A stretch of 64,000 nucleotides of DNA, taken from the NCBI GenBank assembly GCA_026645815.1, contig JAPKMR010000018.1:1-64000 (forward strand), in the 5' to 3' direction. The notes below the pieces were generated by a model. It worked only from the letters and a program-made list of their open reading frames with translations. It was not told where the DNA came from and ran no database searches. The DNA is from Anaerolineae bacterium (lineage in GTDB: Bacteria; Chloroflexota; Anaerolineae; B4-G1; SLSP01). Shown in pieces: positions 1 through 64,000 of the stretch; within the stretch, counting starts at the first letter, position 1, and each line of letters starts with the position of its first letter. The position numbers and the translations under genes were made by a program.

Positions 1-84
1 GATCTTTTTCTTAGACTATTATCTTCTATTTTCCCCAGAAGTGAAATGCACCCGGTGACCTTGCCGCAATTCTGCGCTATTTCA

Positions 85-183
85 AAACGGGGGTGAAAAT
101 CTCGGGCGCCCCTACCGGGTGCAGGAGAAAATTGATTTTTGGCGACGGGGCAAAGCCCCGTCGCCAAAAATCAATCAAAGGAA
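85..183 (+). repeat. Dispersed repeat copy A, left part (interrupted by the IS)
   Basis: gggggtgaaaatctcgggcgcccctaccgggtgcaggagaaaattgatttttggcg... matches the reverse complement of 62341-62446 and, without the hairpin, 43603-43645. Confidence 0.8.
131..175. repeat. 45-bp long hairpin in dispersed repeat copy A
   Basis: ATTGATTTTTGGCGACGGGGC-AAA-GCCCCGTCGCCAAAAATCAAT, perfect 21-bp arms. Confidence 0.85.
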
Positions 184-1683
184 GTAACTATACAGGTATC
201 GGACTTGTGGTATAACTGAGTCTTATGGACGAGCTGGCGCAGGAGAATCAGCGACTCAAGCAGGAAAACCAGGCGTTGCGCGAGGCCTTAGCCCAAATGC
301 AGCAGCAGTTGGCCGCGGTGCAACAGCAACTGGCGGACTTGCAGGCGCGCCTGGGTCAGAATAGCCGGAATTCCCATTGGCCGTCCAGTCGGGATAAGCC
401 GCGCAGCAAAGCCGTGACCCGCAGCCTGCGCCAAAAGAGTGAGCGCCAAGCTGGCGGTCAGACTGGGCACCCAGGGCGCACCTTGGAAATGAGTCCCACG
501 CCGCAACAAGTGGTCGTACATCGGCCGGAGACCTGTCCGCACTGTCAGGCCGTGTTTGCGGCGGAGCAAGCGGCCCAAGCCAGCACCAAGCGGCAAGTGT
601 TTGATCTTCCACCCATCGAACTGATCGTCACGGAACATCGCGTTGAGACCCTGGTCTGTCCGGAATGTGGCGCCTGGGTGAGTGGGGAATTCCCCACGGC
701 GGTCAGCCAGCCCACGCAGTATGGCCCCGGGATTCAACGCTTGGCGGTGTACTTGAAGACCGAGCAACTCGTGCCGTATGAACGCAGTCAGCAGTTCTTG
801 GCCGACGTGTGTGGCGTGCACCTCTCGCTAGGCACACTCGAGAACTTCGTGCGGCAGGCGGCGCAACGCTTGCGCCCGGTAGTGGCGCAGATCAAACAAG
901 CGCTTATCAGCAGCCCCGTAGTGCATTTTGATGAGAGTGGCTTCTACATTGAGGGGCAACGGCATTGGCTGCACAGTGCGGGGACCCCCACGCTAACCCA
1001 TTATGCGGCGCATCGGCGTCGTGGACGCCTTGCCACCGAAGCCCTGGGCGTGTTACCACAGTTCTACGGCACCGCCATACACGACTTCTTGGCAGTTTAT
1101 CTGGGCTATGAGCACTGCCAGCACGGTCTCTGCAATGCGCATCATTTGCGAGACCTCAACGGCGTGCTGGAAACCATGCCCCAAGCGTGGCAATGGCGCT
1201 TCAAAGTGCTGTTGCTAGGTGCCAAGCAGGCGGTAGCGCAAGCCAGCGCGGCGGGGTTGAGCGCGTTGCCCCCGCCGAAACTAGCGCAAATTGAGCGCTT
1301 GTATGCGCGGTTAGTGCAGGCAGCATTACAAGCCGAGGTCCCACCGGCAGGGGGTTGGCCCAAAGGCGCCCGTGGGCGAGTACGCAAATCCAAAGCCCGC
1401 AACCTGGCCGAACGCTTTGCCCAACAACAAGCGGCAGTGCTGGCGTTTGTCTACGATTTTAAGGTGCCTTTTGATAACAACTTAGCCGAACGCGATCTGC
1501 GCATGTTGAAGGTCCAGCAGAAAATCTCCGGCTGTTTTCGCAGTGCGCAGGGCGCTGACGACTTCTGTACCATCCGCAGTTATACTTCAACTCTCCGTAA
1601 GCAAGGCTTAAGCGTTTGGCAGGCTTTGGCTTCAGTCTTCACTGGCGAGTGTCTCTTGCCGCGCCTTACCCCTGTATAGTTAC
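184..1683 (+). mobile_element. IS66-family insertion sequence (single-transposase type), 1500 bp
   Basis: 13-bp perfect terminal inverted repeats GTAACTATACAGG / CCTGTATAGTTAC; flanked by an identical 8-bp direct repeat CAAAGGAA at 176-183 and 1684-1691, the target duplication size expected for IS66; encloses one transposase ORF whose stop codon lies in the right IR. Confidence 0.93.
225..1679 (+). CDS. IS66-family transposase (TnpC-like, DDE)
   Basis: 484 aa; N-terminal coiled coil, zinc-binding CPHC/CPEC segment, HFDESGFYIEGQRHWLH, HDFLAVY, CNAHHLRDL and PFDNNLAERDLRMLKVQQKISGCFRS motifs. Confidence 0.95.
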   Translation: MDELAQENQRLKQENQALREALAQMQQQLAAVQQQLADLQARLGQNSRNSHWPSSRDKPRSKAVTRSLRQKSERQAGGQTGHPGRTLEMSPTPQQVVVHRPETCPHCQAVFAAEQAAQASTKRQVFDLPPIELIVTEHRVETLVCPECGAWVSGEFPTAVSQPTQYGPGIQRLAVYLKTEQLVPYERSQQFLADVCGVHLSLGTLENFVRQAAQRLRPVVAQIKQALISSPVVHFDESGFYIEGQRHWLHSAGTPTLTHYAAHRRRGRLATEALGVLPQFYGTAIHDFLAVYLGYEHCQHGLCNAHHLRDLNGVLETMPQAWQWRFKVLLLGAKQAVAQASAAGLSALPPPKLAQIERLYARLVQAALQAEVPPAGGWPKGARGRVRKSKARNLAERFAQQQAAVLAFVYDFKVPFDNNLAERDLRMLKVQQKISGCFRSAQGADDFCTIRSYTSTLRKQGLSVWQALASVFTGECLLPRLTPV

Positions 1684-1745
1684 CAAAGGAAAGGCATTTG
1701 TATGATAGCCGTCTTGCTTTTACCCCAAAGCTGAAATGCATTCAA
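1684..1745 (+). repeat. Dispersed repeat copy A, right part
   Basis: aaaggcatttgtatgatagccgtcttgcttttaccccaaagctgaaatgca closely matches 43645-43693 (aaaggcatttgtgagatagccgtcttgcttttgccccaaagttgaactgca). Confidence 0.8.
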
Positions 1746-1901
1746 GACTTGGTTCTGGCTGTGTTGGTGATTACCATGTACCGTAAGGGTACACCCATAA
1801 GAAGCGGCACCTTGTCGCCTGCTGTTGTCTCGTGTATAATTCTAATGTGTCGCAAGATTCGGTTCCAACTCGCCACCTTCAATTATCTGAGATGAGGAGC
1901 A

Positions 1902-3359
1902 TTGATGACGACTACCGAAATGCAATACCAACCGCGGATGACCCCGAACCAGCCTGATAAACTCAACATCAAAAGGACGATTTCCTTGTCCCTGGCTTTC
2001 ATGTCCGTGTTGGCCGGATTAGGCTACTACAACCTGGCTGTCCCCCTGTTATTAGGGGATGCGCAATATGGTTTGGTGCCTCAGGACATGCTGCTGTTCG
2101 GTGTTTTCGGCCAACAAACCGTTATCGGCGCGATACTCGTCCTCGACAATGTCTTGGCTCTGTTATTGCAGCCCTATTTTGCGGCACTCAGCGACCGCGC
2201 GAGAAGCAAGTTTGGGCGGCGTATGCCCTTCATCATCATAGGTGTTCTATCCGCCGCATTTTTCTTCACCATCACGCCCCTGTTCAAGGCGTTGCTGGGA
2301 CTTGTGGCCATACTCTTCTGTTTCAATGTGGCGATGGCCTTCTACCGGAGCGCGGCGCTTACACTGCTGGCGGATTACACGCCCGATGCGGTACGCTCCA
2401 AAGGTAGTGGTCTACAGCAATTGATCGCAAACGCGGGCGCGATTTTCGCCTTTTTGCTTCCCACACTAATCGGACTGCTCCGCCCTGGGATTCTGACTGT
2501 TGAGTCCAGATACCTTGGCTTTCCCATCACCGCCGTCGTGATGATACTCATCCTGGTGCTCTTGTTCAGAACCATCAAGGAAACTCCCACCGGAAATGGT
2601 TTCTTGAAAATTGGTGATACGCCTATCGAGATTGATCCGGTGGATTTCACGCATCGAGCCTCTGGCGACATCGCAGAGAAGAAAAAGCGGGATTGGGTTT
2701 ATTTTCGGAATGCACTATTCGGACACGACCGCAGTATGTTGTTCCTGATGATTTATACCTACTTCTCTTACACGGCTTTTGCTTCCATCGAGGCTTTCTT
2801 TACCATCTTTGCGAACAATTACCTTGGTATTGGCGACCAACAGGCGGGGCAACTGTTGCTGATTTATACGGCGTCCATGATTTTGTCCGCCTTTGCGTCT
2901 GGCATGCTTGGACAGAAATTGGGCCGTCGAAAAGCGCTTCGGCTAGGAACAACGGGCTTGATTGTAGTCATGTCCTTGTTGGCTTTTGTGGTTACCTTGA
3001 AACAGCCTCTTTGGATCGCGGTTCTGTTTGTGCCCGTTGGCTTCTTCTGGATGACGGTCATTGTCAACATCTTCCCGGTGCTGTGGAGTTTGTCTCCGCG
3101 CAGTGATGAAGGCACCTATACCGGTATTTACTACTCATTCAATCAGGCGGCCTATGTCTTCGGTCCGATTCTGATGGGCCTGGTGTTTGATGTCATTGGC
3201 AAGGGGATGGGTACTGATAGGTATTTGCTCATGTTCCCCTTTATTGTTTTCTGTGAGATTTGTGCGTTTGTTTTGCTTTACGGCGTCAAGGGTGGGGAGG
3301 CAAGGCTGAGCGAGGCAGAAATTAAAGCGCTGCGCGAGAGACTCGTCGAATCTGACTGA
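1902..3359 (+). CDS. MFS transporter, SLC45/GPH sugar-transporter-like
   Basis: 485 aa, ~12 hydrophobic segments; LSDRARSKFGRRMPFI motif; upstream TTGTCG-17 bp-TATAAT promoter near 1834. Confidence 0.82.
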   Translation: MMTTTEMQYQPRMTPNQPDKLNIKRTISLSLAFMSVLAGLGYYNLAVPLLLGDAQYGLVPQDMLLFGVFGQQTVIGAILVLDNVLALLLQPYFAALSDRARSKFGRRMPFIIIGVLSAAFFFTITPLFKALLGLVAILFCFNVAMAFYRSAALTLLADYTPDAVRSKGSGLQQLIANAGAIFAFLLPTLIGLLRPGILTVESRYLGFPITAVVMILILVLLFRTIKETPTGNGFLKIGDTPIEIDPVDFTHRASGDIAEKKKRDWVYFRNALFGHDRSMLFLMIYTYFSYTAFASIEAFFTIFANNYLGIGDQQAGQLLLIYTASMILSAFASGMLGQKLGRRKALRLGTTGLIVVMSLLAFVVTLKQPLWIAVLFVPVGFFWMTVIVNIFPVLWSLSPRSDEGTYTGIYYSFNQAAYVFGPILMGLVFDVIGKGMGTDRYLLMFPFIVFCEICAFVLLYGVKGGEARLSEAEIKALRERLVESD

Positions 3360-3464
3360 ATGCGCCAAATTCCTGGTCGGGATGCTTGGATCCCCCCAGT
3401 TCGCCACCTGCGATGGTTGGGGGGTATGGCAAGGTCGCTCTGCTAGATCGGAAGTTTATTAAAA

Positions 3465-3506
3465 ACGTGCGCGCTTCAATGCCACTGTGGCTTGAAGCGC
3501 GCACGT
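3465..3506. terminator. Hairpin between convergent genes, possible bidirectional terminator
   Basis: ACGTGCGCGCTTCAA-N12-TTGAAGCGCGCACGT between the MFS gene (ends 3359) and the minus-strand ABC operon (ends 3554). Confidence 0.6.
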
Positions 3507-3553
3507 TGTAAGTGATTCTCTGTCGCTCTGACTAGAAAACCAGGTGACGTGCC

Positions 3554-4366
3554 CTATACAGTTGTGAGGTCCCACTCCTCGTAAATCTTGGGTACATCAT
3601 TGATCAGGCGCCGGGTGTAGGCTTCCTTGGGACGCAGAATGACTTCGTCGGCAGATCCGAATTCGACGATTTTCCCGTGTTCCATGATGTACACACTATC
3701 CGATACATAATAGGCCAGCCCGATATCGTGGGTGATGAAAATTAGCGTCATCCCAATTTCTTTGCGCAACTCCATCAGCATATCCAGGATGGTCGCGCGT
3801 GAGCAAGCATCAATCATGGAAGTTGGCTCATCCGCCAAGAGCACTTTGGGTTTCAACAGGAAGATGCGAGCAATCATCAGACGCTGCATCTGTCCCCCGG
3901 ATAGCTCGAAGGGGTACTTGTTGGTCAATTCCTCAAACTTCAGGTTGACAAAACCGCAAGCCTCGGTCATTAGTTCGACTTTCTTGTCTTGCGGCAGCCC
4001 ACGCCCGCCGCGCATGTGAATGCAATCGAGCAACACAGCATCAATCTTGTTGAAAATGTTGTAAGAGGAGAATGGGTCTTGGAAAATCGCCTGAGTATTT
4101 TTCCAATACTCCTTCCTCTTCTTCTGCGAACTTATATCTCGCACTTGTCCCTGAAAGGCAATTTCACCCTCCGTGGGGTTGATCAATCCCAATAGCATTT
4201 TCGCTAAGGTTGTCTTGCCGCTACCCGACTCGCCTACGATGGAGACAATCTCGCCTTCATAGAAATTGAAATTCACATGATCAACGGCTAAGGTTCTTTG
4301 GCGGCCAAAGCCAAAGATCTTGGTCAATCCCTTCCCGCTTAGGCATACTTGTTTTTCATCAGCCAT
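3554..4366 (-). CDS. Opp/Dpp-type ABC transporter ATP-binding protein (OppF/DppF-like)
   Basis: Walker [10 protein letters not shown], signature LSGGQMQR, Walker [10 protein letters not shown]; 8-bp overlap with the next gene. Confidence 0.92.
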
Positions 4367-5366
4367 TTTGATACGCCTCTCTCAGTTCTGCTTCCGAGAA
4401 GATACACCGGTAAGTGCGCCCATTATCCAACTCCTTAAAGCCCACCGAGGTTACCTTGCATAGCGGTTGCACATACTTGCAGCGCTCGGCAAAGCGGCAT
4501 CCAGATGGCGGCTTTTTGAGATTGGGCGGCACTCCAGGAATCGCCGTGAGTTTTACGTCGCGCACACCCTCTTCGGGCACAATGATTGAACCCATCAGCC
4601 CTTTGGAGTAGGGGTGGAGAGGATCGAACACAATCTCTCTGGCGGTACCTTTCTCCACAATCTGCCCGGCATACATGACCATGATATCGTCTGTGACGTT
4701 ATAGAGCAGGGGTAGCTCGTGCGTGATGAAGATCAGTGAGCCAATCAACCCGTCCTCCATCAACCGCATCAGCATTTTGATGACCATCTTCTGCGAGGTC
4801 ACATCCAGCGCCGAGGAAGGCTCGTCGGCAATCAGCACTTTGGGGGAAAGCAAGACTGCGATGGCAATCACCGTGCGTTGTTTCATGCCGCCGGAGAGTT
4901 CAACGGGATATTTGTGTAGGACGCTCTCCGGCAATCCGACGGTCTCGAACAGAATTCTGGCACGCTCGTAGATGGCTTTTTTATCGGCGCCCAGATCGTG
5001 AACTCTGATGACATCCTCGATGAAATTGATGACCTTTTGGGTGGGGTTGAGAGCATTCATCGCGGCTTGGGGAATGTAGGCAATCTCTCTGCCTAAGATC
5101 ATCTTCCGTACGTCGTCTGGATCCATCCCTGTGATATTGCGACCATCCACGATGATATCGCCGCTGATATAGTGCAGGGGGGGGAAGTAATAGCCCATCA
5201 GGCTCAGCGCCAGCGTGGATTTACCGCAACCGGATTCGCCGGCGATGCCCAGGGCTTTTCCTTCTTCAACCTGCAAGGAGACGTGGTCAACCGCGTAGAC
5301 GTTTTCCTGGAAGCGGGTGACATACTTGGTGGTTAACTGTCTGACGTCTAATAGTATTTTTCCCAT
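4359..5366 (-). CDS. Opp/Dpp-type ABC transporter ATP-binding protein (OppD/DppD-like)
   Basis: Walker [31 protein letters not shown]-terminal Cys-containing oligo_HPY region ([15 protein letters not shown]). Confidence 0.93.
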
Positions 5367-5371
5367 GTTAA

Positions 5372-6622
5372 TCAGTCCCTCAGGGCAGGATTAAATACCT
5401 GGTCGAGACCTGTGTTCATCAAGTTCATCGAGAAGGTAATTAACGCGATGGTGATCAGCACAGGGAGGTACGCCCACCATTTCCCCAGAACGTGCGCCTG
5501 ATAAATCATGGCCCAGTTCATCATCAATCCCAGAGTGGGTACATCGGTCGTTCTGGGACCCAGACCCAGAATAGACAGTCCAGCTTCCGCCAAAATACCG
5601 GAGGAGATTTGCAGGATCATCGCCATGACGACGTAGGAAGCGATGTAAGGGAGAATGTCGTTGAGGATGATGTGGACGAGAGAGTGCCCGGAAAGTTTCG
5701 ATAGATTGACGTGGTCACGATTCCGCAGCGAGATCACCTGGGCGCGCACCGCGCGGGTGGTCCACACCCAAGAGGTGAATCCAATCACCACCGCAACAGT
5801 TGTGGCTCCGCGGCGTTCCTGCCCAATGCTGAACGAGATCAGGATCAGCAGCACAAAACCGGGAATGACCGTGAACAGATTGGTGACGAACATGATGAAA
5901 TCATCCACCCAACCGCCGACGTAACCTGCCAGCAATCCCAGGGTGAGTCCGACGAGGGTGGCAATGAGACCGGCGATAAAACCAATCTGCAGTGACACGC
6001 GGGTGGCTGTTACCAGCTGAGTCAGGACATCTCTGCCAAAGTTGTCGGTCCCTAACGGCAAAACCCGCACATTTGCCACCTGGGTGACATTCACGAACTC
6101 GGATTGCCCGACATTCCCCTTTTCCTCAAGCGCACCCGTATCGGCGTTTTTGGCGGCAATGATGGCTCCCTCAGTTGCCAAAAGCCCCTCGAGCGATGTG
6201 TTGAGCCGAATGTAGTAATTACGTTTGGCATTGGTCATCCCTGCTATCTGAATCTTGGGGTCAAAGTGAGTCTCCCACAAACCCAATAGCTGTGCTGTGT
6301 CTTCCGTGTCAATAACGTCGTCCGGAATTCCGACGGCTATCAGCCATTCCTTCATCGCCTGACGGTCTTCAGGAGTGAGCCTGCTGGCAATGCGCTTGGC
6401 GTCAGCGTCCTCCAGAAGTAGCGTATATTTGGGGGCGTTCATGCTATCGTAAACATTTACGTAGATTCCAGGTTTGAAGAAGGTGCCCTGCGCGATGATG
6501 GCCAGGGGCGAATCGGTGATGATGAGCGGGTAGATGATTACGATCAACATAAGCGCCACAAAAATGGCGAAACCAATGATAAACTTACCTGAATGGAAAA
6601 CTTGCCGAAGTGTATGTTTCAT
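5372..6622 (-). CDS. Opp/Dpp-type ABC transporter permease (DppC-like)
   Basis: [26 protein letters not shown] motif and BPD_transp_1 helices; in operon. Confidence 0.92.
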
Positions 6623-6648
6623 GCTGATATCTTCCTTTACCTAGCCGG

Positions 6649-7653
6649 TTAATCAGCCTGCGCCGCTTTGATGCGCGGGTCAATGATGCCGTAAAGGATT
6701 TCGATGGTGAAATTGGCGAGCAACACCATTAGCGTGATCAGCAACGTAGATGCTGAGATCAGCGGATAATCCTGTCCCATGACACCGTTGAGGAGTGTGT
6801 AACCCAGCCCCGGATAACTGAAAACAATCTCCGTGATCAGGGCGCCGCCGAACATAGTGCCAATAGATAGCGCCAAACCGGTGATTTGCGGGAGCATGGC
6901 GTTTCTAAATACATAGCCGATGATCTTGCGATCCTTGATCCCCATGAATCGGGCAAACTTCACATAATCCGCGTTTAGCTCGTAAATCGCCATTGAGCGC
7001 ATGCCGATGGCTTGACCGCCGATGGCAATGACCACGATAGACCAGAAGGGGAGTTGATAGTGGATAATCACGGATTTGATGAAGTTCCAACTAAACGAGG
7101 GGATCAAGTCAAATCCATAGCCGCCTGAGGTGGGGAACCATTCTAGGGCAACGCCAAAAATAACCATGAAGATGACGGCCATGCCGTATGCCGGGAAATT
7201 GCTGGCAAAAATACTGAGAGGCATGAGCACTTTGTCGAAGCCTCCCTTGAGGTATGCAGCTAACGCGCCTAAAACATTCCCAATGATCCAACCAACGATG
7301 ATGGCGGGGAATTGCAGGCCAATGGTCCATAAAATAGAGGATCTGAGTGTGTCAGCCACAGTTCGGGGATATTGACTAAATGAAAAACCAAAGTCGCCCC
7401 GCAATACATTGCCGATATAGATGAAGAATTGTTCATATATGGGTTTATTGGTCCCGAACAATTCTGAGTATTGCTGATAGATTGCCTGGACCCCGCTCGC
7501 GTCGCTCATGCCTTGTGCTAATCTGGCCACGATAGCAGCTACAGGGTCTCCTGGCATCAAGCGGGGTAAGGTAAAATTCAGGACAAATGCGAAGACAAAT
7601 GTGATGGCGAACCAGCCTAGTTTTTTTAGGAAATATTTCCGATATGCTTTCAC
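6649..7653 (-). CDS. Opp/Dpp-type ABC transporter permease (DppB-like)
   Basis: [29 protein letters not shown]-terminus; [33 protein letters not shown] motif. Confidence 0.92.
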
Positions 7654-7795
7654 CGCAGCCCCTCCTGGTGAAGTGAATCAACAGCCATGTTCCGGGATAA
7701 GTATCTGTCTGGAAATGCCTTCGGAACTCGAGGGCTTGAGCTCGATATGCGTGTGAAGTGGTGATGGGTGGCGTCTTAGAATGGCTCTGCTAAAG

Positions 7796-7832
7796 GGATT
7801 TTGTGTGCGGGCTAAGCCCGCACACAAAATCC
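7796..7832. repeat. 37-bp near-perfect palindrome in the SBP/permease intergenic region
   Basis: GGATTTTGTGTGCGGGCT-A-AGCCCGCACACAAAATCC, 18-bp arms. Confidence 0.85.
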
Positions 7833-7864
7833 TGGTTTCACGCTGCTCAGGTTCGAACTACAGC

Positions 7865-9778
7865 TTACGGATTAACGAGCGTGATGTTGTACAGACAAGC
7901 GATACCCCAACCATCCGTGCAGTCGAGCGGCGGGACGGGCGGGTTGCTGCCGTCATCCTGGTTCGGGAAGTTGGTCCAGACCGTCTCGTTCACGGTGTGG
8001 AACGACTGTGGGCGGTACATGAGCGTGAAGGAGGGGATGTCGGTCAAGTAAATCTCGACCAGCTCGGTGTACATTTCCTTCAGTTTGGCTTCATCGGTCT
8101 CGCCAGGGATAGCGACGATCAGCTCATCCACGCGGGGGTTGGCATACTGACCCCAGTTGCCGCTCCAGTTGCTGGCCTGGCCAACCCACTCGGAGCTGAG
8201 CAAGTTGCGGATGCGTCCCCAGGGCATGGTGGGTCCAGCGCCGGCGCTCCACATCATGAAGATGTCGTAGCCTTCGGGTAGCGGGGCATCTGACTTGGTG
8301 ACGACCGTCTGGTACACGGACCATTCGGGGTAGTTGGTGGTGATGTCAACGCCGATCTTCTTGCCGGCGGCGGCCACAACCTCGATCGCGGCTTGCCAGT
8401 CAGACCAACCGTTGGGGCAGGTGGCAATGTAGCTGAGCTTCTGGCCATTGTACTCGCGCCAACCGTCGCCATCGCTATCCACGATGCCGGCCTCGTCCAA
8501 GAGCGCGTTGGCGCCCGCGATGTCATTTCCGGCCCACTGCAAGTCCTTGACGGCCTCTTGATCGTAGAGGGCTTGCTCACCGGGGGTGGGGTTCATGAGC
8601 GAGCGCGGAACCTGATCGAAGGTGGCGGATTGGTTGGTCATAGCGTTGGCAATGATGGTGGGGTAGTCAACCGCCATGGCAATGGCTTTGCGCACTGCAA
8701 TCTGATCCAAACCGTAGGAGTTGAGGTTGTAGAAGGCGGTCGGCAGGCTGGCGCCGATACCATAGGGCGCCTCGGGCAGGTAGGTGGAGATGGGGAGGCC
8801 GTAGCTTTCCCACAGCAGATTGACGTTGGAGTTGAACTGCTGGCTGACGTCAACCTCACCCTTAGCCAGCGCCACGGAACCAGCGGCATTATCCTTGTAG
8901 ATGATGTGCGCCAGGTACTTGGGTGCGGGCAGCTTGCCCCACATGCTGGCATCCTGTCCCCAGTAGTTGTCGTCCCGAATGAGGACAACTTTCGTGTCAT
9001 CGCTGAAGAACTTGGTGTAAGGGCCGGAGTAGGCGACATCCTCTGCGGGGTCTGCCTGCAACGCGGTGGCATCACCACCGGAGCGTTCTTCCAGCTTCTG
9101 GGTCCAGGCCTTCTGTGCAACGTAGTTGCTGCTCACGTAGGCGGCAACAGCCAGGGGGTTGAGCGCCTTCCCGTTCTCGCCTAACACGGCTTTGACCACG
9201 ACCGTCTGAGCGTCTTGGGCAACGATGTCCTGAATGTAGGGAGTGTTGCCGGCGCCGGTGCCCGTGTTGTATTTGACGTGGGTAGCCCAGGTGTAGGCGA
9301 CGTCTTCAGCGGTTACGGGGGTGCCATCGTTCCACTTGGCAGCGGGCTTGATCTTGAACGTAATCTCGGTCATGTCGGCGTTCCAAGCCCAGGGACCATC
9401 TGCCAGCAGCGGGTACATTTGCCCGTCGAGCATGTTGTACAGATACGGGGTCTCGAACATCGGGACGCGGGCATTATCCCCAGCAGAGATTGCCATGGCG
9501 TTGTTATTGCCGCTACCATAAGGATTCCAGCCAACAACGGTGCCCCACTGCTGACCATTGAAGTACAAGGTTTCGTTGCGGGGCAAAGCGCCTTCTTCAG
9601 GCTCAGGGGTAACAAAAACCTGTACCTCTTTGGTAACTTCGACGGTTTTGATGACTTCTTGAGTGACCACAACGGTCTTCTCGATGACCTCGGGTGTCGC
9701 GGTCGGGCCGCACGCCGAAAGCAGCATGGTGAGAACCAGCAAGGCGTTTAAGACTATTACATAGCGTTTCATGTCCAA
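7865..9778 (-). CDS. ABC transporter substrate-binding lipoprotein, family 5 (SBP_bac_5)
   Basis: Lipobox LLSACG, Val/Thr/Lys-rich linker after the lipobox, [16 protein letters not shown] motif. Confidence 0.92.
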
Positions 9779-9920
9779 ATGTCTCCTTCCTTTTGATTGT
9801 GTGAGGAAAAATTTACGGCTTAGATCCGGTTAAGAAAAGCATAGCATGAAATCTGTGAACTGGCAACCTCCTTTCATGTATGAACACATTTGTGTGGCAG
9901 TTCGTAATCGTTTTTTCTAC

Positions 9921-11015
9921 TTACCTGGTCCCTTCTGGGGACTTTGGTCGAGCAACAGACTCACGTGCCACCAGTTCCGTCTGAAGCAACATCGTGACTG
10001 CAGGCATACCTGGGTTGCGTGCTCGTTCCAGCAGTTGGCGCACTCCAAGACGCCCCATCAACACCTTATCCACATGCATCGTTGTCAGCGCTGGGCTGAT
10101 TCCGTGAATTAACGCCAGATTGTCAAAACCAATTACCGAAAGGTCTTCTGGTACCCGCAGGTCAAGCTCTCGTGCCGCCTTGAGCACGCCCAGGGCAATC
10201 TCATCATTGCAGGCAAAGATGGCGGTGATGCTGGCGGCGCGTTGAAGCATTTGGTGTGCCGCTTTACAGCCCGCTGCTTGATCAAGTGCTGATTCTTCGA
10301 TGAAGGTTTCGGTGATACCCGCGCGTCTCAGGGCTTCCAGGTATCCTGTGCGGCGTTCACTAACGCTAGGACAGTCTTCTGCTGGGCCGCTGATTAAGCC
10401 GATGTGCCGGTGCCCATTCTCGATCAAATAACGGGTAGCCATGAGCGCCCCGGTGAAATTATCCGTTAATACACGATCGCAGGTCTGACTGCCGGTCACA
10501 TAGCCATCTAGCATCACGATTGGGATGTTGTGCTGGCGTCTGATTGTATCGAGCGCGGTTTCGATAAAGGTGCCGCACAGAATCAGGCCATCAATGCGGG
10601 CTTCGCTCAGCATAATGGGCCAGTGTACAGGCCGGCTTTGTGAGTCTACCTCAATGCTGGAATACATCAGATGTAATCCCCGTGCGCGGCATTCGGCCTC
10701 GACACCCGATTGCACGTAGGCATAGAAGTGATTGACTGGTTCTTGATCGTCAAGGTTATGCTTGAGCAGTAGACCCACAACGGAGATAGGATACTCCTGG
10801 AGCAGGCTCAGGGTTTTGATGGGATAACCTAATTCATTTGCGGCTTCAATCACGCGCGTACGGGTGTCTGGGGAGACCCCGGGACGATTGTTCAGGGCTT
10901 GGGAAGCGGTTCCAATGGAAACCCCGGCTGTTTCTGCAACTGCGCGCAAAGTCACCGACACTGGTTGCTCCTGATGTGTCTGTTGAAAAAAGCGAATTTT
11001 TGTTGAACAGTTCAC
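9921..11015 (-). CDS. LacI-family transcriptional regulator
   Basis: HTH VTLRAVAETAGVSIGTASQALNNRPGVSPDTRTRVIEAANELGY followed by a periplasmic-binding-like sensor; start (GTG) uncertain and may lie downstream. Confidence 0.92.
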   Translation of the reverse strand: MNCSTKIRFFQQTHQEQPVSVTLRAVAETAGVSIGTASQALNNRPGVSPDTRTRVIEAANELGYPIKTLSLLQEYPISVVGLLLKHNLDDQEPVNHFYAYVQSGVEAECRARGLHLMYSSIEVDSQSRPVHWPIMLSEARIDGLILCGTFIETALDTIRRQHNIPIVMLDGYVTGSQTCDRVLTDNFTGALMATRYLIENGHRHIGLISGPAEDCPSVSERRTGYLEALRRAGITETFIEESALDQAAGCKAAHQMLQRAASITAIFACNDEIALGVLKAARELDLRVPEDLSVIGFDNLALIHGISPALTTMHVDKVLMGRLGVRQLLERARNPGMPAVTMLLQTELVARESVARPKSPEGTR

Positions 11016-11083
11016 TGATTCTATTTGAAACTTTAGTGAACATTTTCATTTTATACCAAAACACTGCGGTGTGCGTGCAGACA

Positions 11084-11116
11084 TAGTGCAAGTATAGTGC
11101 AAACATTGTGCAAAGA
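11084..11116 (+). promoter_or_regulatory. Three tandem 11-bp direct repeats upstream of a TATAAT promoter
   Basis: TAGTGCAAGTA TAGTGCAAACA TTGTGCAAAGA; TATAAT at 11144-11149 and TTGGTC at 11120-11125. Confidence 0.6.
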
Positions 11117-11190
11117 GGATTGGTCATTTTTGTGTAACCCGGCTATAATAGAACCATGATGCGATTCTTCGTTTTCCAGGAGCAAGGCTT

Positions 11191-13725
11191 GTGACTGATG
11201 CAATCTGGGATGATAAGCGCCTTAAGGCTGCGTTGCATTTGCCGCGCTATCCCTTGACGCTTATCGAACAGGAACCATGGCACACGTGGATCGCGCATCA
11301 TGGTGGTCTTCGTGCAGTTCATGAGTATTTAAGCGCTTCCTCTCTGCCACCGCATGAACACGAACTCCTGGCGTTGATCTTGCGCCATCCAGGCGCCTCG
11401 GTGCAGTTCTATTGCGAACGGCTTTGCATCAGCCGGCGCACTTATGCTAACTACCTTAATAGCCTTTGTGCTGCGCTATTACTGCATTTGAACGCCTGGT
11501 CCATGGAGTTGGTGCGGGTGGTAGAGACCAGCGCTTATCATGGCAATATTCCCGCTCCGGTGACGGCATTGATTGGCGCAGAGGAAACGCTTTCTGCTGT
11601 GTTGTCATTGTTGCGCGAGCCTGCTGTGCGTTGCATCACCCTTACTGGACCGGGCGGGGTGGGAAAAACCCGTCTGGCTATTGAGGTTGCCAACAAGGCA
11701 CAGGCTGATTTTTCTAATGGCGTTTATCTCATCGCTCTGGATGCAATTTCCGACCCGGCATTGTTGAGCGCAACGATTATCCGTGTGCTCAATCTGCAGC
11801 TTCCAGGGGCGGAGCCCCCCCTGGAAGCGCTTAAAGCCTATCTCCGCTCCCGGCGTTTGCTTTTCGTCCTTGATAATCTGGAGCACTTATCGGGCATCGG
11901 TCCTATGGTCGCCGCACTTCTGCAGGCGGCGCCTGGCTTGAAAATCCTCAGCACCAGCCGTGAGATGCTCAATATCAGCGGTGAGTATTGCTTCGCCGTC
12001 GCACCGTTGCCAGTGCCCGACCCACAGGCTACCTTGACAGTTGCTGCCCTGCAGGAGGTTCCGGCAGTGCAGCTCTTTGTCGAACGTGCGCGTGCAGCGC
12101 GTCAGGGATTTGCCCTGACTGCGGAGAATGCCGCGACCCTGGTGCAGATTTGTAGGCGCCTTGATGGCTTGCCTCTAGCTATCGAGCTCGCCGCTGCGCG
12201 CATCAGGACGTATTCTCCTGAACAATTGCTCGTGCAATTGGAGGAGAACCCTGCTGTCCTGCACTATCCGCATCAGGATCGCCCCGTGCGACACCAGAGC
12301 TTGTGGAACGTTATTGAATGGAGTTATCGGTTGCTCGGGTCTCAACACAAAATGCTCTTCCGGCGCCTGGCAGTATTCGATCATAGCTGGGACCTCAAAG
12401 CCGCGCAGGCAGTTTGCGCGTGTGCCGAGATCCAACAGGGCCTTGAAGAGTTGGTGGGCAAAAGCCTGGTTCAGCCCGTTTCTAGCCGCAAGGATGTGCG
12501 GTTTTACATGCTCAATACGCTGCGCGAATACGCACTAGAACAGTTGCGTATGACCGGAGAGGCAGAAGATGTAGGGCGCAGCCATGCGTGGCACTATCTG
12601 CTGCAAGCCGAAATCGCCGAAACCGGGCTTGGGAAAGCCAATCATCTCGTGTGGGCTGATTGGCTTCAAGTAGAGCATGGTAATTTGCAAACGGCATTGC
12701 TCTGGATGTTGGAGCATGGTGAGCCTGTGATGGCGTTGCGCCTGGTGGGCGCCATCTGGCGTTTCTGGCAGGTGCAAGGGGTGTTGACCGAAGGACGCTA
12801 TTGGCTTTCCCGGGCGTTGGCAGCCAGCGCTGAGGTTGCGGATAGCTTCAAATTGAAGGCGCTTTGGGGCGCCGGTTGGCTGGCAGAAAACCAGAGTGAC
12901 ATTCCTACAGCTACTGCGTATTTTGAAGAGGGCCTGGCATTGGCGCAAAAGCTGCAAGAACCGCGTTGGATTGCCCTACTCCAGACGGGAATGGGGCAGG
13001 TGCGCCGCGCCCAACAACGTTTTGCGGAGGCGTGCCAGCTTTTTGAGTCTAGCCTGGAGATCTTTACAACCATCGGAGACCGCGAAGAAATCGCCTGGTC
13101 TCTGGATCAGTTGAGCCGCCTGGCATTGGAACAACAGGACCTCTATCGTGCGCGGCAGTATGCTGAATCTAGCCTCGCACTTTTCCGCGAGCTTCAACAT
13201 CACTGGGGTATGTCCCATGCCCTGGACCACCTCGGCGACGTTGTGTGGAATCAAGAACAATACGATCTTGCCGTGGCTTTTTTTGAGGAAGCTCTACAGC
13301 AATCGGCTGCTCTGCAAAGCCGTTGGCTTGCCGCGTGGACACTGTGCAAGCTCACTTCTGTGAGATTGGCGCAAAACGAGCTTGAGCAGGCGCGCGTTGC
13401 GCTGGCGGAGAGTTTGCGCTTGCACCTTCAAGTCGAAAACACCCTGGGTATGGTAGCGTGTCTTGGGCGTGTAGCCATGCTTACCGCTGCCCAAGGGGCC
13501 TGGCACGATACCGTGCGATTCTGTGCAGCCATCCAGATTTTGCACCACAACCTGAATTTGCCTCCTCTCACCGCAATCTTTGTGCGAGGAATGAATCAAG
13601 CCCTGGATGAGGCGCGCGTCCAATTAGATTCTGAGGCCTTTGAAGAAGCCTGGGCATACGGGCAGAGCTTGACTCTACCGCAGGCGATCAAATATGCCAG
13701 GCAACTGTTGGGTATTGAACTGTGA
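11191..13725 (+). CDS. STAND/NB-ARC-type ATPase with TPR repeats, probable transcriptional regulator
   Basis: 844 aa, GTG start; Walker A GPGGVGKTRLA, LFVLDNLEHL, GLPLAIELAAARI motifs; C-terminal TPR-like repeats; possible N-terminal winged-helix segment. Confidence 0.82.
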   Translation: MTDAIWDDKRLKAALHLPRYPLTLIEQEPWHTWIAHHGGLRAVHEYLSASSLPPHEHELLALILRHPGASVQFYCERLCISRRTYANYLNSLCAALLLHLNAWSMELVRVVETSAYHGNIPAPVTALIGAEETLSAVLSLLREPAVRCITLTGPGGVGKTRLAIEVANKAQADFSNGVYLIALDAISDPALLSATIIRVLNLQLPGAEPPLEALKAYLRSRRLLFVLDNLEHLSGIGPMVAALLQAAPGLKILSTSREMLNISGEYCFAVAPLPVPDPQATLTVAALQEVPAVQLFVERARAARQGFALTAENAATLVQICRRLDGLPLAIELAAARIRTYSPEQLLVQLEENPAVLHYPHQDRPVRHQSLWNVIEWSYRLLGSQHKMLFRRLAVFDHSWDLKAAQAVCACAEIQQGLEELVGKSLVQPVSSRKDVRFYMLNTLREYALEQLRMTGEAEDVGRSHAWHYLLQAEIAETGLGKANHLVWADWLQVEHGNLQTALLWMLEHGEPVMALRLVGAIWRFWQVQGVLTEGRYWLSRALAASAEVADSFKLKALWGAGWLAENQSDIPTATAYFEEGLALAQKLQEPRWIALLQTGMGQVRRAQQRFAEACQLFESSLEIFTTIGDREEIAWSLDQLSRLALEQQDLYRARQYAESSLALFRELQHHWGMSHALDHLGDVVWNQEQYDLAVAFFEEALQQSAALQSRWLAAWTLCKLTSVRLAQNELEQARVALAESLRLHLQVENTLGMVACLGRVAMLTAAQGAWHDTVRFCAAIQILHHNLNLPPLTAIFVRGMNQALDEARVQLDSEAFEEAWAYGQSLTLPQAIKYARQLLGIEL

Positions 13726-13909
13726 ACTGGCGCTGATTCTCGTAGCGTGACACGCTTTTGCGAAGAACTTTTTCTCCCACTGCGACCGACTTTTTGCTCC
13801 CGATGTAAGAGGCATTTTGGAACTCTCCCCGCTGTAAGAACGTCATATACTGTGAGGAAATAACCAAGGGTGATGCAGTTCTGTCACTCATCATTTTGCT
13901 GGAGGTTGT

Positions 13910-16900
13910 ATGAAGATGAAACTCTGGAACCGGCTATTTAGCACAATCCTTTTGCTAGCGACGCTGGCAGCGTGTACGGGTGCACCGACGTCTACACCGG
14001 TGTCGCCGTCACCTACGGCGACACCGAGTGCGACCTCCACACCCTTGCCGCCCAAACCCGTGGTTCCTTATACACCTGTGCCTGAAGGAGAAATTGCTCC
14101 TGCTGTGATCTGGCGCAGTCCTCAGCGTGGTGAAACGCTGACGCCTGAGGCGGGCATTGAACTGGTTTTTGATCAGCCTATGGCGCGTGAGAGTGTCGGA
14201 CGGGCGCTTACGGTACAAACGGCGGCAGAATCGCCGGCGCTTGTAACCGGTGAGCTCACCTGGCGCGATGACCGTACTGCGGTCTTCAAGCCCGGCAAAG
14301 CCTTGGCGCGCAACGTGGCGTATGATGTGATCCTCACTCAGGATGCTACCTCTGCTACAGGCACCCCTTTGCGTGAGCCTCTGGTTTTCCGCTTTGCTAC
14401 AGCTGGCGCGTTGGAAGTCACTCAGGTCGTTCCCGCGCCTGGCACGATGGACGCCGAAACTGACATGCTCATCACGGTCATGTTCAACCGTCCTGTGGTG
14501 CCTTTGACCAGCTTGAAGCAGATGGAAAGTCTTCCCAATCCCCTGATTTTCGAACCGGCTGTAGTGGGTAAGGGTGAGTGGCTGAATACGTCCATTTACG
14601 TTTTCCGCCCGGAAAAACCCCTGGCGGGTGGACTTAGCTATCGGGTGACCGTTACCTCGGGCTTGCAGGACCTTTCTGGGGCGCTGTTGCTCGAGGATTA
14701 TAGCTGGAGTTTTACCACGCAACCGCCCGAAGTGGTGTGGACGTGGCCTGGCGATGGGGAGTCTCTGGTAGACATTCGTCGCCCTCTCCAGATCGAGTTC
14801 AACCAGCCTATCGAAGCCGCCTCTGCCCAACGCGCTTTTTCGCTCAAAGGGGGGAGTCTTCTGCGCACCGATGTGGCGGGCAGCTTCTCGGTGGTAGGGA
14901 ATACGCTCGTCTTCACGCCTACACGTGATTTGGACTTCGATACAACCTATACCGTCTCCATAGAGGCAGGGATCACTGGCGCCTCAGGCGGCGAGGGGAT
15001 GCGTCAGGCTTATACCTGGCAATTCACGACTGTGCCTCTGCCCCGGATTATCTCTACCAATCCTGCCGATGGCGAGCGCAATGTTCCGGCATACAGCCCC
15101 TTCCAGATCGTCTTCAACACGCGGATTGACCCCAAAACGGTCATGCCGAATCTCACGGTAACGCCACCGCTCTCGCCCACACAGGTGTACACGTATTTCT
15201 CGGAGTGGGATAATACCTTTACCCTCTACTTTGGGTCGCAGGCTTCTACCGATTACACGGTGGTGATCGGCAATGGTATTGCCGATCCTTACGGAAACAC
15301 CATTCCCCGAGGAGCTACGGTTCGCTTCCGGACCGCACCGCTCGAACCGAATTATCGTCTGTTGACGCCTGATTTCACAGCGACTTATGATGCAGCTCTC
15401 CCTGCGCAGGTCGCCATTGCGTATCTCAATCTCAACCGTGTGGACTTGCGCCTTTACCGTTTACCGGCAAGTGCGCTTCAGCAATCCTATTGGGATTGGC
15501 GTGAGAAGTTGCCTGGTGGCACTGACCTGTTGCGGGATTGGACTGTGACGCTTGAATCCCCGCTCAACAAACAGAGCTATACGGCTATTGACCTGGTTGA
15601 GATTCCGGGGGGCACACTTGCACCCGGCGCGTATTTGCTGGATGTGAATGCCCCAGAGCTGGCAGCTAACGAATGGCAGGCGCACCAGCAACATCTACTG
15701 ATCGTCTCTGATTACAACCTTACATTGAAGACCGGTGTTGATGAAGCCTTCATCTGGGCGGTGGATTTGGCGACGGGACAACCTGCCCCGGGCTTGAGCC
15801 TGGAACTGGTGGAAATTCAGGGGCGCAACCTGGGCACTCTGACGACCGATCAGGAAGGCATTGCCCGCATGGGGCTGTCGCAGAATCGCAACTCGATTCT
15901 TGCCATCAGTGAACAGCCTTTTGCCGCTGTTGCTGAGGGCTGGGCGCGGGGCATCAGCCCATGGGACTTCGGCATGGGCGAGGGCGTTTGGGAACAGAAG
16001 GTGCGCACCTATATCTACACCGACCGCCCAATTTATCGCCCTGGACAGAACGTGAACTTCAAGGGTGTGCTACGTACAGAGGATGATGCCGCATTTGGCT
16101 TGCCCAATGTGGGTGCAGTGAACGTCATCATCCGTGATGCCGCATGGCAGGAAATCTACCGCGAGCGTTTGCCGGTGAGCCAGCTCGGCGCCTTTGTGGG
16201 CACGCTCGCTCTGGATGCCAACGCCGGTTTGGGGAACTACGTCATCGCCGTTGAATTGAACGATCAATACTATGAAACGTATTTCCAGGTCGCTGCCTAC
16301 CGCGCCCCCGAATTCGAAATTCTGGTTGAGCCGGCAGTGGCTGAGCTGCAACGCGGGCAAAGCACGCAGGCGACCATCACCGCGCGCTACTTCTTCGGTG
16401 GACCGCTTGCTAATACTGCTGTGACCTGGAACGTGCTCGCGGAGCGCTATACTTTCAAGCCCTCTTGGGGCGGACGCTACAGCTTCAGCGATGTGGATGA
16501 CCCCTGGATTTGCTTCGATTGCTGGTGGCGTTGGGAACCTGAACTGCCCGCCGAGGCGATTCTGAGCGGCAGTGGCGTGACCGATGCCAACGGTGAACTG
16601 CGCATTACGTTGGATGGCGCGGCGCTTGATGCAGCCTTACCCTATCTCGCATCGCGTATCACGATCGAAGCTCTGGCTACCGGTCCGGATAATCAGGAAA
16701 TCGCTGGTCGAAGTGGCGTGGTTGTCCACCCTGGTTCCTACTACATCGGACTGGCGCCCAGCAGTTACGTCGGGGTGGCAGAAAAGGAAAACAGCATTGA
16801 CCTGGTGGCAGTGGATTGGACCAGCAAGCGTCTTGCCAATCAGACACTCAAGGTAGCTCTATATCGTCGTGAGTGGGAGAATATCTTCATCGCCAACGAG

Positions 16901-19900
16901 ATGGGCGGCGGATACTGGTCGTGGGAGACACAGGATGTCTTCGTGAGCGAGACCACGGTCACTACCGACGCCCGTGGCGAAGCGGTGGCGCGCTTTACTC
17001 CGCCCAAGGGAGGCTCCTATCATGCTATTGCTACGCCGGCGAATCCTACCCCCGACACCGAACGCATTCGCTCCTCCGTCTTCGTTTGGGTGACAGGCAA
17101 GGATAATATCAGCTGGCGGCGCGAAAATCACGACCGTCTCACCCTGATCAGTGATAAGAGCTCTTACAAAGTTGGCGAGACTGCGGAAATTCTCATTCCC
17201 TCGCCTTTCACTGAGCCGCACTGGGCTTTGGTTACGGTGGAGCGGGCGGGTATCCGTCGCCATGAACTGCTCCGCATGGAAACCAACAGCGCCATTTACC
17301 GTCTGCCCATCCAGGAAGCGGATATTCCGAATATTTATGTTTCAGTGGTTCTGGTTCAGGGACGGAGCGGTGCAGCGACCGCCGGCGGTGCGGCTGAGTT
17401 CAAGATGGGCTTGCTCCCGTTGGATGTGAGTCTGGAGCCTAAGACGCTTATGTTGACCGTGGAACCTTCGGTGCCACAGGCTGAGCCGGGCGAAGAGGTG
17501 ACCTATGCTTTCACGGCAACCGGCCCTGATGGGCGCCCTGTTGCCGGGGCAGAACTCTCTTTCGACGTGGTAGATAAAGCCGTTTTGAGCCTGCAACCGC
17601 GCACGACCGACATCCTGAGCGGTTTCTACGCCCGCCGCGCTTTGCAGGTCAACACTTATAGCGGTCTGAGCCTCTCTGCTAATCGCTATCTCAAGGAGTT
17701 GGCGGCTGATTTGGGTCTAGATCTCGGAACCCATGATGAGATGCAGCGCGCCAGCAATGCCTATGGCATGGGCGGCGGCGGCGATATGGCTGCGGGCGCC
17801 GTGCCCGCACCATCTGCGACGATGGCACCCATGCTAGAAGTTGCAAAAGAGATGGAGGTGGTTACCGATGCAGCATTCTCTATGGAAGGCATCACGGTCC
17901 GCGAGGAATTTGCGGATACTGCCGCGTGGGAATCTTTGCTCGTCACAGATAGCGACGGTCGCGCACAATTTACCCTGACCCTGCCGGACAATCTCACCAC
18001 CTGGACCGCGCACGTTGTGGGGCACACTGCCGCGACGGTCGTTGGTGAGGGGCAGAGTGAGCTTGTGGTCGCCAAACCCCTCATGGTGCGCCCGGTTGCG
18101 CCACGCTTCTTTGTGGTGGATGACCGTGTTCAGTTGGCTGCGAATGTCAGCAACAACACGGATCAATCCTTACAGGTTGAGGTGGCGCTCAGTGCTGAAG
18201 GTATTGGTATCAGTCAGGAGACCCCCTCCGTGCAGACAGTTACGATTCCTGCGCGCAGTGAGAGCAAGGTGACCTGGTGGGTCACCGTGACCGATGTTCC
18301 CAATGCGCAGCTGACCTTTGCCGCGCGTGCGGGTGAGTATACCGATGCCAGCAAGCCTCGGCTTACTACCGGACCGGATGGCTCTTTGTTAGTGTTGCGC
18401 TATACCGCTCCCGATATCGTGGGCACCGCGGGTCAACTGACTGAAGCTGGCAGCGTGGCCGAAGGTGTGGCTCTGCCGCCACAGTTCGATGACCGCCGTG
18501 GGCAGCTCACGGTGCAGCTGGATCCTAGCCTTGCCGCCGGGATGCAGGATGGGCTTGACTACCTGGAGCATTTCGAATACGAATGTACCGAGCAGACCGT
18601 GAGCCGTTTCCTTCCCAACCTGCTCACCTATCGTGCGCTCAAATCCCTGGGCTTGCAGAATGCGGAGCTCGAGGCGCGTCTACCTGCGCTCATTGATGAG
18701 GGCCTGGCGAAGCTTGCCAAACAGCAACGTTCCGATGGGGGCTGGGGCTGGTGGTATGATACTGAGAAGGGTGAGAGCAATCCGCATGTGAGTGCCTACG
18801 TCGTCTTTGCGCTGCTCAAGGCACAGCAGTCCGATATCAATGTTGACGGGATGATGTTGCAGCGGGGATTGGAATATCTCAAGACGCAGCTCAAGTCGAT
18901 TCGGCAGGTAGAGCATTATCGCGCTGCAAATATGCAGGCATGGTTGCTCTATGTGTTGGCCGAAGCCGGGCAGGCGCCGCAGGATATGCTCGACAATCTC
19001 TTCGAAAACCGCGAGAAACTTAGCCACTACGCCCGCGCTTACCTTGCGCAGGCATTCTGGTTGGCGAATCCCAATGATGCCCGGCTACAAGTGCTGCTTT
19101 CCGACCTGAACAATGCCGCCATCCTCAGCGCTACGGGAGCGCACTGGGAAGAGGCAAACTACGACTGGTGGTCTATGAACACCGACACGCGCTCTACCGC
19201 CATCATTCTCGACACGCTGACGAAGCTGGATCCGGAGAACGCGCTCAACCCCAATATCGTCCGCTGGCTCATGGTAGCACGGAAGACCGGCATCTGGGAA
19301 ACCACACAGGAAACCGCCTGGGCGCTCATTGCTCTCACCGATTGGATGATGGCAACGGGTGAGCTTAACGCTAACTATGATTACGGCGTCTTCTTGAACG
19401 ACGGCGAACTCGCTACCGCGAGCGTCACCCGCGAGACCGTGCGCCAGAGCACCAAAATCACTGTGCCCATCGCCGACTTACTCGCGGATGCCCTCAATGT
19501 ATTGGGCATTGCTCGCACGGCGGGTCCGGGACGTCTCTACTATACCGCGCACCTCGAAGTTTACCAACCGGTAGAGGCGTTGGAGCCTGCCGATCGGGGC
19601 TTCAGCATTCAGCGGCGTTACACGCTGGCTTCTTGCGCTGCTGAGAAGATCAAGGCGGGTGGCAGTGTTCTGGATTGCCCGGAGGTTCGCGAGGTGAAGC
19701 TGGGCGACGTGATTCGCGTGGATTTGACCATCATCACCCCGCACGACCGCTATTATGTGGTAGTGGAGGATCCGCTCCCGGCAGGCGGTGAGGCGGTGGA
19801 CACCGGGCTGGCGACCACGAGCCTGCTGGCAATGGAGCCTAATCTCTCCCGGCCCAGCTCGCGTTGGTGGTGGTGGTGGAACTGGTACAGCCGCAGCGAA

Positions 19901-20083
19901 CTGCGGGATGAAAAGGTGGTGCTCTTTGCCGATGTGTTGGGTGCGGGCACCTATGAATATAGCTATACCTTCCGCGCCACGCTCCCGGGCGAATACCGCG
20001 TGATTCCCACCGTGGCGAAGGAATTCTACTTCCCGGAGGTCTTCGGTCGTAGCGATGGGCGGTTGCTGACTATCGCGGAATAA
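13910..20083 (+). CDS. Alpha-2-macroglobulin family lipoprotein with Ig-like (Big_5) N-terminal domains
   Basis: 2057 aa; lipobox LATLAACTG; thioester motif YECTEQ; GGWGWW and MG/TED-like segments; C-terminal AxEFYFPEVFGRSDG. Confidence 0.92.
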   Translation: MKMKLWNRLFSTILLLATLAACTGAPTSTPVSPSPTATPSATSTPLPPKPVVPYTPVPEGEIAPAVIWRSPQRGETLTPEAGIELVFDQPMARESVGRALTVQTAAESPALVTGELTWRDDRTAVFKPGKALARNVAYDVILTQDATSATGTPLREPLVFRFATAGALEVTQVVPAPGTMDAETDMLITVMFNRPVVPLTSLKQMESLPNPLIFEPAVVGKGEWLNTSIYVFRPEKPLAGGLSYRVTVTSGLQDLSGALLLEDYSWSFTTQPPEVVWTWPGDGESLVDIRRPLQIEFNQPIEAASAQRAFSLKGGSLLRTDVAGSFSVVGNTLVFTPTRDLDFDTTYTVSIEAGITGASGGEGMRQAYTWQFTTVPLPRIISTNPADGERNVPAYSPFQIVFNTRIDPKTVMPNLTVTPPLSPTQVYTYFSEWDNTFTLYFGSQASTDYTVVIGNGIADPYGNTIPRGATVRFRTAPLEPNYRLLTPDFTATYDAALPAQVAIAYLNLNRVDLRLYRLPASALQQSYWDWREKLPGGTDLLRDWTVTLESPLNKQSYTAIDLVEIPGGTLAPGAYLLDVNAPELAANEWQAHQQHLLIVSDYNLTLKTGVDEAFIWAVDLATGQPAPGLSLELVEIQGRNLGTLTTDQEGIARMGLSQNRNSILAISEQPFAAVAEGWARGISPWDFGMGEGVWEQKVRTYIYTDRPIYRPGQNVNFKGVLRTEDDAAFGLPNVGAVNVIIRDAAWQEIYRERLPVSQLGAFVGTLALDANAGLGNYVIAVELNDQYYETYFQVAAYRAPEFEILVEPAVAELQRGQSTQATITARYFFGGPLANTAVTWNVLAERYTFKPSWGGRYSFSDVDDPWICFDCWWRWEPELPAEAILSGSGVTDANGELRITLDGAALDAALPYLASRITIEALATGPDNQEIAGRSGVVVHPGSYYIGLAPSSYVGVAEKENSIDLVAVDWTSKRLANQTLKVALYRREWENIFIANEMGGGYWSWETQDVFVSETTVTTDARGEAVARFTPPKGGSYHAIATPANPTPDTERIRSSVFVWVTGKDNISWRRENHDRLTLISDKSSYKVGETAEILIPSPFTEPHWALVTVERAGIRRHELLRMETNSAIYRLPIQEADIPNIYVSVVLVQGRSGAATAGGAAEFKMGLLPLDVSLEPKTLMLTVEPSVPQAEPGEEVTYAFTATGPDGRPVAGAELSFDVVDKAVLSLQPRTTDILSGFYARRALQVNTYSGLSLSANRYLKELAADLGLDLGTHDEMQRASNAYGMGGGGDMAAGAVPAPSATMAPMLEVAKEMEVVTDAAFSMEGITVREEFADTAAWESLLVTDSDGRAQFTLTLPDNLTTWTAHVVGHTAATVVGEGQSELVVAKPLMVRPVAPRFFVVDDRVQLAANVSNNTDQSLQVEVALSAEGIGISQETPSVQTVTIPARSESKVTWWVTVTDVPNAQLTFAARAGEYTDASKPRLTTGPDGSLLVLRYTAPDIVGTAGQLTEAGSVAEGVALPPQFDDRRGQLTVQLDPSLAAGMQDGLDYLEHFEYECTEQTVSRFLPNLLTYRALKSLGLQNAELEARLPALIDEGLAKLAKQQRSDGGWGWWYDTEKGESNPHVSAYVVFALLKAQQSDINVDGMMLQRGLEYLKTQLKSIRQVEHYRAANMQAWLLYVLAEAGQAPQDMLDNLFENREKLSHYARAYLAQAFWLANPNDARLQVLLSDLNNAAILSATGAHWEEANYDWWSMNTDTRSTAIILDTLTKLDPENALNPNIVRWLMVARKTGIWETTQETAWALIALTDWMMATGELNANYDYGVFLNDGELATASVTRETVRQSTKITVPIADLLADALNVLGIARTAGPGRLYYTAHLEVYQPVEALEPADRGFSIQRRYTLASCAAEKIKAGGSVLDCPEVREVKLGDVIRVDLTIITPHDRYYVVVEDPLPAGGEAVDTGLATTSLLAMEPNLSRPSSRWWWWWNWYSRSELRDEKVVLFADVLGAGTYEYSYTFRATLPGEYRVIPTVAKEFYFPEVFGRSDGRLLTIAE

Positions 20084-20097
20084 GGTTCTGGGCAAAG

Positions 20098-20135
20098 TGA
20101 CAAATAGGGAGTGTCTCCACACTCCCTATTTGTCA
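20098..20135. terminator. Bidirectional terminator-like hairpin between convergent genes
   Basis: TGACAAATAGGGAGTGT-CTCC-ACACTCCCTATTTGTCA, perfect 17-bp arms. Confidence 0.8.
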
Positions 20136-20183
20136 TCTTAGGAGTTCTGTGGCTGACGTAAGCCGCCATCGAGAAGGTGCTGG

Positions 20184-21374
20184 TCAGGTTGCACTTTCTC
20201 CATTCCCCACGGGTGTTGGAATCCGCAGCAAGGCGATGACCAACCCAATCGCCATCACCGCCGCGCCGCTGAAGTAGGGATACCTGATGTTGATATCGAA
20301 AGCGAACCCTGCCCAAATGGGACCGATGACGCGCCCAAGGTTCATGAAGGAATTGCACAGGCCCATGATGGTTCCTTGCCCCGAGGTAGTGCGTTGTGAG
20401 GCGAGCGACATGATGACGGTGCGTAGCAGCGTCTTGGAGAGGATGAAGACGCCGGTTGCCGCCAGCACTCCGGGGTAGCTCTTCATCAACATAAGCAGGA
20501 TGAAGCCCGCGGAGCTGGACGCCAACGAGACTTTGATGATCGTGCCTTCACCCCACCACCGGGTGAGAGGTCTGGTGAGGAGCGCTTTCCCCAATGTCGA
20601 GGTCAATCCCACAACTGCCAGGATGGCGCCCACGCGTTCGGGTCCGTAGCCCAGCACTTGTGCTGCATACAACCCAAAGACCGATTCGAAATTGCTCAAC
20701 CCAAAGCTGACCAGAAACAACAGGAACAGAAACAAGCCCACTGGCCCAAAGAGCGCCTGCCACAGCATCGCGAACTGCAATGTTTTGACTTTGCCTGCTC
20801 TTTGCCTTTCCGTCGCGGTCAACGATTCCGGCAACAATAGCGCACCGAGCACCAATGCCACAATTGACAACCCTGCCGCGACGAAAAACGGCAGCGAAAT
20901 GGAGACCTCTCCGAGCCAACCGCCCAGCGCCGGTCCCAGAATCGCGCCCAGACCCATCGCCGCGCCCAGCATCCCAATACCCCAACCGCGCTCTTTTGCG
21001 GGGGTGTTATCGCTGATATAAGCCAGTGCAGTTGCGGCGACTGCCGATGAGAGTATCCCCGATAGCGCACGCGAGGCGAATAGCATCCAGATTTCTGTGG
21101 ATAAGCCGAACAACAACGACGAGAGCGCATAGCCCAAAACGCCGAGCAGCAGAATCGGTTTGCGCCCGGTGCGATCGGAGATGCTGCCCCAGACCGGTCC
21201 GCACACGAGCTCCAGCAGGGCGGAAGTCGCCATCAACAGTCCCAACTCCCGCCCGCTAGCGCCCAGCGCTTCGATATAGAAAGGGAACAGTGGAATGATC
21301 AAGCCGTAGCCTAACATTACTACAATCAGCGTGAAGGCCAGAATGGCGATATTCTTGCGGTTGCTCCTATCCAT
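20184..21374 (-). CDS. MFS transporter, DHA1 drug-efflux-like
   Basis: 396 aa; GPVWGSISDRTGRKPILL motif A, 12 TM-like segments. Confidence 0.87.
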   Translation of the reverse strand: MDRSNRKNIAILAFTLIVVMLGYGLIIPLFPFYIEALGASGRELGLLMATSALLELVCGPVWGSISDRTGRKPILLLGVLGYALSSLLFGLSTEIWMLFASRALSGILSSAVAATALAYISDNTPAKERGWGIGMLGAAMGLGAILGPALGGWLGEVSISLPFFVAAGLSIVALVLGALLLPESLTATERQRAGKVKTLQFAMLWQALFGPVGLFLFLLFLVSFGLSNFESVFGLYAAQVLGYGPERVGAILAVVGLTSTLGKALLTRPLTRWWGEGTIIKVSLASSSAGFILLMLMKSYPGVLAATGVFILSKTLLRTVIMSLASQRTTSGQGTIMGLCNSFMNLGRVIGPIWAGFAFDINIRYPYFSGAAVMAIGLVIALLRIPTPVGNGESAT

Positions 21375-21458
21375 ACATCCCTCCGCATAGATTGTGGGTT
21401 GTTGCTGGCGCCCTTCCCGCCCGGTTTTTCTGAACCGGCTAGGGATTCCGGCGTTTAG

Positions 21459-24400
21459 CTAAGAGTTTCCCATCAATTCCACGGTCCCTTCACCGCCATC
21501 TACCGTGATCATTTGCCCGTCTTTGATGCGTCGGGTAGCCACACCCGTCCCCATCACTGCCGGGATGCCGTACTCGCGGGCGACGATGCTGCCATGGGAG
21601 AGGGGTCCTCCAATATCGGTGACGACCGCAGCTGCCATCGCAAAGAGTGGCGTCCAGGCTGGCGTGGTGGTCCCCGCGACCAGAACGCATCCCGGTCGCA
21701 TCCGGTTGAAGTCCTCGGGACCTTGAAGCACACAGGCAGGCGCCGTCACCTTACCTGTGCTCGCGCCAATCCCTTTGAGCACGTCGCCTTCCTGACTGGC
21801 TTCCGATGCTGGTGTGAAGGATTCCATATTGATGCCCAGGTATTTCTTCCGGGGGGGCAACGTGGGCGGTGGGACGACACGGGCAAGTGTTGAGTGATGG
21901 GCTTTGCGTTGTGCAACCTCTTCGAGCAGTGCCCGAGGGGCATTGTCGTTTGCCAGCGCCGTCATGGATGCCTCCATCTCGTCCGCTTTCAACCAGAATA
22001 TATCCTCGGCTTCGGCAATGGCGTTCGCCTGCATGCAGCGCCGCCCCAACTCACGCAGCAGCCCGCGCAGCGCCGGATAACCCAGCCCAATATCGGCAAG
22101 GGCATCTTCGCGTACTTGTGCCATGGCTTGCCCCAGCTTGAGAGTCTTTTCGAAAGCCCAGCGACGTAGCCCCTTGAGTCGGGCGCGCGCCTCTTCGACA
22201 GCCTGCTCGCGTCTTTCTGCAGTCGCTTTTTGGCGTTCATGGGGATTGATGCCGCCACCGCGCAGGTACATCTTGATGGTTTCTAGCATCGGTGTGGGAT
22301 CATCCGCCGGCAGCAACCTGGCAAAATCCAGATCATAGATGAGGTGACCATAGGCATCCAGGTATGTTTTAAGTTGCTCGCAGAAGTCGTCCCAACCGGG
22401 GAGTATGGGGTAGGCTGCAGGGAGCAAGTGAGCAACCAGATCAGTGGTGGGGGTGCTGAGGAAGTGCTCGACCAGCTCAGGTTGGCTGCGTATCCACTCT
22501 GCCAGGTCATAGAGCGATTTCTCAGCCTGAATGGGGGTGCTGTCATAACCCATCAAAAACACAGAAGCCTCTGGATCGCCTGTGCGGCGGAGCAGCTTGT
22601 TGTAGACGTTGGTGAACAACATCTCGGCGCCTGCTGATGCACCCGTCGTTGCCACCAGCAACGCTGAGAAGTGTAACATCGCCGCAGTGTTGAGCTCCTG
22701 GATTCCAGCCCACAGCTCATCCAAAGACAATGTTCCCGGCGCCCGGCTTTGCCAGCGGGCGACCGCTGCCACATACTGCGGGCGGATTTTGTCCCGCCAG
22801 AGTGGTATCGCTTCACGTAGCATGCGCGGCATAGCAGTCATCATTCGGCTGAGAATCCACCACCACTCTTGCAACGTATACCCGGCATTGATATAGACAT
22901 AGCTGTTGAGGGTCACGATATAATCTGGCAGTATTGGCTCAGAACGGGTCAAAGGGCGCAGCACCTCTTTGACCCCAACGCGGGCAATCGTTGGGATAGC
23001 CAGGGTCTCAAATAATGGGCTGACTGGATTCGGCATCAGGTCGGCGATGCCGGTATGCATATATTGGCTCTTGGGGTTGGGAAGAGTCCATTCGATGGCA
23101 TGTGCATCCTTGTGGAGCGTGATGCGCCCGGTGTCGCCATCCACAGTGATGGTTTGCCCATCGCGGATGCGTTGTGTGGCAACGCCGACACCGGTGACTG
23201 CGGGCAAGCCGTATTCACGGGCGACGATGCCGCCATGCGAAAGTGCGCCGCCCAGGTCGGTGACAACCCCTCCAGCGAGCGTGAAAAGCGGCGTCCATGC
23301 GGGTGTGGTGATGTGCGCCACCAGAATGTCCCCAGCTTGGAAGTGTGCAGTCTCACCGGGTGTGGCGAGGATTCGTGCAATGCCTGTGACTTTCCCGGGG
23401 CTTACGCCTAGCCCTGTAAGGGTGTTGCCCTCGATTTGCGGTGCAACTTCGGGTACAGGGGTGACGTACTTCCACCACCAGACGGGCTTGCCGCCTTCCG
23501 GCAGGTGCGTCGGTGGTTGAAGCCCCTGCCAGCTCTCCCAATCTGCGCGTCGTTGGGCCACGCTCATCAGCAGGGGTGTCGCCGTTTGCCTTGCTTCGAG
23601 TGTCTCGACTATCGCCCCAATTTCCTCTGCGGTCAGGAAGTAGATGTCATCCGGTGCGCTCAAGGCTTCAGCGGCGACCAGACGGCGCCCCAATTCTCGA
23701 AGATCGCGGCGCATCGCGCGCCAGGCAAGCCCAAACTCGAACATGGCATTCTCACGTTCGCGCGCCCCCTCGCGGGCTTGCGCCAGCAATTGTGTCAACT
23801 TCCTGAATTTGCGCGAGGTGAGGCGCGCTTCCAGTGCCGCGACTGCTGCTTCGCGTTCAGCCATCATCCGTGCCAGGCGTGTCGAGGGCGCTTCCTGCCC
23901 CTGCAGGTAGCCGCGCAGCGCCAGCAAAATCGCCTGCGGATCGTCTGAGAGCGTCGGCATCAGTGGATCAATCGAGGAAAACTGGTAACCGTATGCATCC
24001 AGATGGGCCTGGAATTGCGTCAGGAAGGTCGCGCCACCTGGATGGGCGGCGCAGGCAGTCAAAGCTTCGCCATCCGTTTGGGTGAACAGGTCTGCCAACC
24101 CCAGGTCGCGCGCGGATTGCGCCAGTGCATAGATGGAACATTCCGCTTCATAGGGGCGCATCTCGTGACCCCGCAGATACACTTCAGGAGCGGGATCACC
24201 GGGACGTTGTACCCGGCGGTAGAATTTGCTGAAATCGCCCTCGCGTTGCAGCACCGCACGAATAATCATACCTACTGCATTCCAGTAATCGGTACCGGCG
24301 GCGAGCAAATCCTGTGCCCGTTGCCAGAGCTCGCGTGGCGTCAATGTCTCAGGTGCGGATTGGCTCAAGCGTGCCACCCGTTGCCGGTAAGTTGCCAGCA

Positions 24401-25655
24401 TTTCGGGCCACGTTTCCAACGAGCGTGCATGATCGCGCAGGGCGCAGTAGATTCCAAAGAGGTGTTTGATCTTTGGGGTAGGGCGCATGCGGGCGAAAGC
24501 ATACCCATTGCTGAAGTGCATCAATGGCCAAACCATCAAATCGTGAATTCCAAAGCGTTTTGCTAACGCATAGTTGGCGTCTTCGAACGCCGGTGCAACC
24601 CACGTGATGCCCAACGGGCTGACGGGTTCGGTGACGAACTCCATGATTCCCCCACCGCGCATCCAGATATCGCCTGCCGGCGCCTCCCAGGTCACCGGTG
24701 TGGGAGGCAGCGCCGTGATCGGTCGCGCCTGGACGATGAAGCCACGACCCTCTGCCCAGCACCATTCGATGTCTTGTGGCGCACCGTAGAGTGCCTCGAT
24801 TTCGCGTGCCAACCGCGCCAGCTCTGTGATTTGGGTCGCGTCTAGCACCTGCACCTGACGTTGGTCAGCGGCAACGGGGCGTTCTTCCGTTCCCAGCTCT
24901 GTGCGAATCGTCATCACTTCCTTATCCGCCACATTACAATCTAGAAGCTGCCCGGTGGTCTTAGCTACTGTATAGGTGTCCGGCGTCACCAACCCGCCGA
25001 CAATCGCTTCTCCCAAACCCCACGCGGCGTTGATGACCAGTTGCTCCCGTCGCCCATTGAGGGGATTCGCCGTGAACAGAATGCCTGCCGCTTCTGCGAA
25101 GATGAGTTGCTGAACGACAACCGCCAGGCTCACCGTGTCAGGATCAATGCCCCGTCGCATCCGGTAGCCGATGGCACGCGCCGTCCACAGGCTGGACCAG
25201 CAGCGGCGGACGGCGTCCAGCACCGCATCCACACCCCGAATGTTGAGATAGGTGTCCTGCTGCCCGGCGAAGGAGGCGTCTGGTAAATCCTCAGCGGTAG
25301 CTGAAGAACGGATGGCAACGGAGACCGGAGTGGCAGACAGGGATAGATAAGCACCCCTGATGGCACCGGCAATGCTTGAGGGAATGGGAGCTTCGATAAA
25401 CAGCGCGCGGATTTGATTCGAGGCGGCTTCGAGGTGCGCTGGTTGCGCCACATCCACATCCCGCAGTGCCGCGAGAATGCGCGGTTGCAGGGCGTTCTCT
25501 GCGACAAATTGCTGATAGGCAGCTGTTGTGATGTGGAAGCCGTCGGGAACGGGCAATCCGGCGTTCACCAGTTTTGCCAGCGAAGCGCCTTTGCCACCGA
25601 CCGTGTTTAGCGTGGCGTGTTCATCCGCCAGGGAAAGAATGATGGTTGCTTCCAT
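21459..25655 (-). CDS. PEP synthase/rifampin phosphotransferase-like enzyme with tandemly duplicated C-terminal module
   Basis: 1398 aa; PPDK_N-type ATP-grasp (GGKGASLAKLVNAGLPVPDGF, SSATAEDLPDASFAGQQDT); two PEP-utilizer mobile domains, GGALSHGGIVAREYGLPAV and GGPLSHGSIVAREYGIPAV, each after a helical RIF-domain-like segment. Confidence 0.88.
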   Translation of the reverse strand: MEATIILSLADEHATLNTVGGKGASLAKLVNAGLPVPDGFHITTAAYQQFVAENALQPRILAALRDVDVAQPAHLEAASNQIRALFIEAPIPSSIAGAIRGAYLSLSATPVSVAIRSSATAEDLPDASFAGQQDTYLNIRGVDAVLDAVRRCWSSLWTARAIGYRMRRGIDPDTVSLAVVVQQLIFAEAAGILFTANPLNGRREQLVINAAWGLGEAIVGGLVTPDTYTVAKTTGQLLDCNVADKEVMTIRTELGTEERPVAADQRQVQVLDATQITELARLAREIEALYGAPQDIEWCWAEGRGFIVQARPITALPPTPVTWEAPAGDIWMRGGGIMEFVTEPVSPLGITWVAPAFEDANYALAKRFGIHDLMVWPLMHFSNGYAFARMRPTPKIKHLFGIYCALRDHARSLETWPEMLATYRQRVARLSQSAPETLTPRELWQRAQDLLAAGTDYWNAVGMIIRAVLQREGDFSKFYRRVQRPGDPAPEVYLRGHEMRPYEAECSIYALAQSARDLGLADLFTQTDGEALTACAAHPGGATFLTQFQAHLDAYGYQFSSIDPLMPTLSDDPQAILLALRGYLQGQEAPSTRLARMMAEREAAVAALEARLTSRKFRKLTQLLAQAREGARERENAMFEFGLAWRAMRRDLRELGRRLVAAEALSAPDDIYFLTAEEIGAIVETLEARQTATPLLMSVAQRRADWESWQGLQPPTHLPEGGKPVWWWKYVTPVPEVAPQIEGNTLTGLGVSPGKVTGIARILATPGETAHFQAGDILVAHITTPAWTPLFTLAGGVVTDLGGALSHGGIVAREYGLPAVTGVGVATQRIRDGQTITVDGDTGRITLHKDAHAIEWTLPNPKSQYMHTGIADLMPNPVSPLFETLAIPTIARVGVKEVLRPLTRSEPILPDYIVTLNSYVYINAGYTLQEWWWILSRMMTAMPRMLREAIPLWRDKIRPQYVAAVARWQSRAPGTLSLDELWAGIQELNTAAMLHFSALLVATTGASAGAEMLFTNVYNKLLRRTGDPEASVFLMGYDSTPIQAEKSLYDLAEWIRSQPELVEHFLSTPTTDLVAHLLPAAYPILPGWDDFCEQLKTYLDAYGHLIYDLDFARLLPADDPTPMLETIKMYLRGGGINPHERQKATAERREQAVEEARARLKGLRRWAFEKTLKLGQAMAQVREDALADIGLGYPALRGLLRELGRRCMQANAIAEAEDIFWLKADEMEASMTALANDNAPRALLEEVAQRKAHHSTLARVVPPPTLPPRKKYLGINMESFTPASEASQEGDVLKGIGASTGKVTAPACVLQGPEDFNRMRPGCVLVAGTTTPAWTPLFAMAAAVVTDIGGPLSHGSIVAREYGIPAVMGTGVATRRIKDGQMITVDGGEGTVELMGNS

Positions 25656-25738
25656 AGTTCACCTCTGTTCTGTTTAGAAATTGTCGCGAGCGGGCTGCGC
25701 GGAGTGGGTATTGAAGTTCCCTACCCACAAAAGCCACT

Positions 25739-25981
25739 TTACTCAGCTGCTCCCGCTTTCCGGCGCTTGACCGAGACCAGCGTGAGATTCAGATCCCACA
25801 GTTTGTTCAACATGCCACGGAGGGTGACTTGATCCACGACGCCGGTAAGGATCGTGAAGTCGCCGGTTGCGACGCTCAACGTCATCCCGTCAAACCATGC
25901 TTCCCACCGTGGATCAAGCCGGCCTTGGATCGTGAGCTCATAGGCATAATCTTCGTCGTCCACATCGCCTCCATTGCCCAA
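25739..25981 (-). CDS. Conserved small protein (~80 aa), first gene upstream of the phosphotransferase-like gene
   Basis: YELTIQGRLDPRWEAWFDGMTLS...FTILTGVVDQVTLRGMLNKLWDLNLTLVSVKR resembles a small protein type I recall from Chloroflexota/Actinobacteria; a GTG start at 25963 after a GGAGG is possible. Confidence 0.65.
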   Translation of the reverse strand: MGNGGDVDDEDYAYELTIQGRLDPRWEAWFDGMTLSVATGDFTILTGVVDQVTLRGMLNKLWDLNLTLVSVKRRKAGAAE

Positions 25982-26079
25982 ACTGGGTCTGCAACTGGCA
26001 GTTGCCAGTCACGTCCAAAAGCCAGGGCTAGTGGGAACTCTCGCACCGGGGTGTCTCCAGGGCGGAGTTTCATTTGCCT

Positions 26080-26105
26080 CATGCCTTGAGTATACTCCAG
26101 GCATG
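26080..26105. promoter_or_regulatory. 26-bp near-palindrome overlapping a putative minus-strand -10
   Basis: CATGCCT-T-GAGTATACTC-C-AGGCATG: one mismatched pair in 13; minus-strand TATACT with ATGACA 18 bp upstream. Confidence 0.6.
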
Positions 26106-26155
26106 GGTGAGTTGTCATCCCCTAAATAGGTGATTGCCGGGGTGAAAAACGGGAG

Positions 26156-29023
26156 CTAAAGCAAACCCAGTTCCTGGGCGCGGGCAACGGCTTCGTAACG
26201 GCTGTGCGCCTCGAGTTTGCTATAGATGTTCTTGAGGTGTGAACGCGCGGTATTGCTTGAAATGTAAAGACGGCTTGCGATATCGGTGATGGAGAGACCT
26301 GAGGCTAACAACTTCAGGACCTCCATTTCGCGTTCGGAGAGTAGCGCCGCCGGCGCCGGGGTGAAGAGCGGCGATGGTCGAGGCGTTGCTGCTGGAGCCT
26401 TAGTTTCTGACTCCGCTTCGAAAGCCGCCAGAATGGTGGCGGCATAGGGATGGTGTTTTTTGCTTGCGCTTGTCATTTTCTCCAGGAGTCTGCGCAACGG
26501 CGGTCCTTCATCGAGAAAAGTGCGCAAGTAACCTTCCGGCGCCGCGTTGTTGAGCGCTTGCTCCAGCGTGTCCAGCGCCTCCGATTCTCGTCCCAGGGCA
26601 CTGAGAATCACGGCTTGAAGATCGAGAATCTCGAGAATCATGCCCGGGCGGTCACGGGCAACAAAGCGTGGCATCACGGTTTGCAGCACGTTCAGAGCGG
26701 TATCGTGTTGTCCCTGAATGTGGTGCCAGCGCGCCAGTACCAGCAACTCGTATTTCTGCAGATGTTGTGCGGCGTAAGAATTATCCTCTCGGGGCAGATC
26801 TGCGACGTTCAACCCGCGTTCTTCGAGCCAATGTGCCACGGCAGCAGCACTGGCGAGGTCCCCGGCGGCGGCGCGCTGAACATTGATGCGTGCGCGCAGC
26901 AGTGCCACCAACAAGTCGTCAATGTCGGTCGTGTCAAAGTGGTCGGCGATGGTCTCGGCGCGCCGCAAACTGGCTTCGGCGCCCTCATTATTTCCCCGTT
27001 CGTGTTGCAGTTGCGTCAGACCGATATAGCCATCGAGCGCATTTACCTCGCTCCAGCGCTCGGTCAGAGCGATTCCCTCCTTGAACGCTTCTTCCGCGGC
27101 ATCCAGCGCATTCCACTCGCGGTAGATTTCGCCTAAGCCCATGAGGGCGTTCCCCGCTATGGGCAAACGCTGCCCGCCGGCATCTGTTGCCAGGTCGAGC
27201 GCTTGCTCGTAGAGTTGCCGCGCCCGGTGCAGTTTACCTTCGCGCCATGCCATCTCCGCCTGGTGGCAGAGCACCAGCGCTGCGACCAGGATGTTGCCAG
27301 ATTGGCGACTGACGCGGGTGACTTCTTCCAATAATGCCTTCCCGTCCGCTGTTTGCCCGGTGGCTAACTGGCTGATCCCCAAGCTCCATGCTGCCAGGTT
27401 GCGCATGAAAGTATCTTCAGGGGGGATCTCAGCGAGCGCGCGTTCCGAAAGCATCGCCGCTTTTTCCACTTCACCCCGGTACAGGGCGACAAAACTGAGG
27501 AGGGAGGCGGCTTTGGCAGGGACATGGGCGGTCGTTTGAGGGTTGAAACTCTCGGTGGCGCGTATCGCTGCTTCCAGGCGAGATTCTATCAGTGTCCAGG
27601 GATTCCCTGTCACCAACATGACCCAGGCCTGGTAAAGGCACAAGGTTGGATGGCAGAGAATGGTGGATTCGGGCAGTTGCTCCAACCAGGCGAGGAAGGT
27701 GCGGACCTCGCTGCGCATAAGAACGGCTTCGGCGCTCTGCTCGATAAGGCTCGCTGCGCGTTCAAAGTCTGCGGCTTTCAGAGCGTGTGCGATGGCTTCC
27801 GAAAATTGAGCCTGTGCCTCGTACCACAGACTGGCACGCCGGTGCAATTGGGGCGCTAACTGGGGAGCGGTTTGCGCCAATCGGTTTTGGAGCAGGTCGG
27901 CGAACAGCTGGTGGTAACGATACCATTCCCGGTGATCATCCAGGGGCACGAGGAAGAGATTTGCCGCGTCTAAAGCCTTCAGAATCTCGGTCGAGGCTAG
28001 CGGCGCCGTCTCCGCTTCATCGTTCCATAGTGCATCGCACAGTGCGCCGTTCAGCCGGGTGAGAATGGAGGTGCGGAGCAAGAAGTCCTGGATGGCGGCG
28101 GGTTGGTTTTCCAGCACCTCTTCGATGAAGTAATCCAGCACAAAGCGATTGCTTCCCGCGAAAGCATGGATGAACTGGGTTATATCTGGGGGCGTACCTG
28201 CCTGGTTTGCCGCCTGCAACGCCAGCGAGGCCATCTGCAGACCGGCAACCCAGCCCTCCGTGCGCTTTGCCAGCATGGCGATGTGATCTTCAGTGAAGGC
28301 GATTCCGGTTACTGCGTAGAGGAAAGCTGCTGCCTCCGCATGGGTGAAGCGTAGCTCACCGGCGCGTAGCTCCGTCACCTCTCCCCGTGCTCGCAATCGC
28401 GCAATCGGCAACGGTGGATCAGCGCGGGTCGCGATAACCAGGTGCAGGGTGGGAGGCAAATGATCGAGCAGAAATGTGATGGCTTCGTGGATGGTGTTCT
28501 CATGAATGAGGTGAAGATCATCGAGCACCATCACGCACGGCGTGGGCAAGGTTACCAACTGGTTTAGCAATGCGGTCAGGCGCGCAGGGCTGAGCGGCGC
28601 CATATCCAACTCGGAATCGGGTGAAGTAAATGGCTGTGGGAGGGTGGGCAATGTGTTGAGCGCCGCGACCAGATAGCTCCAAAAGCGTGCCGGGTCGTTA
28701 TCGGTCGCATCGAGTGAAAGCCAGGCGAAGGGGTGAGTGCCAGCGGTAGCCCAGGCGCTCACCAGCGTCGTCTTGCCGAATCCGGCGGGAGCAGCCACGA
28801 GCGTGAGCTTGCGGTGACTTCCAGCCTCGAGCAGTGCGAGCAGGCGCGGTCGCGATACGAGCTCGGGCCGTGGGCGTGGAATATAGAGCTTGGTGGTGAG
28901 AATCTCGATGGTCACAGTTTTTGGTGTGCTTTCCTGATTGATTGCTTTGATTGTAACATCAGGACACATCTGAGGCAAGCCCTTAATAAAACTCTGAGTC
29001 GTCAGAATTGCGCTATGGAACAA
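26156..29023 (-). CDS. MalT-like LuxR-family ATP-dependent transcriptional regulator
   Basis: 955 aa; TTKLYIPRPRPELVSRPRLL, Walker A AAPAGFGKTTL, C-terminal GerE HTH LSEREMEVLKLLASGLSITDIASRLYISSNTARSHLKNIYSKL. Confidence 0.93.
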   Translation of the reverse strand: MFHSAILTTQSFIKGLPQMCPDVTIKAINQESTPKTVTIEILTTKLYIPRPRPELVSRPRLLALLEAGSHRKLTLVAAPAGFGKTTLVSAWATAGTHPFAWLSLDATDNDPARFWSYLVAALNTLPTLPQPFTSPDSELDMAPLSPARLTALLNQLVTLPTPCVMVLDDLHLIHENTIHEAITFLLDHLPPTLHLVIATRADPPLPIARLRARGEVTELRAGELRFTHAEAAAFLYAVTGIAFTEDHIAMLAKRTEGWVAGLQMASLALQAANQAGTPPDITQFIHAFAGSNRFVLDYFIEEVLENQPAAIQDFLLRTSILTRLNGALCDALWNDEAETAPLASTEILKALDAANLFLVPLDDHREWYRYHQLFADLLQNRLAQTAPQLAPQLHRRASLWYEAQAQFSEAIAHALKAADFERAASLIEQSAEAVLMRSEVRTFLAWLEQLPESTILCHPTLCLYQAWVMLVTGNPWTLIESRLEAAIRATESFNPQTTAHVPAKAASLLSFVALYRGEVEKAAMLSERALAEIPPEDTFMRNLAAWSLGISQLATGQTADGKALLEEVTRVSRQSGNILVAALVLCHQAEMAWREGKLHRARQLYEQALDLATDAGGQRLPIAGNALMGLGEIYREWNALDAAEEAFKEGIALTERWSEVNALDGYIGLTQLQHERGNNEGAEASLRRAETIADHFDTTDIDDLLVALLRARINVQRAAAGDLASAAAVAHWLEERGLNVADLPREDNSYAAQHLQKYELLVLARWHHIQGQHDTALNVLQTVMPRFVARDRPGMILEILDLQAVILSALGRESEALDTLEQALNNAAPEGYLRTFLDEGPPLRRLLEKMTSASKKHHPYAATILAAFEAESETKAPAATPRPSPLFTPAPAALLSEREMEVLKLLASGLSITDIASRLYISSNTARSHLKNIYSKLEAHSRYEAVARAQELGLL

Positions 29024-29131
29024 TCGGCCTATACTTGGGTTTGGAGAGGTATGCTGAATCTCGATATTCCTATGGGCGCCTTCTCTCTTTCCAAAATACA
29101 GACACCCTCAAGCACAAAAGGTGAGTGACTC

Positions 29132-32100
29132 ATGCCCACAACTGCTCTGACTGCTTTCCTGCCCCCTGTCCGCACCTGGTTCGAGACGACTTTTGGTGTG
29201 CCGACGCCGCCGCAGGCGCAAGGTTGGTCTCCCATCCAGCGCGGTGAGCACACTCTCATTCTTGCGCCTACAGGCTCCGGTAAGACGCTCTCCGCGTTTT
29301 TGTGGGGTATTGATCAGCTGTTTCGCGAGTTATCCGGTTCAGCGGATCAGCCTCCCGGTAAATCCGAGGTTGAGGCAGGTATCCGCCTGGTTTATGTCTC
29401 ACCATTGAAGGCGTTGAACAATGATATTCATCGCAACCTGCGCGCGCCTCTGGAGGGCATCCGTGCTCAGGCGGAGGCTCTGGGCATTGATCTCCCTGAA
29501 ATTCGTGTTGCCGTGCGCTCCGGAGATACACCCCAACGTGAGCGGCAGGCGATGTTGCGCCAGTCACCGCATATCCTTATCACCACGCCGGAATCGCTCT
29601 ATTTGCTGCTCACCAGCCCAAAGGCACGGGAGTTATTCCGCAATGTTCGTACCGTCATCGTGGATGAGATTCACACCCTTGTGGGTAATAAACGTGGGGT
29701 TCACCTTACACTCAGCCTGGAGCGCTTACAGCATCTCGTGAACCGCCCCATTCAGCGTATCGGGCTTTCCGCGACGATTGAGCCGTTGGATGAGGCTGCG
29801 CGTTTCCTGGGAGGCTACGAATGGCGCGAAGATGCATCAGAAACCAAAAACCAGGGATCAGAAAACGCCCCGTCGCTTTTGCTCGTGCCGCGCCCTGTCA
29901 CTATCGTCAATGCAGCTTATCAGAAATCACTCGACTTGCGGGTGATGACCACGGTGGATGATTTTCGCAATCTGCCTGGTCAATCCGTATGGCCCTCGAT
30001 CATTCCGCAGGTGCTCGACCTCATTCGCAGCCACGAGACGACGCTCGTTTTCACCAACAATCGCCGCCTTGCGGAGCGTGCGGGCGATTACCTCAATGAG
30101 CAGTGGTTCGCGGAGGGGACGGGCAAAACCACCGGGTTGATTCGCGGCGGCGTTGTGACCGGCATCGGTATGATGGCGACCGGCGATGGCACGCGCGCCG
30201 GTCCCGTCCGCGTGCATCATGGCAGTGTGGCGAAGGAAGCGCGTCTGGAGTTGGAACGTCAGCTCAAGGCAGGGGAACTGCCGGCCCTTGTGGGGACCTC
30301 CTCGCTGGAGCTGGGCATTGATATCGGCGCCGTGGACCTGGTCGTGCAGCTGCAGTCTCCCAAATCTGTGGCGCAGGGCTTGCAGCGCGTCGGGCGCTCT
30401 GGGCATTTGGTCGGGAAGACGAGCGTCGGGCGCATCTTCCCCACGCACCGCGAGGATGTGGTCGAAGCAGCGGCTATTGCAGGCGGAATGTTGCGCGGCG
30501 AGGTGGAACCCACGCGCACGCCACGTCACCCGCTGGATGTGCTCGCGCAGCAGATTGTGGCGATGGTCTCCGTCGAACCGTGGCGTGTGGAGGACTTGTT
30601 CGCGTTGGTCCGTTGTGCTTATCCCTACACCGATCTCAGCGCTCGTGCCCTCCAAACCACGCTGGAAATGCTTGCCGGGCGCTACCCCAGTCAGGCTTAT
30701 CGGGAGTTGCGCGCGCGATTGGATTGGGACCGCGTCAACAATAAGCTGGCGCCACTCCCAGGCTCGCGGATGCTCGCGTTGACTAATGGCGGCACCATTC
30801 CCAACACGGGCGCCTTTGGCGCCTATCTAGGCGATGGCAAGACCAAGCTCGGCGAACTGGATGAGGAATTCGTTTTTGAGACCCGTATTGGCGATACGCT
30901 CATGCTTGGTTCGCAGGTCTGGCGTGTGGTGGATGTGACGGATGACCGGGTGATTGTATCCGAAGCGCCGGGCGCGATTCCTCGTATGCCTTTCTGGCGT
31001 GGCGATTTCCCCTGGCGTCCCTACGAACTGGGAAAACGTGTAGGCGCTTTCCGCCGCGCGGTGGTGACGCACCTGCTGCAGGCGCGTCGTGAAGCCGGGT
31101 TGGAAGATGTGGCGTATCGCGAAATGTTGCGGATGTTCCGCTCTGGAGAACATGGGGAAGCGGTGGAGGAGTGCGAAGTTCTTCCTGCATTGCGTGCTGC
31201 TGTGGCGAAGGTTCTCGCCTGGCTTTCCGAGGACTATGCACTGGATGCGCGCTCTGCCTGGCATACTCTGGATTATCTTGCGGGGCAGCTTGATCAGACG
31301 GGCGGCGTTGCTTCCGATGAGATGATTTTGGCGGAGGTCTTTGACGATGCCCTGGGCGATCCACGCCTGGTGATTCACTCGCCGTTTGGCGGGCGTGTCA
31401 ACGGTCCCTGGGGGTTGGCATTGGCGAGTGCGCTCCGCGAACGCGCCGGCATCCAGATTGAGGTAGAGACCAACGATGACGGTATCCTGTTGCGCCTGCT
31501 GGACACCGAGACAGAGTTCCCCTTGGATATTGTGACCGGCATCGGACCTGCGGAGGCGCGTGAACGCATCCTGCGTGAACTGCCTGAATCTGCTGTCTTT
31601 GGTGCGCGTTTCCGCCAGAACGCGGCGCGGGCGTTGCTGTTGCCCGGTGTGGGCAAGGGCAAACGCACGCCCTTCTGGCTACAACGGCTCCGAGCGCGGG
31701 ATTTGTTGCAGGTCGTTCGCAAATTCGATGACTTTCCCATCATCGCCGAAACTTACCGCGATTGCCTGCAGGATGTGCTCGATTTGCCACACCTGGAAGA
31801 GGTGCTCACCGGCATAAAGCAGGGCACGATCGGGGTGGCGGTTATCGAGTCTGCTACTCCCTCGCCAGTGGCGCAGAGCCTGCTCTGGGATTTCGTCAAT
31901 ACGCACATGTATGAGTGGGATGCGCCCAAAGCGGAGCAGCAGTTGCAGCTCCTTGCCGTGAACCGCGATTTGTTGCAGGACTTGCTCAAAGATGTGGCGC
32001 TGGATGAGTTATTGCGCCCCGAAGCCATCGAAACTGTGCGCGCGCAACTACAGCACACTTTGTCGAACGCACGGGTGCGCAATTCTGCAGAGCTCGCGGT

Positions 32101-33925
32101 GCTGTTGCAGCAACTGGGCGATCTCTCCTCGAGCGAGATTGCGCAGCGCGCCACAGTGGAGCCTTCCGGTTGGATTACCGAGCTCACGGGCGAAGGGCGT
32201 CTTATTGGCATGGAGATTCCCACAGCTGTGGGTATTGAGTGGCGTTGGGTATTAGTGGAAATGGCGGAGGATTATCGCGCGGCGTTTGTGACGCCCGAGG
32301 TTGAAGGTGCAGAGACGGCGCGCCGCGTGATTCTGCAACGTTTTCTGGCAAACTCCGGACCGGTTACGCTGGAAGGCATCCGCGCGCGCTACGCCTTCCC
32401 CGAAGACTGGTTGCAGGCGGAGCTTGACCGTCTCATCGAGGCGCGCGACCTCGTGCATGGACGCTTCACACCGCAGACCGAAGCTGCTGCCGAATTCGTG
32501 GACCGTCGCGCGCTGGAACAGATTCACCGTCGCACGCTTCACATTCTGCGCCAGGAGGTGCAACCGGCGCCCTTCACCCTCTACGCGGATTTCCTCGCGC
32601 ACTGGCAACAACTCCATCCCGCGGAGCGTCTGGCGGGGGCGGGCGGGTTGACGCGACTGTTGCAACAACTCCGCGCCGCGCCGGTGGTGGGTCGCATCTG
32701 GGAGCGTGATGTACTGGCGCTGCGCTTGCTCGATTACGACCCCGTGGAGTTGGAGACGCTTTGCCGTAGCGGCGATTTGATCTGGGTTGGCGCGGGTGGC
32801 GCGGACCCACGACGGGCGCGAGTGCGCTTTCTCTTTCGGGGGGAGGGTAATGTCTACCTTGAGCCGGCGCCGGCAGATTTGGGTATCTTGAGTGAGACGG
32901 CGCATCCTGTTTATGACTTCCTCAAGTCGGAGGGTGCGAGCTTCTTCAATGATATCGCTGCAGCGCTGGAACTTGAGGATGCTGCTATTGAGAGCGCTCT
33001 CATCGAATTAACACTTGCGGGATTGGTGGCCAATGATAGCCTGGAATCGCTGCGGCGACTTGTAGAGGTGAGTCGTCCCCAACCCCAGTCGCGGCAACCC
33101 TACAGCTCGCTCGAAGCCGAACTCGCGCAGCGGCGGGAGGCTTTGGGATTGGGGGTTCGCTCTCCAGGTCGTAAGCCTGATTTAGCTCGCTACCGCTCGG
33201 CGCGGGACCGTGTGCGCCAGCGCGTGGAACGCACGACATCGCCGCGCTGGGTAGGACGCTGGTCGCCCGTCCATCGCTTTAGCGTATTGGGAAAAGCGCT
33301 CCCCGTGGCAGAACGGGTTGCGCAGCAGACCCGCCAGCTGTTGGCTCGCTATGGTGTGGTCACGCACGAGTGCCTGGAGGGCGAGATTGGCGCGTGGGAT
33401 TGGAGTTTGATCTACCCGCAGCTGCAACGTTTGGAACTGCGGGGCGAGGTGCGGCGGGGATACTTTGTGCAGGGCTTGTCTGGGGTGCAATTTGCACTCC
33501 CCGAAGTGGTGGAGCGCCTGCGCGCCTTGCGCGATACTCTGGAAGAAGCGCCTGCGCCTGTGGTGCTCAATGCCTGTGATCCTGCCAATCTGTGGGGCGC
33601 GGTGCGCGAAGGAGGTCCTCTCACGGCGCAAGATGAACCGTTGACTTTCGCGCGCGTTCCTTCGACGTGGCTTGTGCAGGTGCGCGGATTGCCGGTTTTG
33701 GTCGCCATGAATGGCGGCGCGGACCTTCTGACGTCCCAAGGGACGGATGAGTTGACCCTGCAGCAGGCACTGCGGGCGCTCTTCCTGCATCTAGGTCAGA
33801 CCGAGACGCGCGTGATACTCCAGACGTGGAACGGCGAACCGGTGCTCGAAAGCCCCGGCAAAGCGCTGCTGGAAGCTGTGGGCGCTATCCGCTATTATCC
33901 CGGTATGGTATGGGAGCGACGCTAA
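29132..33925 (+). CDS. lhr: Lhr-family ATP-dependent DNA helicase, full length
   Basis: 1597 aa; [80 protein letters not shown], plus long Lhr-CTD region. Confidence 0.94.
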   Translation: [1597 protein letters not shown]

Positions 33926-33967
33926 AGCGCTCTCTGGAACCTGAAAGCGCAAGGGGGAAGAGAGACC

Positions 33968-34381
33968 ATGATCGTTGAAGAACACCGCGATGGGTACACG
34001 CTTAGCACCGATAAAGGCATCCACGCTTTCCTCTCTGAGCGCTCGTATTGGGCGCAGGGACGCTCGCGCGAGGTGGTAGAGCGCACCATTGAAACCTCAC
34101 TCTGTTTTGGAATCTACGCGCAGCAGGAGTTGGTCGCCTTTGCGCGCGTTGTGACCGACTACGCTACATTTGGTTGGGTGTGCGATGTCCTTGTGCTCGA
34201 ATCCCACCGCGGGCGTGGTTTGGGGAAGTGGTTGATTGAGGCTGTCGTGCACCATCCTGAATTGCAGGGATTGAAGCGTTTGCTGCTCGCTACTCGCGAC
34301 GCGGAGTATGGTGGGTTCGTGCCCTTGCAAGCTCCAGAACGCTGGATGGAGCGCCTGATGCAACCTCCTGTTGCATCCTGA
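33968..34381 (+). CDS. GNAT-family N-acetyltransferase
   Basis: 137 aa; VCDVLVLESHRGRGLGKWLIEAV. Confidence 0.88.
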   Translation: MIVEEHRDGYTLSTDKGIHAFLSERSYWAQGRSREVVERTIETSLCFGIYAQQELVAFARVVTDYATFGWVCDVLVLESHRGRGLGKWLIEAVVHHPELQGLKRLLLATRDAEYGGFVPLQAPERWMERLMQPPVAS

Positions 34382-34557
34382 GATTTGCACCACGGAGACC
34401 GGTCACCGCAAGAATCGTCAAGTGCGAGGCTACCTCTGCACCTATCCGAGCGCAAATCGGCAAGGGGCGTCAAGACTTCAGCGAATAGGTTGGTTATACT
34501 GAAGGGTGAATCCGGGCAGACAACGCCGGTTCATAGTTCACCTTCAGGAGGGGTCGC

Positions 34558-35040
34558 ATGGATGCGCAGGAATTTGTGGTAAAACCGATTGGTTATGTGC
34601 GGGCGGGTGAAGAGGGTTTCCGCCTGGAGCTGGCGCCGGAGTACCGGTGTGCTTTGGAAGGGCTTGACGGTTTCGGACACGTGCTGGTGTTGTGGTGGTG
34701 CCACCTGTACGATGAGTACCGCGAGGTGCTGGAAGTGCCGCAGCCCTACACTCACGGTCCCGAAGTCATGGGCATTTTCGCCACGCGCGCTCCCGTGCGT
34801 CCCAATCCCATCGCGGTGACCGTGGCGGAAGTTCAGCGGGTGGACCAGGCACAAGGCATCATCTATCTTCCTTACATGGATGCGGAAGATGGCACCCCTA
34901 TCCTTGATATCAAGCCCTATCACCCCTCGGATGACCGTGTGCGTGACATTGCTCGTCCTGCGTGGTGCGCGCATTGGCCCGCGTGGTTTGAGGATTCTGC
35001 GAGCTTTGACTGGGATGCGGAGTTCGTCAACGCGCATTAG
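34558..35040 (+). CDS. TrmO/TsaA-like tRNA methyltransferase family protein
   Basis: IGYVRAGEEGFRLEL, LDGFGHVLVLWW, GIFATRAPVRPNPIAVTV motifs. Confidence 0.85.
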   Translation: MDAQEFVVKPIGYVRAGEEGFRLELAPEYRCALEGLDGFGHVLVLWWCHLYDEYREVLEVPQPYTHGPEVMGIFATRAPVRPNPIAVTVAEVQRVDQAQGIIYLPYMDAEDGTPILDIKPYHPSDDRVRDIARPAWCAHWPAWFEDSASFDWDAEFVNAH

Positions 35041-35050
35041 CAGCAACAAG

Positions 35051-35082
35051 AAAATACCGCCGGGTGTATCCGGCGGTATTTT
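35051..35082 (+). terminator. Rho-independent-type terminator after the TrmO-like gene
   Basis: AAAATACCGCCGG-GTGTAT-CCGGCGGTATTTT, 13-bp arms ending in TTTT. Confidence 0.82.
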
Positions 35083-35141
35083 GGTAACTGTTCCGCGTTA
35101 CCCCGCTAGCCACCACAAGAGCGGCTGAAGCCGCGGTTTTA

Positions 35142-35251
35142 AGGGTGATTTTCGATGCCGCGCGCAGCGCGGCATCGAAAATCACCCTCTTTAACGAACT
35201 TTAGTCCGCAGTGTGTGCCTTGTGATGGAAGTCTAAGCAGTTACGTATTTT
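35142..35251. repeat. Hairpin-containing dispersed repeat, copy 1
   Basis: Hairpin AGGGTGATTTTCGATGCCGCGC-GCA-GCGCGGCATCGAAAATCACCCT (35142-35188) then GTGCCTTGTGAtGgAAG...CAGTT..GTATTTT, similar to 36666-36782. Confidence 0.75.
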
Positions 35252-35306
35252 GCATGCCTGTGAATGCAGGTACACTTGGGGCAGTAGAAAACATCGGGAG
35301 GTTGGC

Positions 35307-35813
35307 ATGAAAGCAGCGATTACTGAACAGCCAACACGGCTATTGGCGGGCTTTGACTTCTTCGGCGATCCATTTCGTAGCCACGGTGGTTGGAGCGCCG
35401 ATAACGCTATTGGGCGCCTGTGGCAACGTTGGGGCGAATACTGGTATTCTGTCGGGATGGCGGAGTTGCCTATCAAGGATCCCACCGCGTGTTACGAGTT
35501 CCACATCTACCACCCGGAGACACTGCAAACCGGCGAGTTCGAGATCTTTGTGGGCGTGGAGGTGACCCAACTCGCGGATTTGCCGCTTGCCGTTGTAGGG
35601 AAAACGTTGCCTGGGGGGCGCTACGCTGTATTTACACTTGCCGGTGAGGAAATCGCCTCGGATTGGATCTGGGAGCTGGATCACGCCTGGTTGCCGAAGT
35701 TGGGAGTTCAGCGCCTCACGACTTTCAGTGTGCAGCGTTATGATGAACGTTTCAAGAGCGTGGAAAACCTTTCCGAATCTGAATTAGAAGTCTACATTCC
35801 CTTGCTCCCTTGA
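35307..35813 (+). CDS. GyrI-like/AraC effector-binding domain protein
   Basis: Start corrected to ATG at 35307 after GGGAGG; FEIFVGVEVTQLADLPLAVVGKTLPGGRYAVFTLAGEEIASDWIWELDHAWLPKLG resembles GyrI-like domains. Confidence 0.82.
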   Translation: MKAAITEQPTRLLAGFDFFGDPFRSHGGWSADNAIGRLWQRWGEYWYSVGMAELPIKDPTACYEFHIYHPETLQTGEFEIFVGVEVTQLADLPLAVVGKTLPGGRYAVFTLAGEEIASDWIWELDHAWLPKLGVQRLTTFSVQRYDERFKSVENLSESELEVYIPLLP

Positions 35814-35822
35814 GGTTGGCTG

Positions 35823-36668
35823 ATGAGCGACCTTGCTGCGATCGTGCGCGCGCTTGATTTCATCGAGAACCATCTCCAGACGGCTATCACCCTGGGCGAT
35901 GTGGCAGACGCGGTCGCGTATTCGCTCTATCACTTCTGCCGCAGCTTCAAAAATGCAACGCATACCACGCCCTACGATTATCTGATGCGCCGGCGCATCG
36001 CTGAGGCGGCGCGCACTTTGCTTCACAGCGCCGCTAAGGTCACCGATGTGGCCTTCGATTATCAGTTCAACAATCTGGAGACATTCTCCAGGGCTTTCCG
36101 CCGTGTGCTGGGGCAATCTCCCTCGCAGTGGCGGCAACAGGGGCAAATCGGGTACCGGCAGTTGTTACCCCCGCTCACGAGCGCCCATGTGGAACACATC
36201 GCCCGTTGCGGTCCCTGGCAACCTGCGGAATTGCCCGATTTCACTCTCACTCTGGTGGGCGTCATGACGCTGGGCGACCGGGATGCGCTTGCCTGGGCAT
36301 GGCTCTTCCGTGAACTGGCGGGTGTGACAACCCGCTGTGAACCGTGCTACGCCTGGGTGTGTCATCCTCACGGAGATGAGATGGAACGCGCAATTCTGGC
36401 GGCAGTAACAGCAGACGCGGTGCCGAAAATTCCGCCGGGGTTGGTGCACAAGGATTTGCCGAAGGCGACCTATCTGCGTTTTGCCCAGGTTGGGGCAGCC
36501 CGTGACCTCGAGTTATTGCGCGACTATATAGACTACGTTTGGCTACCGCAGAGCGATTACCGCGTCGCGCACCCCTGCTATCTGGTCCGTTACGCTGCTA
36601 TACCAGGATTGCCGTCCACTAAAAGTGACGTGGAAGTCTACGTGCCCGTGGAAAGACGGGCAGATTAG
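35823..36668 (+). CDS. AraC-family regulator with C-terminal GyrI-like effector domain
   Basis: Two HTHs (ITLGDVADAVAYSLYHFCRSFKNATHTTPYDYLMRRRIAEAARTLL...VTDVAFDYQFNNLETFSRAFRRVLGQSPSQWR), C-terminal effector-binding domain. Confidence 0.9.
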   Translation: MSDLAAIVRALDFIENHLQTAITLGDVADAVAYSLYHFCRSFKNATHTTPYDYLMRRRIAEAARTLLHSAAKVTDVAFDYQFNNLETFSRAFRRVLGQSPSQWRQQGQIGYRQLLPPLTSAHVEHIARCGPWQPAELPDFTLTLVGVMTLGDRDALAWAWLFRELAGVTTRCEPCYAWVCHPHGDEMERAILAAVTADAVPKIPPGLVHKDLPKATYLRFAQVGAARDLELLRDYIDYVWLPQSDYRVAHPCYLVRYAAIPGLPSTKSDVEVYVPVERRAD

Positions 36669-36782
36669 AAAGTGTTTTTCGCTGCCACGCGTAGCGCGGC
36701 AGCGAAAAACACCTTTTCTAGCGGGCTGTAGCCCGAAATTCGTGCCTTGTGACGAAGGCTTGAACAGTTGCTCCTGTATTTT
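36666..36782. repeat. Hairpin-containing dispersed repeat, copy 2
   Basis: TAGAAAGTGTTTTTCGCTGCCACGC-GTA-GCGCGGCAGCGAAAAACACCTTTTCTA then cgtgccttgtgacgaagg...cagtt...gtatttt; overlaps the araC-type stop codon. Confidence 0.75.
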
Positions 36783-39700
36783 AGTTTCGCAATACCAGTG
36801 GTAGGAAGATGTAATACCCCCGGACTTCGAAGGCTTTGGTGAGCGGGCCGTATTCCTCGCTGCCAGCGCTCACCACTGCCGAAGCGGTGTAATCTCCCGC
36901 CAGGGTGGACGCCCAGGTAAAGGTGAATGTGTGACTGCCGTTTGCTGCCACAGAAGCCATCTGTGGTTCGAGGAATGCCACCGGTGTGCCATTTCCATCA
37001 CTGATCAACAAGGTTGCCGCCGCCACGGTGGAGCTTTCGCCCAGGTTAGCGAAGGTCACCTGGAAGGTGCTATCCTGTCCCGGCGCTGTAGAATCGGGAA
37101 CGGTCAGGTCTTGCAACTCGCCGCTGGTCAGCTGTACTTCGCGACCTGCTCCGGTAACCACCGCCCCATTTTGCCAGATGAGCAAGCGTAACCAGTAGGT
37201 GCCGCCCTCGAGGGTACCCTGCCACCCTAAAATCACATTCTGACTGCCGCCTGCCGATATCGTCAGGGGACCGCTGCCCTTGATGCCGACCACCTGCCGC
37301 TGGGCATCTTGCAGCACCAACGTTGCGGTGATGACTTCATCTGTAGCGCCGGAGTTAATCAGGTGCGCAGTTGCGGTAATCGTCTCACCGGGCAAATAGC
37401 GCTCTCGCTCCAGAGCCATAGCAGTGAGGGCGACAGGTTCGGGGGTGTCGTACAAGATGCGTACATCCACGCTGCGGTACAGCGTTGCGGCGTCGGTAGT
37501 CGCATCATAATCCACCGGGATCACATCAAAGCGCGCAACCTGGTAGGTGCCCAGGGCAGAGGTTTCCATGGTAACCGTAACGGGATAGACGCCGCCGACG
37601 GTGGTGGTGTAACCGCCGCTGGCGCCGCCTGGAATCGGAACACCGGTGACCATTGTAGGAAGGTCCAGACTGGGCAATGCGAGCGCTTGGGTCGGTGTGA
37701 ATACCACGCCGGTGATGGTGGCGCTGACCGGCAGGATCAGCGCGAGCGAGGCTTGCGGACGCACCAGCTCATCATCCATCAACCGCTGTTGCATGCCATT
37801 GACCTCGAGCAAGTCGAAGCCCTCAACGGTTTGGGTGATGGCGTAGATGGAGGCATTGACGTGCGCCGTGATGCTGTAGGTGGCTTGAATTTCCGAATCA
37901 ATGCCAGTGACTCGTTGCGGCGTGGACCATACCGGCGAGGATTGCGGCGCATCGAGTGTCGCTACTTGCATTTTCTTATCGGGGTAACTAAGCCGCATCC
38001 ATGGCACGCCGAAGTAGGTGAAGGTCTGCACCGTTTTCTTTTCGGTGACATTGCCGTTGACCGGATGCGTGACCTTGGCGCGCATCAAGCTCCAACCCAG
38101 GGGATCGCTCTGGGTTGCGGTAGCCCGCGCCTCAAGCCAGAAGTTGTTCGCCAGAGTCTCCGCCATTGGGGCGACATTTGGCTTGAAACTGGCATAGCCC
38201 AGGCCCGCTGAGGCCACGATGCCAGAAGCGCCGCGGTGAGCCAGCGCATAGACCATGCTGTCATCGTAAGCCCCAGGCTGTCCCAAGCCCCAATCGCGCG
38301 TGTAGCTCAACCCCACACGACAGGAGTTGAAATAGAAGAACGGGCGATTGGCGGTGATTTTGGCGTTAGGATCGTACGAGGGGAGATAGAAAGACCACAA
38401 CGCGTTGGCGCTATCGGGAGCTTCCCAGTAGTCTACCTCTCCATGGTGGGCAGCTGCCATCACGGAAAAACCGGAGGTCATAGCGCTGACAACTTGATCT
38501 ATGCTCACCGAGTTGTTGTCGGTCAGTGTTTCATCCATGGTGTAGCCCATATCGTACTTCAGCACATCGTGCGCGTCATTGGCGTCGCCGGGCAACCACC
38601 AATCTAGCCCATTGCTCACCAGAATTGCGCGCGATTCGGCAGCGTTGGGACCGCGCACAGCGTTTTCGAAGAAAGTCTGCATATCGGCTGCGGTAGCGCC
38701 TACGATACGCCCAACCGGCGTTTCCAGGTTACCTTCTTCCCAATCCGCTGTCGGCGTGCCATATTGCCAATCCCCGTAGGGGTTATCCGTCATGTGGTAG
38801 TTGTGGCTCACCAGGGCATCACAGACTGGCTCATTAGCCCAGCAATCGGGGTGGTCATCCTCGGTTAGATCCCCATCTACACCATCTGGATGGTAGGCAT
38901 GTTTACGGTAGAAGGGCATGGTGTTGTCATCGCCCAGAACGACGATGTAGCTGGGGTGTCCATTGACAGAATTCCCGCGGTCTCTCAACCATGAAAGGAC
39001 GGTACCGGCGACGGCGTTGGCGTTCGTCTCGCTGGAGTAGCTGACAGTGGTATTGTTCCATGTGGCGAGCGATGGCACATGGCGATCAACGTAGAGGACA
39101 GCTGCTGTCCTGCCGAGACCCGGCATGGTTTCGTAGACTGTGTCCAACAGGCGTGCCACCTGGTTGTTATCGTATGCCGCAAACAAGCCGGTGCGGTTGA
39201 CAAGGATCCAGACCTGTGTGGATTGCCGGACTCGCGCTGTAGCGGTATCGCCCAGGTGCGCCAACCAGTTGTCGCCGAAGGCGTCTGCAGTCAACGATGT
39301 ATTGCCTTCGGGTGCGTCATTCTTGACTGTGGCGCGGAACACGACCTGCACGCTGTAATCTTGCTCCCCGCTGAGTTTCACCATGTCCGCATCGTTGAAG
39401 CGGTATTGACCGTTGCCAAGATTTGTTGGTGTGCTCCAGGTAGCGACAGCATCCCAGTCGTTGTGGCGCGTGGCAGCCTGGACGGTCTGGAATTTAGCCG
39501 GGTTCAGGGATAATATCACATCCACGTTGTTGGCGTAGGTGCTCACCGGGCAGCGTAACCGGACTACAAACCAGATGGTGTTGCCGCGCATCACATCTAC
39601 CACGGTCTCAGAAGGCGCATCCTCGATTTCGAGGATAACTGTGGGTTTGCCGCCGGCGAGAGTTGTCGCTTGCGCTGTGGCCTCGCCCTGCCACCATTCC

Positions 39701-40929
39701 GGTAGGGTGGGTTGGAGTGGTTCCCATACCATGCCGCCAATGTTGAGGCGCCATTGGAGCTGCCCGGCAAATGTGCTCATGCCTCGCCCACCCAAGATAA
39801 AGACAAACGAAAATGGAGGGTAATACGTTGCAGTATGCCAGGCTCGGCCCTCCGGTAGCGCGCCGCGAGGATCAAGCATGACCCAACTCTCGGCGCCGGC
39901 ATCGAGTTCAAGTTTCCACAGATCATTGAGGAAGCCGTCGGCGTTGCGACCGCCAAAGACCAGCATACTATCACGATGTAAGTCATAGACGGCGGTGTGT
40001 CCTGCGCGTCCGGCGGGTGGGGTTCCCAGACCGGTGAGCTGCGCCCACTGTGAGGTGCCGGCATTCCAAGCCCAGGTGTCGCTGCGGAATCCGCCCGCGG
40101 CGATGCCGCCAAAGATGATTAGGCGGTCATTGTCGTTATCGTAGATGGCCGTATGTTGCACGCGTGCTGCGGGCACTGTGCCTGCCACGGCGATGGGCGT
40201 CCAGGCTTCAGCCCCGGGCGTCAAATTCAGAGACCACAGGTCGTTGAAAAGCCCCCCATTGCCCCCACCACCAAAGACCAGCATGCGGTTTTGGGCTTGG
40301 TCGTATACGGCTGTGTGCCAGCGCCGGGCGCTGGGACCCTGTCCGCTGGGAAAGAGCTGCGTCCAGGTTTCTGCACCGGGGGTAAGGTCCAAAGCCCAGA
40401 TGTCGTCGAAATTGTAGTGGAAGCTGTGCCCGGCAAAGACGATCATTCGCCGGTTTTGATGATCGTAGATTGCGGTGTGCTGCGCTCGAGGTGCGGGCCA
40501 GGGACCAGTAGGGTTGAGCTTGACCCAGCTGTAGTTTGTCATGTCCGAAACATCCAGCGCCCACACATCGTTGAAGAATTCGCGCCCGTTGTAGCCACCG
40601 AAGACGATGATACGACTGTTAAAAGAATCAAGGGCGCTTGTGTGTCCCAACCGGACAAAGGGTAGATCCCAAACCATCATCGGGTCCCCGGCGGTGGTAG
40701 CTGTTTCCGCTATGGCGACATCGGTCATGGCTTCGATCTCGGCTTCAGTGAGCGGGATTTCGGTCTCCTGCTCTATCGTGACCGCTGCTGCCGCCGAGGT
40801 GGGTGTTGATGCTGGTGGGTTTGCCGCCCCCACATTGGCGGCGGGAAGCAGGGTGCAGCAAAGCAGTATCAGGCTTAGCGCCATCCCAACTCCCTTTTTC
40901 AATTTGAGCATTCTGTTCTGGTGATTCAT
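36781..40929 (-). CDS. Secreted kelch-repeat / peptidase C25 (gingipain-like) / CARDB-type protein
   Basis: ORF from 41064, but ATG at 40929 follows a strong GGAGGG RBS and a signal peptide (KKGVGMALSLILLCCTLLPAANVGA); ~6 kelch repeats; C25 motifs YIVVLGDDNTMPFYR, VMAAAHHGEVDYW (His) and FFYFNSCRVG (Cys); C-terminal Ig/CARDB-like repeats; ends YYIFLPLVLRN. Confidence 0.88.
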   Translation of the reverse strand: MNHQNRMLKLKKGVGMALSLILLCCTLLPAANVGAANPPASTPTSAAAAVTIEQETEIPLTEAEIEAMTDVAIAETATTAGDPMMVWDLPFVRLGHTSALDSFNSRIIVFGGYNGREFFNDVWALDVSDMTNYSWVKLNPTGPWPAPRAQHTAIYDHQNRRMIVFAGHSFHYNFDDIWALDLTPGAETWTQLFPSGQGPSARRWHTAVYDQAQNRMLVFGGGGNGGLFNDLWSLNLTPGAEAWTPIAVAGTVPAARVQHTAIYDNDNDRLIIFGGIAAGGFRSDTWAWNAGTSQWAQLTGLGTPPAGRAGHTAVYDLHRDSMLVFGGRNADGFLNDLWKLELDAGAESWVMLDPRGALPEGRAWHTATYYPPFSFVFILGGRGMSTFAGQLQWRLNIGGMVWEPLQPTLPEWWQGEATAQATTLAGGKPTVILEIEDAPSETVVDVMRGNTIWFVVRLRCPVSTYANNVDVILSLNPAKFQTVQAATRHNDWDAVATWSTPTNLGNGQYRFNDADMVKLSGEQDYSVQVVFRATVKNDAPEGNTSLTADAFGDNWLAHLGDTATARVRQSTQVWILVNRTGLFAAYDNNQVARLLDTVYETMPGLGRTAAVLYVDRHVPSLATWNNTTVSYSSETNANAVAGTVLSWLRDRGNSVNGHPSYIVVLGDDNTMPFYRKHAYHPDGVDGDLTEDDHPDCWANEPVCDALVSHNYHMTDNPYGDWQYGTPTADWEEGNLETPVGRIVGATAADMQTFFENAVRGPNAAESRAILVSNGLDWWLPGDANDAHDVLKYDMGYTMDETLTDNNSVSIDQVVSAMTSGFSVMAAAHHGEVDYWEAPDSANALWSFYLPSYDPNAKITANRPFFYFNSCRVGLSYTRDWGLGQPGAYDDSMVYALAHRGASGIVASAGLGYASFKPNVAPMAETLANNFWLEARATATQSDPLGWSLMRAKVTHPVNGNVTEKKTVQTFTYFGVPWMRLSYPDKKMQVATLDAPQSSPVWSTPQRVTGIDSEIQATYSITAHVNASIYAITQTVEGFDLLEVNGMQQRLMDDELVRPQASLALILPVSATITGVVFTPTQALALPSLDLPTMVTGVPIPGGASGGYTTTVGGVYPVTVTMETSALGTYQVARFDVIPVDYDATTDAATLYRSVDVRILYDTPEPVALTAMALERERYLPGETITATAHLINSGATDEVITATLVLQDAQRQVVGIKGSGPLTISAGGSQNVILGWQGTLEGGTYWLRLLIWQNGAVVTGAGREVQLTSGELQDLTVPDSTAPGQDSTFQVTFANLGESSTVAAATLLISDGNGTPVAFLEPQMASVAANGSHTFTFTWASTLAGDYTASAVVSAGSEEYGPLTKAFEVRGYYIFLPLVLRN

Positions 40930-41121
40930 TGCACTCCCTCCTGAAGGTTGGCTCAGACGATACAAAAGGCAGAGACGAACGCATGTTGCTATCTGTTCTC
41001 TCGCGCTATGCGGCAGTGGATGGGCGCTGGATGGAGAAGGATCTTGCACGGTTGCGCCATTCAACAGGGCTGCAACATGGCTTAGCTATAGCATAACGCA
41101 GGAGTGGAGCGTTGCTTGAAC

Positions 41122-41154
41122 AAATGCCAGCATTTAGCCAACATTTAGCCAACA
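41122..41154 (-). promoter_or_regulatory. Three 11-bp direct repeats upstream of the C25-protease gene
   Basis: Minus strand: TGTTGGCTAAA TGTTGGCTAAA TGCTGGCATTT (first two identical). Confidence 0.6.
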
Positions 41155-41211
41155 AAACTCACAGTTGGAAGCTGAGAGGCGATTCAGAACTACAAGGCAA
41201 GGCTGGGATTA

Positions 41212-41820
41212 TCAATGGCTTGCTACGAACCGGTATCCCTGCCCGCGGATGGTGAGCAGCAAAACGGGGTGGCGCGGATCGGGTTCCAGCGCCTCACGCA
41301 AACGTTTGACGAGGCTTTCGATCTGATAATCAAAAACCTCAGCCTGGTACTCGGGCCATACAGCGACAGCAATCTGCTGTTTGCTGATGACCCGCCCCTG
41401 GCACTCATATAGCAACTCGAAAAGCACCTGTTCCTTGGGGGTGAGCGTTACCGGGCGTTGGTTAACCCAAATTTCGCGCCGATCCGGGCTGACCACCAGC
41501 AAGGGACCATGACTTTCGCGTAACGTGGCCTCTGGATCATGAAAGGTGAAGGTAGCGCTGCCGATGCTGATGACATCGCCGGGGTGTAGGGTCTGAGGAA
41601 CGGTGAGACGTAAGCCGTTGAGGGTGGTGCCATTGGTGCTATCCAGATCGGTGATGCTGCAACCATTCGTGTCGCAGTGGATTTCGGCGTGGCGCCGCGA
41701 AGCGCGACGATCTACAATGAAGACCTGTGCCTCTGGTGAGCGTCCCAGTGTGGTGATGGGGCTGGTGAGGGGGAAGCGACGCCCACCGTTATCGAGAAGA
41801 TAAGGGTCAGTCCCGGTCAT
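41212..41820 (-). CDS. FHA domain-OmpR-type winged-helix DNA-binding regulator
   Basis: FHA TTLGRSPEAQVFIVDRRASRRHAEIHCDTNGCSITDLDSTNGTTLNGLRL; Trans_reg_C-like LTPKEQVLFELLYECQGRVISKQQIAVAVWPEYQ...VDYQIESLVKRLREALEPD...LLTIRGQGYRF-type C-terminus (DYQIESLVKRLREALEPDPRHPVLLLTIRGQGYRFVASH); ATGA overlap with the kinase gene. Confidence 0.9.
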   Translation of the reverse strand: MTGTDPYLLDNGGRRFPLTSPITTLGRSPEAQVFIVDRRASRRHAEIHCDTNGCSITDLDSTNGTTLNGLRLTVPQTLHPGDVISIGSATFTFHDPEATLRESHGPLLVVSPDRREIWVNQRPVTLTPKEQVLFELLYECQGRVISKQQIAVAVWPEYQAEVFDYQIESLVKRLREALEPDPRHPVLLLTIRGQGYRFVASH

Positions 41821-43427
41821 GGTGGATCTTGAATCGCAATGCGTAGCGTGGGTTGCGCCTGAGCGTCAGTTTGTTCACTTAAGGAGACCCACCAGTGTGC
41901 CATATTGTGGCTATCTTCAGACATCATGATCACGAAACCTTCATTTGCCCAGGCTCCGTTTTGCCAATCGCGTACAGTCTGGGTCACCTCGAAGTGCAAT
42001 GGCCCCTTAGGCTCCAGGGGCTGAATGGCAAGTGGGGTAGCATCATAATCAACCCCGGCAGCCAATCCGGGTTGCATCCATGGTGAGTTGTAGCTTGCGG
42101 TGGCAGCATCCCACGGCGTGAGCACCCGATAGAGCACCGCAGCGCCGGGAAAGCTTTCCTCACCCCACAGCGTGACTTGCAGCGTAAGTGTGGCGGTGAG
42201 CACTCTGGCGTCTGGAGGCAGCTCGCTAAGGTCGAAGCGCAGCAGGACTCGGTCGGGCGTCAGAGGCCCTTGCAGATGCACCAGATCGGCTTGTCCCCAG
42301 ACTGAATCCGGTACATCGGGATCAAGCCAGGTGTCGGCGGTTTGTGCCGGTCCGCTGAACATAAGCACCTCTGGACTTGCGGGCGGCGGTGGTGTAGTGA
42401 CTTGATGCCAGGGTTGGAACCGGGCTAGCAATCCCGCTGCGACTATCAGCAGCGCGGCTAGGGGAAAGAGCCACCAACGCACCCGCCAAGACGGGCGTCG
42501 GTGCGGTTCTGTCGGGGCATTAAGGTCAACGGGTCGTTCCTCTGCGGGCGCCGCTGTACCCACCTGCCAGGCTGGAGCCTGGCGTTCCCCGGCCCCCTCA
42601 AGGGCCTGGCGCAGCGCCCGTGCCAGACTCAGCGCTGTGGGGAAACGATCCTCGGGGTCTTTCGCCAGCGCTTTGAGGATAACCCGCTCGACAGCTTCGG
42701 GCAGCTCTGGGCGTAATGAACGGGCGGAAGGCAGGGGGGCGCTGATATGTTTGAGGATGACGGCGTAGGGGGTATCGGCATCGAAGGGAACCTGTCCGGT
42801 ACACAACTGGTAGAGCAGGACGCCCAGGGAGTAGATATCCGAGCGCGCATCCCCTGGTTCTCCACGTCCTTGTTCAGGCGACATGTACGCTGGGGTGCCG
42901 AGGGTGGCGCTGCCTTCGGTGATGGCAGTGGCTTCGATCATGCGTGCAATGCCGAAATCGGTCAGGACCACCCTGCCGTCGCTGGTGATAAGGACATTGG
43001 AAGGTTTGATATCGCGATGGATGACATTCTTCCGGTGTGCATACTCGAGCGCTTCTGCAAGGGCGCAGACAATGGCGACGGCTTCGGGCGGCGACATCTG
43101 CTCCTGTTGATTTGCCAACTCGCGCAGGCGAGCTTTGAGGCTGATGCCTTCCAGGTATTCCATGACCAGGAAGGTGATGCCATCCGCTGTGTCGAAATCG
43201 TAGATACGGACGATATTAGGGTGCTCGAGTGCGGCGATAGCGCGACCCTCGCGTTGAAAGCGTGTGGCGAAATTCTCATCCGTGGTGAGGTGCGGATGCA
43301 GGATTTTGAGAGCGACATAGCGATCCAGGCCCGGTTGGTAGGCTTTGTAGACCTGCGCCATTCCTCCCTGTCCGAGGCGTTCGCCGATGCGGTACCTGCC
43401 GATTGTCCTACCGCCAAGATCGAACAT
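41817..43427 (-). CDS. Membrane Ser/Thr protein kinase (PknB-like) with extracytoplasmic DNRLRE-like domain
   Basis: LGQGGMAQVYKAY, HRDIKPSNVL, TDFGIAR, GTPAYMSPEQ; one TM (WWLFPLAALLIVAAGLLA); C-terminal TWLDPDVPDSVWGQADLVHLQG...LLRFDLSELPPDARVLTATLTL. Confidence 0.93.
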   Translation of the reverse strand: MFDLGGRTIGRYRIGERLGQGGMAQVYKAYQPGLDRYVALKILHPHLTTDENFATRFQREGRAIAALEHPNIVRIYDFDTADGITFLVMEYLEGISLKARLRELANQQEQMSPPEAVAIVCALAEALEYAHRKNVIHRDIKPSNVLITSDGRVVLTDFGIARMIEATAITEGSATLGTPAYMSPEQGRGEPGDARSDIYSLGVLLYQLCTGQVPFDADTPYAVILKHISAPLPSARSLRPELPEAVERVILKALAKDPEDRFPTALSLARALRQALEGAGERQAPAWQVGTAAPAEERPVDLNAPTEPHRRPSWRVRWWLFPLAALLIVAAGLLARFQPWHQVTTPPPPASPEVLMFSGPAQTADTWLDPDVPDSVWGQADLVHLQGPLTPDRVLLRFDLSELPPDARVLTATLTLQVTLWGEESFPGAAVLYRVLTPWDAATASYNSPWMQPGLAAGVDYDATPLAIQPLEPKGPLHFEVTQTVRDWQNGAWANEGFVIMMSEDSHNMAHWWVSLSEQTDAQAQPTLRIAIQDPP

Positions 43428-43471
43428 GGCTATGCAACTCCGATGTTAGTGGCTTAAGGCTATGATTATGC

Positions 43472-43543
43472 ACGACGGTCGTGTACGAGGATCGTGTACG
43501 ACGATCGTGCACGACGATCGTGTACGACCGTTGTGTACGACGA
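43472..43543 (-). promoter_or_regulatory. Tandem 13-bp repeat array (5 full units plus a partial) upstream of the kinase gene
   Basis: acgacggtcgtgt/acgaggatcgtgt/acgacgatcgtgc/acgacgatcgtgt/acgaccgttgtgt/acgacga; CATAAT -10-like hexamer on the minus strand (43465-43470) directly adjacent. Confidence 0.75.
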
Positions 43544-43602
43544 CTAGAAATAAGTATATCCAGCTATGTAAAACGGGCAAGAGGGTCGGGGGTGTTACAA
43601 AA

Positions 43603-43697
43603 GAGGGTGAAAATCTCAGGCGCCCTTACAGGGCGCAGAAGAGAAAGGCATTTGTGAGATAGCCGTCTTGCTTTTGCCCCAAAGTTGAACTGCACCC
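43603..43697 (+). repeat. Dispersed repeat copy B (lacking the 45-bp hairpin)
   Basis: gagggtgaaaatctcaggcgcccttacagggcgcagaagagaaaggcatttgtgagatagccgtcttgcttttgccccaaagttgaactgcaccc matches both halves of copy A. Confidence 0.8.
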
Positions 43698-43873
43698 AGA
43701 GGGTCGTTGTTGCGTTTTCCAATTCACTACAACGGGCGGCGGCTGAAGCTGTGCTTTTGGAATTTGCACCCCCTTTCTGTTTACTTTCATCACTGTGCCC
43801 ATTCCTTTATTTGTTCTATACTATTTGACAACTGAACGCGGTGGAATGACTATATCCAGTTAAGGAGAGTGAG

Positions 43874-45829
43874 ATGTTGAAGTTGAAGCACGGCAGTGAT
43901 CTTCTGATGGAGATTGGCGGGATCAAGACGGTGGAGGAGGCACAGGCGTTGTTTCGGTTGCGTTGTGATGCGCAGACGCAGGCGCGCCTCGCCGGTATCC
44001 GCACTGCGGATGCTTTGATTAAGATTGCCAACGCCATTTCCATGATGGTCCCTGATGACGTGTTTGTCAGCACGGGTTCGGCAGAGGATTTGCAGGCGGT
44101 GCGCGAATTGAGTCTTAATAAAGGCGAGGAAAAAGCGCTGCCTATGCCCGGGCACACGATCCATTTTGACCTGCCGGAAGAGCAAGGGCGTGTGGTGGAT
44201 AAGACACTCTATATCGTCAACCCTGATGAGGAGACCAGTGTACTGGCGAAAAGCATCCTCCGTGACCAGGGGTTGGATTATGTCCGGCAGACTATGACCG
44301 GGATTGCCAAGGGCAAGACCCTGTTGATTGGTTTCTTCAACCGGGGACCGGTCGGCGCGCAGGCAGCGATTCCCGCCATTGAGATGACCACCTCCACCTA
44401 CGTGATGCACTCGGCAAACATCCTCTATCGCAGTATCTATCAGCAGTTTGATGCCGAGGCGGCGCGCGCAGGCGAGTTCTTCACCAACGTACACGGTGAG
44501 GGCGCCAATCGCCCGGAGGATTTCCCCAACATGCGTGTTTTCATGGACCGCAGTTGGTTGACCACTTATGCAATGCTGTGCACCTATGCAGGCAATACCT
44601 TGTTGCTTAAGAAAGGCAATCACCGTTTCGCCGTGGACCTGGCGACTTATTACCGCCGTGAGCGCGAGCTCTCTGAGCACATGTTCATTACGGGCCTGAT
44701 TGGCCCTGGTGGACGCAGGACCTTCTTTGCGGGCGCGGCGCCTTCGGGTTGTGGCAAGACGACCACGGCTATGGTTGGCGATGATTTCATCGGCGATGAT
44801 CTGGCACAAATCTGGATTGCGCCTGATGGTACCTTGCGCGCTGTTAACCCGGAGAAAGGCATCTTCGGTATCATTCAGGACGTCAACCCTGAAGGAGACC
44901 CTCTGCTCATCGAGGCGTTGAGTGAACCGGGTGTGGAGGTTATCTGGTCGAACGTGCTGATTACCCCAGACGGGGAACCGCGTTGGGTTGGTGATGGCAA
45001 ACCTGCTCCCGAAAAGGGAATCAATTACACGGGTACATGGTGGGCTGGTAAAGTAGATGCGGCGGGCAAACCTATCCCCATTTCTAATCCCAACGCGCGC
45101 TGCACCCTGGCGAGTAACACGATTGGCAACTATAATGAAACTCTGGCTGATGACCCCGCGGGTGTGCCGGTCAGGGTCATCACCTACAGCGGGCGCGATA
45201 GCGATACGATGCCGCCAGTCTGGGTGGCAAAGAATCCCAATCACGGTGTCGTGATTGGGGCTTCGATTCTCTCGGCAGCTACTGCGACCGAGGTTGGAGC
45301 GCAGGGAGTGCGCCGCCAGCCCTGGGCGAACGAGCCCTTCATCCCCGGTCCGCTCGCGGAGTATATGGAAGCACAGTTCGCTTTCTTCAACTCCCCACGG
45401 TTGCAGCCCAAGCCCGTGATGGCGGGATTGAACTACTTCCTCACCCAGGGGGCGCGCGGCGGTGAGGGTAATAAACTGCTCGGCGAGAAGCGTGACGTTA
45501 AGGTCTGGTTGGGTTGGCTGGAACTGTACGCCAATGGCGATGTTGCTGCCATCGAAACTCCCATTGGCTACATCCCCCAGTATGAGGACCTTCAGGGATT
45601 GTTTGCCCGAATCGGCAAAGCCTATCCCCGCGAGTTGTACGATAAACAGTTCGCTTTCTATGTGGATAACATTCTGGCGCGTATTTCGCTGCAGGAAGAG
45701 GCTTATCGCAAGGAGACCGGCGTGCCAGAAGCCCTGTTTGAGGTTTACCGGGAGCAACGCCAGGGTTTGGAGGCGCTTAAAGCTGCGTATGGTTCCATTG
45801 TTACCGTGGAACAACTCAGCCTTCTCTGA
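43874..45829 (+). CDS. pckG: Phosphoenolpyruvate carboxykinase (GTP)
   Basis: 651 aa; FFNRGPVG, AAPSGCGKTTTAM, FGIIQDVNPEGDP, PISNPNARCTLASNTIGNYN motifs. Confidence 0.95.
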   Translation: MLKLKHGSDLLMEIGGIKTVEEAQALFRLRCDAQTQARLAGIRTADALIKIANAISMMVPDDVFVSTGSAEDLQAVRELSLNKGEEKALPMPGHTIHFDLPEEQGRVVDKTLYIVNPDEETSVLAKSILRDQGLDYVRQTMTGIAKGKTLLIGFFNRGPVGAQAAIPAIEMTTSTYVMHSANILYRSIYQQFDAEAARAGEFFTNVHGEGANRPEDFPNMRVFMDRSWLTTYAMLCTYAGNTLLLKKGNHRFAVDLATYYRRERELSEHMFITGLIGPGGRRTFFAGAAPSGCGKTTTAMVGDDFIGDDLAQIWIAPDGTLRAVNPEKGIFGIIQDVNPEGDPLLIEALSEPGVEVIWSNVLITPDGEPRWVGDGKPAPEKGINYTGTWWAGKVDAAGKPIPISNPNARCTLASNTIGNYNETLADDPAGVPVRVITYSGRDSDTMPPVWVAKNPNHGVVIGASILSAATATEVGAQGVRRQPWANEPFIPGPLAEYMEAQFAFFNSPRLQPKPVMAGLNYFLTQGARGGEGNKLLGEKRDVKVWLGWLELYANGDVAAIETPIGYIPQYEDLQGLFARIGKAYPRELYDKQFAFYVDNILARISLQEEAYRKETGVPEALFEVYREQRQGLEALKAAYGSIVTVEQLSLL

Positions 45830-45883
45830 ATCTCTCACCCGGCAACGTAACCCAGTCCTCTAGGGCTGATCCGGAGACAGCCT

Positions 45884-46780
45884 ATGCCCGAGTATCCTGA
45901 TATTACCGTGTATATCGAGGCTCTGCGACGCTCTGTCCAGGGAAAAACAGTGGCGCGTATTCGAATTGCACACCCTTTTGTGCTTCGAACGGTCGAACCG
46001 TCGCTTACAGCGTTGCACGGTCGCGTGTTGTGTGATTTGGAACGCATAGGCAAGCGGATTGTCTTCGTTTTTGCTGAGGATTATTTCCTGGTGTTGCATC
46101 TGATGATCAGTGGACGACTGCAGTGGGTTGCGCAGGGGCGCAAAATCCCTAACAAGGGCTGGTTGGCGGCGTTCGATTTTGAGAATGGAGCACTGCTTCT
46201 CACCGAATTCTCGAGTCAGAAGCGGGCGAGCCTGCATTTGGTTCATGGTCGAGATGCCCTGCAGGCATTCACACGCGGCGGGTTGGAGGTGCTGGAGGCG
46301 ACGGCGGCAGAATTTCGGGCGGCGCTTCAGAGGGAGAATCACACTCTGAAGCGCGCCCTTACCGATCCGCGCCTTTTCAGCGGTATTGGCAACGCCTATT
46401 CAGACGAAATCCTGCACCGTGCGCAGCTTTCGCCCTTTCTACTGACGCAGAAGCTGACGGATGAGCAGATCGCGCGTCTGGCTGAGGCTTCCAAAACTGT
46501 GCTCACCGAATGGGTGGAGCGCCTGCGTGCCGAAGCTGGTGAGGGTTTCCCTGCCCGCGTAACGGCATTTCACGAAGCGATGGCAGTGCATGGACGCTAC
46601 GGAAAGCCATGCCCGGTCTGTGGAACCGCGGTGCAGCGCGTCCAGTACGCCAACAATGAGATGAATTACTGTCCGCGCTGCCAGACAGAAGACCGGTTGC
46701 TGGCTGATCGAGCCTTATCGAGATTGTTGAAAGACGATTGGCCCCGCACTATCGAGGAGCTGGAAGAGCGCAAACGCTAA
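45884..46780 (+). CDS. Fpg/Nei-family DNA glycosylase
   Basis: N-terminal MPEYPDITVYIEAL, FSGIGNAYSDEILHRAQLSPF (H2TH), C-terminal zinc finger CPVCGTAVQRVQYANNEMNYCPRC. Confidence 0.92.
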   Translation: MPEYPDITVYIEALRRSVQGKTVARIRIAHPFVLRTVEPSLTALHGRVLCDLERIGKRIVFVFAEDYFLVLHLMISGRLQWVAQGRKIPNKGWLAAFDFENGALLLTEFSSQKRASLHLVHGRDALQAFTRGGLEVLEATAAEFRAALQRENHTLKRALTDPRLFSGIGNAYSDEILHRAQLSPFLLTQKLTDEQIARLAEASKTVLTEWVERLRAEAGEGFPARVTAFHEAMAVHGRYGKPCPVCGTAVQRVQYANNEMNYCPRCQTEDRLLADRALSRLLKDDWPRTIEELEERKR

Positions 46781-46805
46781 AATGCGCCGGGGTTCGGCTT
46801 CCGGG

Positions 46806-47669
46806 TTATTGCTCCAGGAAGGCTAGCATTTGCCGGTGTCGTGCATCCCAATCGCCGTCATCGGTGATGATAACAGATGGGATGGCTAGGGTCTTCAACC
46901 AATTCATCTCCAGCGTTTGCCGCGTGGTGTAAAACGTCTTGACTCCCTCGAAGCCCTCCAAGCCCCGCGACTGTCCATACGTTTGTCCGGTCAAATACCA
47001 CGTAACGAAGTCTGCCCACTCCTGTGGGCGTTCGCGTCTCACCGCCTCAAGCGTAGCGGAGACATCCCTTCGGGCAAGGTAAATCAACTTGGGTCGCAGC
47101 GGTTGAATGCTCCGCGAAAGCGCCAGAATGTGCCGGTGGATTTGCTCCTCGGCGAGGTTGTGACGGGCAAGTAACGTGGTGATGGGGTTCTGTAAGAAGC
47201 AACACTCAAAGATATAGGTGTCTTCTTCTGTTGCGGCTTGTAAAGCGAACTTCTCCCAGCTGCGTTGTAGTAAGTCCTGGTGCTTCTGTGCCGGCAGCTC
47301 ATAGATTTCGAAACGTGCCAGAGTTTCAAATAGCGCATCAGGGACGCACGCGGCACACTCAGCCTGCATTGGGCGATAGCTGAAGAATACCTCGCCATCT
47401 TCTTGCCTGGCGTGTTGCGCGAGAAACATTGCCTGCTGGGGAAATTGCGCGAGCAACTCACCGTATGCTGCCTTGCTCAGGCATGCCACGGATTCGAAAT
47501 CCGCAGGGTGATTCCAGTCGCCTTCCAGGAACAACTTTGGGCGTTTGCCGTACTTCTCGAGCCACGCATGCACCGCACGAGCCGCGGTGCTTTTTCCTGA
47601 ACCGGGGATGCCCTCGATTAGAATCAGTTTTGAGTCAGACATTTGTTCCTTGTATTGCATTGCTTTCAT
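46806..47669 (-). CDS. P-loop nucleoside/nucleotide-kinase-like protein
   Basis: LILIEGIPGSGKSTAARAV Walker A; likely start at the Met in MSDSKLILIEG (47642). Confidence 0.75.
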   Translation of the reverse strand: MKAMQYKEQMSDSKLILIEGIPGSGKSTAARAVHAWLEKYGKRPKLFLEGDWNHPADFESVACLSKAAYGELLAQFPQQAMFLAQHARQEDGEVFFSYRPMQAECAACVPDALFETLARFEIYELPAQKHQDLLQRSWEKFALQAATEEDTYIFECCFLQNPITTLLARHNLAEEQIHRHILALSRSIQPLRPKLIYLARRDVSATLEAVRRERPQEWADFVTWYLTGQTYGQSRGLEGFEGVKTFYTTRQTLEMNWLKTLAIPSVIITDDGDWDARHRQMLAFLEQ

Positions 47670-47671
47670 AA

Positions 47672-47710
47672 ATATCGCTTCGCTCTCGTTTGTTGAGAGC
47701 GAAGCGATAT
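47672..47710 (-). terminator. Hairpin downstream of the TldE-like gene
   Basis: ATATCGCTTCGCTCTC-N7-GAGAGCGAAGCGATAT, 16-bp arms. Confidence 0.7.
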
Positions 47711-47771
47711 GTGCAGTCTTGGGCCTTACCCACCCACGCTCTCACACGTCGTTGGAAAGGCGAGCTGCTGC

Positions 47772-49157
47772 CTAATACGATGAATTAGAATGCGAAATCT
47801 CCAGTCCATTGACCTGTATCAGCGCCGGTACGATTGTGGCGCGGGGATTGCGCGCTCCATAGCTCGAGGATGTGTTGTAGGCAACCTGCTCTTGAGATAA
47901 CCACGCCACCTTATCGCCGAAGACATTGAGCAAACTCTGTGTCAACCGCACGTTATAGGGCACCACAACCGAGCCATCTTTCTTGAGCAGCAAAGCGCCG
48001 AAGCGTGAACTGGCAGTGACCAGGCCCTTAGACGGGTTCACAATGTTCATGTAATGCAGGTAGGGGATGTAAAGGATGTCATTCTCGCGCGGCATTGCCA
48101 CCAGCTCCCGCAGTGTACTCGCGCTGACGTTGCCACCTTGAACCACGATGCTTCTACGCGGGACGGTGTGCCCTGTGGGTTGCGCACCGAATTCATCCGC
48201 ATCGTCCTGTGACCAGACGAAGCCCTGGAATACCCCCTCGGCGAAGATGGGGTACGGCTTTCGCACGATACCCATCATATCGCGTTGGAAGGGGAAGGTT
48301 TCACGGCGTGTGGGATCATCTACCAGCGTGAACTGCGGGGAGAAGACGCGCTGCCCCACCTGGTTTTCATTGAGGAACGAGAAACCCCGCTTCATCGCGC
48401 CGCCGCTATAGCCGATGTAGCCCATCATCCCTAACATCTCAGCAGTCGCTGCCGGTCCAAAGACGATGTCGTAAGTCCCTAGCGGCAACTGCTGGGGGGT
48501 GTCGTGTTGATAATGGTCCACCAGGAATGCCAAATCGTCGTGCAGGGCATCGGGCTTCAGATCATCCTGGCATTGTGCGGATTGCTCGGCGATGACTTCC
48601 CATTTTAGCTCCGTGTGCGACAGTACGATCGTAATCTGCGCATCCGAAGCCTTGAAGTACTGCGTATGCTCCGACCGGGTGTTGATTTGGGCAAAGGTGG
48701 TCCAGCCGCAGGAGAAGACGCCGGAGAGTTGGATCTCATCCGTCTCCAGCCCCGCGCTTGCCTGATTGAAGTAGGCGAGGCGCGCTTCATTGCTCAGCCC
48801 TGCCAGTGCCGGATCGAAGGCGCTTTCATCGCTGAAAGACTCGGTGTAAACGGGCACGGTGGGATCATATCTCAGCGGTTGCGCGTGCTCCACCATTTCG
48901 GCGGCAATATCCACGCCTTGCTGCATCTCCTTGAGATTTCCCAACGCCGTGATCAGACCGTAGCCGGCGCGCTGCCGGCCTTTATAGGCGGTGATGTCCA
49001 GGCGAATCAGGTGCTCATTCGTGTTCAGCGATATCGCTGAATTTGCAAAACGCATCAGGTAGCTGTCCTCCTCATGATAGAGGAAAGTGGCTTCCACACC
49101 TTTTGCCAGCGCATAGGCGCGCAACTCATGGAGGGTTTGCAGAATTTGATCTTTCAC
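47772..49157 (-). CDS. TldE/PmbA-like metalloprotease-family protein
   Basis: GTG start at 49157 after an AGGAGAATA RBS; FGPAATAEMLGMMGYIGYSGGAMKRGFSFL resembles TldD/PmbA C-terminal domains. Confidence 0.82.
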   Translation of the reverse strand: MKDQILQTLHELRAYALAKGVEATFLYHEEDSYLMRFANSAISLNTNEHLIRLDITAYKGRQRAGYGLITALGNLKEMQQGVDIAAEMVEHAQPLRYDPTVPVYTESFSDESAFDPALAGLSNEARLAYFNQASAGLETDEIQLSGVFSCGWTTFAQINTRSEHTQYFKASDAQITIVLSHTELKWEVIAEQSAQCQDDLKPDALHDDLAFLVDHYQHDTPQQLPLGTYDIVFGPAATAEMLGMMGYIGYSGGAMKRGFSFLNENQVGQRVFSPQFTLVDDPTRRETFPFQRDMMGIVRKPYPIFAEGVFQGFVWSQDDADEFGAQPTGHTVPRRSIVVQGGNVSASTLRELVAMPRENDILYIPYLHYMNIVNPSKGLVTASSRFGALLLKKDGSVVVPYNVRLTQSLLNVFGDKVAWLSQEQVAYNTSSSYGARNPRATIVPALIQVNGLEISHSNSSY

Positions 49158-49159
49158 GG

Positions 49160-50617
49160 TTATTCTCCTATCCTGACATTGTCGAAGCGGCAAACCGGCA
49201 CGCCATGTCCCAGCTGCATGATCTGATTGGGTTGGCCCTTACCGCAGTTCGGTGTGTACTGGACTTCCCAGGTGGATTCATCGCCCACCGCCGACAGTGA
49301 ATTGTAGAACGGGACGGTCTCGCCCTGGTAGGTTGAGTTTTTGACCACGTGCTTGATCTGTCCATCTTCCACCAACCAACCGATATCGGTGGCAAAGTGG
49401 AATTGCTCGCGATTGGAGCCGATAGACCAGCTCTTGTCGCCATCGAGAACGATGCCGCGCTCGGTATTGCGGATGATATCATCCAATGTGCCATCGTCGC
49501 CGGGGTCAATGTTGATGTTTGTCATGCGTTCGATTGGTACGCGGTAGAACGCAGTGGCGCGGTTCGCGCCGCCGCTGCCCTCGAAGATACGTCTGCCGGC
49601 GCGAACGTTGGCTTCCTCGACCATCTGGCGTCCGGTGATGGCGCCCACCAACAGCCCTTTGTCAATCAATAGATTGTTCTGGGCGGGAATGCCGTCATCA
49701 TCGAAGCCAAAGCTGCCGGGGCTGTTCGGAATCGTTGCGTCTGCGCGAGCGGTGAGTTTTTCGGAACCGTAGCGCAACGTGCCGAAATCGCTGAGCCGTA
49801 CAAACGAGCCACCCGCGAAAGCCAGCTCGTAGCCGAGGATGCGATCTAGTTCCAGCGCGTGTCCGATGGTCTCGTGCGTCTGCAAGAACATGATGCCGGG
49901 CAGCAGGATGACCGAACGCACATCCTTAGGGCAGGGTTCGGCGGCCAGCACTTCATTCATCTCGCGCACAATGCGCTCCGCATTGGCGCTGAAGACTTCC
50001 ATGTCGAGCGTTTCCCAACCGCGGGTATCCCCCATGCGTGGCGGGCTGAACTTGCGCGAATGCATCTCACCCTGTGCATCCAACCCTACCACCTCTATCG
50101 AGGGGAAAACCTCCGTGATGGTTTTCTCAATTTCGCTGCCTTCTGAATCGAGGAAGATGATTTGCTTGCGCATAAACGTCAACGCACAGATTCGTTGGAA
50201 CACGCCGGGCTGATCTAGCTTTGCATCCATTGTCTGCATGAATGCCAGTTTTTCCGCCATTGGCACGGTGAAGGGGTTGATGGCATTCGGACTTTCAAAG
50301 GTTGCCCGAATGGCATCTTTCTCCGCCAGGCGGATGGGGAAGGTCACGCGTTCGGCAGCGACGCGTGCGTTATCCAGCGCTTTATCGAACAGCGCGCCAA
50401 GCCCGCTGGTATCTGAGGCGGCTGAGAAGCCCCAGGCGCCCTTGTACAGCACCCGCACACCCACACCGCTTTCGCGTGAGGCGCTGGCTTCTTTCAGATT
50501 CCCGTTCCACATCATCAGCTCATTGGTTTCCTCCGCAGGATACCACCGCGCATCCACGTAGTGCGCGCCGGCAGCCCGGAGGCGTGCGATTTGCTCCTGT
50601 AACTGTTTCTGCATCAT
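49160..50617 (-). CDS. tldD: TldD-like metalloprotease
   Basis: FLQTHETIGHALELDRILGYELAFAGGSFV (HExxxH-type HETIGH), RRIFEGSGGANRA..TNINIDPGD. Confidence 0.9.
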   Translation of the reverse strand: MMQKQLQEQIARLRAAGAHYVDARWYPAEETNELMMWNGNLKEASASRESGVGVRVLYKGAWGFSAASDTSGLGALFDKALDNARVAAERVTFPIRLAEKDAIRATFESPNAINPFTVPMAEKLAFMQTMDAKLDQPGVFQRICALTFMRKQIIFLDSEGSEIEKTITEVFPSIEVVGLDAQGEMHSRKFSPPRMGDTRGWETLDMEVFSANAERIVREMNEVLAAEPCPKDVRSVILLPGIMFLQTHETIGHALELDRILGYELAFAGGSFVRLSDFGTLRYGSEKLTARADATIPNSPGSFGFDDDGIPAQNNLLIDKGLLVGAITGRQMVEEANVRAGRRIFEGSGGANRATAFYRVPIERMTNINIDPGDDGTLDDIIRNTERGIVLDGDKSWSIGSNREQFHFATDIGWLVEDGQIKHVVKNSTYQGETVPFYNSLSAVGDESTWEVQYTPNCGKGQPNQIMQLGHGVPVCRFDNVRIGE

Positions 50618-50904
50618 ACGCTCCTTATGTGATTTCGGTTCTCTAAACTGATTGTGATTGCAGCCTACCTGTAGCTTCTGTCCGGCAGGCAGTGCCTATC
50701 TCTGATTGGTATTCAGGTGTGATGGTTTTCATCTGCCAGCGATTTTTCCACCCACGCCCGCAGGTAACCACCGTATGTCTTCTCCAATATGAAGTGCACC
50801 TACTGTGGATTATCATACCACACATTTGTTCGTTAGGCTAATGATTATACGCTAAAGCCGCTTGTAGAAATATCACCTCCCGTGCCTGCATCGAAGCCCA
50901 TCGG

Positions 50905-50942
50905 GGTGTTTTTCGGTCGCGCGAGACGCGACCGAAAACACC
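50905..50942. repeat. Long hairpin of the dispersed hairpin family
   Basis: GGTGTTTTTCGGTCGCG-CGAGA-CGCGACCGAAAACACC, one bulged base. Confidence 0.75.
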
Positions 50943-51117
50943 TTTTGCCAGGCAAAACCAGGCAGGCCTGCCATAGCTTATTTAAGGTGTTCTGTGGTCA
51001 ACAATCTGTCTAGCCTTGAAATTCTTGGCATTTACCCGCGACCAGGTATATAATCATGGAGTACGCTTTCATCCTTTATGCGACTTGATATTCTCACAGT
51101 TATCAGGAGGTTATCCC

Positions 51118-52416
51118 ATGTCTGAAAAACGCACCAAGTCCTTTAACTACGCCATCGGCATGTTTGGCACATCTATCCCGATCAACATGCTCAAGACTTT
51201 TGCTTTTGCCTATTACGTGCTCGATCGGGGAGTGACCGCGAAGCAGTGGGCAGCAATCTTGTTCATCTATACCTTCATTGATGCTCTCGACAATCCCATT
51301 TACGGTTTCCTCTCAGATCGAACGCGCTCACGTTGGGGACGTCGCCGCCCGTGGTTAGCCATCGGTACGCCCTTGCTGATCCTGACATTCATCGCCTTTT
51401 ATAACATCCCGGCATTCTTGTCGGGCAATTCCATCTACGCCTACGCCATGCTCTTCTATATTCTGGCGGGCACGCTGGATTCCGTCATCAACGCCAACTA
51501 CGGCGCGCTTTTCCCTGAATTGTTCCGCGATGATGCCAGTCGAGCAAAAACCAACGCCATGCGCCAGGCTTTTCAGCTGGTCGCCATGATCATCAGCATC
51601 GCCCTGACTCCCATGGTGACCGATGCTCTGGGTTATGGTTTGACCTCTGTTGTGTACGGTATTATCGGTGGCGCGGTTATTCTCTACATGACCTTTACTT
51701 GTCGGGAGAGAGAACCTGAGCCTGAAGAAGCGCGCCCCAGTTTCTTGAAAGCGCTCAAGGACTTGTTGACTAACAAGAAGTTCTGGATCGCCGGGCTTGC
51801 CAATGCCTTCTACAGCGCCGCGATGTCATTGGTGCTCGCCTCGGTTTCTTTCTACGTACAATATGCCCTGGGGCTTTCCAGTGGGCAATCCACCTTCCTC
51901 CTCGCCGCAGTGTTGGTTGTGGCGATTGCGGGGGTTTCGCTTTGGGTTTGGTTGGTCAAAAAATTCACCTTGATCCCTGTCTGGCGCGGCGCCCTGGCGG
52001 TGCTGGCGATTACCTTTGTACCCTTGTATTTCGCGTCTAATCTGGTGACCGCTGTGATCTTCTCTGCCTTCATCGGTCTGGGTTTTGCCGGCGTGATTAC
52101 CACCATGGACCTCATTGGCGCTAAGATCATGGATGAGGATACCCGGAAGTACGGCTTGCGGCGTGAAGGGATTATCTCTAATGCCATGGGCTTTATGAAC
52201 CGGCTCAATGGCTTGTTCACGAGCGCTGCCTACCTTTTGGTGGGTCGTCTCTATGGCTTTGAAAGCGGCACGAACCCCGGTCCAAGTCCTGATGCGGCGG
52301 CGCGATTCCTGTTGACCATCGTCCCTCCCATTTTGATGGTCATCAGCTTTGCATTCTCGTGGTTCATTGATTTCAAGAACACGCCCCCGGCAACAGCTGA
52401 TCTGGTAGAGGCATAG
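51118..52416 (+). CDS. MFS/GPH-family sugar:cation symporter-like transporter
   Basis: RBS GGAGG before ATG 51118; NPIYGFLSDRTRSRWGRRRPWL motif; TTGGCA-18-TATAAT upstream. Confidence 0.87.
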   Translation: MSEKRTKSFNYAIGMFGTSIPINMLKTFAFAYYVLDRGVTAKQWAAILFIYTFIDALDNPIYGFLSDRTRSRWGRRRPWLAIGTPLLILTFIAFYNIPAFLSGNSIYAYAMLFYILAGTLDSVINANYGALFPELFRDDASRAKTNAMRQAFQLVAMIISIALTPMVTDALGYGLTSVVYGIIGGAVILYMTFTCREREPEPEEARPSFLKALKDLLTNKKFWIAGLANAFYSAAMSLVLASVSFYVQYALGLSSGQSTFLLAAVLVVAIAGVSLWVWLVKKFTLIPVWRGALAVLAITFVPLYFASNLVTAVIFSAFIGLGFAGVITTMDLIGAKIMDEDTRKYGLRREGIISNAMGFMNRLNGLFTSAAYLLVGRLYGFESGTNPGPSPDAAARFLLTIVPPILMVISFAFSWFIDFKNTPPATADLVEA

Positions 52417-52427
52417 GTGGGAATGCG

Positions 52428-53204
52428 ATGGCTCTTCTGCGTCTTGACCATTGTCCCGAAACCGTAAAGGTCACGTTACCGCTGTATGTTATTCTTCCCG
52501 ATCCCGGTAACATGGATGGGCGACCTGTTGCTCAACGTAAGGTACTTTATCTGTTGCACGGGTTGAGCGATGATGGCAGCGCCTGGCAACGCTATACGGC
52601 GATCGAAGCGCTGGCGTCGGCATACGGTCTGGTCGTGATTATGCCCTCGGTGGGGCGTAGTTTCTACACCGACCAACCTAATGGGCAACGCTACTTCTCC
52701 TACCTCACCGATGAACTTCCGCACTACCTGGCGGATGTTTTCGGGTTAGCGCCTCGCCGTGAGGACACCTTCATTGCGGGCAACTCGATGGGCGGCTATG
52801 GCGCATTCAAAGCGGCTTTGTTGCGTCCTGAGCTCTACGCTGCGGCAGCGAGTTTTTCGGGTGTACTCTCGCTGGAATTTCTGCGGGCTCATCCCCAGGA
52901 CCCACGCCGGGATGAGTTTGCCCTGCTTTTCGGTGACCTTGAGCGACTTTCTGGCAGGCCTCACGATCCGGCAGCCTGGTTGCAGCGTGCGGCAAATGAG
53001 CCATCCGCTTTGCCGTATCTGTACATCGCTGTGGGGCGCCAGGAAGACCTCTACCCACTGAGCGGTCTGTTCCATGCGGCTTGCCAAACTCTGGGTGTGC
53101 GCTCTGAATACCATGAAGAGGATGGGCAGCATGACTGGTTCCTCTGGGACCGGCAGATTCGGGATTTTCTGACCCTGCTTCTGGGACCGGTGCACCATGG
53201 CTAA
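52428..53204 (+). CDS. Alpha/beta-hydrolase esterase (EstA/FGH-like)
   Basis: LLHGLSDDGSAWQRYT, nucleophile elbow AGNSMGGYGAF, DGQHDWFLWD; 8-bp overlap with next gene. Confidence 0.88.
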   Translation: MALLRLDHCPETVKVTLPLYVILPDPGNMDGRPVAQRKVLYLLHGLSDDGSAWQRYTAIEALASAYGLVVIMPSVGRSFYTDQPNGQRYFSYLTDELPHYLADVFGLAPRREDTFIAGNSMGGYGAFKAALLRPELYAAAASFSGVLSLEFLRAHPQDPRRDEFALLFGDLERLSGRPHDPAAWLQRAANEPSALPYLYIAVGRQEDLYPLSGLFHAACQTLGVRSEYHEEDGQHDWFLWDRQIRDFLTLLLGPVHHG

Positions 53205-54537
53205 AGAGTTCCCTATAGATACATATCAGTACATTGATACTTTCATCAGCCATGAGCAGGAGGGCTTGTATCTGACCATTCCTTTTGTTATGCCGTTCGG
53301 TATGGCGTCGCTCACGCTCAAATACAGCTATGCCCGCCGCGATCGGGATGAAGTAGACATGCCGCAGGGTGTTTTTACTTCTCGACCTGAGATCAACATC
53401 ATTGATTTGGGTCTGATTGCCCCTGATGGAACACTGGTGGGCGCTTCTGGCTCTGATAAGACCAGCATTCACGTCAGCGAGACTTGGGCGACGCCTGGCT
53501 ATTGCCCTACGCAGTTGGTTCCCGGTGAATGGCACATTCTGGTGGGAGCGTATAAAGTCGCGCCGGAGGGGGTTGCGATTGCTTACGAACTGGATATGAT
53601 CGGCAAATGCCGGCGCCTGTTGAAGGGCGACTTGCACGTCCACACGCTGGCATCCGATGGCGTGCTCACCGTTGCCGAATTGGCCCAGCATGCCCGGCGG
53701 CATGGCCTGGATTTTCTGGCAATCACCGATCACAATCAGATGGCGCGGGCTGATGCCCTACCAAATATCCCTGAATTCACGCTTGTCCCTGGGGTTGAGT
53801 GGACGCATTTCAAAGGGCATGCAACTTTCATCGGTGTGGACCAGCCCTACGATGGCTCTTTCGCGGCGAATACGCCCGAGGAAGTGACGGCGCGTTTCAT
53901 GAGCGCTCGCGACCGGGGCGCGCTTATCACCATCGCCCATCCTTTCGATGAGAACTGCCCCTTCCGTTTCGATATGGAGAGCTTGCCCTTTGACTGCCTC
54001 GAAATCTGGAACGGTCCGATGCGGGTTTCCAACCTGCGGGCGCTAGGCTACTGGCATAGTCTGCTCCTCGCCGGGAAGAAAATCCCCGTTTGTGGGGGGA
54101 GCGATTATCACCGCAGCCAACTCTTCCTTTTCCCCGGCGGTCCGACCACTTGTGTCTATGCTGAATCGGCGGGCGCCTCGGATATCCTCGAGGCTTTGCG
54201 GTGTGGGCATGCCTACATCGTTTACGCTCCTGATGGGCCGGTGCTGGAGTTCCGTGTTGATGAGGAGCGCATCATGGGCGACAGCGTACCTTTTCCCGCC
54301 GTCAGCCAAGTGGAGATCGAGGTCAAGGGCTTGCGCGCGGGCGATGTGCTTCAGGTCATCACGGGGCAGGGCAGCACGTCTCTGCTTACCGCGACAACGG
54401 ATGGTGATTTTGAGGGGGCTTATACGATGACTGCGCCCGGCTTTGCGCGCGTCGAAATCCTGCGCGAATTCATCCCTGGTGTACCGCCGCTGCCGGCATT
54501 GATCTCGAACCCCATCTACTTCGATGCTGTAGACTGA
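53197..54537 (+). CDS. CehA/McbA-type PHP-domain metallohydrolase
   Basis: LKGDLHVHTLASDG, FLAITDHNQM, VPGVEWT, ITIAHPFDENCPF, CGGSDYH. Confidence 0.87.
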   Translation: MAKEFPIDTYQYIDTFISHEQEGLYLTIPFVMPFGMASLTLKYSYARRDRDEVDMPQGVFTSRPEINIIDLGLIAPDGTLVGASGSDKTSIHVSETWATPGYCPTQLVPGEWHILVGAYKVAPEGVAIAYELDMIGKCRRLLKGDLHVHTLASDGVLTVAELAQHARRHGLDFLAITDHNQMARADALPNIPEFTLVPGVEWTHFKGHATFIGVDQPYDGSFAANTPEEVTARFMSARDRGALITIAHPFDENCPFRFDMESLPFDCLEIWNGPMRVSNLRALGYWHSLLLAGKKIPVCGGSDYHRSQLFLFPGGPTTCVYAESAGASDILEALRCGHAYIVYAPDGPVLEFRVDEERIMGDSVPFPAVSQVEIEVKGLRAGDVLQVITGQGSTSLLTATTDGDFEGAYTMTAPGFARVEILREFIPGVPPLPALISNPIYFDAVD

Positions 54538-54556
54538 GTCATAGAAGGACCTGAAC

Positions 54557-55717
54557 TTGCCCAATCCCAACTTGCACGACCTGTTTCTCCTTGACCCTAA
54601 CGTGGTCTTCCTCAACCACGGTTCTTTTGGCGCTTGCCCTCGCCCCGTCTTCGAGGTCTATCAACGATGGCAATTGGAATTGGAACGACAACCCGTGGAG
54701 TTCCTGGGACGGCGTTTCGGCGCGCTGATGGGCGAGGCGCGTGAGGCGCTTGGTGCCTATCTCGGCGCTGCCCCTGATGACCTGGTCTATATCCCTAACG
54801 CCACCACGGGCGTGAACACTGTCGCCCGGTCGTTGCCGCTTGCGCCGGGCGATGAAGTGTTATCAACCGATCATGAGTATGGAGCCTGTGAGCGCGCCTG
54901 GCGCTTTGTCTGCGAGAAACGTGGCGCGCATTACGTGCGGCAACCGCTTCCTGTACCGTTTGAATCCCCTGAGCAAGTGGTAGAAGTGGTATGGTCGGGT
55001 GTCACGCCCCGGACGAAAGTGCTCTATCTCAGCCACATTACCTCACCGACGGCTTTGATTCTTCCCATTGCGGAGCTGATTCGGCGTGCGCGTGCGCGCG
55101 ATATCTTTACCATGATAGATGGCGCGCACGCACCCGGTCAGATTCCGCTGGCATTGGATGTGCTCGGGGCGGATTTCTACACCGGAAACGCGCACAAATG
55201 GATGCTCGCCCCCAAGGGAGCAGCTTTCCTCTATGCGCGGCGCGAGGTGCAACCTTTGCTTGAACCGTTAGTGGTGAGTTGGGGGTGGCAGGCGGAACGT
55301 CCGGGACCTTCGCGGTTCATTGATGAGCAGGAATATCAGGGAACGCGCGATATCGCGGCTTACCTGAGCGTGCCGGCGGCAATCCGCTTCATGGCAGAGC
55401 ACGATTGGCCCACGGTTCGTGCGGAATGTCACGCTTTGCTGTGTGAGACTGGGAAACGGTTGAGCGCCTTCACTGGCTTGCCATTGCTTGCGCCTCTTAC
55501 AGAGGATTGGTGCGCGCAAATGGCAGCTTTCCCATTGCCGGCGTGTGACCCCGATGCTCTGAAACAACGGCTCTATGCTGAATTCCACATCGAGGTTCCC
55601 CTGATTTTCTGGAATGGTCGCGCTTTGGTGCGAATTTCACTGCAAGGTTATAACACGCGAGACGATCTGGAAGCCTTCCTGGAAGCATTGGCGGTTTGCC
55701 TGAGTGAAATAACTTGA
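54557..55717 (+). CDS. Class V aminotransferase, isopenicillin-N epimerase-like
   Basis: FLNHGSFGACPRPVFEVYQRW; MIDGAHAPGQIPLALDVLGADFYTGNAHKWMLAPKG (PLP Lys); TTG start. Confidence 0.9.
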   Translation: MPNPNLHDLFLLDPNVVFLNHGSFGACPRPVFEVYQRWQLELERQPVEFLGRRFGALMGEAREALGAYLGAAPDDLVYIPNATTGVNTVARSLPLAPGDEVLSTDHEYGACERAWRFVCEKRGAHYVRQPLPVPFESPEQVVEVVWSGVTPRTKVLYLSHITSPTALILPIAELIRRARARDIFTMIDGAHAPGQIPLALDVLGADFYTGNAHKWMLAPKGAAFLYARREVQPLLEPLVVSWGWQAERPGPSRFIDEQEYQGTRDIAAYLSVPAAIRFMAEHDWPTVRAECHALLCETGKRLSAFTGLPLLAPLTEDWCAQMAAFPLPACDPDALKQRLYAEFHIEVPLIFWNGRALVRISLQGYNTRDDLEAFLEALAVCLSEIT

Positions 55718-55724
55718 GGCCTGT

Positions 55725-56243
55725 TTGATTTTCATGACATTCGAGAGAAAAATGGAACAGCCACTGGCTTTCACCATTACACAACCGTTGTTAGGGCAAT
55801 CCGCAGTCTGTGAGCCGATTTTGCGCGCCTTGCCGGAGTGGTTCGGCATTGAGGAATCTACCCGGCAATACGTGCGTGAGATTGAAGCCTTACCCACTCT
55901 GCTTGCGCGGCGTGAGGAGCAGGTATTGGGGTTCCTCACCCTCAAACGCCACAGTCCCTGGGCGGCGGAACTCTACGTGATGGGTGTTTTGCCGCAGGCG
56001 CACCGGCAGGGGATCGGCCGTGCTCTGGTGACGCAGGCTGAAGCGGTATTGCGTGCGCAGGGAGTGGAGTTCTTCCAGGTCAAGACGTTGGCGCCTACGC
56101 ACCCCGATCCTGGTTACGCGCGCACACGGGCTTTCTATGAGGCGCAGGGCTTTCGTCCGCTGGAGATTCTCCCAACGTTGTGGGATGCTGAAAATCCTTG
56201 TCTGGTGATGATCAAGTCCTTAGGCGCAGCGCCTGAGTCCTGA
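55725..56243 (+). CDS. GNAT-family N-acetyltransferase
   Basis: LYVMGVLPQAHRQGIGRALVTQAEAVLRAQG. Confidence 0.88.
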   Translation: MIFMTFERKMEQPLAFTITQPLLGQSAVCEPILRALPEWFGIEESTRQYVREIEALPTLLARREEQVLGFLTLKRHSPWAAELYVMGVLPQAHRQGIGRALVTQAEAVLRAQGVEFFQVKTLAPTHPDPGYARTRAFYEAQGFRPLEILPTLWDAENPCLVMIKSLGAAPES

Positions 56244-56270
56244 TTGTGGTCATCCTGAACGACACTTTGA

Positions 56271-56310
56271 GAATCACGCCCTATCCTGGTGCCAGGATAG
56301 GGCGTGATTC
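56271..56310. terminator. Bidirectional terminator-like hairpin between convergent genes
   Basis: GAATCACGCCCTATCCTGG-TG-CCAGGATAGGGCGTGATTC, perfect 19-bp arms. Confidence 0.8.
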
Positions 56311-56343
56311 CATTTTGTCTATGAACCTGTTTTCCTTAACCTA

Positions 56344-57342
56344 TCAGCCTTGGTCATCAGGCATAGGCCAGAACTCGAAGAGCGCACCTACCGATTGCCC
56401 CATCACATTGCGACGGATAACCTCGCCGAAAATATGCGCCACCGAAAGCACTTTCAGCTGTCGTGGGCGGCGTTCCGGTGGTATATCTACAGTGTTGGTC
56501 ACCACGATTTCTTTAATCTCGGGGACACTGTTCAATCTCTCCACGGCATCGCCCGCGAAAATGCCGTGTGTTCCCAGCACTGAGACTTCTGTGACGCCCA
56601 GTCCTCGCAGGTACTCCACGACTTCCGTAATCGTGCCACCCGTCGCGATTTCGTCATCTACAAGCAAAACTCGCTTCCCGCGCACATCACCCATGATGCC
56701 ATCAATAATCACGCGGTTATCACTTAGACGGCGCTTTTCTCCCGCCGCGGCGGGGACACCCAGCGCTTTTGCCAGTTTCAATGCGCGTTTTGCGTGACCG
56801 ATATCGGGGGAGACCACCACGACATTGCTCATGTCCGGCATTTTTTCCTTGAAGTATCTGACAAAGACTGAGTGGGCTGTCAGGTGGTCTGTAGGCACAC
56901 TGAAGAACCCATGGACCTGCGCTGAGTGCAATGTCATCGTGATGACATGTGTGGCGCCGGCCGCGACTACCAAATCGGCAATCAGTCGCGCTCCAATAGA
57001 AATGCGTGGAGCATCTTTCTTATCCGAGCGCGCATAGGAATAATACGGAATTACAGCGTGGATGCTGTTAGCTCCGGCACCACGCGCAATGTCGAGCATG
57101 AAGAACAACTGCATCAGGTTATCGCTGCAGGGTGGGGAAATTGGCTGCACGATGAAGACATCTTTGCCCCGGACACTGGTCCCCAACTGTACATAATAGT
57201 TATCATTGGTGAACTTGCGAATGAGCGTGGGACTGAGGGGGACACCCAGGGACTTGGCGATTTCCTCCGCTAAGACGGGATTCCCCAAACCGCTGAAGAC
57301 CAGGATGCGGTTTTCCAGAGCCTTTCCTGATTCGTTTTCCAT
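56344..57342 (-). CDS. prs: Ribose-phosphate pyrophosphokinase
   Basis: RDVFIVQP-like KDVFIVQPISPP, PYYSYARSDKKD, VLLVDDEIATGGT PRPP-binding motif. Confidence 0.92.
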   Translation of the reverse strand: MENESGKALENRILVFSGLGNPVLAEEIAKSLGVPLSPTLIRKFTNDNYYVQLGTSVRGKDVFIVQPISPPCSDNLMQLFFMLDIARGAGANSIHAVIPYYSYARSDKKDAPRISIGARLIADLVVAAGATHVITMTLHSAQVHGFFSVPTDHLTAHSVFVRYFKEKMPDMSNVVVVSPDIGHAKRALKLAKALGVPAAAGEKRRLSDNRVIIDGIMGDVRGKRVLLVDDEIATGGTITEVVEYLRGLGVTEVSVLGTHGIFAGDAVERLNSVPEIKEIVVTNTVDIPPERRPRQLKVLSVAHIFGEVIRRNVMGQSVGALFEFWPMPDDQG

Positions 57343-57428
57343 TTAAGTCTCCTCCTTCTGCTAAAAGAACCACGGAGCCAAGGTGACATGATTGGGGAGA
57401 TCGGGACTGTGAATCTCCGTTGGTAATC

Positions 57429-57938
57429 TTACCATTGATTGCGGTGAACGCGTTCTGGCTTGTAGCGATTCGCGGGTCCTTTTTCCTCAGCCGGATAGCC
57501 GACGGCGATAAGCGCCAGGGGGATCACGGAATCAGGGAGTTCGAATAAGCGCTGCAAACCTCCGGCACGTTCTTCGTTGGGGTAGCAGCCCACCCACACT
57601 GAGCCAAGACCCAGGGCACGTGCTGCTACCAGTACATTCTGTGTTGCTGCAGAACAATCCTGCACCCAGTATTGGGAATGCCGGACCAACTGCGTGTCGC
57701 CGCAGATCATAATCGCCAAAGGCGCTTCTTTGAGCATTTGAGAATAGGGGTGTACCTCTGTGATGGCATCCAGCAGCGCACGATCATCAATCACGATGAA
57801 GTGCCATGGCTGCTGGTTGTTTGCAGAAGGCGCCGCCATTGCTGCTTCCAGTAGTTGCGTGATAAACGCTTCTGGAACTGGCGTCCCAACATAACGGCGA
57901 ATGCTGCGCCGCGTCATAATGGCTTCAATTGCGTCCAT
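57429..57938 (-). CDS. Nitroreductase-family protein
   Basis: MDAIEAIMTRRSIRRYVGTPVPEAFITQLLEAAMAAPSANNQQPWHFIVI. Confidence 0.92.
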   Translation of the reverse strand: MDAIEAIMTRRSIRRYVGTPVPEAFITQLLEAAMAAPSANNQQPWHFIVIDDRALLDAITEVHPYSQMLKEAPLAIMICGDTQLVRHSQYWVQDCSAATQNVLVAARALGLGSVWVGCYPNEERAGGLQRLFELPDSVIPLALIAVGYPAEEKGPANRYKPERVHRNQW

Positions 57939-58002
57939 AGTTCCACACCTCCTGATGTAGTTTTAGGGCGTAGTGGGAAGTCATGTCGCTTTCCCATCCC
58001 CT

Positions 58003-59769
58003 TTAGCTAAAGGTTCTTGTTGTCAAGCGCGCGTTGAGAGCCGTCTCCAGGGCGACAATTTCAGCCTCGATGCGGGCGATGATTTCTTCGAGCGGTACCA
58101 GCTCACGTTCTTGCCGATCGCGGTGTTTTAACTCCACCATACCATTCGCCAATCCGCGTGGCGCGACGGTCAATCGTAACGGCAATCCGATCAGATCTGC
58201 GTCGTTGAATTTCACGCCCGGTGTGGCCTCGCGATCATCGTAGAGCACCTCCACACCTGCCGCGCATAACTCCTCGTATAGCCGGTCGGCGACAGGTAAT
58301 GCATCAATGCCTTTGCCACCTAGCACCACGAGCTGCACTTGATAGGGTGCTACAGAAATGGGCCAGCGTAGTCCTTGGTCATCGTGATGGACTTCAGCGA
58401 TGCAAGCCAGAGCTCTTCCAATGCCAATGCCGTAACTACCCATGATGACCGGCTTCATTTCTTTATTGCCGCTCTCGAAAAGACAGCCCAGCGCCTCGCT
58501 GTAACGTGTCCCCAATTTGAAGATATTGCCCACTTCCACACCACGTTCCGCGCGCAGTGGTGCGCCGCATTGCGGGCATCCATCTCCCGCTTCCGCTGCA
58601 GCGATGTCGGCGATGATATCTGGTTTGAAGTCGCGCCCCACATTGACGTTGCGCAGGTGAAAGCCGATACGGTTTGCCCCTGCGACCAGGTTGGGCGAGC
58701 TGGCTATCGCATCATCCACAATGACCACTGCATCATGCACGCTCAATGGTGAGCCGTAGCCAGGCTCTGCGCCGATTGCGCGAATCTCCTCTTCTAGAGC
58801 GGGACGCAGCGCCTTGGCATGGACCGCATTCGCCAGTTTGGTCTCGTTGACATCCATATCACCGCGCGCAACAGCAAAGATAAAGCGTGTGGTCTCCCTT
58901 TCCTCTTCTGCAACTGTCGCCACCAAAAAGACAGCTTTGGCGGTTCGGGCGGCAGGGATATCCAAGAAAGCTGCCAGATCCGCGATGGTGCTCACATTGG
59001 GGGTAGCGATTTCTTCTAGTGGCAGTGGGTCCTCTGGTGCGGAGTGCGGTTTGTGGAACGTTGCTACCTGGCGATTTGCCGCATAGCCACAAGCATCGCA
59101 GAGCATGAGCGTGTCCTCGCCAATGGGCAGTAATGTCATGAACTCATGCGCCATTGCTCCGCCCATCATGCCTGTATCCGAAGCTACGGCGATGACATCC
59201 AGCCCACAGCGGTTGAAGATATTGAAATAGGCTTGATAGTGGGCGCGATATTGCCGGTCGAGGCCCTCCCAATCGGCATCCAGGCTATAGCTGTCTTTCA
59301 TGGTGAATTCGCGCACGCGGATTAGCCCGGCGCGTGGACGGGGATCATCGCGCCATTTCGTTTGAAAGTGGAATAGTAACTGTGGCAGCTGCCGGTACGA
59401 GCGAATTTCCTTGCGCACTAGATCGGCGATGACTTCCTCATGTGTCATAGCCAAAACCAAATCACGGTCTGCGCGGTCCCGAAAGCGTCCCATTTCTGCC
59501 CCGATTTGGAACCAGCGCCCTGTCTCTTTCCAAAGGCTGGCAGGATGCACCACGGGCATGGTGATCTCTTGTCCTCCGATTGCTTCTATCTCTTCGCGAA
59601 TGATGCGCTCGATTTTGGTCAACGCGCGTTGTGCCAGGGGCAGGTAGCTAAAGATGCCGGTTGCCAGAGGACGGATGAATCCGGCGCGGAGCAGGAGCTG
59701 ATGGCTCACGGCTTCGGATTCTGCCGGGGCTTCTCGGAGCGTCTGAGAGAACAAACGGGTCATGCGCAT
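58003..59769 (-). CDS. proS: Prolyl-tRNA synthetase (bacterial type with insertion domain)
   Basis: LRAGFIRPLATGIFSYLPLAQRAL, FHFQTKWRDDPRPRAGLIRVREFTMKDSYSLD, GSYGIGIGR. Confidence 0.96.
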   Translation of the reverse strand: MRMTRLFSQTLREAPAESEAVSHQLLLRAGFIRPLATGIFSYLPLAQRALTKIERIIREEIEAIGGQEITMPVVHPASLWKETGRWFQIGAEMGRFRDRADRDLVLAMTHEEVIADLVRKEIRSYRQLPQLLFHFQTKWRDDPRPRAGLIRVREFTMKDSYSLDADWEGLDRQYRAHYQAYFNIFNRCGLDVIAVASDTGMMGGAMAHEFMTLLPIGEDTLMLCDACGYAANRQVATFHKPHSAPEDPLPLEEIATPNVSTIADLAAFLDIPAARTAKAVFLVATVAEEERETTRFIFAVARGDMDVNETKLANAVHAKALRPALEEEIRAIGAEPGYGSPLSVHDAVVIVDDAIASSPNLVAGANRIGFHLRNVNVGRDFKPDIIADIAAAEAGDGCPQCGAPLRAERGVEVGNIFKLGTRYSEALGCLFESGNKEMKPVIMGSYGIGIGRALACIAEVHHDDQGLRWPISVAPYQVQLVVLGGKGIDALPVADRLYEELCAAGVEVLYDDREATPGVKFNDADLIGLPLRLTVAPRGLANGMVELKHRDRQERELVPLEEIIARIEAEIVALETALNARLTTRTFS

Positions 59770-59983
59770 GGCTTATCTACCTCAAGTAGAAGGTCTTCAA
59801 TTTATTCTACCACAAACCTTGTGATTCGAACCATGACTTGGGCACAAGACAGGTTGTTGGCTATTATCCACCCTGGCTGAAGTGGGGGCGTTCCCTTGAT
59901 TCAGTTGGGTCAAAGAGCCATTTCGGGGCACACGACAATGACCGGCGCTACTGGAATCCTGTTCAGTCGGTGGTAAAGGGCCA

Positions 59984-60715
59984 TCAGAGCTCGGGAGCGT
60001 TTTCCCACGGATAAATTTCTGTGCCACGTGCGGCTTCACGAATCGCAGGATCCGTTGAGTAGTAACCGTGGCGCTCCGGTGGAATAAGTTCGGCGATGGC
60101 GCGCATGATTCCATGTCCAATTTCATCGAGTTGAGTGCGGCGCTCACGTCCAGACCCTTCGATTGCAAAGGGTCCACAGGGCTTACCGATGCGCGCGGTC
60201 ACTTTCGCCCGGCGCCCCTTGTGCAGCATGGGAAACAGATCAATCAGCCCATCGAAGCCCATTGGGATCACGGGCACACCGGTGCGTGCCGCTACAAAGG
60301 CTGCACCGGGGCGGGGTGGGCGCAACACTGTTGCCCAGCTGCCGCCTTCGGGTGCCAGCCCCAATAGCCCACCCTTTCCCAGGATGGCTTCTGCCGCCCG
60401 GAGCGCTACCCGCGATCCCGTGCCGCGAAACACGGGGTAAACGCCCCACAGGTGTGCGAGCCAACGGACATGAAAGGGGGCATTGGGCATGATGGGGCTG
60501 CCCATGAACTCCATGGGTCGCGAAACAACGCGAATCATCAATACTGGATCGAGATAGCTGAAATGGTTCATCACCAGCAGAGCAGGTCCCTGGGCTGGGA
60601 TGTTTTCCAAACCTTCAATGTGTAAGTCTGATAGAACCGCGAACGCAGCGTGGATCAAAGCGCGCATGGTCCCACGCACGGCTTGTCGGCGGGGAAATGG
60701 GAATTCATCCTGCAT
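59984..60715 (-). CDS. 1-acyl-sn-glycerol-3-phosphate acyltransferase-like (PlsC family)
   Basis: VMNHFSYLDPVLM (NHxxxxD), GLLGLAPEGG (PEG), VIPMGFDG. Confidence 0.9.
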   Translation of the reverse strand: MQDEFPFPRRQAVRGTMRALIHAAFAVLSDLHIEGLENIPAQGPALLVMNHFSYLDPVLMIRVVSRPMEFMGSPIMPNAPFHVRWLAHLWGVYPVFRGTGSRVALRAAEAILGKGGLLGLAPEGGSWATVLRPPRPGAAFVAARTGVPVIPMGFDGLIDLFPMLHKGRRAKVTARIGKPCGPFAIEGSGRERRTQLDEIGHGIMRAIAELIPPERHGYYSTDPAIREAARGTEIYPWENAPEL

Positions 60716-60718
60716 CTC

Positions 60719-62080
60719 TTAACCTTCCGCTTGCAGTGCTGCCTGCGCTTTTTTCAGATTGACGGCGAGCAGGATGAGCAAACCCAATGCCAGGAAAACC
60801 CCGATGCTTACGATGGCTGCCCGTTGCCCGCTTTGCTCGGCCGCCAACGTTGCAAGTCCTTGGGCTTCGAACCACAATGCTGCGCGGTAGGCAATGATGC
60901 CATAGACGGTGGGACCAATGAAGGACGAGGTGCGTCCTGCTACCGCGAAGAAGCCGTAGAATTCCGCACTACGCCCTTCCGGACCTAGAACACCCACCAT
61001 GGTGCGACTCAGAGACTGTATCCCCGCCATAGCAAAGCCTGCCAGTGCACCGACTGCAAAAAACATGGTGGGCGACTGCGCGAACAGCAACCAGACAATC
61101 GCGCCTACCATCATCGTAATGGAAAAGACGAGTGCGCGTTTGATATTGTAATGGTGCGCTAGCAAGCCGAAGAAGTATGCCCCCAGTACATTGGTTACCT
61201 GAACGATGATGACGAAGATGACCAGCTGTTGTTGGGCTAATCCAAACAGCACCGCGCCAATAATCGAGGCAAAGTTCATGACCATCATCACCCCGTCATG
61301 GTAGATGATGAAGGCAATCACAAAGCGGATAAAGGCTTTGTACTGCCGCGCCTCGCGCAATGTCTGGGCAATCTTGCGGAAACCTACCGTGAGGTAAGTC
61401 TCACCTGGTGGCAAGGGGAGGGCTTCGGCACGTTCCTTGAGATCACGAAAGATGGGTATTGAAAAGAGGGCGAAGAAAATCGCGGTGATGACCATCGCGA
61501 AGCGCGTCATGAAAAGTCCTTCGGTGAACATGATTAGCGGGAACACTATCAACAGGCATACGATGCCACCAATCGAGCCAATGGCCCAACCGATACCGGA
61601 GACGCGCGCAATCTCGTCGGGAGCTGCGATTTCGGTTAGCAGTGCATCATAGAAGACTTGCGCGCCACGATAACCGACTTCTGCCAGAATGAAGAAGAGC
61701 ATACCCAAGATAATGTTCCCTGGCTGAACAAAGAATAGCAAAGCCGTGAAGATGACGGTGATTGCGGTGAACGCAAAAAGAAAACGCTTCTTGCTGGCAG
61801 AAAAATCGGCGATGGCGCCTAATACTGGGGAAATCACTGCGACAATGAGCATTGCAATACCGACTGCCCAACCCCAGAGTCGCGAGCCTTCTGCCCCACC
61901 AACGACTTGACCTTGGAAATAAGCGGCATACACAGCGAGTAGCACCACTGCTGCGTAGGCCGAGTTGCCAAAGTCGTACAGATACCACGCCCGACGTTCC
62001 CGCGAGGTGGCACGGGATTTCAACAGTCCTTTAGTTTGCATCGTTGTCGCTGCCACAGTATTGCCTCCCAAAATCAACAT
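60719..62080 (-). CDS. MFS transporter, UMF1/Atg22-like
   Basis: RRAWYLYDFGNSAYAAVVLLAVYAAYF N-terminal motif; GTG start at ~62056 after GGAGG possible. Confidence 0.87.
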   Translation of the reverse strand: MLILGGNTVAATTMQTKGLLKSRATSRERRAWYLYDFGNSAYAAVVLLAVYAAYFQGQVVGGAEGSRLWGWAVGIAMLIVAVISPVLGAIADFSASKKRFLFAFTAITVIFTALLFFVQPGNIILGMLFFILAEVGYRGAQVFYDALLTEIAAPDEIARVSGIGWAIGSIGGIVCLLIVFPLIMFTEGLFMTRFAMVITAIFFALFSIPIFRDLKERAEALPLPPGETYLTVGFRKIAQTLREARQYKAFIRFVIAFIIYHDGVMMVMNFASIIGAVLFGLAQQQLVIFVIIVQVTNVLGAYFFGLLAHHYNIKRALVFSITMMVGAIVWLLFAQSPTMFFAVGALAGFAMAGIQSLSRTMVGVLGPEGRSAEFYGFFAVAGRTSSFIGPTVYGIIAYRAALWFEAQGLATLAAEQSGQRAAIVSIGVFLALGLLILLAVNLKKAQAALQAEG

Positions 62081-62340
62081 GGTGGGGAATGATTCTCCCC
62101 TGAAAAATCGAATCGCGCCACAGACTGTACTGTAGTGAATTTAGCGAAACTCATTGAGGTTGCGGATGAAACCTGATATCAACCGGGATACTCTACCCCC
62201 GTACATCAGTGTGCGCTCGTGTAGTGTATCACGGGATAAGCATAAAACAAATCAACAAACCGCATTCTTACGACGATGTTGGGGCATGGAAAAACATTCT
62301 CTGAAACCGCGGTTAATGACCTTTGAAAATCAACCAAATG

Positions 62341-62455
62341 TCTTTTCTTTGATTGATTTTTGGCGGCGGGGCTTTGCCCCGCCGCCAAAAATCAATTTTC
62401 TTCTGCGCCCTGTAGGGGCGTTTGAGATTTTCACCCCCGTTTTGAAACGCACCCG
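62341..62455 (-). repeat. Dispersed repeat copy C, with 45-bp hairpin (62352-62396)
   Basis: Reverse complement matches 76-183; hairpin ATTGATTTTTGGCGGCGGGGC-TTT-GCCCCGCCGCCAAAAATCAAT. Confidence 0.8.
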
Positions 62456-62522
62456 GGATTGTTGCTGATTGGGTTTTCGGTTGTATAGTACCTGAGGTCT
62501 TGATCTCAAAATGCGGGAGGTT

Positions 62523-62738
62523 ATGATGTTCGACACAGATGCACTGCTTAAATACTTGCCGTTGCTGGTCCCGATTATGTTGATCGAGATGGGGCTGCTG
62601 ATTTTTGCACTGCTGGATCTGCTCAAACGGCCCGAGGAGCAACTCAAAGGCTCTAAAACCATGTGGTTGTTGATTGTCGTCCTCGTCAATATCATCGGTC
62701 CGATTGTCTACTTTGCACTGGGACGAAAGGATGAGTGA
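62523..62738 (+). CDS. PLDc_N-domain small membrane protein (YxlE-like)
   Basis: Two TM segments, PIMLIEMGLLIFALLDLLKRP...WLLIVVLVNIIGPIVYFALGRKDE; ORF could start at 62511 or 62526. Confidence 0.85.
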   Translation: MMFDTDALLKYLPLLVPIMLIEMGLLIFALLDLLKRPEEQLKGSKTMWLLIVVLVNIIGPIVYFALGRKDE

Positions 62739-63660
62739 GGCAATCCGCTGCGAGGGCCTGACCAAACGCTACGGTGAGATTCTGGCCCTCGATGCTCTTG
62801 ATTTGGAGGTCCCGGCAGGTTCGATCTTTGGCTTTCTGGGGCGCAATGGCGCAGGGAAGACCACGACGATGCGCTTGCTCGCCGGTCTGGCGCAGCCCAC
62901 TGAGGGCAAAGCCTGGATCGGGGGAGTGGAATCTACCAACGGCGATAACACTGTCCGCGGGAAATTCGGCTATCTCCCCCAGGACCCGGCTTTCTACACC
63001 TGGATGACGCCCCGCGAGTACCTGAATTACGTGGGACAGTTGTTTGCCATGCCTGATGCCGAGCGCCGTGAGCGCGTCGAAGAGGTCCTGTCGCGCGTCG
63101 GTCTCAAGGAAGCTGCGCGGCGGCGCATCGGCGGCTTTTCTGGCGGCATGCACCAACGGTTAGGCATCGCCCAAGCCCTCCTGCACCGCCCGCCCATACT
63201 CCTCTTGGACGAGCCTACCAGTGCGCTTGATCCGGCAGGGCGTCACGAAATTCTGGAATTGCTGGCAGCCTTGCGCGGCGAAGTAACGGTCTTCTTCTCC
63301 AGTCACATTCTGGCGGATGTGGAGCGCATCTGCGATACCATTGCGATCATTCACCAGGGGCGATTGGTGTTGGTAGAAGCACGCGAGACCCTGCTACAAC
63401 GTTACGCAATCAATACGGCGTTGTTAGAAATTGATCCCGCCACTGGCCCAATTTCTCCGGACTTTCTGGAGGGGTTGCGCGCTTTCCCGTGGGTCGAACG
63501 GGTGATGCTAGAGGAGCATAGCGTGCGGGTGGTGTTGCGTGATGTTGACACGGGCAGACGCGCCCTGTTGCCCTATGTGGTCGGGCAAGGGCTGCTCCTC
63601 AACCGTTACGAATGGGTTCGTCCCACGCTCGAAGAAATCTTCCTCCAGGTGAGTGCGTGA
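62731..63660 (+). CDS. ABC transporter ATP-binding protein (YxlF-like)
   Basis: Start corrected to ATGAGTGAGG at 62731, overlapping the previous stop; GRNGAGKTTTMRLLAGL, FSGGMHQRLGIAQALLHRPPILLLDEPTSALDP. Confidence 0.92.
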   Translation: MSEAIRCEGLTKRYGEILALDALDLEVPAGSIFGFLGRNGAGKTTTMRLLAGLAQPTEGKAWIGGVESTNGDNTVRGKFGYLPQDPAFYTWMTPREYLNYVGQLFAMPDAERRERVEEVLSRVGLKEAARRRIGGFSGGMHQRLGIAQALLHRPPILLLDEPTSALDPAGRHEILELLAALRGEVTVFFSSHILADVERICDTIAIIHQGRLVLVEARETLLQRYAINTALLEIDPATGPISPDFLEGLRAFPWVERVMLEEHSVRVVLRDVDTGRRALLPYVVGQGLLLNRYEWVRPTLEEIFLQVSA

Positions 63661-63712
63661 TGTCGAATCTCGCCATGACCTGCAGTTTCGCTCGCGTAAC
63701 AGGAGCTGCGAG

Positions 63713-64000
63713 ATGATTCTCACTTACACACTGGCTATTCTCTTGATGTTCAGTTTACCCGTTGTCGCAGCAGTGATGTTGAGACGCCGGGTAGCGGCGC
63801 CGTGGTTCCTTTTCCTTGCCGGCGTGGCAACCTTTGCGGTATCTCAAGCCGTACACTTGCCGCTGAACGCAGGTTTGACTCGCCTTGGATGGCTGCCGGA
63901 GCAAACGCGCGCTTCCTCAGCGCCTCTTTGGCGCACCGCACTATTGTTGGGGCTAACCTCGGGCTTGTGTGAGGAATCCGCCCGCGCATTAGGCTATGCG
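63713..64000 (+). CDS. YhfC-like intramembrane metalloprotease family protein, truncated by window end
   Basis: Manual translation (not in ORF track): MILTYTLAILLMFSLPVVAAVMLRRRVAAPWFLFLAGVATFAVSQAVHLPLNAGLTRLGW...LLLGLTSGLCEESARALGYA; EExxR-like CEESAR. Confidence 0.7.
   Translation, partial: MILTYTLAILLMFSLPVVAAVMLRRRVAAPWFLFLAGVATFAVSQAVHLPLNAGLTRLGWLPEQTRASSAPLWRTALLLGLTSGLCEESARALGYA

Follow-up and report, generated by a model that had tools for sequence, protein, structure and literature searches.

A putative small-molecule dikinase with one ATP-grasp domain and two acceptor modules of separate origin in an Anaerolineae bacterium

Enzymes of the rifampin phosphotransferase (RPH) type are described as a large family of small-molecule kinases, most of which is still unexplored. 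The stretch of 64,000 nucleotides of Anaerolineae DNA analysed here, which is referred to as the window, encodes a protein with domains of this family, whose single chain carries two acceptor modules behind one ATP-grasp domain, and this raises the question of what a second module is for and where it came from. The preliminary description of the locus had read the protein as one PPDK-type ATP-grasp domain followed by two units of a helical region and a swivelling His domain, and had proposed a domain search, structure prediction and a survey of the architecture as checks. This layout is borne out, with open reading frame (ORF), strand, coordinates and length exact (Table 1): the Pfam search gave one PPDK_N domain at residues 17-316 and then two PEP-utilizers stretches, and no Pfam model matched the helical parts of the modules. 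By its domains the protein belongs to the RPH-type small-molecule dikinase superfamily, with the acceptor module present twice. The first module (M1, residues 317-853) is homologous to the second (M2, residues 854-1398), with 39% identity over 440 aa (E 2e-77). The identity is 58% over the swivel and 16% over the N-terminal arm of the substrate domain, and the His cores that had been called near-identical are thus only similar.

Table 1 Coordinates of the double enzyme gene, its domains and catalytic residues, and the two neighbouring genes in the window.
Feature	Position	Strand	Remarks
Complete ORF, ATP-grasp + M1 + M2 (including stop codon)	21459..25655	-	1398 aa, no internal stops
ATP-grasp (PPDK_N) domain, residues 1-316	24708..25655	-	Pfam E 1.2e-104; RPH-Lm chain 258 bits
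M1 helical substrate domain, residues 317-740	23436..24707	-	AlphaFold2 model with RPH-like fold
M1 R634-E635, counterpart of RPH Arg666-Glu667	23751..23756	-	
M1 swivel His domain, residues 741-853	23097..23435	-	first Pfam PEP-utilizers stretch
M1 swivel H807, counterpart of RPH His825	23235..23237	-	invariant in alignment A2
M2 helical substrate domain, residues 854-1287	21795..23096	-	AlphaFold2 model with RPH-like fold
M2 R1182-E1183, counterpart of RPH Arg666-Glu667	22107..22112	-	
M2 swivel His domain, residues 1288-1398, and stop codon	21459..21794	-	second Pfam PEP-utilizers stretch
M2 swivel H1354, counterpart of RPH His825	21594..21596	-	invariant in alignment A4
Downstream MFS exporter, 396 aa, NorA/TetA-like (DHA1 type)	20184..21374	-	closest PDB match NorA, E 8e-51
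Upstream MalT/LuxR-type regulator, 955 aa	26156..29023	-	TPR_MalT and GerE domains

Both modules carry the complete acceptor site of RPH-type dikinases. H807 and H1354 lie within the swivel motifs TDLGGALSHGGIVAREYG and TDIGGPLSHGSIVAREYG, and the Arg-Glu pairs R634-E635 and R1182-E1183 are kept as well, at positions where Ala mutants of RPH-Lm (Arg666/Glu667) lose rifampin modification and retain the ATP half-reaction (PMC4844700). The second module, whose His might have been lost, has therefore retained it together with its Arg-Glu pair, and the idea that one ATP-grasp domain serves two His swivels is supported. The same in-frame protein is found in two congeneric species at 91% identity, which rules out a misassembly. 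Pairwise dN/dS values among the congeners (Nei-Gojobori, own script) were 0.11-0.14 in the ATP-grasp domain. In M1 they were 0.12-0.17 (helical part) and 0.06-0.10 (swivel), in M2 0.11-0.17 and 0.10-0.17, respectively. From this purifying selection (0.06-0.17 in M1 and M2) we conclude that neither module is decaying. AlphaFold2 models, which were built from alignments of the collected sequences and in which M1 and M2 were modelled separately because their joint alignment (A3) placed L038 and L171, two double proteins described below, out of register, predict an RPH-like fold for both modules. The model of residues 1-851 (ATP-grasp and M1) reached a pLDDT of 87.4 and a pTM of 0.68, the model of residues 852-1398 (M2) 90.8 and 0.89, respectively, and mobile domains may be the cause of the lower pTM of the former. 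The best PDB matches for both models were the six full-length RPH structures (TM by query 0.51-0.70).

The origin of the two modules was addressed with a module tree of 65 rows, in which relatives are designated by locus (L) and genomes by G numbers. M2 of the window groups with the one-module enzyme of L117 (99/91), and M1 of the window is located on a separate branch with a fragment from L127 (100/99). Two further double proteins combine other modules: in L171, a locus of the same class, M1 is paired with L173 (100/100) and M2 with L175 (100/99), and in L038 (Anaerolineales UBA5797) M1 pairs with L130 (100/100), with M2 joining the clade of L171-M2 and L175 (97/85). One clade for all M1s or for all M2s of the double proteins, i.e. 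groups defined by module position in the chain, was rejected in AU tests (p 3e-44 and 1.9e-41, respectively). Since M1 and M2 are not sisters, the module tree and the AU tests reject a tandem duplication, and the module is not duplicated in the simple sense of the preliminary description; instead, the window protein has been assembled from two separate lineages. Judging from the tree and the AU tests, the double form goes back to at least two and probably three assemblies from different parts, of which the M2 step could be common to L038 and L171. The ATP-grasp tree was poorly resolved, with the domain of L038 as sister to that of L172 (100/99). As the L172 module adjoins the L038/L171 M2 clade in the module tree, this placement fits an order of assembly in which M2 was already present and M1 was inserted between it and the ATP-grasp domain. 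In the window protein, M2 is preceded by a stretch (IEWTLPNPKSQYMHTG) similar to the linker that follows the ATP-grasp domain in the one-module enzyme of L117 (VEWKVPRPKGQYMRG), which indicates that the module boundaries match. The apparent stand-alone M1 of L127 proved to be half a module: its 546-aa ORF (L127:4485-6122) consists of part of a short-chain dehydrogenase and the C-terminal part of an M1-like module, joined mid-domain, and is either a product of chimeric assembly or genuinely rearranged. It was therefore left out as evidence for a system acting in trans.

Among the relatives, modules are also encoded by genes of their own. In L117, L118 and L172 a stand-alone module (493 aa, at least 526 aa and 550 aa, respectively) is encoded by a second gene, which lies behind the gene for an ATP-grasp domain plus module and adjoins or overlaps it. 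These stand-alone modules form one clade with L129 from a congener's contig (99/82, module tree), the sister of which is a Clostridia protein. In L181 an ATP-grasp gene adjoins an M2-type module gene, so that ATP-grasp domain and swivel reside on separate proteins. An open frame of 1430 aa in G325, considered as a further in-frame double, is really two genes of 858 and 550 aa (L172). On contig C160 of the window's own genome, the gene for a stand-alone module precedes an ATP-grasp gene (L131:7364-10007), and this split pair resembles two-component dikinases such as HpeHI/PpsAB. To estimate frequency, the junction between the M1 His domain and M2 was used as query, which strongly diverged doubles would escape. 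Matches spanning this junction were present in three of the 48 genomes of the order, all within the genus of the window. Of 396 genomes sampled from the class, G000, G002 and G399 had such a match, and of 400 sampled from the phylum, G000 and G399. Phyla other than Chloroflexota were covered through a scan of genome contigs for two peptide patterns, with one double (L038) among the 80 matches listed, and through a plasmid search. The one suspicious plasmid hit, from Natrinema (98% query coverage), proved to be neighbouring enzymes and not a double: both L203:2257-7216 and L202:3294-10171 contain two neighbouring RPH-like enzymes, the second split into two reading frames, with a TetR-type regulator beside the pair in L203. 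Genes for Rce1-like CAAX proteases are located near RPH-like enzymes in L038 (two, 8160-9979) and L172 (one, 1846-2691), the enzymes with the sister ATP-grasp domains. From the survey we conclude that the double architecture is real, intact and, by the junction query, rare but recurrent with other module pairs; in the open-access literature we found no description of it.

The double gene is located between a MalT/LuxR-type regulator gene and a gene for an MFS protein, in the order regulator, enzyme, MFS. Both neighbours score below the cut-offs of curated models, i.e. 183 bits for the MFS protein against the Tet(A/B/C) model (cut-off 475) and 470 bits for the regulator against the MalT model (cut-off 537). 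In 13 other loci (L120, L121, L124-L127, L171-L175, L179, L186), an MFS gene with 46-94% identity at the protein level lies near the enzyme or module gene and on the same strand, and the regulator is kept upstream in six (L117, L121, L124, L125, L127, L179). Such an MFS at 30% identity or more was found in none of the 79 RPH-type control loci among the matches listed in the named-genome scan. Since these controls are mostly from Bacillota and the relatives were picked by similarity, the MFS link is to be read as an association and not as a rate. L038 has no such MFS within 6 kb. Taken from the neighbours, the conserved exporter and regulator point to a role in detoxification. Elsewhere in the window, positions 13910-20083 (+) encode a bacterial alpha-2-macroglobulin of 2057 aa with four N-terminal Ig-like Big_5 repeats, and two long ORFs of 662 and 651 aa overlap on opposite strands (43850-45838, -, and 43874-45829, +), of which the minus-strand ORF is without Pfam match.

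We consider it probable that the protein is an RPH-superfamily dikinase of small molecules, that its single ATP-grasp domain feeds two acceptor modules which differ from each other, probably for two substrates, and that it acts together with an exporter. The ATP-grasp domain would phosphorylate either H807 or H1354 and, as in RPH, turn ATP into AMP and phosphate. The charged swivel would then deliver the phosphate to the helical pocket of its own module, where the Arg-Glu pair would position the transfer to a hydroxylated compound bound there. Most likely, the pockets of M1 and M2 would serve different substrates, or different positions on one compound, and together with the NorA/TetA-like exporter and the MalT-type regulator this could result in inactivation plus export of unwanted compounds. 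The proposal of two substrates is based on the divergence between M1 and M2, which is strongest in the arm that in RPH contains part of the rifampin site (PMC4844700); as read from the sequences, this divergence indicates a different pocket and not in itself a different substrate. That both swivels could reach the single ATP-grasp domain is plausible by analogy, since two-component dikinases charge a separate swivel protein, which makes a second acceptor on the same ATP-grasp domain mechanically conceivable.

Of the other explanations, successive phosphorylation of one compound at two positions, one per module, fits all observations behind the main model as well as the presence of one regulator and one exporter for the gene. 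However, M2-type one-module enzymes occur in the same regulator/exporter setting (L121, L179), from which it follows that a second step is not generally needed, and we regard this explanation as unlikely. It is rather improbable that both modules modify the same position of the same substrate and that the second copy raises throughput: M1 and M2 are alike in overall fold and catalytic set, but they stem from different lineages with little in common in the substrate arm, and a benefit of dosage would more simply yield a recent tandem copy. The preliminary description had offered dual substrates or a relay, and only the former gains from the intact catalytic sets, the diverged arms and the separate lineages. 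In a relay, one swivel His would take the phosphate from ATP and hand it to the second, and only one module would modify a substrate; two carrier His domains are indeed present within one chain, and transfer between His residues has a precedent in the sugar phosphotransferase system, the Enzyme I of which shares the swivel fold. Nevertheless, the Arg-Glu acceptor pair is kept in both modules, the combination of modules varies among independent doubles, and the relatives of M2 are complete, ordinary one-module enzymes that need no relay, which leaves this reading very unlikely. There is hardly any likelihood that the protein is a PigC/RedH-like synthetase or ligase, in which phosphoryl transfer activates a substrate for condensation and the second module handles the partner, since the scores of 551 bits for the PigC and 533 bits for the RedH model are far under the cut-offs (1300 and 1350), the similarity is common to the whole superfamily, and no biosynthetic cluster is located in the immediate neighbourhood. 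An artefact of assembly or sequencing, or a dead module, is effectively refuted, because the protein is in frame in three congeneric species, L171 and L038 are doubles with other modules, and both modules are under purifying selection, even though the assemblies of this genome and of many relatives are fragmented and L127 holds a chimeric ORF.

Returning to a dikinase with two acceptor modules, we tentatively extend this model to a mix-and-match system, in which one ATP-grasp domain might charge two or more interchangeable modules, encoded in one chain or in adjacent genes. If true, this would widen the range of compounds that one operon of regulator, enzyme and exporter can inactivate and expel. 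Diverged modules on one ATP-grasp domain, assembled repeatedly, provide a test of the swivel module as an interchangeable specificity cassette, and the conserved exporter suggests a place to seek substrates.

Among known enzymes, RPH-Lm (PDB 5FBS/5FBT/5FBU, 5HV1-5HV3; PMC4844700) has the same order of ATP-grasp, helical and C-terminal swivel His domain and shares with the window protein the swivel His, the Arg-Glu pair and the ATP-site residues Lys22, Arg, Thr and Glu, but it has one acceptor module instead of two. RPH Gln336/Gln337 and Lys670 are replaced by M338-E339 and M638 in M1 and by A871-D872 and L1186 in M2, which makes rifampin doubtful as a substrate. The score against the curated RPH model RIF_Ptrans_rph (NF041857) is 605.7 bits at a cut-off of 999, so that the name rifampin phosphotransferase holds for the fold and the probable mechanism, but not for these residues or the model. 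PEP synthase and PPDK have the ATP-grasp and swivel His domains in common with the window protein, in which no PEP/pyruvate-binding C-terminal domain was found with Pfam up to E 1; the curated PEP_synth model gave 510 bits, below its cut-off of 740. In HpeHI, CreHI and PpsAB the swivel and pocket are on a protein of their own, which is charged by the ATP-grasp protein, and the two form no stable complex (PMC12167813). As proposed for the window protein, one ATP-grasp unit charges a swivel with an RPH-like substrate domain, but for each of these systems one acceptor protein is described, whereas the window protein is a single ORF with two different acceptor modules and thus not of the two-component kind. 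YvkC, the flavonoid phosphate synthetase of B. subtilis, is described as a structural homologue of RPH that phosphorylates a broad range of flavonoids (PMC13099321); it is a one-module protein as described and may give a hint at the type of substrate. The window protein is therefore a two-module variation within the known RPH-type family.
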